The notes under the pieces: model-generated | Told to the model about the DNA's origin: nothing | Database searches by the model: none | Seen by the model: only the letters and a program-made list of their open reading frames with translations | Assembly: GCA_021828545.1 (NCBI GenBank) | Contig: JAJZEN010000038.1 | Span: 1 to 32,020 of the forward strand | Origin: Actinomycetes bacterium | Lineage (GTDB): Bacteria; Actinomycetota; Acidimicrobiia; Acidimicrobiales; RAAP-2 | Direction of reading: 5' to 3' | DNA: 32,020 bases | Part shown: positions 1 to 32,020 of the stretch, one piece after another | Numbering within the stretch: the stretch's first letter is position 1 | Layout: each line of letters opens with the position of its first letter | Made by a program: the position numbers and the translations under genes

Positions 1-345
1 AGCGTCGAGCAGGCCGTCGTAATCGGTCACGGTCGCGAGGAGTTCCTGCGACGCGCCCACCAGCACCTCGAGTCGTACACGGGGCTCGAGAACTACCGCG
101 CGAACTGGCGCCGCATGGGATTTGGTTCCGACGACTTCGTACGGGGAGGCTCCGAGCGACTCTGCGACGCCATGATCGTTCACGGTGATTGCGACACCAT
201 CAACCAACGGATCGAGGACCATTTCTCCGCCGGCGCCGACCACGTGTGCCTCCAGGTCCTCGGGCCCAACGTGGCCACCCCACCGAGTGTGGACTGGCGC
301 CTCGTGTCCGACGGCCTCAACGACGTTCGACGACGTCGCCCGTGA
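1..345 (+). CDS. C-terminal part of an LLM-class F420-dependent oxidoreductase (cut by the window edge)
   Basis: The frame is open from base 1 and ends at TGA 343-345, giving about 114 residues of C-terminus. The tail runs through a segment rich in Y, R and W, then GGSERLCDAM, then the block GADHVCLQVL, which is the pattern at the end of luciferase-like monooxygenases of the MSMEG_4141-type F420-dependent family (from memory of that family). These are TIM-barrel flavin/F420 enzymes that exchange hydride with an organic substrate; the substrate cannot be told from this tail. The start and the cofactor-binding N-terminus lie outside the window. The next gene to the right is on the other strand, so this gene ends its transcription unit here. 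Confidence 0.75.
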   Translation, partial: SVEQAVVIGHGREEFLRRAHQHLESYTGLENYRANWRRMGFGSDDFVRGGSERLCDAMIVHGDCDTINQRIEDHFSAGADHVCLQVLGPNVATPPSVDWRLVSDGLNDVRRRRP

Positions 346-397
346 CGTGCGACGTGTCGGGGTGAGACGAGAGGACGTGCGAAGGGTAGGGGCGTGA

Positions 398-847
398 CTA
401 GTGGGGGTCGCCGGGACCAAAGATGACGACGCCGTCGCCCCCGGTGTGAGGGCCTCGTCCGCGCACGCGGCGCACCATCAGGGTAACCGCACCTAGGGAT
501 ACGAATTCTAGGGTGCCGATGACGATCCACCCGACCGTGATGAGAAAGAGTCCGACGAAAATGCCCTTGAGGAATCCGTGGCGGACCATCGCCGAGATCC
601 ACAGGGGCAACCACGCGAAACTCCAGCTCACCAGTGGCGCGACGAAGACCGCCGCGGCGTGACGTCGCCACCCGAGGTACACACCAAACAGCACGGTCGC
701 GGCCACGCCACCCAGGACCGCGCGCCCGTCGTCACTGGGACTGATCTCCCAGGCGGCGACGACGACCGTCATGACGACCGCCCACGCCACCATGGCGACC
801 GACACATTGCCGCGCGCGCGCTGACGAACCTGAACGACGAAGCTCAT
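398..847 (-). CDS. Small integral membrane protein of unknown function
   Basis: 149 residues with four clear hydrophobic segments, roughly residues 16-33, 43-60, 66-88 and 94-125, separated by short arginine-rich loops. This pattern predicts a small polytopic membrane protein with a basic, glycine-rich C-terminal tail. I do not recognise a family. The start ATG (847-845) lies exactly 6 bases after a TAAGTT box on the minus strand, so the mRNA is probably leaderless. It is divergent from the S51-like gene at 903, and only 55 bases separate the two starts, so both promoters share this short intergenic space. Confidence 0.65.
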   Translation of the reverse strand: MSFVVQVRQRARGNVSVAMVAWAVVMTVVVAAWEISPSDDGRAVLGGVAATVLFGVYLGWRRHAAAVFVAPLVSWSFAWLPLWISAMVRHGFLKGIFVGLFLITVGWIVIGTLEFVSLGAVTLMVRRVRGRGPHTGGDGVVIFGPGDPH

Positions 848-853
848 GGCCTC

Positions 854-859
854 AACTTA
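854..859 (-). promoter_or_regulatory. Predicted -10 box (TAAGTT) of a leaderless transcript
   Basis: TAAGTT on the minus strand is followed by 6 bases (GAGGCC) and the ATG of the membrane protein. Transcription would start at or next to the A of the start codon. Confidence 0.45.
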
Positions 860-890
860 GCGGCCAGACGCGTCCGCGACCCACGACCGC

Positions 891-896
891 TACGCT
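891..896 (+). promoter_or_regulatory. Predicted -10 box (TACGCT) of a leaderless transcript
   Basis: TACGCT is followed by 6 bases and the GTG at 903. No Shine-Dalgarno sequence precedes this GTG, which supports a leaderless start. Confidence 0.45.
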
Positions 897-902
897 CGCA
901 TC

Positions 903-1916
903 GTGTCCCACGGCGTCCTCGCACTCCTCGGTTCCGGCGAGACCGGCCCGAGCATGACCAAAGTGCATCGCGGTCTCTTGACGCGACTCAACGACGTACG
1001 CGCGGTCAATCTCAACACGCCATACGGCTTCCAGGAAAACGTACCCCAGATGACCGAGAAGCTCCTGGCGTATTTCTCGACCTCCCTGCACGTGAACGTC
1101 ACGCCCCTCGATCTGCGCTCGTTCGACGACGCGACCACCGAGCAACGCCAGTTCTTCAAGGACGCCGTGCGCACGGCGAATTACGTCTTCGCGGGTCCGG
1201 GAAGTCCCTCGTACGCCCTGCGCCAGTGGACGCCATTGGGGCTGACCGAAGATCTCACGTCGGTCCTTGCTCACGGCGGCGTAGTGTGTTTCTCGTCTGC
1301 CGCGGGCTTGACGTTAGGGCACTACACGCCCCCGGTGTACGAGATCTACAAGGCGGGCACCGGGCCCGAGTGGCTCGAGGGGCTCAACGTCATGGCCGGG
1401 GTCGGCCTGGACTGCGTGGTACTACCTCACTACAACAACGCCGAGGGTCGCGACTACGACACGAGTCGTTGCTATATCGGCGAACGACGACTGCGAATCC
1501 TCGAAGAGCAACTACCCCGGGGGGTCGGCGTCCTCGGCATAGACGAGCACACGGCGGCCATCATCGAACTCGCCACCATGACGATGACCGTCCGGGGCAA
1601 GGGCGAAGTCCACTGGCGCCTGGATGGCCGGGTCAGCGACTTCCCCAGCGACAGCGAGGTCGCCCTCGCTGATCTCGGCGCCCGCGCGCGATCCTTCGAG
1701 GCCCTGGCACCGACGATCGCGCCCACGATCAATGTGGTGGACGAGGGTGAGTTGCGGGCGCTGCGTGACGCACACGACCGTCTCGCCACCTCGCTCAACA
1801 CGATTCGCACCGCCGCACGCGCCGCGGGTCAGTACGCCATCGCCGACGAGATTCGCGACGCCCTCAGTGCGGCGGGGGTCGTGGTGCGCGACGGGGCGAT
1901 CGCGCCACCGAAGTAG
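903..1916 (+). CDS. Peptidase S51 / type 1 glutamine-amidotransferase-like protein with a CysRS-like C-terminal tail
   Basis: 337 residues from a GTG start. Residues 1 to about 265 resemble the class I glutamine-amidotransferase-like fold of peptidase S51 (cyanophycinase and dipeptidase E relatives): an opening LALLGSGETG strand-loop, GPGSPSYAL, CFSSAAGLTLG where the nucleophile serine is expected, and GIDEHTA, as in cyanophycinase-like proteins. The last 55 residues carry a helical block with IADEIRDALSAAGVVVRDG, very like the C-terminal end of cysteinyl-tRNA synthetase. What the fused tail does here is unknown; no synthetase HIGH or KMSKS motif is present, so this is not a CysRS. The stop is 4 bases from the stop of the convergent persulfide dioxygenase gene. 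Substrate unknown. Confidence 0.7.
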   Translation: MSHGVLALLGSGETGPSMTKVHRGLLTRLNDVRAVNLNTPYGFQENVPQMTEKLLAYFSTSLHVNVTPLDLRSFDDATTEQRQFFKDAVRTANYVFAGPGSPSYALRQWTPLGLTEDLTSVLAHGGVVCFSSAAGLTLGHYTPPVYEIYKAGTGPEWLEGLNVMAGVGLDCVVLPHYNNAEGRDYDTSRCYIGERRLRILEEQLPRGVGVLGIDEHTAAIIELATMTMTVRGKGEVHWRLDGRVSDFPSDSEVALADLGARARSFEALAPTIAPTINVVDEGELRALRDAHDRLATSLNTIRTAARAAGQYAIADEIRDALSAAGVVVRDGAIAPPK

Positions 1917-1920
1917 ACCG

Positions 1921-3021
1921 CTACGCAATCGCGCAACGGTTGGGACCCAATTCCATTTCCAACGCATCAGCACTGAGCGTCTCAGAGCCTTCGTTGATGC
2001 GCACGATCCGCTGATAATTCGGCGGACGGTCCTTGACATTAGCCATCGCCCAGGCCACGAAGTCGTCTTCGCTCATGGCCAGTGCCGCCAGGGAATGACG
2101 TAAGTCACCTAGGGGCCGCGCGACGAAGATATCAGCGTGGACCTCGACCGCACTGCCGTAGTGCGCGGGAAAGACGGTCGTCGTATCCGACAACGGCAAG
2201 ACGCGCTCGTGGAGACTCCGATAAAGATTGTGGGCGAACACCTCGGCCTGGTCCGCCAAATCTGGTCGACCCACACTCTCGAGGAACAGCGTGTCACCCG
2301 TGAAGATCGCGGCCGCGCCGAGTTGGTACATCGTCGACCCTTCGGTATGTCCCGGCACGCTCACCGCGGAGACGGTCAGGGACACGTCGGGGGCGAGTTC
2401 GATTCGTCGCCCGTCGCGCAGGGCCTCAAACGCGAAGTGAAAGGGGTCCGATGCGCTCAGCAACAGTGTCGCACCCGACTGGGCGACGAGGTCGCGCGCG
2501 CCCGACAGGTGGTCGGCGTGCAGATGAGTGTCGAGGACGTGAGTAATCTCCCATCCGTGCTCGCGCGCGACGTCGCGATACTGTTCCACGTCGAGCGACG
2601 GGTCGATGGCGACGCACGTCGCCCCGGCACCCACTACGTAGGAGAGGCAGCCCTTTCCGCGACGGCGAATCTGTACGACGGTGGCACCACCAACGTCACC
2701 GGTCACGCGGTCGTAGGTCGACGCCCACGCGCCCATACCACCGTGCAGGACCGCACTGGGAATCGCGTGACGCGCGAGAATTTCCGCACCCAATTGAGCG
2801 CGCGCTCCCTTCGCGCAAATGAGTACGAGCTTCGCGTCGCCCGGAACATCGTCGAGCGAATTCTCCAGGGCCGCCAGAGGAATGTTGTGCACTCCCGGAA
2901 TCTGCCAGTCCGCGACCTCGTCGGGTTCTCGGACGTCGATCATGTACAACGCGTCGTCAGCGTCAAGTCTGCCCAGCAACTCGCTGGTAGTGATGCTCGA
3001 AATCAATTCACCGGTCGCCAT
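1921..3021 (-). CDS. Rhodanese-persulfide dioxygenase fusion (ETHE1-like metallo-beta-lactamase fold)
   Basis: 366 residues with two domains. Residues 8-108 are a rhodanese domain with the active-site loop CAKGARA (Cys69), which carries sulfur as a persulfide. Residues about 115-345 are a metallo-beta-lactamase-fold domain with THLHADH (165-171), GHTEGS (His225) and FTGDTLF (Asp243), the layout of ETHE1-type iron persulfide dioxygenases that oxidise glutathione persulfide to sulfite. The fusion would pass sulfane sulfur directly from one site to the other, a known arrangement in bacterial sulfide detoxification. The ATG at 3021 lies 6 bases after a TAGACT box, so the transcript is probably leaderless. 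A second, single-domain rhodanese is divergently encoded next door, suggesting a small sulfur-handling locus. Confidence 0.85.
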   Translation of the reverse strand: MATGELISSITTSELLGRLDADDALYMIDVREPDEVADWQIPGVHNIPLAALENSLDDVPGDAKLVLICAKGARAQLGAEILARHAIPSAVLHGGMGAWASTYDRVTGDVGGATVVQIRRRGKGCLSYVVGAGATCVAIDPSLDVEQYRDVAREHGWEITHVLDTHLHADHLSGARDLVAQSGATLLLSASDPFHFAFEALRDGRRIELAPDVSLTVSAVSVPGHTEGSTMYQLGAAAIFTGDTLFLESVGRPDLADQAEVFAHNLYRSLHERVLPLSDTTTVFPAHYGSAVEVHADIFVARPLGDLRHSLAALAMSEDDFVAWAMANVKDRPPNYQRIVRINEGSETLSADALEMELGPNRCAIA

Positions 3022-3027
3022 GGGTGA

Positions 3028-3033
3028 AGTCTA
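3028..3033 (-). promoter_or_regulatory. Predicted -10 box (TAGACT) of a leaderless transcript
   Basis: TAGACT, then TCACCC, then the ATG of the rhodanese-dioxygenase gene on the minus strand: the TANNNT-N6-start pattern again. Confidence 0.45.
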
Positions 3034-3085
3034 TGGTGGAAACAAAAGAATGCTCTAACGAGTGTCCGTTCGGAAGGTGAAGAAA

Positions 3086-3421
3086 ATGACCCCAGTGGAG
3101 AATATTGACGTCGCGCGGGCCCTGGAACTTCTCGACGGCGGCGCCGTGCTGCTCGACGTCCGAGAGGACGACGAGTGGCGCGCGGGACACTCACCACTCG
3201 CGACACACATTCCCTTGTCGTCCGTGCCCGACGCCGTGGACGACCTCGCGCACGAGCGACGTATCGTGTGCGTCTGTCGCTCTGGGGGCCGCTCCGCGCG
3301 CGCCGCTCAGTTTTTGACCGAACAGGGATTTGACGTGGTCAATCTCGAGGGCGGCATGACCGCCTGGCAGTCGTACGGGGCCGAGATGGTCGCCGACGAC
3401 GGCGAGCCGACCGTCGCCTGA
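3086..3421 (+). CDS. Single-domain rhodanese sulfurtransferase
   Basis: 111 residues from ATG 3086. The protein is one rhodanese domain: LLDVREDDEW near the start, the active-site loop CRSGGRSA (catalytic Cys in CVCRSGG), and the closing LEGGMTAWQ. It would move sulfane sulfur between thiols. I chose ATG 3086 over the in-frame GTG at 3062 because GGAAGG sits about 9 bases before the ATG and the domain begins just after it. It is divergent from the rhodanese-dioxygenase fusion, and both likely serve sulfide or persulfide handling. The exact partner is inferred only from this neighbourhood. Confidence 0.8.
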   Translation: MTPVENIDVARALELLDGGAVLLDVREDDEWRAGHSPLATHIPLSSVPDAVDDLAHERRIVCVCRSGGRSARAAQFLTEQGFDVVNLEGGMTAWQSYGAEMVADDGEPTVA

Positions 3422-3444
3422 ACGGCGGCAGGGGCGAATACCCT

Positions 3445-3567
3445 CTAGCTCTTGTCGCCGAGGATACCCTTCTTCGACTCCTTCTTGGCGTGCTTGTCGT
3501 TGCGCTTCTCCTTGAGCGACTTGCCGACCTTCTTAACGTTGTGCTGATTCGGTGATTTTTCGGCCAC
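3445..3567 (-). CDS. 40-residue lysine-rich basic protein
   Basis: The minus-strand frame extends further upstream, but GTG 3567-3565 is preceded by a good Shine-Dalgarno site, AGAGGAG (on the minus strand at about 3579-3573), so I take this start; it gives 40 residues. About a third of them are lysine or arginine, clustered in KKVGKSLKEKRNDKHAKKESKK, split here as KKVGKSLKEK and RNDKHAKKESKK, with no hydrophobic core. Very short lysine-rich proteins containing GKSLKEKR are, as far as I recall, widespread in actinobacteria without known function; nucleic-acid or ribosome binding is a plausible guess from charge only. It is convergent with the small rhodanese, with 23 bases between the stops. 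Confidence 0.6.
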   Translation of the reverse strand: MAEKSPNQHNVKKVGKSLKEKRNDKHAKKESKKGILGDKS

Positions 3568-3792
3568 GGGGACTCCTCTGATCGGCGTCGTCAGTGTTGG
3601 CGGCGTCGAGATCACATCGGGGAACCACGTCGTGCTCGCCACGACGGAAGGACCGGCGGTCCTTCTCGTGACGCTCCACGTGGTCGCGATCTCTAGTTCG
3701 ACCTTAATCGCGTCGGGCCGAGATCGGGCGAGAACCCATCTCGAACGTCCGAACGACGGGCCACCTCGGCGAGTCGAGTGGAGCGCGGCGAC

Positions 3793-5616
3793 CTAGGAGT
3801 TGTCGCGCACGACGTCGACGAACTCTCCCTCGACACCCGCACCGGCCTCCACGAGCGCGACGTCACCGACCGAGGCGTAACCTTCGGCGACCTCGTCCCG
3901 TAATGGTGCGCTGTGGTGCTGGACCCCCGGTCCGCGCAACCAGGAAAAGACCGCCCCTACGAAGCACAACGCCGCCGCGACCAAGAAGGCCATGTGCAGT
4001 CCATTGGCGAATGGTGATTCAATCATGCTCGGGAAGAAACTGTGACCGAGGAGGACCTTGTCGTGGACTCCCGGCAGAGCCAGGATCTGGGGACCGAGTA
4101 ACTGCTGGATGGGATTGATTCCCAGGAATGCCGAGAAGAGACTGCCGATTGCCGGGATGTGGCTGATCGTGGTGGCCTGCGCCAGGGGGACGCCCTGGTG
4201 CGTCAACCCGACCAGGAGGGATTTAGGCAAAGTGGCCGAGAGACCCAGCGTGATCACGGTGAAGAAGAAGCCGATCGACAGCACTGACGCGGAGTTCTGG
4301 AAGGTGTTGAGCATCGCACCACCCGCTCCTCGACGATTCGCTGGTAATGAATTCATCACCGCCGAGGAGTTGGGCGCCGCGAAAAGTCCCATCGACAAGC
4401 CCACGAGCAGTAGCAGTGACGCGAAGAGTGGGTAGGGGAAATTGATGGGAATCGCTTGCAGGCCCACCAGACTGACCCCGGTCAGTATCAGTCCCACCGT
4501 AGCGAAGTTGCGCGCGCCGTGACGGTCCGCCAAGCGGCCCGACACCGGTCCCGCGATGAGAAAGCCAATCGTGAGGGGAATCATATAAATACCCGCCCAC
4601 AGTGGGGTACGAGCGAAGTCGTAGCCGTGCTGGGGAAGCCAGATTCCTTGGAGCCAAATTATCAAGATGAATTGCAGTCCCCCGCGAGCCAGCGATAGGC
4701 ACAGGGTTGCCATGTTACCCATCGCGAAGCCGCGCGAACTGAAGAGGCTCAGCTGGAACATCGGATCAGTGACCCGTCGTTCGATGACGACGAAGGCTAC
4801 GAGCACCGCGACGCCGCCGATGAGACAGGCGAGGACGAAGGGGCTGGTCCAGCCCATGGCGTGACCACCGTAGGGTTGAAGTCCGTAGACGATACCCGTC
4901 AGAATCGCGATCAGGCCTATGGCGAAGGTGAAGTTGCCGGTCCAATCGATCGTCGAGGGGGTACGCGCGCCGTTGTCGCGCAACTTAATGTACGACCAGA
5001 AGGTCCCGAGCAGGCTCACCGGGACCGACACCAAGAAGACGAGCCGCCACTCGATCGGGGCGAGGACACCGCCGATCACTAGTCCCATGAACGAGCCGCC
5101 GATGGCGGCCACTCCGTTAATTCCCAGGGCGAGCCCGCGCTCGTTGGCGGGAAACGCATCGGTCAAGATGGCGTTGGAGTTCGCGAACAAGAACGCCCCA
5201 CCCACTCCTTGGCCCACGCGCATCGCGATGATCCACAGTGCGCCGCTGGTTCCGTTCAACCATGTCACCGAGAGGAGAATCGAGAAGACCGTGAAGATGG
5301 CGAAGCCCAAGGTGAACATCCGCACTCGGCCGAAGATGTCGCCGACTCGCCCAAAACTGACCACGAGGACCGACGTCACGAGCAGGAACCCGGTCAAAAT
5401 CCATAAGAAATACGGCGTATTGGACGGCGCGAGCGGGTTCAAGTGGATGCCCCGAAAGATGTTGGGCAGCGCGATGAGCAGGATCGAGCCGTTGATCGTC
5501 GCGAGCAGGATACCCAGCGTCGTGTTCGACAGCGCGATCCATTTGTAGTTATCGCCGCGAGTGCCGGGCAACTGGGGTGTAGGGGTGGACACGAGGGGCT
5601 CCTGAGAGATCGACAT
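3793..5616 (-). CDS. MFS multidrug exporter, DHA2 (14-helix, EmrB/QacA-like) family
   Basis: 607 residues with about 14 hydrophobic segments between residues 25 and 565, the usual size and layout of DHA2 proton-driven drug exporters. The cytoplasmic motif A appears as GRVGDIFGRVRMF near residue 90, and a second copy-like element as GRLADRHGARNF after the middle of the protein. A hydrophilic, acidic tail of about 40 residues follows the last helix. It is divergent from a MarR regulator; the 54-base gap holds a perfect inverted repeat 14 bases upstream of this start, so the exporter is very probably repressed by that MarR protein and induced by a ligand, perhaps the exported compound. No clear Shine-Dalgarno site precedes the ATG. 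The substrate is unknown. Confidence 0.85.
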   Translation of the reverse strand: MSISQEPLVSTPTPQLPGTRGDNYKWIALSNTTLGILLATINGSILLIALPNIFRGIHLNPLAPSNTPYFLWILTGFLLVTSVLVVSFGRVGDIFGRVRMFTLGFAIFTVFSILLSVTWLNGTSGALWIIAMRVGQGVGGAFLFANSNAILTDAFPANERGLALGINGVAAIGGSFMGLVIGGVLAPIEWRLVFLVSVPVSLLGTFWSYIKLRDNGARTPSTIDWTGNFTFAIGLIAILTGIVYGLQPYGGHAMGWTSPFVLACLIGGVAVLVAFVVIERRVTDPMFQLSLFSSRGFAMGNMATLCLSLARGGLQFILIIWLQGIWLPQHGYDFARTPLWAGIYMIPLTIGFLIAGPVSGRLADRHGARNFATVGLILTGVSLVGLQAIPINFPYPLFASLLLLVGLSMGLFAAPNSSAVMNSLPANRRGAGGAMLNTFQNSASVLSIGFFFTVITLGLSATLPKSLLVGLTHQGVPLAQATTISHIPAIGSLFSAFLGINPIQQLLGPQILALPGVHDKVLLGHSFFPSMIESPFANGLHMAFLVAAALCFVGAVFSWLRGPGVQHHSAPLRDEVAEGYASVGDVALVEAGAGVEGEFVDVVRDNS

Positions 5617-5629
5617 CGAAATAAGGAAA

Positions 5630-5655
5630 GTACTTAGTTAAAAGTAACTAAGTAC
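5630..5655. promoter_or_regulatory. Perfect 11-bp inverted repeat, likely MarR operator
   Basis: GTACTTAGTTA (5630-5640), spacer AAAG, then TAACTAAGTAC (5645-5655): both arms match at all 11 positions. MarR dimers bind AT-rich inverted repeats in just this kind of divergent gap. The site would cover the promoter of the exporter and adjoins the MarR -10 box, so one dimer could repress both genes. Confidence 0.75.
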
Positions 5656-5666
5656 CACTATAGTGG
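5655..5666. promoter_or_regulatory. 12-bp palindrome CCACTATAGTGG containing the marR -10 box
   Basis: The palindrome is perfect and shares its first base with the end of the 11-bp inverted repeat. TATAGT (5659-5664) inside it is followed by 6 bases and the GTG at 5671, so it fits the -10 of a leaderless marR transcript. It may be a second half of the operator or simply promoter sequence. Confidence 0.5.
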
Positions 5667-5670
5667 CTTC

Positions 5671-6141
5671 GTGCCACTTGCTACGCCGGATTCTCCTCGC
5701 ACCCAAGAAAATTCCGTCGCCGTCACGCTACGCGTCGCCGTCGCACGGATCTACCGCGCCCTGAGATTCAGCGCGTCCTCGCAGATCACTCCCTCGCAAG
5801 CATCAGTGCTCTTTCGCATCGAACAGAGCGGGCCCCTTCGCATGGGCGTACTGGCTCGCCAGGAACGAATCACGCCCGCATCACTCTCGAAGGTGGTCGA
5901 TTCACTCGACGCGCTAGGACTGGTGGAGCGCGAACCTGATCCACTCGACGGGCGCGGCACCCTGCTCAGCGTCAGCGCGACGGGCCGTCGGCTCATTCGT
6001 GAGCAGCGGGCCGCGAGCACTCAGGCCCTCGAGGAAGCCCTCTCCAAGCTCGCCCTCGCTGACCAACGAGTGCTCGACCGGTCATTGCCGGCGTTGGAGC
6101 GATTGGCGGACATCTTGTTGTCCAGCGTCGACGACGACTGA
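5671..6141 (+). CDS. MarR-family transcriptional regulator
   Basis: 156 residues from GTG 5671. The winged-helix region is at about residues 40-115: the recognition segment is near LARQERITPASLSKVVDSLDALGLVE, in two parts LARQERITPASLSK and VVDSLDALGLVER, followed by the wing with REPDPLDGRGTLLSVSATGRRL. N- and C-terminal helices would form the dimer interface. The gene is divergent from the MFS exporter, with the perfect inverted repeat at 5630-5655 between them, which makes it the probable repressor of the exporter and of itself. The GTG is 6 bases after TATAGT and there is no ribosome-binding site, so a leaderless mRNA is likely. It is convergent with the diguanylate cyclase gene. Confidence 0.87.
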   Translation: MPLATPDSPRTQENSVAVTLRVAVARIYRALRFSASSQITPSQASVLFRIEQSGPLRMGVLARQERITPASLSKVVDSLDALGLVEREPDPLDGRGTLLSVSATGRRLIREQRAASTQALEEALSKLALADQRVLDRSLPALERLADILLSSVDDD

Positions 6142-6185
6142 TTACGCGTCGCTCCCGATTCACTCCCCGCGCGACCACGACGCGG

Positions 6186-7979
6186 TCACGACGTCAGTGC
6201 ATCGGTCCCGACGACGTAGACCTGGTTCTTCCCCCGGCGCTTGGCCACGTACATTGCGGCGTCGGCTCTCTCCACGGCAGAAATCGCCGGCCGAGCACCC
6301 GACGACGCCAACGTCATTGGCGAAAGGAGGTTCACGCCGATACTCACCGTCACCTCGTGGGACACTCCGTCGACGACGAAGGGCTCCGCGATCGTTCGGA
6401 TGATGCGATCGGCAACCTCGAGACTGAAGGAGCGCTCCCCTCGCGCCTCGTTCGTGGGGGTGGGGTCTCCTTCAGCGACGAGTCGGTTCCAGGGTTCCAC
6501 GACGAGAACAAATTCGTCGCCACCCACGCGAGCCACGGTGTCGCCGGCGCGCAACACGTCCACCAAGCGGCGCGCCACTTCGGCCAAGACGGCGTCGCCG
6601 ACGCTATGGCCCCCGGTGTCATTTACACTCTTGAATCCGTCGAGGTCGCAGTAGAAGACCGCAACCTCACGACTCTCACGCGCGGATCGAACCAACGCCG
6701 CCTCCAAGCGGTCCATCAACAGAGCCCGATTCGGTAGACCCGTGAGTGGATCGTGAAGTGCGGCGTGCGCCAGTCGCTCTTCGACCATGACGACGTCGGT
6801 GACGTCGCGCAATACTCCGAGCACCTCGACGACGTCGCCCGCCGCATTACGACGAAAAGGTACGACGTGGCGACTGAACCAGTGCCACTGACCGTCGGCG
6901 TGGAGCAGACGATAGCGAATATGACGCACTTCTCCCTCCTCGAGGCGTCGGACCCCACTGTTAAGAGCACGCAGACCCGCTTGGTCGTCGGGGTGAACGA
7001 GGGTCTCGATGGCGTCGGCACCAAGGGACACGAGGAATTGGCTGGAAAAACCCAGGAGATCCCGGTCTCGAGAGCCGTACACGAGACGGCCCGTCTCGAG
7101 CTCGGTGATGAACGTGTAATCCGGCGACGCGGTGAGGACCGCCTCCAAGAAGGTATTGGTGTCACTGACCTGGGTCTGCGCCTTGACCTGATCGGTGACG
7201 TCCGCGACGGAGCCGAGGAGGCGCACAAGGACGCCCTCGTGGAACACCCCACTCGCGCGAGAATCGAACCACCGTATCTCCCCGTCGGTGGCGCGAAAGA
7301 TACGATAACGGAATTGGACCGGCTCGTCTCGTCGACACGACTCCATCGCGGCGTCAACGATCGCACGGTCGTCGGGGTGCACCCGCACTAGTGCGGCCTC
7401 GTAACCTCCGGGGATGCTCGCCGACTCGAGACCGTGCAGAGCGAACAGACCGTCGGACCATGTAATAATTCCCGACACAACGTCCCACTCCCACGATCCC
7501 GAGTGACCTACCAACTCCGCGTCACGGAGGCGACGTCGCTCGATCGTCAGTGCCGCTTCCGAGGCACGTAACTCCGCTTCGGCATTATGCCGTTCGGTGA
7601 TATCCAAGGTAAATCCCACCCCAGCGACGACGGCCCCGCTGTCGTCAGCGAGTGGCGCGACGCGGTGGATGAACGCTCGCTCGCCGAAGTGGATGTTGAC
7701 GGTCTCGTCGTGCCCCCCGAGCACTCGGTAATAGGGTTCCTCGAGCGCCGCGGCGACCTCGGGCGAGAATATTTCGAAGATCGTCTTGCCCTCCATCGAG
7801 TCTCGGGTCAAACCAACGAGCGCGAGACCTTGGCCCCCCGCGCAGATGTAGCGCAGTTCGTGATCGAACACCACGATCGCGCCTTCGGGAAATCCTCGTA
7901 CGATCGGGTGCGCCCCGGCACGCCGCAGAATCTCGAGAAGCGGGGGGTCGTGGTCCTCACTTCGAAGCGTCGTCACCAC
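6186..7979 (-). CDS. Diguanylate cyclase with three PAS domains
   Basis: 597 residues, predicted soluble. Three PAS sensor domains are visible at about residues 30-130, 155-268 and 280-397; the second and third have the PAC-type ending (HPDD early in the domain, then a strand ending in DVTD). A GGDEF domain follows at about 405-590 with HDPLTGLPNR at its start, the catalytic RVGGDEF (486-490) and, five residues before it, RAGD (477-480), which fits the RxxD inhibitory site that binds c-di-GMP. The enzyme should therefore make c-di-GMP from two GTP and be feedback-inhibited. No EAL domain follows. The signal sensed is unknown; no transmembrane segment is present. The start is GTG 7979, with another GTG directly after it that is better spaced from AAGGA. 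Confidence 0.88.
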   Translation of the reverse strand: MVTTLRSEDHDPPLLEILRRAGAHPIVRGFPEGAIVVFDHELRYICAGGQGLALVGLTRDSMEGKTIFEIFSPEVAAALEEPYYRVLGGHDETVNIHFGERAFIHRVAPLADDSGAVVAGVGFTLDITERHNAEAELRASEAALTIERRRLRDAELVGHSGSWEWDVVSGIITWSDGLFALHGLESASIPGGYEAALVRVHPDDRAIVDAAMESCRRDEPVQFRYRIFRATDGEIRWFDSRASGVFHEGVLVRLLGSVADVTDQVKAQTQVSDTNTFLEAVLTASPDYTFITELETGRLVYGSRDRDLLGFSSQFLVSLGADAIETLVHPDDQAGLRALNSGVRRLEEGEVRHIRYRLLHADGQWHWFSRHVVPFRRNAAGDVVEVLGVLRDVTDVVMVEERLAHAALHDPLTGLPNRALLMDRLEAALVRSARESREVAVFYCDLDGFKSVNDTGGHSVGDAVLAEVARRLVDVLRAGDTVARVGGDEFVLVVEPWNRLVAEGDPTPTNEARGERSFSLEVADRIIRTIAEPFVVDGVSHEVTVSIGVNLLSPMTLASSGARPAISAVERADAAMYVAKRRGKNQVYVVGTDALTS

Positions 7980-8191
7980 ATTCCTTGATTCTCACCACGA
8001 CGAACACTGACCCCCAATGCTCAAATTCGGTTCTCACTGAAGTATAGAGACGCGCGCGGCGCCGACGTCCAGGACCGTCCGCCCTCGCTACGGTGACGAT
8101 GCGGGGGTGACGTCCACGAAGTACCAACGTTTCGCCGTCCGCGGTTGGGCGTCGATCGCTTCGCCCGTGTGCGCGGCCGGCGCCCTACGTT

Positions 8192-8839
8192 TCAGTAGGT
8201 TGGCGAGGAGGAATCAATCCCCGGAGCGTCGAAGGTTCGCCGCGAAGAATCGTGAAGCGAGGGATCATGGTTCCATAACTTGATCTCGCGCTCGCCGCGC
8301 GGATCCTCAATGATTGAGATCGCCGCCGTCTCGAGAGAGAAGATGCTTCCTTGGACCGCCGAGAGACCCACCGCGCGCGCCGCGAGAACTCGAATTAAGT
8401 GGCCGTGAGAGAACACCACACTCGTTCCGTGCGCTCCCTCCAGCGACGACAAGAAGGAGTCCACCCGTTCGCCTACTTCCTCGGCGGTCTCGCCGTTGGG
8501 ACATCCGTCTCGCCAGATATCCCAGCCGGGGCGACTGTCGCGTATCTCCGCGGTCGTCAAGCCCTCGTAGTCCCCGTAATGGAACTCGCGCAATCTCGAA
8601 TCCTCGACGATCACGGCGCCGCTGCCGCACACGATGACCGCCGTCTGCAATGAACGACGCAGGGGACTCGAAAAGTTCCGGACGGGTTCGTCCACGTGCG
8701 GCACGAGCGCGCGCAGAACCCGAGCGGCCGACGATGCCTGTTCCTCGCCCAAGGCCGTCAGAGGTAGATCGGTCAACCCGGTGTGTCGAGACGCGACGCT
8801 CCACTCCGTGGCACCGTGGCGAATCAAGATGATTCTCAT
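8192..8839 (-). CDS. Histidine phosphatase (phosphoglycerate-mutase-like)
   Basis: 215 residues starting MRIILIRHGATEWS, which carries the phospho-accepting RHG motif at residues 7-9. Other family marks are SPLRRSLQTA, the acidic EFHYGDYEG block (proton donor region) and FSHGHLIRV with the second catalytic histidine. This is the branch of small soluble phosphatases around GpmB/CobC; the substrate (sugar phosphate, nucleotide or other) cannot be fixed. I prefer ATG 8839 over an in-frame start 39 bases upstream because the RHG domain starts right at this methionine and GAGGACGAAG precedes it. There is no obvious operon partner. Confidence 0.85.
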   Translation of the reverse strand: MRIILIRHGATEWSVASRHTGLTDLPLTALGEEQASSAARVLRALVPHVDEPVRNFSSPLRRSLQTAVIVCGSGAVIVEDSRLREFHYGDYEGLTTAEIRDSRPGWDIWRDGCPNGETAEEVGERVDSFLSSLEGAHGTSVVFSHGHLIRVLAARAVGLSAVQGSIFSLETAAISIIEDPRGEREIKLWNHDPSLHDSSRRTFDAPGIDSSSPTY

Positions 8840-9607
8840 AGCTTCGTCCTCGTCCTCTTGCCAGGGGCACGACCCCACGACCTCGTCCAGGTCTCGCGTC
8901 GACCAAGGACTTTTGTCCCGCGATCTGCCCTCAATTGATTGTCCCGAATGCCGCGCTCCACAATGATGTTACGGGTAACGTCCACGCGTGCTGACTGAGC
9001 GCCGTTGTCGGTATGGTGAAGGGCGAACCGCGTTCACAGTCACAACTAGACGTCGAGACTACGTTCGATCCTTCCTCGACGGTCGCGAAGACCCAGTCGC
9101 CGATAAATACTCCCTTGTCGTCACTCGGAGTTCGAATCGCTCCAAGCCGAGTCCGCGCTGCACCAATGAGAACGTGCCCGACGCCTGCGGCGGTGCCGTG
9201 TCGTCACCACCGTCGCTCGACGGGGACCGAACCGACGTGATCAATTCGCCCCCCCGGCAACGAACGGTGAACCCAATCATTCTCCAATACGCCAAGGTCC
9301 TGATGTGTAGCGGCCTGGTGTGAGCGCACGGTCCATCTCGGCGCCGACGATCGCCAAGGAGTGAGGACCACGCGAGGCACGACGCACTCGTCTCTCTCCA
9401 AGATTTCGCACCCGCGCCCGTGTCCATCGCGTGGACATGGCACCTCGACGTCGAATCACTTCAGGAATCCCTGACACCCGGGTCCGTCGGATGACTCGTG
9501 ACTCCACCCATACATTGTCTCACGACGCGATCGGGCGCACGCGCACGCGTCGAGCGACTCTCGCTGCTCGACCCCACGACCCACCGCGGAATCCCAGCCC
9601 TTCAGGC
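8840..9607. other. Gene-poor stretch, no supported gene; one start-less open frame
   Basis: No reading frame here looks like a complete gene. On the minus strand 8931-9203 is open for 90 codons and reads like protein in its first half (for example DDKGVFIGDWVFATVEEGSN) but contains no ATG, GTG or TTG codon, so it may be a decayed gene. Several other frames are open by composition only. No tRNA, repeat or terminator was recognised. Confidence 0.4.
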
Positions 9608-9955
9608 CTAGTGTCCCTCGATCCGATTCTTCACTCCCTCGGGGTCCGCGCAACCGACGATCCACTCATCGTTCGCCGCTCCGTCGAGGACCAGTCGCAC
9701 GCCCCGTGGCGTATCGCGATGAACGACCGCGAAAATACTCTTGCCCGCGCGGTGAATCGTGGCCACCTCCGAGACGCCCGGAAGGCGCTCACCCACTTTG
9801 AAACCGCGATCCACGGGTTCGTGGGCGTCCTCTAACACCTCGATGGAACGGATTGCGGACAAGGGCACCCGCAAGTCGCCGTGCACCGATTCAAGCCTCT
9901 CGAGCCGCGACATGCGCAGGACCACGTCGTCGCCATCGATCGTCAACTCCGCCAC
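9608..9955 (-). CDS. Small conserved actinobacterial protein of unknown function
   Basis: 115 residues starting MAELTIDGDDVVLRM. It alternates short predicted strands: GDLRVPLSAIRSIEVLED in the first half, then RLPGVSEVATIHRAGKSIFAVVHR and RGVRLVLDGA, finishing with ADPEGVKNRI. From memory this matches a family of about 110-residue beta-rich proteins common in actinobacteria (GDVRVPLSAVRSV... and ...DPEAVVARI), possibly with a PH-like fold; no function is established. The GTG 9955 start is chosen because GGGGAGG lies 6 bases before it. Upstream, a -10-like TACTGT and a four-codon leader frame are present. Confidence 0.7.
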   Translation of the reverse strand: MAELTIDGDDVVLRMSRLERLESVHGDLRVPLSAIRSIEVLEDAHEPVDRGFKVGERLPGVSEVATIHRAGKSIFAVVHRDTPRGVRLVLDGAANDEWIVGCADPEGVKNRIEGH

Positions 9956-9978
9956 CGTGCACCTCCCCGACGCCAACG

Positions 9979-9993
9979 TCAAGCACTCACCAT
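9979..9993 (-). CDS. Possible four-codon upstream open frame in the leader (MVSA, stop)
   Basis: ATG GTG AGT GCT TGA on the minus strand begins 7 bases after TACTGT (10001-10006), so it could be translated as a leaderless peptide. It ends 24 bases before the GTG of the next gene. This may be chance; it is listed because its position matches the leaderless starts of other genes here. Confidence 0.2.
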   Translation of the reverse strand: MVSA

Positions 9994-10000
9994 TGTTCCC

Positions 10001-10006
10001 ACAGTA
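10001..10006 (-). promoter_or_regulatory. Predicted -10 box (TACTGT)
   Basis: TACTGT on the minus strand, 46 bases before the GTG 9955 gene. It would give a leader of about 40 bases carrying GGGGAGG as the ribosome-binding site. Confidence 0.3.
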
Positions 10007-10335
10007 GTGATGCGTCGTCGCGACAACAAGACCGATCCCCGAAACGACGCGTCACGACACTGGGCGGAATTCTGACGTCGACGTCGACGTCGACTCAATC
10101 GAGCGGGCGAACGACGTCGGCGTCGCCCCGCGGGGGACCGGATTACCCACATCGGCCATCGTGCGTCGACGGTTGCGGACGCGGCGAAGCTGCCCGTGGC
10201 CACGGATAGCGGTCCTCGATGCCCAGGACGATCTCCCTGCACCGAGAGGGTTCAGCGCGTCAGCCGCGCCGCTCTCACTCACATCCATTCTCGCGGGTGG
10301 GAACTCGCTCCTTCGTGCGGCGCGCTCCTCGAGGA
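10007..10335. other. Intergenic stretch without a supported gene
   Basis: Between the divergent small conserved protein and the GNAT gene. It contains the hexamer repeat at 10074-10094 and arginine-coding open frames on both strands that look compositional. The GNAT frame remains open upstream to 10196 but that extension has no domain content. Confidence 0.5.
10074..10094. repeat. Short tandem hexamer repeat (GACGTC)3-GAC
   Basis: Three copies of the palindromic hexamer GACGTC plus half a copy. In this genome GACG and CGTC are very common words, so it may be a simple-sequence expansion in non-coding DNA. Confidence 0.6.
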
Positions 10336-10341
10336 TATATT
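10336..10341 (+). promoter_or_regulatory. Predicted -10 box (TATATT)
   Basis: TATATT is followed by 7 bases and ATG 10349, so the GNAT mRNA would be leaderless. The only purine-rich stretch (GAGGA, 10331-10335) is too far from the ATG for a normal ribosome-binding site. Confidence 0.4.
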
Positions 10342-10348
10342 CCATTCT

Positions 10349-10876
10349 ATGGCTAACGATGGCTCCATCGAAACCCCGCGGCTTCGTCTCGTACTCCTCC
10401 AATCCACCTCACTGGCATTGTTGCGCGCGCGCGACGCACAGGCCGCCTCGAGAGTCGAGGGATTCTCCTTCTCCGACGACTTCCTCGACACGGTGAACGA
10501 CCTCTTTCTCGCGCGGAACCTCGAGGGGCGCCAAAAATGGCCGTCGGATCCGGGATGGTTCGTTCGCGCCATCGTTCGCAAGTCCGACGGTGAGGTGCTG
10601 GGGCATTGTGGATTTCACGGCGCCCCCCAGGACGTGGGTCGCGCGGAGATCGGTTACACCATTTTCGCGCCGTATCGCCGGCGGGGGTACGCTGCGGAAT
10701 CGGCGCAGGGCCTCGTGGAGTGGGCGCGCGGGCAAGGTACCAGTGTCGTGTTCGCCACCGTCGCACCGAACAACATCGGTTCACTCGGCGTCGTGCACAG
10801 GCTTGGTTTCCATCAAACCCTCCCGCAGGGACCACGTGCGAACCACGAGGAGTTCGTGTTCGAGCTGGCACTGTGA
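10349..10876 (+). CDS. GNAT-family N-acetyltransferase (RimJ/RimL type)
   Basis: 175 residues from ATG 10349. The opening IETPRLRLVLL is the usual start of RimJ/RimL-like acetyltransferases. The acetyl-CoA-binding segment is AEIGYTIFAPYRRRGYAAESAQGLVEWA (parts: AEIGYTIFAPYRRRGYA, AESAQGLVEWA), with the R-R-x-G-Y-A pyrophosphate loop, followed by NNIGSLGVVHRLGFHQT, the typical last strand-helix of the fold. It transfers acetyl from acetyl-CoA to an amine, perhaps a protein N-terminus or a small molecule; the acceptor is unknown. The frame is open for 51 codons further upstream, but that part is arginine- and serine-rich noise, so I start at the ATG. No operon partner. Confidence 0.83.
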   Translation: MANDGSIETPRLRLVLLQSTSLALLRARDAQAASRVEGFSFSDDFLDTVNDLFLARNLEGRQKWPSDPGWFVRAIVRKSDGEVLGHCGFHGAPQDVGRAEIGYTIFAPYRRRGYAAESAQGLVEWARGQGTSVVFATVAPNNIGSLGVVHRLGFHQTLPQGPRANHEEFVFELAL

Positions 10877-11203
10877 TCGGGCCATTGGGACGCGGTTTCG
10901 CTCGTTAGGCGCGTGCGCGTCGACCGACGTGGGGCACACCGTCGAAACGTTGCTCGCCCCGCCCGTTCGCGCCGCCCGGCGAGGACCACGCGTCCGTGGC
11001 GACGACGGAGGTTTGCCCGCGAGTGGCGCGGGACCTATGGTCGTGGGGTACGTTCGAGCTGGAGAGTGACGAGTTGACAACCTATCCGGGAGGTCGGCGA
11101 CGACCAGGTCGCCTCATTACCACGGCGCTGCGATTCGCCGGCGACTCGAGGCCGCTGAACGCGTCGAGGGTCTCGCCCGCGACCCCGCGGACGTCGTAGT
11201 GCT
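10877..11203. other. Upstream region of the glucuronate operon, no gene
   Basis: No coding frame is convincing. TTGACA occurs at 11074-11079 but without a matching -10 at normal spacing. A short inverted repeat GGTCG-GCGA-CGACC lies at 11092-11105 and a second, CCACG-CGTC-CGTGG, at 10986-10999. Either could be an operator or the end of the GNAT transcript; neither is strong. Confidence 0.4.
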
Positions 11204-12613
11204 GTGAACGACCGCTCCGACCCTGCGCCGCACCCCGACCGACTGCTCCCCGCGGACCCCGCCACCCGCGAAATCGCTCGAGAGTTACTGGCGTGCGTCG
11301 AAGACCTCCCCATCGTTTCACCCCACGGTCACGTCAGCGCGACGTTGATCTCCACCAACCGACCCTGGGATACCCCCTCGGAGCTCCTGGTGTCACCGGA
11401 TCACTACGTCACGCGACTGCTGCACGCGAACGGTTCGTCCCTCGAATCCCTGGGAATGGGAGACAGCTCGCGCGACCCGCGCGAAATTTGGCGCCAGTTC
11501 TGCGATGCGTGGCCCGTCTTTGACGGGACCGCTTCGGGGATGTGGCTCACCGCCGAGTTGCACGAACTCTTCGGCATCGCTGAGACCCCCGGTCCTGGCA
11601 ATGCGACACGTCTCTACGATCGAATCGCGACGCGACTCGCGGAGGAGAGTTTCTTGCCCCAGGCCCTTCTGGCCTCGTTCAACATCGAAGTCCTGGCGAC
11701 CACCGACGACCCCCTCGATGATCTACGAGCGCACCACGATTTACGTAATGACGCGACCATTATGACTCGCATCGTGCCCACCTTTCGCCCGGACGCGTAC
11801 ATCGACGCGCACACCGCGCACTTCGCGACCCGGGTCGAGCGGCTCATCGACGAGGCGGGAGAGGGTCGAGGTGGCTACGACGGCTACCTCACCGCACTGG
11901 CCAATCGTCGCCTCGCCTTCATCGACGCGGGAGCCGTCGCGGCCGATCACGGCGTGCGGACCGCATTAAGCCTGCGGCTCGATGCGTCCGAGGCCGCTCA
12001 CATATTCGAGCGACTTCGCCACGGTGACGGGTCCCCGGAGGACCGCGACGCGTTCGAAGCACACATGCTCTACGAGATGGCACGCATGAGCGTGGACGAC
12101 GGCCTGGTAATGACCGTACATCCCGGCTCACTGCGCAATCACCATTCGGGGACGTATGAGCGTTTCGGACCCGATACGGGACACGATATCCCTATCGCGG
12201 TCGACTTCACCGCGTCGCTGCGTCCGCTGCTCCGCGATTTCGGAACTGCGCCCGGGTTCCACCTCGTACTTTTCACCCTCGACGAAAGCACCTTCTCGCG
12301 AGAACTTGCTCCGCTCGCCGGTTTCTATCCGAGCGTCTTCCTGGGATCGCCCTGGTGGTTCTTGGACGCCCCCGATGCCCTCATGCGTTTCCGTAGTGCG
12401 GTCACTGAGACGGCCGGTTTCTCTCGCTACGGAGGTTTCGTCGACGACACTCGCGCCTTCTGCTCGATCCCCGCTCGCCACAACGTCGCGCGCCGCGTCG
12501 AAGCCGCGTACCTGGCCCGACTCGTGGCCGAGCATCGCGTCCCCCTGGCGCGGGCGAAGAGGATCATCGTCGAGGTCATCGACTCGGCACCGCGACGAGC
12601 CTTCAAACTATGA
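11204..12613 (+). CDS. uxaC: Glucuronate isomerase
   Basis: 469 residues, the normal length of UxaC, a TIM-barrel metal-dependent enzyme of the amidohydrolase superfamily that converts D-glucuronate to D-fructuronate (and galacturonate to tagaturonate). Diagnostic segments are LPIVSPHGHVSA near residue 40 with the metal-binding His-x-His, VHPGSLRNHH near residue 310, and PWWFLDAPDAL with GGFVDDTRAFCSIPARH toward the end. It starts at GTG 11204; no strong ribosome-binding site is seen. Its TGA overlaps the ATG of uxuB (ATGA at 12610-12613), so the two are translationally coupled. It is the first gene of the uxaC-uxuB-manD operon. Confidence 0.92.
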   Translation: MNDRSDPAPHPDRLLPADPATREIARELLACVEDLPIVSPHGHVSATLISTNRPWDTPSELLVSPDHYVTRLLHANGSSLESLGMGDSSRDPREIWRQFCDAWPVFDGTASGMWLTAELHELFGIAETPGPGNATRLYDRIATRLAEESFLPQALLASFNIEVLATTDDPLDDLRAHHDLRNDATIMTRIVPTFRPDAYIDAHTAHFATRVERLIDEAGEGRGGYDGYLTALANRRLAFIDAGAVAADHGVRTALSLRLDASEAAHIFERLRHGDGSPEDRDAFEAHMLYEMARMSVDDGLVMTVHPGSLRNHHSGTYERFGPDTGHDIPIAVDFTASLRPLLRDFGTAPGFHLVLFTLDESTFSRELAPLAGFYPSVFLGSPWWFLDAPDALMRFRSAVTETAGFSRYGGFVDDTRAFCSIPARHNVARRVEAAYLARLVAEHRVPLARAKRIIVEVIDSAPRRAFKL

Positions 12614-14046
12614 CCGCGTCGATCCCTCGAACCTTGACGCGTGGGTTCGACGCCTCGCCACGACCAGCCCCGCCGGCGCGCATCGCACATTTCGGATTGG
12701 GCTCATTTCATCGAGCGCACCAGGCCTGGTTCACCGCCCATTCCTCCGACGCCGCGCAGTGGGGCATCTGCGCGTTCACCGGACGTAGCAGGGGTATCGC
12801 CGCGACACTGCAGCACCAAGACGGCCTCTACACGCTGGTGGAACGTTCGGCGTCCGGGGACCGCTTCGAACTAATGACGAACTTGGTCGAGATCCACGAC
12901 GGCGCGGACGCTCGCGCGGTCATCGACGTCCTATCACGACCCGACATCGTCATCATCACTACCACCGTGACCGAAGCGGGGTACCGGATGGATCTCGAAG
13001 GCGGGCTCCTCGACGGCGATGAGGAGCTTGATCGAGATATCTCTGCCCTGCGAGCCGCGACCCTCGCAGAACACCTGGGTGCCCCCGCCATCGCCACGGT
13101 GCCGGGACGTCTCCTCTTGGGTCTCGAAGCACGACGACGCTCGCTGGGAGGCCCCCTGTCCATCGTGCCGTGCGATAACTTGCCCCGCAACGGATGGGTT
13201 CTCGAACGAGGTCTGCACCAACTCGCGCAACTCGTCTCGCCGTCGCTCGACGCCTGGATCGACCAGAACGTGTTCTTCGCGTCCTCCAGCGTCGACCGCA
13301 TCACGCCGCGCACCACTTCGGACGACCTCGACACGGTGACCCGCGCGACCGGTTGGATCGACGCCGCCCCGGTCGTCACCGAACCCTTCGCCAGCTGGGT
13401 CATCGCGGGAGAGTTTCCCGAGGGTCGGCCACAGTGGGAGAGCGCGGGAGCGCTGTTCGTCGAGGACGTGGGTCCCTACGAGAGGCGCAAACTCTGGCTC
13501 CTCAATGGCGCGCACAGTCTTCTCGCCGTCCTCGGCCTCGCCGCGGGCCACCGCACCGTGGCCGAGGCGATCAGCGACTCGCGGTGTCGTGAGTGGGTCC
13601 TCGCCTTCTGGAGTAGCGCCCGACATCACCTAAGCGTCGAACTCGAGCTCGACGCGTACTGCCACCAACTCTTGGAACGTTTTGCGAACGCCCGCATCAG
13701 TTACGAACTCGAGCAGATCGCCACCGACGGCGTCATGAAATTACGGACGCGCGTCGCGCCAGTCATTGTCGCCGAACTTCGCGCGGGACGCGATTGCCCC
13801 GCGGGCGCCGTGGTCTTGTCGACGTGGGTGCGACACGTGCGCGTCGGTGGCGTGTTGTCCGACGCTGAGGCGCCCGCCGTAATCTCGATCCTCACGACGT
13901 CGGCGACGCCCGTGGCGGATCTCGTCGAACTCGTCGATCCCCACTTGCGCGAGTACCCGGACTTCGTCCAGCGGGTCGCACAACTCGTCGACGAACTCGG
14001 CACCACCGCGATAAGCGCAACTCTCCCACGATTACCCCGACCTTAG
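12610..14046 (+). CDS. uxuB: Fructuronate reductase / D-mannonate oxidoreductase
   Basis: 478 residues of the polyol-specific long-chain dehydrogenase family. The N-terminal nucleotide-binding part opens with IAHFGLGSFHRAHQAWF; the catalytic signature K-x4-N-x2-H reads KLWLLNGAH, giving Lys294, Asn299 and His302. The block CDNLPRNGWVLERGL is also typical. The expected reaction is NADH-dependent reduction of D-fructuronate to D-mannonate. Mannitol or tagaturonate dehydrogenases share this fold, but the position between uxaC and manD decides for fructuronate. Its start overlaps the uxaC stop by ATGA, and manD follows after 12 bases. Confidence 0.88.
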   Translation: MTASIPRTLTRGFDASPRPAPPARIAHFGLGSFHRAHQAWFTAHSSDAAQWGICAFTGRSRGIAATLQHQDGLYTLVERSASGDRFELMTNLVEIHDGADARAVIDVLSRPDIVIITTTVTEAGYRMDLEGGLLDGDEELDRDISALRAATLAEHLGAPAIATVPGRLLLGLEARRRSLGGPLSIVPCDNLPRNGWVLERGLHQLAQLVSPSLDAWIDQNVFFASSSVDRITPRTTSDDLDTVTRATGWIDAAPVVTEPFASWVIAGEFPEGRPQWESAGALFVEDVGPYERRKLWLLNGAHSLLAVLGLAAGHRTVAEAISDSRCREWVLAFWSSARHHLSVELELDAYCHQLLERFANARISYELEQIATDGVMKLRTRVAPVIVAELRAGRDCPAGAVVLSTWVRHVRVGGVLSDAEAPAVISILTTSATPVADLVELVDPHLREYPDFVQRVAQLVDELGTTAISATLPRLPRP

Positions 14047-14058
14047 GAGCAAACTGAA

Positions 14059-15297
14059 ATGAGCATTCTCGCCGCCGACGTCATCGTCACGAGTCCCGAC
14101 CGGAATTTTGTCACACTCAAGCTCACCACCACCGACGGCGTGATTGGCCTCGGCGACGCGACACTCAACGGTCGCGAATTGGCCGTGGTGAGTTACCTTC
14201 GCGACCACGTGGTCCAACTTCTCATCGGTCGCGATGAGCGCAACATCGAAGACACGTGGCAATTCCTCTATCGCAGCGCCTACTGGCGACGTGGGCCGGT
14301 CACGATGGCCGCCATCGCCGCCGTGGACGTGGCCCTGTGGGACATCAAGGCCAAGTCCGCCGGCATGCCCCTCTACCAACTCCTAGGAGGAGCGTCACGA
14401 GAAGGCCTCCTGGCGTACGGTCACGCGTCGGGGCGCACGAACGCGGAGCTCTTCGAGAGCATCCTCGAGCACCGGGCCCAGGGCTTTCGCGCTATCCGCG
14501 TCCAGAGCGGTGTTCCGGGGCTCAAGGCCATCTACGGCATCGCTTCGAACGCGACCTCGGCGGGCAATGCGGGCGTTCGCTACGACCACGAACCCGCCCA
14601 GCGCGGAGCCCAGCCGGTCCAAGAGGACTGGGACACCCGAAGTTACCTGCGCCACCTCCCCACGGTGTTCGAGGCGGTGCGAAATGAATTCGGCCCCGAG
14701 CTTCCCCTGTTGCACGACGGACACCACCGCATGACTCCCATCCAAGCGGCCACGCTGGGCAAGTCGCTCGAGCCCTACGACCTCTTCTGGCTCGAAGATT
14801 GCACCCCCGCGGAGAATCAGGAGGCGTTGCGCCTGGTACGACGGCACACGACGACCCCGTTAGCGATTGGCGAGATATTCAACACGGTCTGGGATTACCA
14901 ACTCCTCCTCCGCGAACAACTCATTGACTACGTCCGAAGTTCCGTCACGCACGCGGGTGGCATCACGCAGTTGAAGAAGCTCCTCGAATCCGCCGCGCAG
15001 TACCAGATCAAGTCGGGGATGCACGGCCCGACGGACATCTCCCCGGTGGGGATGGCCGCCGCGATGCACCTAGGTCTGGCCATCCACAACTTCGGCATTC
15101 AGGAATATATGGTGCACGGCGCGAGGACCAATGAGGTCTTTGAACAAACGTTCACGTGGCGTGACGGCATGTTGCACCCGGGTGACGCACCGGGCCTCGG
15201 CGTCGACCTCAACGTCGACGAGGCCGGAAAATATCCTTACGCGCAGGCGTATCTTCCCTACAATCGTCTCGCGGACGGGACGATGCACGATTGGTGA
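14059..15297 (+). CDS. manD: D-mannonate dehydratase, ManD type (enolase superfamily)
   Basis: 412 residues. An N-terminal capping domain (1 to about 110) ends in [23 protein letters not shown], the enolase-superfamily hinge ([12 protein letters not shown] plus [10 protein letters not shown]). The barrel carries [11 protein letters not shown] with Asp220 and His222, WLEDCTP, IGEIFNT and [11 protein letters not shown], the metal ligands and catalytic histidines of the ManD branch. It ends in [14 protein letters not shown], close to the ManD C-terminal pattern. It dehydrates D-mannonate to 2-keto-3-deoxy-D-gluconate, the job done in E. coli by the unrelated UxuA. AGGAG lies upstream of the ATG at normal distance. 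It is the last gene of the operon; two hairpins follow. Confidence 0.88.
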
Positions 15298-15310
15298 GTC
15301 CCTCGTAGGC

Positions 15311-15363
15311 CGCCCCGTCGGGGCGACGTCCCCGCGCAAGCGCGAGTGATCAGCTGCGCGGGG
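15311..15363 (+). terminator. GC-rich hairpins after manD
   Basis: Two stems in a row: CGCCCC-GTC-GGGGCG (15311-15325) and CCCCGCGCA (15330-15338) pairing with TGCGCGGGG (15355-15363), nine perfect pairs with a 16-base loop. No T-run follows, as is common for actinobacterial terminators. They probably end the uxaC-uxuB-manD transcript and insulate the next gene. Confidence 0.5.
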
Positions 15364-15370
15364 GCGCGCG

Positions 15371-15376
15371 TAAACT
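15371..15376 (+). promoter_or_regulatory. Predicted -10 box (TAAACT) for the aldo/keto reductase
   Basis: TAAACT lies 38 bases before the ATG 15415, leaving room for a leader with GACGAGG as ribosome-binding site. No convincing -35. Confidence 0.35.
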
Positions 15377-15414
15377 GACTCAATCCCTGCCACAAAAGAG
15401 CGACGAGGCCGTCC

Positions 15415-16257
15415 ATGTCCAACCCCACAACTTTCACGTACGCCCATCAGACGGTCAATCGCCTCGGCTACGGCGCCATGCGCATCACTGGACCGGGTGT
15501 CTGGGGCTACCCCCAGGACCGCGACGAATGCCTCGGCGTACTACGACGCGCCGTCGAATTGGGCGTCGACTTCATCGATACCGCCGACTCGTATGGACCC
15601 AGTGTCTCGGAAGAACTCATCGCGCAGGCCCTGCACCCCTACGGCAACGTAAAGATCGCCACCAAGGCTGGCCTCCTACGTACCGGCCCCGACGCCTGGG
15701 TGCCGTGTGGTCGCCCCGACTACCTGCGCCAAGAGTGTGAGCTGTCGCTTCGCCGACTGGGCCAAGAATCCCTGGACCTATTCCAGCTGCATCGCATCGA
15801 TCCGACGGTTCCGAGCGAGGAACAGTTTGGCCTCCTGCGGGCGCTGCTCGACGAAGGCAAGGTACGGGCGGTGGGTCTCTCTCAAGTCTCCGTCGACGAG
15901 ATCAAGGTGGCCCAAGACATCGTGGCGATCTCGACCGTGCAGAACCTCTACAACGTGACCAACCGCGAGAGCGAGGACGTCCTCGACTTTTGCGACCAAC
16001 AAGGAATTGGTTTCATTCCGTGGTTCCCCATCGCGGCCGGTGACCTGGCCCGAAGTGGCGGACCGTTGCACGCTCTGGCGACCTCCCAGGGCGTGACGGT
16101 CGCGCAACTGTCACTGGCGTGGTTGTTGCGCCGGTCGCCCGTCATCATGCCCATTCCCGGGACGTCCAAGGTGGCCCATCTCGAGGAGAACCTTCAGGCC
16201 TCGAACGTCACCCTGGACGACGCCACATTCGAGGCCGTCACGGCCGTCACCGCGTAG
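15415..16257 (+). CDS. Aldo/keto reductase
   Basis: 280 residues, one TIM barrel. The catalytic tetrad is visible: Asp55 and Tyr60 in FIDTADSYG, Lys84 in IATKAG and His126 in LFQLHRID. The NADPH-binding end is present as [16 protein letters not shown]. The protein belongs to the oxidoreductases that reduce aldehydes or sugars with NADPH; it resembles the YdbC/Tas-like group with the pattern [16 protein letters not shown]. The substrate is unknown. It has its own promoter-like TAAACT and GACGAGG before the ATG, and hairpins separate it from the glucuronate operon, so co-regulation with that operon is possible but not shown. It is convergent with the thymidylate-synthase-like gene. Confidence 0.88.
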
Positions 16258-16263
16258 GCGAAT

Positions 16264-16308
16264 CTCGTCGATCACCTCGCCGAGGGGTCCTCGACGAGTG
16301 ACGAGGTG
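16264..16308. terminator. Candidate bidirectional terminator between convergent genes
   Basis: Two interleaved inverted repeats: CTCGTCGA (16264-16271) with TCGACGAG (16291-16298), and CACCTCG (16273-16279) with CGAGGTG (16302-16308). Both are perfect and mutually exclusive. The place, between two converging stops, supports a terminator role. Confidence 0.4.
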
Positions 16309-16329
16309 CTCCTCGCTACGCCGCGTCGG

Positions 16330-17037
16330 TCACGGAGTGTGGTGGGGGACTCGTCCTGGTTCGTGCTGGGCCGCCAGTACTGCAGCCATGTACGCGAAGT
16401 CGCTCTCGTAGACGTGGGCCGACTTGACGAATAAGGTCAAGGTACCGACGGGGCCGTGGACCTCTCGAGCGACTTCCTCCTGGAGACTCGCCAATTCCAC
16501 GAGGTTGCCGTAGCCTTTCGCCCCGAAGTCGACGCTGTGCGCGTAGCACGCGAGATGCAGCGCGTCGTCGACCAAGAAGAAGTCCAACAAGCTCACGCAG
16601 GGGATATAGCTGGTGTCGGACAGTGGTTGAAAGGTCGTGATCGTCGCCGATCTCGATAGCGGATCGGTCTTCAGTCGATTGATCACCCATTGGACTTGAT
16701 CGCGGCCAGAGTGGTCGTAATCGCGTAAGCGAGTGGCGTAACTGTCCGCGTCACCCAACTCGACGACGCGATCGTGGCGAGTGAAGTTCTCGTGCATCCA
16801 GGCGAGGCGCTGCGCATTGGCGTATCGCGTCACCACCTCGTCGTCGCTCCGGGGCCGATCCACCACCAACGTCGCCAGGAGGACCTCGCGAATCGTGCGA
16901 CCATCGTAGGTACTTTCGGTACCGGCGTCCATGATGACCCGACCGATCCTCAGCCACGCGTCACCAATCGTGGGAGCGTCGACTCGACGCGAAGGGAAGT
17001 TCGTGTCGACGTCGCGCCCACGGGAGAAATCAGTCAT
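16330..17037 (-). CDS. Thymidylate-synthase-like protein
   Basis: 235 residues. The second half matches the thymidylate synthase fold in order: an arginine-led strand RSATITTF (Arg129), the cysteine region YIPCVSLLDF with Cys147 at the position of the catalytic nucleophile, a strand HLACYAHSVD, then a helix starting GYGNLVELA with Asn178 where TS has its substrate Asn, and SAHVYESD (208-211) in place of the usual DAHIY. The length and weak N-terminus are closer to archaeal and secondary-metabolism TS relatives than to bacterial ThyA, so it could be a dUMP methylase or a dCMP/CMP hydroxymethylase-type enzyme. I chose ATG 17037 because it is 6 bases after TACACT; the frame is open 27 bases further up. 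Confidence 0.7.
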   Translation of the reverse strand: MTDFSRGRDVDTNFPSRRVDAPTIGDAWLRIGRVIMDAGTESTYDGRTIREVLLATLVVDRPRSDDEVVTRYANAQRLAWMHENFTRHDRVVELGDADSYATRLRDYDHSGRDQVQWVINRLKTDPLSRSATITTFQPLSDTSYIPCVSLLDFFLVDDALHLACYAHSVDFGAKGYGNLVELASLQEEVAREVHGPVGTLTLFVKSAHVYESDFAYMAAVLAAQHEPGRVPHHTP

Positions 17038-17043
17038 GGGAAA

Positions 17044-17049
17044 AGTGTA
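17044..17049 (-). promoter_or_regulatory. Predicted -10 box (TACACT) of a leaderless transcript
   Basis: TACACT, then TTTCCC, then ATG 17037 of the TS-like gene on the minus strand. Confidence 0.45.
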
Positions 17050-17129
17050 CGAGCGTCGACTCATGGCGAACCTCTCTTCGTCGCGAGCGCCGCGTGATCA
17101 AACTGCCGTCGAGTCATCGAGGTGGTGAG

Positions 17130-18260
17130 TCAAGGTCCTCGTGACCCGACGTCACTGCGACGAGGGTCGACGCCCACGCCCCCGCGAGAACTACTCTCGT
17201 AGGCACCCAGCGCAAAGCGTAGAACGTCGATCGCCTCCTCCACTCCCCAATTCAGGGGTCCCTCTGGGGCGCGCAACCAGCCCAGCCAGTGCCGTCCCGA
17301 CCTAAGAAAACTGCTGGCCCAGTCGTCATCCAATGCGTGGAACGAGCGCATCTCGCCATCGAGGTAGACCTCGAGGCTGGGTTGTTGTAGTCCACGCCCG
17401 GTACAACGATTCACTCGAGCGAAACCGCGACGACCCGTGACCTCCCAACGTTCGTCATTCGTGTAGTAGTCCGAACGCAGGAACATATCGACCGCCAAGG
17501 TGATATCCCACACGCCACGCACTCCGCTCACGTGCTCCCAGGCGACCGTGGTGGGGGCGTCGATATCGATTCCCGGGAATACTTCGGTGGTGCCGATCCA
17601 CGCGCGTACCTCTCGCACCGGCCCGAACAACCAGAGCGCCGTGGAGAGTTTGTGCCACCCGTCATCGAAGAAAAGTGCGCCGCGGCCCCTTCGCATCTGC
17701 TCGAACTGGCGTTCGTAGGTATCGCCGGGCACCTCCCAACCCCCGAGTCCGCTGGCGACCATCTTCATGTGATAGGTGCTGATCTCACCCAGCTGTCGCG
17801 AGTCGACGATCTCCTTGAGTCGCTGGAGGGGCGGATAGAAAAGGTAGTTCTCCATCACCCGTACGCAGCGGTCGGCCGAGTCGGCCGCCTCACGAATGCG
17901 CTCCGCGCCGGCGAGGTCGTTGGCGATCGGCTTTTGTAGATTGACGTGCCACCCTGCGCCGAGGCACTTGAGCACGCCCACCTCGTGCGCGACGATGGGC
18001 AGGAGCACTTCCACCGCGTCGATCACGACACCACTCTTCACTAACTCGTCGACGCTCGAGAAGGTGCGCGCTCCGGGCCAGTCGGTTTGGCGCTGATCAC
18101 GCCGCGCCGCGCTCGAATCGACGAGCGCCACGACGTCCACGTCATCATTGTCGACGTAGGCCAGCTTGTTCAGGTCGTAGATTCGACCTAGACCGACGAT
18201 CGCGACGCGGATCGGACGGTCGTCGGGCACTCGAGCCACGTGTCGAGCGGTCTCGGCCAT
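17130..18260 (-). CDS. Gfo/Idh/MocA-family oxidoreductase
   Basis: 376 residues. The N-terminal Rossmann domain opens with IRVAIVGLGRIYDLNK (GxGxxx dinucleotide loop), followed by DVVALVDSS and a conserved Lys-Pro turn NLQKPIAND in place of the usual EKP. The C-terminal alpha/beta domain contains the substrate-side block FDDGWHKLSTALWLFG, where the histidine is expected to be catalytic. The family oxidises or reduces sugars and related polyols with NAD(P); here the substrate is not known. ATG 18260 is used because a TAGTGT box ends 5 bases before it. It is downstream of the DMT transporter on the same strand, 37 bases apart, but has its own promoter-like box. Confidence 0.85.
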   Translation of the reverse strand: MAETARHVARVPDDRPIRVAIVGLGRIYDLNKLAYVDNDDVDVVALVDSSAARRDQRQTDWPGARTFSSVDELVKSGVVIDAVEVLLPIVAHEVGVLKCLGAGWHVNLQKPIANDLAGAERIREAADSADRCVRVMENYLFYPPLQRLKEIVDSRQLGEISTYHMKMVASGLGGWEVPGDTYERQFEQMRRGRGALFFDDGWHKLSTALWLFGPVREVRAWIGTTEVFPGIDIDAPTTVAWEHVSGVRGVWDITLAVDMFLRSDYYTNDERWEVTGRRGFARVNRCTGRGLQQPSLEVYLDGEMRSFHALDDDWASSFLRSGRHWLGWLRAPEGPLNWGVEEAIDVLRFALGAYESSSRGGVGVDPRRSDVGSRGP

Positions 18261-18265
18261 GCCCC

Positions 18266-18271
18266 ACACTA
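18266..18271 (-). promoter_or_regulatory. Predicted -10 box (TAGTGT)
   Basis: TAGTGT ends 5 bases before ATG 18260 on the minus strand. The transcript would be leaderless or nearly so. Confidence 0.35.
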
Positions 18272-18296
18272 CCGACGGGTCGAGAAGATCACTCGG

Positions 18297-19235
18297 CTAA
18301 CTCTCGGCGACGTAGTCGGCCCTTCGGCGTGATCGGCCCCAACGGGCAAAACGTCCACGACCGCGCAGCAGATGAGCGTCCGGAGCGTCGTCGTGCACCG
18401 TGGCGATCAAGGAGGACGTGGACAGACCCACGACGCCGAGGACCATCAGGACCAGTGCCACCACCTCCAGCGTCAGCGCCACGGGTCCCGTGCGCAAGGT
18501 CTCGTGGAACAGGACCCGTCCGATGACCAATGAGACCAGCGGATTCAAGAGGATCAAACCGGACTGCGACGCGGCGAACGGTCCGACGTGAAAGGCACTC
18601 TGCATGATGACGAACGACGTCAGGCCGAACGCACACAGCACGTAGAGCTGCCAGGAGCTCAGAAGAGGCGACCATCCCCTCAGTGCGACATCGGTCGTTG
18701 ATTTGGTGATCGCGGCGAGGAAGGCGAAACCGGTGGACGCCCCGGCACCCAATGAGAGTGCTCGCCACCAACCCGGACCACGGCTGGCGAGAACGACGAA
18801 GACCACCACTGCGACAACGACCACCGAGCCCACGACCAACCATCGAGCGTTGTCGGGGACGTACGTACCTGTCGACGGCGCGGCGACCGCCAAGAACGCA
18901 CCGAGACCCACGGCGGTGGCCAGGGCCGCCGCCAAGTCGCGCCACCGCAACGCCGTGTCGTACCAGAGCCACAGGATCAGTACCACCATGATGAGTTCGC
19001 TGACCATCAGTGGCTGGACCTCGTTGAGAGAACCCAGGTGCAGCGCGACGCTCTGCGCTGCGTAGGCCAGAGCCATGATGACAAAGCCCAGAACCCATAT
19101 CCGGCGTCGCAGCATATGGCGGATGAGTCCCAGTGACGGACCCCGGGAATCCGGGGCGTCCTCAACCCCGAGGCGCTGACAGACGCTCGCCAACGCGTTG
19201 GCCAGCGCAGCCAGGAGTGCGAAAAGGACGACCAC
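18297..19235 (-). CDS. DMT-superfamily (EamA/NIPA-like) membrane transporter
   Basis: 312 residues with about nine to ten hydrophobic segments spread over residues 1-270, arranged as in drug/metabolite transporters. The first helix (VVLFALLAALANALASVCQ) and the LNEVQPLMVSELIMVVLILW pair are typical of the family. A basic tail of about 40 residues, rich in arginine, follows and should be cytoplasmic. The transported compound is unknown. GTG 19235 lies 6 bases after TAGTCT. The Gfo/Idh/MocA gene follows on the same strand; a shared role is possible but unproven. Confidence 0.8.
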   Translation of the reverse strand: MVVLFALLAALANALASVCQRLGVEDAPDSRGPSLGLIRHMLRRRIWVLGFVIMALAYAAQSVALHLGSLNEVQPLMVSELIMVVLILWLWYDTALRWRDLAAALATAVGLGAFLAVAAPSTGTYVPDNARWLVVGSVVVVAVVVFVVLASRGPGWWRALSLGAGASTGFAFLAAITKSTTDVALRGWSPLLSSWQLYVLCAFGLTSFVIMQSAFHVGPFAASQSGLILLNPLVSLVIGRVLFHETLRTGPVALTLEVVALVLMVLGVVGLSTSSLIATVHDDAPDAHLLRGRGRFARWGRSRRRADYVAES

Positions 19236-19241
19236 GGCACA

Positions 19242-19247
19242 AGACTA
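19242..19247 (-). promoter_or_regulatory. Predicted -10 box (TAGTCT) of a leaderless transcript
   Basis: TAGTCT, then TGTGCC, then GTG 19235 of the DMT transporter. Confidence 0.45.
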
Positions 19248-19296
19248 CGAGGCGCCCTCGGACATCGTCGCGACGATGATGTTGACCGCGTGCCTC

Positions 19297-19302
19297 TAGA
19301 TT
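19297..19302 (+). promoter_or_regulatory. Predicted -10 box (TAGATT) for the hpnO-hpnA pair
   Basis: TAGATT lies 24 bases before ATG 19327, followed by AAAGGAAG as ribosome-binding site. Unlike most chromosomal genes here this operon has a short leader. Confidence 0.35.
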
Positions 19303-19326
19303 GGGCGCAACGGCGAAAGGAAGACC

Positions 19327-20754
19327 ATGGCCTTCGACCTCCCCGCGCTCCTCCGGGAGCGCCACGGCGATAATTTCGTACTCCACGAGGCCTACCTCAA
19401 CCCGCAACTGGCCAAAGTGGTCAAGACCCTGGGATTCGATCGCTTCTACGAGCGGGCCGAGGGTTGCTATCTCTTCGACGACGAGGGTCGACGCTACTTG
19501 GACATGTTGAGCGGTTTCGGGGTCTTCGCCCTGGGACGATCTCACCCGGTCCTCAAGGATGCCCTGCACCAGGCGATTACCGCCGACCTGCCCAATATGG
19601 TGCAGATGGACTGTGCGTTGCTGCCCGGACTCTTGGGCGAAGCCCTCGTGACGCGCAGCCCCGAGGGTATCGAGCGCGCGGTCTTTTGTAATTCCGGCGC
19701 GGAGGCGGTCGAGGCGGCCATCAAGTTCGCCCGCGCGAGCACCCGACGTGGACGAATCATCTACGCGTCGCACGCCTTCCACGGTCTCACGACCGGGGCA
19801 CTGTCGCTCAATGGTTCGGCGGAGTTCCGAAACGGTTTCGGGTCACTCTTACCCGACACCACCGAGATTCCCTTCGGCGACGTGGCGGCGCTGCGACGAG
19901 AACTTCATCGCGGCGACGTGGCGGCCTTCATCGTCGAACCGATCCAGGGCAAGGGTGTCTACGAACTCGACACCGAGCGCTGGCGCGACGTCCAACAAGC
20001 GGTGCACGGAGCCGGGGCCCTGCTCATCTGTGACGAGGTCCAGACCGGACTCGGGCGCACCGGTTCGTTCTACGCCTTCGAACACTACGGCCTCACCCCC
20101 GACATCATCACGGTGTCCAAGGCCCTCTCCGGTGGGTACGTGCCAGTGGGGGCCATGTTGACGAGCGAGCGGATTCTACGCAGCGTCTACGGTTCGATGG
20201 ACCGCGCCATGGTGCATTCGACCACCTTCAAGGGGAACCAACTCGCCATGGTGGCGGGATTAGCCACCCTGAGCGTGATCGACGACGACGGCGTCATCGG
20301 CCACGCCGCGGCGATGGGTGAACTCTGGCGATCCAAACTTGGCGCACTCGCACACCGACACGAGTACCTCCACGAGATTCGAGGACGCGGACAGATGATC
20401 GGTATCGAGTTCGGGGAACCCTCCTCGCGCAGCGCGCGACTGCGCTGGCGAGCGGTCGAGGCGGCGCGACCCGCCATGTTCTCCCAGACGATAGTGGTCC
20501 CACTCTTTCATCGCTACGGAATACTCACCCAAGTCGCGGCCGACAACGTGAACATCATCAAATTGCTCCCGCCGCTCATCGCCTCCGAGACGGAGATCGA
20601 TTACGTCGTCGACGCTCTCGACGAGCTGCTCTCCGACGCCGAACACAGCAGCGCGTGGCTCCGCGAGTTTGGCGTGTCCATGGCGCGCGGTGCACTCAAG
20701 CGCACCCGGCGCGGCGTCGGCGCGAACTCGGACTCTCGTCCGGTCTCGTCATGA
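19327..20754 (+). CDS. hpnO: Class III aminotransferase, HpnO-like (hopanoid side chain)
   Basis: 475 residues, fold type I PLP enzyme. CDEVQTGLGRTGSF is the class III signature and the PLP lysine is Lys265 in VSKALSGGYVPVGA. The sequence follows the family in hopanoid clusters closely: LNPQLAKVVKTLGFDRFYERAEG near the start (parts LNPQLAKVVKTLGFD and RFYERAEG), LSGFGVFALGRSHP, FIVEPIQGKGVY, and NIIKLLPPL near the end. HpnO-type enzymes install the amino group that gives aminobacteriohopanetriol, an extended hopanoid. ATGA joins it to the next gene. No squalene-hopene cyclase or other hopanoid gene is in the window, so the assignment rests on similarity and on the HpnA neighbour; ornithine or acetylornithine aminotransferase is the alternative. 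Confidence 0.7.
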   Translation: MAFDLPALLRERHGDNFVLHEAYLNPQLAKVVKTLGFDRFYERAEGCYLFDDEGRRYLDMLSGFGVFALGRSHPVLKDALHQAITADLPNMVQMDCALLPGLLGEALVTRSPEGIERAVFCNSGAEAVEAAIKFARASTRRGRIIYASHAFHGLTTGALSLNGSAEFRNGFGSLLPDTTEIPFGDVAALRRELHRGDVAAFIVEPIQGKGVYELDTERWRDVQQAVHGAGALLICDEVQTGLGRTGSFYAFEHYGLTPDIITVSKALSGGYVPVGAMLTSERILRSVYGSMDRAMVHSTTFKGNQLAMVAGLATLSVIDDDGVIGHAAAMGELWRSKLGALAHRHEYLHEIRGRGQMIGIEFGEPSSRSARLRWRAVEAARPAMFSQTIVVPLFHRYGILTQVAADNVNIIKLLPPLIASETEIDYVVDALDELLSDAEHSSAWLREFGVSMARGALKRTRRGVGANSDSRPVSS

Positions 20755-21830
20755 AGTGCCAACTCCACCCGGGCGATCGCGTCGTGGTCACCGGCGCAAC
20801 GGGCTTCATCGGGTCGGCGGTGACGAGGGCGCTGCTGCGTCGTGGCGTCGAAGTCGTGGCCCTCATCGAACCGGGAGCCGTGACGAGCAACCTCGACGAC
20901 CTCGCCGTGGAACGCCGAGAAGTCGACGTCACCGATGAGCGCCAACTTGACGGGGTGTTCGACGGGACACGCTACTGCTTTCACCTGGCGGCCAAATTCG
21001 GCTTCTGGGCCCCGGATCCCTCCAGCTTCTCCACGGTCAATGTTCACGGCACGCAACACGTCGTACGTCGCGCCGCCGAGGCGGGGGTGGAGCGGATCGT
21101 CTACACCTCGACCGTCGCCACTTTGGGCTTGGGGTCGACCACGGCTGGTCGCCCGGCGAACGAGGACGACGTCGCGGACCTCGCACACCTCTACGGGGAC
21201 TACAAACGAACCAAGTACGTGGCCGAGCACGAAGTGCTCCGCCTGGCGGCCCAGGGAGCTCCCGTCGTCCTCGTTCTACCGACGATGCCGCAGGGGCCCT
21301 TCGATCACCGACCCACGCCGTCGGGCAAAGTCGTCCTCGATTTCCTCAATGGACGGATGCCGGGTTATGTCGACACCTCGATGAACGTCGCGCACGTCGA
21401 CGATCTCGCCGAGGGCCACCTCCTCGCCCTCGAGCGCGGCCGACAGGGCCGTAGTTACATTTGTGGTGGTGACAACATCACCATGGCCCAACTCCTCGAG
21501 ACGTTAGCGACGGTGACGGGACTACCGAGCGCCCAGCGTCGCTTCCCTTCGGCGTTCTCGATGATCGCGGGATACTCGTCGCAATTCCTCGAAGGACGGC
21601 TCTTGCACCGTGAACCCCACGTACCCTTGGAGGCCGCCCAGATGTCGATGACCAAAATGACCTTCGACGACGCTCGGGCGCGCGAGGAACTCGGCTACGT
21701 GTCACGTCCCGCGGCGCAAGCGCTCTACGACTCGGCACGGTGGTTCGTCTCGAACCACTATGTCAGCGCTCGACGCGCGGCCTCAGTGCAGTGGCGTCCA
21801 CCGGGGACGGTTGACGACACTCCACCATGA
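20751..21830 (+). CDS. hpnA: NAD-dependent epimerase, HpnA-like (hopanoid-associated sugar epimerase)
   Basis: 359 residues of the extended short-chain dehydrogenase family. The NAD loop is VVVTGATGFIGSAV near residue 12; YTSTVATLG supplies the catalytic serine/threonine, and YKRTK is the Y-x3-K pair. The stretch FWAPDPSSFSTVNVHGTQ, the block LDFLNGRMPGYVDTSMNVAH and HVDDLAEGHLLALERGR agree closely with the hopanoid-associated epimerase HpnA as I remember it; plain dihydroflavonol-reductase-like enzymes share only part of these. Its ATG overlaps the stop of the aminotransferase by ATGA, so the two are made together. The precise reaction of HpnA is not established. The frame is open upstream of 20751 but that part lies inside the aminotransferase gene. 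Confidence 0.75.
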   Translation: MKCQLHPGDRVVVTGATGFIGSAVTRALLRRGVEVVALIEPGAVTSNLDDLAVERREVDVTDERQLDGVFDGTRYCFHLAAKFGFWAPDPSSFSTVNVHGTQHVVRRAAEAGVERIVYTSTVATLGLGSTTAGRPANEDDVADLAHLYGDYKRTKYVAEHEVLRLAAQGAPVVLVLPTMPQGPFDHRPTPSGKVVLDFLNGRMPGYVDTSMNVAHVDDLAEGHLLALERGRQGRSYICGGDNITMAQLLETLATVTGLPSAQRRFPSAFSMIAGYSSQFLEGRLLHREPHVPLEAAQMSMTKMTFDDARAREELGYVSRPAAQALYDSARWFVSNHYVSARRAASVQWRPPGTVDDTPP

Positions 21831-22108
21831 GTGCCCCCTCACTCGTCCAGCCCCACTCTCTGCCAACTCTCGCGCCGGTGTCACGGACGCAGTGCGTCTC
21901 GGCGCGGCGCGGGGCGTCGCCCTCGAGGGATTTCGCATCGCGGGACCGGTCACGCCTCGCGCACTCAGCACCGAACGGTTCATTCGTTCGTCGCGGGCCC
22001 GAGGTCGGGTCGTCGGACGACTCGGATCTCGTGACCACCCACCGCGAGGTCGGCGACGCGACCATTGACGCTGCGGCACTCCGTGAACCCGACAGTACGC
22101 GAAGAGAG

Positions 22109-22573
22109 TCAGCTCGATTCGGCGACACGCTTGATAGCGGCGAGGGTCGAAGGGATACCCTCGTGCGCCGCTCGGCGCCGATCCTCGATCTGGGCGGGCG
22201 CGTCATCGCCGAAACGCTCGGCGAAACGAGCGACGCCGTCGGGGAGGAAATCCCACGATTCCGTCACCAGGGTGCCTCCGTCGACGTCGGCGAAGCGGTA
22301 ACCCCACCGGATCCACGTACCCCCCACCATGAAGGCGAACTCCACCCCCGGGTCCGCAACGACGACTTGCGAGCGAGTTTCCCAGATACGTTCGGTAGTC
22401 ACATTGCGACCGGTGAACCACGCACCGACGTCGGGCCCACCGTCCTCGTCCCACCAGCACTCGCGACACACGGGGCTGAATTCACCCATCCGCGTGACAT
22501 CCGAGATCATGTCGTAGAGGTTCTCGCGACTAGCGGCAATCACGATGGAGTCAGAGAATGTGAGTTCACTCAT
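22109..22573 (-). CDS. SRPBCC (polyketide cyclase/START-like) family protein
   Basis: 154 residues starting MSELTFSDSIVI. The pattern is that of the SRPBCC helix-grip fold: an opening strand with SIVIAASRENLYDMISDVTRMGEFSP (parts SIVIAASRENLYDMIS, DVTRMGEFSP), a middle of crossing strands (GAWFTGRNVTTERIWETRSQV), a late strand with GGTLVTESWDF, and a long C-terminal helix ending in STLAAIKRVAE. Such proteins bind hydrophobic ligands; the ligand is unknown. The start is uncertain: GGAGGA touches the ATG directly with no spacer, and a further in-frame ATG lies 36 bases upstream. It is convergent with hpnA, with about 280 bases between them in which I find no gene. Confidence 0.75.
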   Translation of the reverse strand: MSELTFSDSIVIAASRENLYDMISDVTRMGEFSPVCRECWWDEDGGPDVGAWFTGRNVTTERIWETRSQVVVADPGVEFAFMVGGTWIRWGYRFADVDGGTLVTESWDFLPDGVARFAERFGDDAPAQIEDRRRAAHEGIPSTLAAIKRVAESS

Positions 22574-22991
22574 TCCTCCATTTTGGCAGAACTCAGCGGA
22601 CAACACCATTCACAAATTTGAAGTCCGTGGGTCCACTCCGTCGAACCTCCGTCCGCGTCGCTCGACGCGAGCCGGGGTCGGAAGAATCCACTCCACTACC
22701 GCCGAGGAAGGGCACGACCGCCCACGTCTCGTCGAGAGGTGCACCGGCGGCCTCCCACCAAGTGAGAAGAGGAGCGAACGTGGTGGGCGCTGTTCAATTC
22801 CCACGTTTCTCGTGTCTTCGACCACGGACGTTCTCAAAGACCATTCGACGGCTGGTCCGAACATCACCCCTCTCAGGTGATGAGTACGATGACGCCCACC
22901 TGGGCTTCGCGTCACGTCGAACCGGGACTCGACGTCGTAATTGTGCCGGCGAACGCAGGCCGCGTCGACGCCGAAGAGTGAATCAAGTTCC
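22574..22991. other. Gene-free stretch between SRPBCC and map
   Basis: Arginine-rich open frames exist on both strands, but none has a recognisable domain, a good start signal or consistent codon use. No tRNA, riboswitch or repeat was seen. Confidence 0.4.
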
Positions 22992-23732
22992 TCACAGCGT
23001 CAAAACGACGGGTTCTCCATTGGTGACAACCATCGTGTGTTCGAATTGTGCGACGAGACTGCCGTCGTCGGTTCGCAAGGTCCAGCCGTCGGCGTCGTCG
23101 ACGACGTAGTGAGCGGATACCGAAAGAAAGGGCTCCACCGCCAACACCAGCCCTTCCCATAAGCGCAAAGGTTGACGATCGTCAGTGCTGGGCACCGAAG
23201 GCTCTTCGTGCAGCGCGCGTCCGATACCGTGACCATAGAGGTTCCTGATCACACAGAATCCATGTCGTCGAGCCCGCCCCTGCACGGCCCGTCCCACGTC
23301 GCGGAGTCTGTTGCCCGCTCGCGCGGCGATCATGGCGTCGCGCTGAGCCAGTCGCGTGGCCGAAAGAAGCCGCCTCGCTAACGGCGTCGCGGCGCCCACC
23401 GAAGTACTCATACCCGTGTCGGACCAGTAGCCATCCAATTCCGCCGAGACGTCAATATTGACGAGGTCTCCTTGGCGAAGGGTCCGATGCTTCGACGGGA
23501 TCCCGTGGGCGGCCTCATCGTTCACGCTGATGCACGTGGACGCAGGAAAGTTGTAGGTGATCTTCGGCGCCGACCGTGCTCCGTGGCGTCGAAAGACCTC
23601 GCGGCCAATTGCGTCGAGTTCCCCGGTGGTGACCCCGGGGCTCACGGCGGCGAGCATGGCGTCGCGAGCTTCCGCGACGACGCGTCCCGCGCGACTGAGA
23701 CCGTCGAGGTCCTCGTCGTTGTCAATCGTCAT
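22992..23732 (-). CDS. map: Type I methionine aminopeptidase
   Basis: 246 residues, the normal length. All five metal ligands are in place: Asp94 (VNIDVSAE), Asp105 (WSDTG), His168 (YGHGIGRALHEEP), Glu200 (AVEPFL) and Glu231 (FEHTMVV); the substrate histidine is His76 (NDEAAHGIP). It removes the initiator methionine from nascent proteins. ATG 23732 is preferred over one 15 bases upstream because TACTCT lies 6 bases before it; the GGGGGA spacer could also act as a ribosome-binding site. It stands alone, away from the ribosomal-protein genes where map often lies, so it may be a second copy. It is divergent from the DUF2332 gene. Confidence 0.9.
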   Translation of the reverse strand: MTIDNDEDLDGLSRAGRVVAEARDAMLAAVSPGVTTGELDAIGREVFRRHGARSAPKITYNFPASTCISVNDEAAHGIPSKHRTLRQGDLVNIDVSAELDGYWSDTGMSTSVGAATPLARRLLSATRLAQRDAMIAARAGNRLRDVGRAVQGRARRHGFCVIRNLYGHGIGRALHEEPSVPSTDDRQPLRLWEGLVLAVEPFLSVSAHYVVDDADGWTLRTDDGSLVAQFEHTMVVTNGEPVVLTL

Positions 23733-23738
23733 TCCCCC

Positions 23739-23744
23739 AGAGTA
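23739..23744 (-). promoter_or_regulatory. Predicted -10 box (TACTCT) of the map transcript
   Basis: TACTCT, then GGGGGA, then ATG 23732 on the minus strand. Confidence 0.45.
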
Positions 23745-23837
23745 CATTGAGGTCCCGCGCGGAGGACGAGTAAGGCGTCACCGAACTCTTAACGATGGAT
23801 AATTCCTCTGAACGGAAACGTCCGAGACTCGGAAAAC

Positions 23838-23843
23838 TAGTCT
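23838..23843 (+). promoter_or_regulatory. Predicted -10 box (TAGTCT) of a leaderless transcript
   Basis: TAGTCT, then CGAAGT, then GTG 23850 of the DUF2332 gene. Confidence 0.45.
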
Positions 23844-23849
23844 CGAAGT

Positions 23850-24806
23850 GTGGGCAGCGCAAAGACGTATGCGGACTTCTCCGAGTACGAGGTCAAAGGA
23901 TACTCACCGACCTACTTCGAGTGGGCGAGTTCGATATCGCGCGATGGCGACGTCCTCGCGCTGATTGAACAACTTCCGCGGCGAAGTCAGCAACCGAACT
24001 TGATTTTCGCGGCGTCCCGCTTTCTCGGAGTCAACCCCGGCCCCTACGCGGAGTTCCGCGACTTCCTAGTGAACAATTGGCTCGACGTTGCTGATGTCGC
24101 ACTCAACCAAAGGACTCAAACGAATGAGCCGGGCCGGTGCGCAGTCATTCTTCCCATCCTCGCCAGCCTCCCCCAACCATTGGCGCTCCTCGAAGTTGGC
24201 GCCTCGGCCGGCCTGTGTCTCTACCCGGACAAGTACAGCTACCTCTATGACGCTGCGCACCGAGTCGATCCGAAGGACGGTGTCAGCGACGTGTCGATTC
24301 ACTGCACCACTCGAGGAGAACCTCCATTACCAAATTCGCTGCCCACTATCGTGTGGCGAGCAGGGATTGACCTGAATCCACTGGACGTTCGTGACGATTC
24401 GTCAATGAGGTGGCTGCAGGCCCTCGTGTGGCCCGAACAGGAGTATCGTCTCACCAGACTGAAGGCAGCGATTGACATCGCTAAATCGAACCCTCCCATT
24501 CTCTTCGAGGGAGACCTCGTCGAACGACTCACCGAAGTGGCGAATAGGGCCCCCGACGACGCGACGCTCGTCATCTTTCACAGTGCCGTTCTGGTCTACC
24601 TCGATGATGATCGACGACATGAGTTCATCAATCAAGTGCGCTCCCTTCGCGCCACCTGGATCTCGAACGAAGCGGGCGGCGTCTCTCCACTAGAGAGGGC
24701 GATCGACGTACCCCGCGACAACAGCCCCACACGATTCGTGCTCGCCCGTGACGGTGTTGCCGTAGCCCTCGCGGGAGCCCACGGCCAGACCCTCGATTGG
24801 TTCTGA
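23850..24806 (+). CDS. DUF2332 family protein
   Basis: 318 residues, close to the usual length of this family. Diagnostic segments are SPTYFEWASSISRDGDVLALI near the start, LALLEVGASAGLCLYPDKY in the middle (a glycine-rich strand-loop resembling a nucleotide or AdoMet-binding turn), WRAGIDLNPLDV, and the late block VIFHSAVLVYLDD followed by WISNEAGG. The family is common in actinobacteria and proteobacteria and has no established function; the ASAGL loop is suggestive of a Rossmann-like fold but this is inference. The GTG start lies 6 bases after TAGTCT. It shares its 117-base upstream region with map, so both promoters sit back to back. Confidence 0.8.
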   Translation: MGSAKTYADFSEYEVKGYSPTYFEWASSISRDGDVLALIEQLPRRSQQPNLIFAASRFLGVNPGPYAEFRDFLVNNWLDVADVALNQRTQTNEPGRCAVILPILASLPQPLALLEVGASAGLCLYPDKYSYLYDAAHRVDPKDGVSDVSIHCTTRGEPPLPNSLPTIVWRAGIDLNPLDVRDDSSMRWLQALVWPEQEYRLTRLKAAIDIAKSNPPILFEGDLVERLTEVANRAPDDATLVIFHSAVLVYLDDDRRHEFINQVRSLRATWISNEAGGVSPLERAIDVPRDNSPTRFVLARDGVAVALAGAHGQTLDWF

Positions 24807-25276
24807 GTCCGCGCGGCTGGAGTCCTTGAGCAAGTTAGCGCCGTCGTGCCTCGGGTCCAAAATGGCGAGCAGGCGTCACTCGTCGCGGTCGTACGGACGC
24901 ACCCAGGTTCGCCTCCGAATAAGGGACCGAGTGAGAGTTCTGCCCGGTGCGAGAGCGTCGATCGGGTACTTGGAGCCGCGAGAAGTTCACGAAGGAACAC
25001 GAAGACAATGGATTGACGAACCGAAATATATCCACAAGACCTCGGCGTGTTCCTACATTTCTATACCAGGGTCTGCGCTTTTTGGTCGACCGAGACGACC
25101 GTGATCCACCCTCTTCGTACGTCGCGGTACACCGATCCGTGGTTCGCATCGATGCCACTCCGTCCCCGCCCCGCATTCTGACAGAACCACCAGTTGCGTA
25201 CAACGTCGTCGAAATCATTCTCGAGGTGGATGAATTATCGTTGGAACTCGCCAACTAATGTAATTGCCACCTCGGA
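24807..25276. other. Boundary stretch, one doubtful reading frame
   Basis: Base composition becomes less GC-rich about here. The plus frame 24947-25258 (103 codons) reads convincingly protein-like only in its last 60 codons, with PSSYVAVHRSVVRIDATP and a hydrophobic-acidic end. It has no ribosome-binding site and may be the tail of a truncated gene. A minus-strand frame over the same bases looks compositional. No tRNA or integrase is seen. Confidence 0.35.
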
Positions 25277-28132
25277 CTAGGACGGGTGTTTCGCGTTGAA
25301 TTTCGCTTTGTGACCGCACACAGGGTAACTACTGCACCCGATGAAGAATCCGTAGGGCCCCGATCGATGCACGAGAGTTCCGGTGCCACAGTCCGGACAT
25401 GCGACCTTGCTCTTGTGGTGACAGGCTGGAAACATGGTGCATGCCAGAAATGGATCGTAAGGTCCGTGGCGTTCCATCAGCGTTCCCTTCCTGCACGATG
25501 GGCACACGATGATGGAACTGCCGCCGGGGGACTCCACAACCACCTTGGGGTCCGAAAGGAGCTCGACCACAAAAGGAGAAGGCTGTGCCAGCGAAGCGAG
25601 AATGAAGACTCCTCGTCGTGCGCGGGTGAGTGCGACGTAGAACAGTCGGCGCTCTTCGGCGTGGGGGTAGATGTCGGGTGTCGGCATGGCCAATTCCAGA
25701 ACGGGATCATCGTTGATATTCGACGGGAAGCCAAACGCACCCGCCGACATACCCAGGATTATGACGACATCGGCTTCAAGCCCCTTGGATCCGTGAACGG
25801 TCTTGAACGTGACGTCCAGGCCCTCCCACTTCCGCCTCGGCAGTGCTTCTCGCTGAAACCAATAGCGACCAAGTACATTCACGGTCGTTGCTCCGGAGCG
25901 TTCGCCACGAAGAGAACTGGCGATGACCTCCGCAGACAGTCGGTTGAGAATCTGCTCGACGGCACGATGCTCGTCTTCGGTCGAGACCACCGTCACTGGC
26001 CGACCCGGCGAGGTTGCCACCGACCTCATAGCCTTATCGAATTGGACGGGATTCTTCGAGACGAATCTCCGGGCAACGTCACAGATCTCTTGTGAACAGC
26101 GATACGTGGTGGTCAAGCCGAGCTGCGGACCACGACCGAACCACCTAGAGAACTGGTTCATGACGGACACGTCCGCGCCAGCGAAACGGTTGATCGACTG
26201 CCAGTCATCGCCGACAGCCAATAGGTAGCGGCCTGGCTCCTTGAGAAGCCCCCTGATAAACCGGGCGCGAGCCTGACTGGAGTCCTGGAACTCATCAACC
26301 AGAATGAGCTCGTACGGCAGACTGACGCCCCCATCTTCCAACAGATCTGCCGCTTGCAGGAGCATGTCCTCGAAGTCGACACTCTCCTCCGCCTTCAGAC
26401 GACGTTGCCACTCTTCGTGTATCGGCCAGTAGCACGACAGAAATAGTCGAGTGCGAAAGCCGTCGAGCTCGCTCATCTCCCCAGCGAGTCGGCGCTCAAG
26501 ATCCTGAGCGGACCATGAATTGGACTTCACGTGGCACATGAAGGTGCGAACGAGGCGGGCCAGATCCTCATGCTTGAGCGGTTTAGCCCACGAATCCACG
26601 CTAGGCCTATCAGGGTTCCAGTCAAACTCAAGACCACGATCAGTCAGTTCGGCCTTTAGCCGCTTGAAGCCATCCGCGAACATCACTTGGGCCCACGTCG
26701 TCTCAATCAGCGTGGTACCGAACTGAGAGTGCAGATTGCGCTTCCACTGCATCTCCTGCGGGTAGTCGGTGAAGTCCTTCGGTGGGTGGCCGTCTCGATC
26801 AAGGGCCCAGTGCTCATGCCACACGTCGATATCCGGGTAGTAGAAGTCGGGGTGGTACTGCGAGTGCGTAGCATCGGCGACATCGTGAGCAAAGGGGCGC
26901 TCGTACTCGAAGTCAATCCCGTTGAGAAAGAGGAAGTTAGCAATCAAGCGCTCCCCTTCGCTTTTGACGAGTGTCCCAGAAAGGGTGCGAAAACCCGTCG
27001 TGCGCGAAACACTGTGATATCCGTCCGGTGAGCCATCGTCCAAGCGAGTCGGGGCGTTGGCGAAGAGAATCCGATACAGATCCCAGTTGTATCGAAAGTC
27101 CTCTGAACTGTCGCGAAGGTGGTCAGCGATCTCGACGGTCATCGCCAAGTCGTCCCCCTGTTCCAGCCAACGCGCCAGTCGCGGTTTCTTGCCCGTAGCG
27201 CTACCGATGACCTCAAGGCCAAATGCGTGAAACGTCGATGCCTTGACGCCTTCCGAGGGAATGCCCGCAGCGGCAAAACGAGTTTCGATGCGTTCCTGTA
27301 GTTCGCTCGACGCAGCCCGATTGAAAGCGAGCAACAGCACCCTGTCGGGTGGCACGATGCCCCGATCTACCGCGTACGCCGCCCTCGCCACCATGACCGA
27401 CGTCTTTCCTGAACCCGCTGCCGCGAGAACTTGAACTCGATTGTCAAAACTGACCACGGCGCGCGCTTGTTCCTCCGAAAGAGGTGTCCGTTCGATGCTG
27501 TCGAAGAACGCGCGTCGCTCGATCAATTCGCTCTCGACAACTTGTTCGTTGACAACTTGAACTCTCGCCTCAAGATCTGTTGTCACGAAGATTGCCGCTT
27601 CGAACTGCTCAACCGTTAGTAGGTGCTCGCAGCCATGTAACCGGGTCCGGTCACGAAGGTCTCTTGCAGGACGACGAGAAATGATCAGAGCGACCTCTTC
27701 CGACTGGATCCACCGTCGTTGTTCCAGCCGACTATCAATGAGGATCTGCACTTCCTCTCTCCAGCGAACCGATCCATCAAGTTCAGGAAGCAATTCCCAG
27801 TATTCGAACCACGCGGACAGTGCCTGTGCATCAACCTTCTTGCAACCATTCAGCGCTGTGCGGGTCTCACCTTCTTGGAGAAGGAAATATCGAAACCACC
27901 TCCGCTTGACACTTAGCTTCGAAGCGGCAAATCGATCATGCCTGACGTTGCTGCCTTTGGCGACGATCTGAATCGAGTCGGCTTCCAACGCAATCTGCCA
28001 GTTCTTACCAGACCAGGCACGACGGTCCACTCGACTTCTCAAGTATCCGTTGTCACGATGACGTACGCTACTGGCCTCAATGGCCAGTGTCGGATACAGA
28101 CCAAGGAATGCGAGCCCCTCGGAGGAGAGCAA
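25277..28132 (-). CDS. SF1 UvrD/helicase-IV-like helicase with embedded PD-(D/E)xK nuclease and two zinc fingers
   Basis: 951 residues. About 1-115 resemble the helicase IV N-terminal domain. SF1 motifs follow: Walker A AAAGSGKTS (238-246), VDEFQDSS (612-619), GDDWQSINRF (641-650), TTYRC (675-679), VHGSKG (779-784) and YVALTRAR (832-839). Between the helicase blocks, about 390-485, lies a nuclease insert with YHPDFYYPD (Asp429), HEHWALD (Glu440) and WKRNLH (Lys464), a PD-(D/E)xK core. The C-terminus carries two topoisomerase-type C4 fingers (Cys877, 880, 898, 904 and Cys912, 915, 933, 939). It should unwind and cut DNA; a role in repair or phage defence is inference. The only start is TTG 28132, directly after an in-frame TAG; no ribosome-binding site is visible and the gene begins 7 bases from the tRNA-Gly piece. 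Confidence 0.85.
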   Translation of the reverse strand: MLSSEGLAFLGLYPTLAIEASSVRHRDNGYLRSRVDRRAWSGKNWQIALEADSIQIVAKGSNVRHDRFAASKLSVKRRWFRYFLLQEGETRTALNGCKKVDAQALSAWFEYWELLPELDGSVRWREEVQILIDSRLEQRRWIQSEEVALIISRRPARDLRDRTRLHGCEHLLTVEQFEAAIFVTTDLEARVQVVNEQVVESELIERRAFFDSIERTPLSEEQARAVVSFDNRVQVLAAAGSGKTSVMVARAAYAVDRGIVPPDRVLLLAFNRAASSELQERIETRFAAAGIPSEGVKASTFHAFGLEVIGSATGKKPRLARWLEQGDDLAMTVEIADHLRDSSEDFRYNWDLYRILFANAPTRLDDGSPDGYHSVSRTTGFRTLSGTLVKSEGERLIANFLFLNGIDFEYERPFAHDVADATHSQYHPDFYYPDIDVWHEHWALDRDGHPPKDFTDYPQEMQWKRNLHSQFGTTLIETTWAQVMFADGFKRLKAELTDRGLEFDWNPDRPSVDSWAKPLKHEDLARLVRTFMCHVKSNSWSAQDLERRLAGEMSELDGFRTRLFLSCYWPIHEEWQRRLKAEESVDFEDMLLQAADLLEDGGVSLPYELILVDEFQDSSQARARFIRGLLKEPGRYLLAVGDDWQSINRFAGADVSVMNQFSRWFGRGPQLGLTTTYRCSQEICDVARRFVSKNPVQFDKAMRSVATSPGRPVTVVSTEDEHRAVEQILNRLSAEVIASSLRGERSGATTVNVLGRYWFQREALPRRKWEGLDVTFKTVHGSKGLEADVVIILGMSAGAFGFPSNINDDPVLELAMPTPDIYPHAEERRLFYVALTRARRGVFILASLAQPSPFVVELLSDPKVVVESPGGSSIIVCPSCRKGTLMERHGPYDPFLACTMFPACHHKSKVACPDCGTGTLVHRSGPYGFFIGCSSYPVCGHKAKFNAKHPS

Positions 28133-28138
28133 GTACTA

Positions 28139-28175
28139 GTTGAGAACGCGAGTTCGATTCTCGTCGCCCGCTCCA
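28139..28175 (+). tRNA. Partial tRNA-Gly 3' end (probable attachment site)
   Basis: T-stem GCGAG (28148-28152), loop TTCGATT, T-stem CTCGT (28160-28164), acceptor strand CGCCCGC (28165-28171), discriminator T and CCA (28173-28175). This is the 3' end of a tRNA-Gly, whose 5' acceptor strand would be GCGGGCG; no such strand, D-arm or anticodon arm precedes it. Displaced tRNA 3' ends mark the far end of integrative elements. By that model the intact gene lies to the left on the plus strand, but it is not in this window. Confidence 0.7.
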
Positions 28176-28734
28176 AATAGATTTCGTTGTACTGTCTGAA
28201 CTTTCGTCCAGCGTGCAATCACGTCGCTTAGTCACTGTCTGTCTCCTTTCGCTGCTTGTTTGCCACGGTTTAATGTCGCGGTGATGTCACAGACGACAAT
28301 ACGTGACAACAGTGACGCTCGTTCATACGACCTCGGCCTGCGGCGACTTACACGTTCGAGGATAGGGAGTTAGTGCGAGGCACGCCAACAAATTGACTCA
28401 CGTCCATTAGTGGCTACTGCAGATCGTGCTCGAGAACGAGTCCCCTTCCCGTGATCATGCTGACAGCCATCCCGCGGTGAGAAGCGGGTTGGCCCGTAGG
28501 GCTGCGACGTGCGTTAAGTGGCGTTCGTGCGATCCACGAGGTCCACTGGAGAAATTCACCGGCCAGTCACGGCTGCCCTATCAACAAAGTCTAGTCCCTT
28601 TGACTCGAGGAATTGCTGCTGGCTACGAAGGTATCTGAGCTGTTCGCTCGAATCACAGTCGTCGACGAGACTGAATCTTTACTATTTCCTAGAGGCTCCG
28701 GAATACCTGGGATGATTCACGTCGAGGGCATCGT
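28176..28734. other. Gene-free stretch between the tRNA-Gly piece and the YCII gene
   Basis: About 560 bases of lower GC. Short open frames are present on the plus strand but have no start signals or domains. Several GTGAC/GTCAC words cluster near 28290-28315, possibly protein-binding sites. No integrase remnant was recognised. Confidence 0.4.
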
Positions 28735-29082
28735 TCACCCTTGAGCGGGTCTGACTTCGACTGGACCACCGCATGCAGCGGCCGCTTGGCCCGCCCAATC
28801 CAGCGCGGTCTCAAGATTGGCGGCCTCAATTATCCAGAAGCCACCCATCTGTTCCTTGGTCTCGGCGTAGGGACCGTCGGTCATCGAGATTTCCACTCCT
28901 GACGAACGCACAACCGTGGCGGAAGAAGATGGGTGTAGACCAGCTGCGAACACCCACGCACCCGCCCTTTGAAGTTGATCGTTGAACTCACTCACTTGGG
29001 CTACGCGTTGCTGAGCCTTGGGAGTCGAGAAGTCGACTTCGTAGGTCTCGTCGTGCCAGACCGAGATCATGTATTGCGCCAT
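28735..29082 (-). CDS. YCII-related (DGPF-type) protein
   Basis: 115 residues. The fold marks are the opening YMISVWHDE, the central GVEISMTDGPYAETKEQMGGFWIIE (parts GVEISMTDGPYAETKE and QMGGFWIIEA) and the end CGGPVEVRP. DGPYAETKE followed by GGFWI is the signature of the DGPF/YCII family, a dimeric ferredoxin-like fold usually next to ECF sigma factors in actinobacteria. No sigma factor is in this window. The function is unknown. AAGGAG lies 8 bases before the ATG. It stands alone between the two partial tRNAs. Confidence 0.87.
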   Translation of the reverse strand: MAQYMISVWHDETYEVDFSTPKAQQRVAQVSEFNDQLQRAGAWVFAAGLHPSSSATVVRSSGVEISMTDGPYAETKEQMGGFWIIEAANLETALDWAGQAAAACGGPVEVRPAQG

Positions 29083-29306
29083 ATTGGTGGCTCCTTCTTG
29101 GTTGCTATTGAGATGCGGTCAGTTGGCGTGTCGTACCCATACTGGAACGATAATTGAGGCCGCCAGCAGATGGGGAGTTCCGAATGCAATTTTGCTAGTA
29201 ATCGTTGTAACGAGTAATGCTGGGACGTCGCATAAAAGTCCCATGAACTAAATGGCCAGGCGTAGGAAGCCTTGACGTGGCGGTGAACTGTAGCAATTCA
29301 AGAAGG
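29083..29306. other. Intergenic, no gene seen
   Basis: Upstream of the YCII gene; short frames only, no recognisable element. Confidence 0.4.
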
Positions 29307-29435
29307 CTAAAGCCGCTCCGCCGATGACAGCCCCGACATTAGGGCGAACATGACTATGGCCCTCGGCAGCGTTCCTTTAAGTCGAGAAAGTGCACGATCA
29401 ATGGTGAGGTCCGGGCTGCTGGTTGCAGTGGTCAT
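29307..29435 (-). CDS. Possible 42-residue small protein
   Basis: The minus-strand frame from ATG 29435 to TAG 29307-29309 has AGGAAAGGA upstream at a usable distance. The predicted peptide has a polar N-terminus (TTATSSPDLTIDRALSRL) and a hydrophobic stretch IVMFALMSGL near residues 28-37. I do not recognise it. It could also be the truncated beginning of a longer gene. Confidence 0.3.
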   Translation of the reverse strand: MTTATSSPDLTIDRALSRLKGTLPRAIVMFALMSGLSSAERL

Positions 29436-29671
29436 GATGTCATCCTTTCCTGGCGACGATGCAATATGCACTGCTCACTAGGGCAACGAAGTATCAGCAT
29501 CAAATCGACATTTAAATTCGAAGTACTGCCTTTGCCCCTGCTGTAAATTCGCAACTCCCGCCGCGGCGGCAATTCGCCAGCGAGTTCGTTAATAGACGTG
29601 GCGAGAGCGGCACATCGATGAAGATGATGATGATGGATTAGAGATTTGCAGCACGCACTGCAATGACAGTT

Positions 29672-29720
29672 TGGCAGTCCCAACGGGATTCGAACCCGTG
29701 CCTCCACCTTGAGAGGGTGA
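29672..29720 (-). tRNA. Partial tRNA-Glu (CTC) 3' part (probable attachment site)
   Basis: On the minus strand: anticodon arm TCACC-CTCTCAA-GGTGG (29720-29704) with anticodon CTC (reads GAG, Glu), variable AGGC, T-arm ACGGG-TTCGAAT-CCCGT (29699-29683), acceptor strand TGGGACT, discriminator G and CCA (29674-29672). The expected 5' acceptor strand and D-arm are missing from the bases upstream. A piece running from the anticodon arm to CCA is the classic identity segment of tRNA-targeting integrases. The intact gene and the integrase should then lie to the right of the window. Confidence 0.7.
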
Positions 29721-29845
29721 TTAACATCACGGACCATCTCTCCCGTAAGTACTGATCAAACCTAATTAATTTTGCGAAATTTCGCGAGTCAACGTAAGTC
29801 GGGCGTTCCACGGGCGTTAGCGAATTCAAATATAGCGAGTTGCGT

Positions 29846-31774
29846 TCAACCATCCAAATGACTTTCGGCCGCGTTCGAAGTAGCCCAAGTAGTTAAGTTT
29901 TTTGGGTCGAACGCGTCGGCGTATGTACCAACCTCTCTGCTCCGAAGTAGAGCTAGAAGCCTTGACAGATTGTCGGTCAGGTCAGGATCTCCGAGTTCGC
30001 GAGCAACGTGAATTAACTTGGCTAGTCCCTTCGAGGCATATTTGTATGATTGCTCACCGGCAATTTTCAGCGCCTGTGTGGAAATGTACTTGCGCACGAA
30101 TGCCATTGAGACCGAAGGTTCTCCGTCGACGATAATCGCTCGTCGCAACTTTAGAAATTCAGTCTCTGAGATCTCTTCCGAAGTTCCAAGAACCGCGCGG
30201 CTCATCTTCACTGGGAATTCGACTGTTCGAATAATGCCCGCACATTGAAGATCGCAGCGTAGCTCGTTGATGTCGTCTCCCAATGCCGGAACTAATGAAG
30301 CAATTTCAGGCATCTTGAAATCTCGACCATTGGACGCTTGGACTTTCACAACGCATCGATCAACACTCACATGAACATCGCTCCATCCACCCGAAACAAG
30401 AAGCGCCTCAAGTAAAGTCTCTGTCGGCAATAGATCGCGGGAATCCGGGAAGGGTGGATCTAAACCGGCGTCGCTCAACGCGATCGTGACCGCAAGCCAA
30501 ACTGCAAGGGATGATTCGACAACAGCTCCAACCAGATCGGTGAACTCGGGCGCAGTTAATTCAACTGATTGGCCTACTGACGCCTTCAAGGGACAGAGAG
30601 TGATACGACCACTATTGAATGAATAATCGCTGTGAGCACTTGCGTTTCGGATGGCGGGGCTCAAAGCAAAGGCAAACTCGAGATTGCGACTTACTGCCCA
30701 TCCGATCAAGTTGGTCACACCAGACGAAAGGATGTTTTCATACGTGTTCTTTACTCCAGCGACGATTTCCAATGTTGCCACTGAATACTTGACGATTCCT
30801 TCCAGGAGCTCCTTGCACACCAAGAGCGAAGTAAACACAGAATCTGCATCCGTCGTAAGTTTCTCGAAGAGTGCCCGTGCGACTTGATGTGTTCTCCAAA
30901 GCGCCCGACCTTGTTCCTCCCAGGTCGTTCTCCACGTGATGTCGCTGCCTAGTTGCAGAACTTCACTGTGAAATTCGCGGAGGAAAATGACGAGCTGCTT
31001 TGTTTCACTCCAGAAAATTTCGGCATCGAGATATGCCTCGGCGAACACGTCAATCATCGGAATGAAGAAACCAATTGGGGGTGAAGTAATCAATCCAATT
31101 CTTTGGTTGAGAATACCAACCCCCGCATTTGCAAAACTGAGTATTCCATCATCCGAGTCCTGAGTGAGTTCAAGATTGGAGAGCGCTAGGGCAGCCAGGT
31201 TAGCTGGCGAGAACTGGGGAGTATCAAGTTCCGAAAAGGTGTCAAGTAGCCGCCTCATTCTGCTGAGTGAAACCGTAGCGGCATCGATCTCTGCATTCAT
31301 CCGCCGTGATGCCTCCTGGGCTTCAATCGGTGTGGTCGCACCCACAACTTCAAAGAACGTCGCTGCAAAGGCATCAATTGACGAGAAAACTACTCTCATT
31401 TGCTTCCAGACACCCACCTTTGGCCGACCCACTGCCTGGCGCAGATTGGATCGTGTAGCTGAGATTTGCCTCGCCACTTCATCAAGTTTCCCCGAAGAAC
31501 CTTGGTTCGACCTCACCTCAGAGAACGCATCGATTAGATCTCGGATATGTGTGGACATGTCACAGAAGACGGCTTCAATATCATTTGTGCTTGGCGCCAT
31601 TTCATGAACAAGATTCTCACGCGCTACATCGATGAGCCTCCGTCGAACTTGGCTTTGAGAATTGATTTCCACGCGCGGAGTTTGATATCCGCAGCTTGGG
31701 CACTCGATTCCGGCGATACGCTTGACGCCACAATTACAGATGATCTGACTGAATGACAACTTGATCTTTTGCAC
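29846..31774 (-). CDS. Large protein with N-terminal zinc ribbon and HEPN-type R-N-x3-H motif
   Basis: 642 residues; I do not recognise a named family. Residues 13-28 form a possible zinc ribbon, CNC-x9-CPSC (Cys13, 15, 25, 28). The long middle, about 45-370, is largely helical with few motifs. At 376-381 RNASAH fits the R-x4-H catalytic motif of HEPN ribonucleases, with the usual Asn after the Arg, followed by a short strand-like segment DYSFNSGRITLCP. About 250 residues of mixed structure follow. If HEPN is right, the protein may be an RNA-cutting effector triggered by infection or stress; this is inference from one motif. GTG 31774 has TAGGAG 6 bases upstream. Codon use is less GC-biased than in the chromosomal genes. 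It lies next to the tRNA-Glu piece and is probably cargo of that element. Confidence 0.7.
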   Translation of the reverse strand: MQKIKLSFSQIICNCGVKRIAGIECPSCGYQTPRVEINSQSQVRRRLIDVARENLVHEMAPSTNDIEAVFCDMSTHIRDLIDAFSEVRSNQGSSGKLDEVARQISATRSNLRQAVGRPKVGVWKQMRVVFSSIDAFAATFFEVVGATTPIEAQEASRRMNAEIDAATVSLSRMRRLLDTFSELDTPQFSPANLAALALSNLELTQDSDDGILSFANAGVGILNQRIGLITSPPIGFFIPMIDVFAEAYLDAEIFWSETKQLVIFLREFHSEVLQLGSDITWRTTWEEQGRALWRTHQVARALFEKLTTDADSVFTSLLVCKELLEGIVKYSVATLEIVAGVKNTYENILSSGVTNLIGWAVSRNLEFAFALSPAIRNASAHSDYSFNSGRITLCPLKASVGQSVELTAPEFTDLVGAVVESSLAVWLAVTIALSDAGLDPPFPDSRDLLPTETLLEALLVSGGWSDVHVSVDRCVVKVQASNGRDFKMPEIASLVPALGDDINELRCDLQCAGIIRTVEFPVKMSRAVLGTSEEISETEFLKLRRAIIVDGEPSVSMAFVRKYISTQALKIAGEQSYKYASKGLAKLIHVARELGDPDLTDNLSRLLALLRSREVGTYADAFDPKNLTTWATSNAAESHLDG

Positions 31775-31957
31775 TTGGAACTCCTATTCGTTTGTCGAAC
31801 TTTTGTCAATCGCCAAATTCGATCAACGTTCGAATATTGAGGCAGACACATTGTGATCACGTGCATTGCAACTCACCTACCTATGGACGATGACGTGTGT
31901 CAAGACGTACCACCTGTAGGGCGACGCATTCAATGACCAGCAACGCCCGCTGAAACG
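31775..31957. other. Upstream region of the zinc-ribbon/HEPN gene
   Basis: No gene. A TTGACA lies on the minus strand near 31809, about 20 bases before TAGGAG. TCGAAC (about 31795) and GTTCGAA (about 31829) form a spaced inverted repeat around it that could be an operator; weak. Confidence 0.3.
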
Positions 31958-32020
31958 TCACTGACCGTGATGATGAGTTAGTGCACCGCTGGTGGTTGCG
32001 CTGTCGCTGGTGGTGATGAC
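31958..32020 (-). CDS. Possible 3' end of a gene running off the right edge
   Basis: The minus frame is open from the window edge to TGA 31960-31958, 20 codons rich in Thr, Ser and His. It is too short to identify; it may be a real C-terminus or chance. Confidence 0.2.
   Translation of the reverse strand, partial: VITTSDSATTSGALTHHHGQ

What the first reader, a model, noticed from the sequence alone, without database searches (positions are those of the whole stretch)
29672..29720. Second displaced tRNA 3' part (Glu-CTC), opposite strand
The 49-base segment runs from the anticodon arm to CCA, the typical integrase identity block, and lacks the 5' half. Its orientation predicts an element extending rightward from here, carrying the zinc-ribbon/HEPN gene, with the intact tRNA-Glu and the integrase beyond the window.
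Basis: partly seen in the sequence, partly recalled or inferred. Interest (0 to 1): 0.55.

Follow-up and report, generated by a model that had tools for sequence, protein, structure and literature searches.

The report
Displaced tRNA-Glu end marking inserted DNA
An uncultivated actinobacterium carries a stray copy of the back half of its glutamate tRNA gene, the usual scar left when a mobile element inserts at a tRNA; relatives show the same scar repeatedly, so it is a recurrent insertion site of a familiar kind.

Summary
Window 29721-29672 (minus strand) is identical to the last 50 bases (anticodon arm to CCA) of the genus tRNA-Glu(CTC); the normal 5' half is absent. Among 140 distinct copies of this 3' part found in the 172-genome family besides the window's, 117 are intact genes, 22 displaced like this one, 1 masked. 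In displaced copies the match to the tRNA breaks 0-8 bases before the anticodon, as at class A tRNA attachment sites. Two relatives of other genera show the predicted layout on one contig: intact tRNA-Glu, tyrosine integrase, cargo, displaced part (G009, 9.5 kb; G046, 6.6 kb). The contig ends at 32020 in a repeat, and tRNA-Glu, tRNA-Gln(CTG) and gltX were not found in this bin, so this element's integrase and intact tRNA were not seen; in the window's own genus no integrase was found beside an intact tRNA-Glu. Verdict: an attR-type scar at a recurrent site; new member of a known kind.

The parts
29672..29721 (-). displaced 3' part of tRNA-Glu(CTC), anticodon arm to CCA (attR-type site)
   Evidence: exact identity with the intact tRNA-Glu(CTC) of same-genus genomes; 5' half absent
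29752..29757 (-). GATCAG, 44 bases before the anticodon; candidate integrase arm-binding site at the element end
   Evidence: RAYCAG at this offset in 4 of 4 displaced copies of the genus (window, L075, L076, L107) and in none of the other 20 non-intact contexts; score 29, best of 20,000 shuffles 28, 4 of 20,000 random offsets reach it; pattern chosen after seeing the sequences
29846..31774 (-). 642-aa cargo gene; N-terminal Cys motif and RNASAH motif (zinc-ribbon/HEPN-like by motif only)
   Evidence: own genome only among 172 family genomes; one distant near-full-length homologue, 23% identity, with RDADAH; no Pfam match over cut-off, no PADLOC match
31909..32020 (.). repeated sequence at which the contig stops
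   Evidence: 112 bases identical to G000:C165; a copy 87% like the C165 sequence in G000:C39
1..3421 (.). chromosomal anchor: genes that follow tRNA-Glu in relatives (rhodanese 3062-3421 +, MBL-rhodanese 1921-3021 -, peptidase-like 903-1916 +, membrane protein 398-847 -, oxidoreductase-like 1-345 +; names are my reading, not a domain search)
   Evidence: same order and orientation downstream of tRNA-Glu in relatives: all five genes in 3 of the 40 first-fetched genus loci, the MBL-rhodanese in 15 of 40
28138..28176 (+).
   Evidence: intact tRNA-Gly(CCC) at G000:C65:19567-19640

Best explanation
A mobile element integrated by a tyrosine integrase at the anticodon loop of the chromosomal tRNA-Glu(CTC) gene. 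Its attP carried a copy of the tRNA 3' part, so the gene next to the integrase was rebuilt whole and the original 3' part was pushed to the far end of the element. That displaced part is window 29721-29672. The chromosome continues to the left; the element, with the 642-aa gene as cargo, runs right and off the contig. Shown: the displaced part, its locus by gene order, the same layout with an integrase in two relatives, low GC on the right. Inferred: that this element has or had its own integrase, and that an intact tRNA-Glu closes its right end.
For: Exact tRNA identity. 22 other displaced copies among 140 distinct contexts, in 17 other genomes, breaking 0-8 bases before the anticodon. Two complete relatives on one contig: G009:C36 and G046:C80, intact tRNA-Glu, Pfam Phage_integrase just after it, cargo, displaced copy; an integrase just after an intact tRNA-Glu also in G002 and G052. 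Occupied and empty site in the genus: the flank after the displaced copy of G092:C148 resembles the flank after the intact tRNA-Glu of G100, with the rhodanese gene 0.4 kb on in both. Gene order downstream of tRNA-Glu recurs at the window's left end. GC falls from about 0.64 to 0.50. Arm-like motif at a fixed offset in 4 of 4. tRNA-Gln(CTG) lies upstream in 92 of 111 intact contexts with 300 bases held and in 0 of 24 others (22 displaced, the window, 1 masked).
Against: No integrase and no intact tRNA-Glu is held for this element. In the window's own genus none of 38 intact tRNA-Glu contexts with 1.5 kb or more downstream had an integrase by my profile; all four cases are among 33 such contexts of other genera. 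Of the three other displaced copies of the genus only G092 has an integrase in the held DNA, 5.7 kb away, and relatives of that integrase lie beside tRNA-Gly. 8 of 10 same-contig intervals held no recognised integrase. No relative was found with the same element or with the window's immediate left flank after an intact tRNA-Glu. GC already declines from about 24 kb, so composition marks no sharp edge.
Confidence: 0.84

Rival explanations
1. Remnant (a weaker form of the main reading, not exclusive of it): the element inserted at tRNA-Glu but has since lost its integrase or its other end, and the 3' part is a scar only.
For: 8 of 10 same-contig intervals in relatives have no recognised integrase; the contig end is a repeat present in at least two other contigs.
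Against: The 3' part has not decayed at all (50 of 50), as expected of a recent event; but several integrase-less intervals in relatives also keep perfect copies.
Confidence: 0.3
2. An unusual functional tRNA-Glu without a D arm, or a tRNA pseudogene made by deletion in the 5' half.
For: cmscan aligns 61 bases end to end at 28.7 bits, and GGTCC upstream can pair with the acceptor end; no other tRNA-Glu was found in the bin.
Against: 5 of 22 displaced copies in relatives score 29.5 to 42.2 bits; the best acceptor pairing in the window is 5 of 7, against 5 or 6 of 7 in the others; gltX and tRNA-Gln(CTG), neighbours of the real gene, are not beside it and were not found in the bin.
Confidence: 0.04
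3. Chimeric assembly joining a tRNA-Glu 3' end to unrelated DNA.
For: Several relative contigs stop within 1 to 5 bases of this site (L074, L085, L079), so assemblies branch here.
Against: The arm-like motif sits at the same offset as in three other genomes; gene order to the left fits; the join lies inside the contig. Read depth could not be checked.
Confidence: 0.06

Closest known systems
tRNA-integrated genomic islands as defined by Islander (tRNA gene plus displaced fragment; class A, anticodon-centred)
   Same: displaced 3' tRNA part reaching the 3' end, break near the anticodon, integrase beside the intact tRNA in relatives
   Different: here the intact tRNA and the integrase lie beyond the contig; 8 of 10 related intervals lack a recognised integrase and 5 of 10 are under 2 kb, which the Islander filters would reject (PMC4383910, passages)
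attR tRNA gene fragments mistaken for tRNA genes (PMC9897764, passages)
   Same: partial tRNA left by an integrated element
   Different: the detailed cases there are archaeal, with partial and complete copies both in hand
tycheposons (PMC10872708, passages; otherwise recalled)
   Same: tRNA-anchored flexible island with a tyrosine recombinase and cargo
   Different: their own recombinase type and cargo were not tested here

Membership tests
tRNA-integrated genomic island (Islander definition) | a 3' fragment of a tRNA gene reaching the tRNA's 3' end | tested here: met
   50 of 50 identical to genus tRNA-Glu(CTC)
tRNA-integrated genomic island (Islander definition) | intact cognate tRNA at the other end, same orientation, correct side | tested here: inconclusive
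   off the contig and not found in the bin; seen in relatives
tRNA-integrated genomic island (Islander definition) | tyrosine integrase gene between the two | tested here: inconclusive
   none in the 2.3 kb held to the right; present in G009 and G046, absent by profile from 8 of 10 intervals
tRNA-integrated genomic island (Islander definition) | crossover at the anticodon-loop (A) or T-loop/junction (J) subsite | tested here: met
   match breaks 8 bases before the anticodon in the window and 0-8 bases before it in the displaced copies; the search itself could not see copies that begin further 3'
tycheposon | its characteristic recombinase and cargo layout | not tested
   only the tRNA anchoring resembles it

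The most novel reading that the evidence does not exclude
The tRNA-Glu(CTC) locus of this family works as a stacking site for small cassettes: units of 0.5 to 6 kb without an integrase, each ended by the tRNA 3' part and carrying arm-like sites, are inserted and shuffled in trans by integrases of occasional full-length elements, so that toxin-antitoxin and other cargo genes move between sites much as cassettes do in an integron, and the window's 642-aa gene is one such cargo.
Probability: 0.15. Interest if true: 0.6.

Novelty: new member of a known kind. Interest (0 to 1): 0.27.

Why it matters
It shows, in an uncultivated family whose named relatives are mostly Acidimicrobiaceae bins with palsa, bog and fen isolate names, one tRNA gene at which elements have inserted repeatedly: 18 genomes with a displaced copy, counting this one. 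That gives a precise handle on the mobile gene pool of these bacteria, helps explain why assemblies break there, and points to a new cargo protein. If the integrase-less units prove mobile in trans, it would be a tRNA-anchored cassette system.

Tried and rejected
Unusual tRNA: rejected on the control with other displaced copies and the neighbour-gene argument. One displaced copy, L076, reaches 42.2 bits over the full tRNA model; ARAGORN does not call it (whose script stopped with an error after the table was printed). I have no explanation beyond chance for that score.

Finding the rest of the element in the own genome: integrase hits in G000 (9, 7 of them listed) were followed to C165 and C102 only. 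C165 shares 112 bases with the window end, but this is a repeat also in C39, and its recombinase genes are followed by what I read as ordinary chromosomal genes. Lead dropped.

The integrase of the G092 element as the tRNA-Glu integrase: relatives at E 1e-60 in 51 of 172 genomes; of 25 loci fetched (mostly 1.5 kb on each side) 8 hold a tRNA-Gly gene and none a tRNA-Glu. Not shown to be specific for tRNA-Glu.

The stretch 3.4-29.6 kb as one island: not supported. Parts (3.4-6.0, 11.2-14.6 and 15.4-16.8 kb) are collinear with named relatives, G087 has the 16.8-17.0 kb stretch 1.3 kb after an intact tRNA-Glu, and no second tRNA-Glu part lies in the window.

Cargo gene: nothing over cut-off in Pfam, nothing in PADLOC, genome contigs, viral contigs or phages; one weak plasmid hit, 21.8% identity over 69%; AlphaFold2 from the single sequence gave pLDDT 37.6, unusable, so no fold search was run. 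A downstream motif (CTGRTY) is weak: 5 of 60 flanks against a mean of 0.93 and a maximum of 4 in shuffles.

Papers: passages of PMC4383910, PMC10872708 and PMC9897764 seen. Two searches on this theme listed 1 and 3 papers, of which I saw titles and abstract starts; none is evidently about this locus. That is no proof of absence.

Full report
Setting. The window is the whole contig C8 of a 1.96-Mb, 167-contig genome bin, 91% complete. Of 19 named contigs with a relative of the gene at 1921-3021, 15 are labelled Acidimicrobiaceae or Acidimicrobiales and 11 have palsa, bog or fen isolate names.

The observation. On the minus strand, 29721 to 29672 reads ATCACCCT CTCAAGG ... to CCA. Same-genus genomes carry an intact tRNA-Glu(CTC); where CCA is encoded its last 50 bases are identical, and the window departs just before ATCACC. 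ARAGORN finds no tRNA in the window. cmscan reaches 28.7 bits only by skipping the D arm. As a control, of the 22 displaced copies in relatives 5 pass 29 bits (L107 30.6, L178 29.5, L076 42.2, L068 32.5, L072 30.4) and 17 were not reported, 6 copies having been searched at E up to 0.5 and 16 at the gathering score. So a score near 29 arises in displaced copies too.

Census. The 39-base core with up to 3 mismatches occurs in 119 of 172 family genomes. I fetched the surroundings of the listed places and sorted the distinct contexts: 117 intact, 22 displaced, 1 masked, 140 in all, without the window (identical contexts counted once; the named contigs L132-L150 and all loci of the window itself left out). 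The 22 lie in 17 genomes: 3 of the window's genus (G092, G115, G155) and 14 of other genera. In the 24 non-intact contexts (22, the window and the masked one) the match to the tRNA runs 0 to 8 bases further 5' than the anticodon. The pattern starts at the anticodon, so copies that begin further 3' are missed. This is the A class of attachment site (PMC4383910, passages).

Same layout, complete, in relatives. G009:C36 has an intact tRNA-Glu, an integrase just after it, cargo with a large RHS-like gene (my reading), and a displaced copy 9.5 kb on. G046:C80 has an intact tRNA-Glu, an integrase and a displaced copy 6.6 kb on. The integrases beside an intact tRNA-Glu in G009, G046, G002 and G052 match Pfam Phage_integrase at E 2.5e-14 to 2.4e-24. 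Against a simple picture: my profile, built from 11 integrases (the G009 one among them) and used at E 1e-8, found those four among 33 other-genus intact contexts with at least 1.4 kb downstream, and none among 38 same-genus contexts with at least 1.5 kb. Of 10 same-contig intervals (nine measured, one more in L182), only G009 and G046 held an integrase; the other eight run from 0.5 to 5.6 kb. Distant or broken integrases may be missed.

Which side is the element? In the genus, tRNA-Glu is preceded by a gene that I read as gltX (in 30 of 40 loci) and, in 92 of 111 intact contexts with 300 bases upstream, by tRNA-Gln(CTG). It is followed by rhodanese, MBL-rhodanese, a peptidase-like gene, a membrane protein and an oxidoreductase-like gene (names are my reading). 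Of the 40 first-fetched genus loci, 14 have the rhodanese, 15 the MBL-rhodanese and 3 all five; many contigs are too short to tell. The rhodanese centre lies 0.2 to 9.3 kb from the tRNA end. In the window these five genes occupy 3421 to 1, in the same order and orientation relative to the tRNA strand, 26 kb from the displaced copy. So the left side is the chromosome downstream of tRNA-Glu. G092 and G100 give an occupied and an empty site in the genus: the flank after the displaced copy of G092 resembles by eye the flank after the intact tRNA-Glu of G100, with the rhodanese 0.4 kb on in both. The 26 kb in the window is not one island: parts are collinear with named relatives.

The right side. 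GC falls from about 0.64 to 0.50, beginning near 24 kb. The 642-aa gene at 29846-31774 matched in 1 of 172 family genomes, its own. In a class sample 3 of 395 genomes match, the own one included; one of them over residues 4-616 at 23% identity. That homologue has RDADAH where the window protein has RNASAH, and Cys motifs near its N-terminus (my reading), which fits the zinc-ribbon/HEPN label but does not prove it. The contig stops in a repeat: 31909-32020 equals part of C165, of which C39 has an 87% copy. No second tRNA-Glu core, no 5' half, no tRNA-Gln(CTG) and no gltX was found in the bin; one search lists 41 tRNA matches, and name 39 tRNAs, none of them Glu. Their joint absence suggests that the neighbouring contig was not binned, not that the genes are lost. 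The gltX search had no positive control in this genome.

Element-end motif. In 4 of 4 displaced copies of the genus, RAYCAG starts 44 bases before the anticodon (window 29757-29752); none of the other 20 non-intact contexts has it there. Its score is 29; the best of 20,000 shuffles reached 28, and 4 of 20,000 random offsets reached 29; 0 of 118 intact rows (repeats not removed) have it. The pattern was defined after seeing the four sequences. I take it as a likely arm-binding site.

Mechanism. Integration at the anticodon loop, tRNA rebuilt by the element's own 3' part, original 3' part displaced to the far end. For this copy the integrase and the rebuilt tRNA are inferred.

Novelty. Known kind, new member, at a recurrently used site. 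The lead beyond that is the large share of integrase-less units between tRNA-Glu 3' parts in relatives, some with genes that I read as toxin-antitoxin-like, and one small gene seen near this tRNA in G087, G115 and G155 (sequences).

Noticed in passing
window 28138-28176 (+): 3' part of tRNA-Gly(CCC); the intact gene is at G000:C65:19567-19640, and about 120 bases beyond both copies are also alike (76% over 156 bases in all), which a simple single insertion does not explain.
   Followed up: partly
G155:C91 (L128) and G157:C22 (L131), tRNA-Glu(CTC): Intact tRNA-Glu with ATACC...GGTAT in the anticodon stem, changed on both sides and still paired; G155 also holds a displaced copy of the usual form at C84.
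   Followed up: partly
L107 around 9946 (G155:C84): Displaced tRNA-Glu part beside what I read as an ABC-transporter operon and IS3-type transposases.
   Followed up: no
L084 (G087), L128 (G155), L076 (G115): The same small gene (MWQAPDIQDVA...) lies near tRNA-Glu copies in three genomes; in G087 a nucleotidyltransferase-like gene (my reading) follows it, so it may be half of a toxin-antitoxin pair.
   Followed up: no
L076:1461-1531 (-): A displaced tRNA-Glu part whose unrelated 5' side still gives 42.2 bits with the tRNA model over its full length.
   Followed up: partly
G000:C165:26-2450: Three adjacent tyrosine recombinase genes, the first truncated next to a repeat shared with the window end; looks like a recombinase-in-trio element (name recalled).
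   Followed up: partly
L162, L167, L169-L173, L175: One integrase family sits beside tRNA-Gly (TCC or CCC) in 8 of the 25 loci examined, a second tRNA hot spot in this family of genomes.
   Followed up: partly
window 25277-28132 (-): 951-aa UvrD-type helicase with topoisomerase-type zinc fingers at the C-terminus, matching GajB profiles of PADLOC through its helicase part; it ends at the tRNA-Gly part.
   Followed up: no
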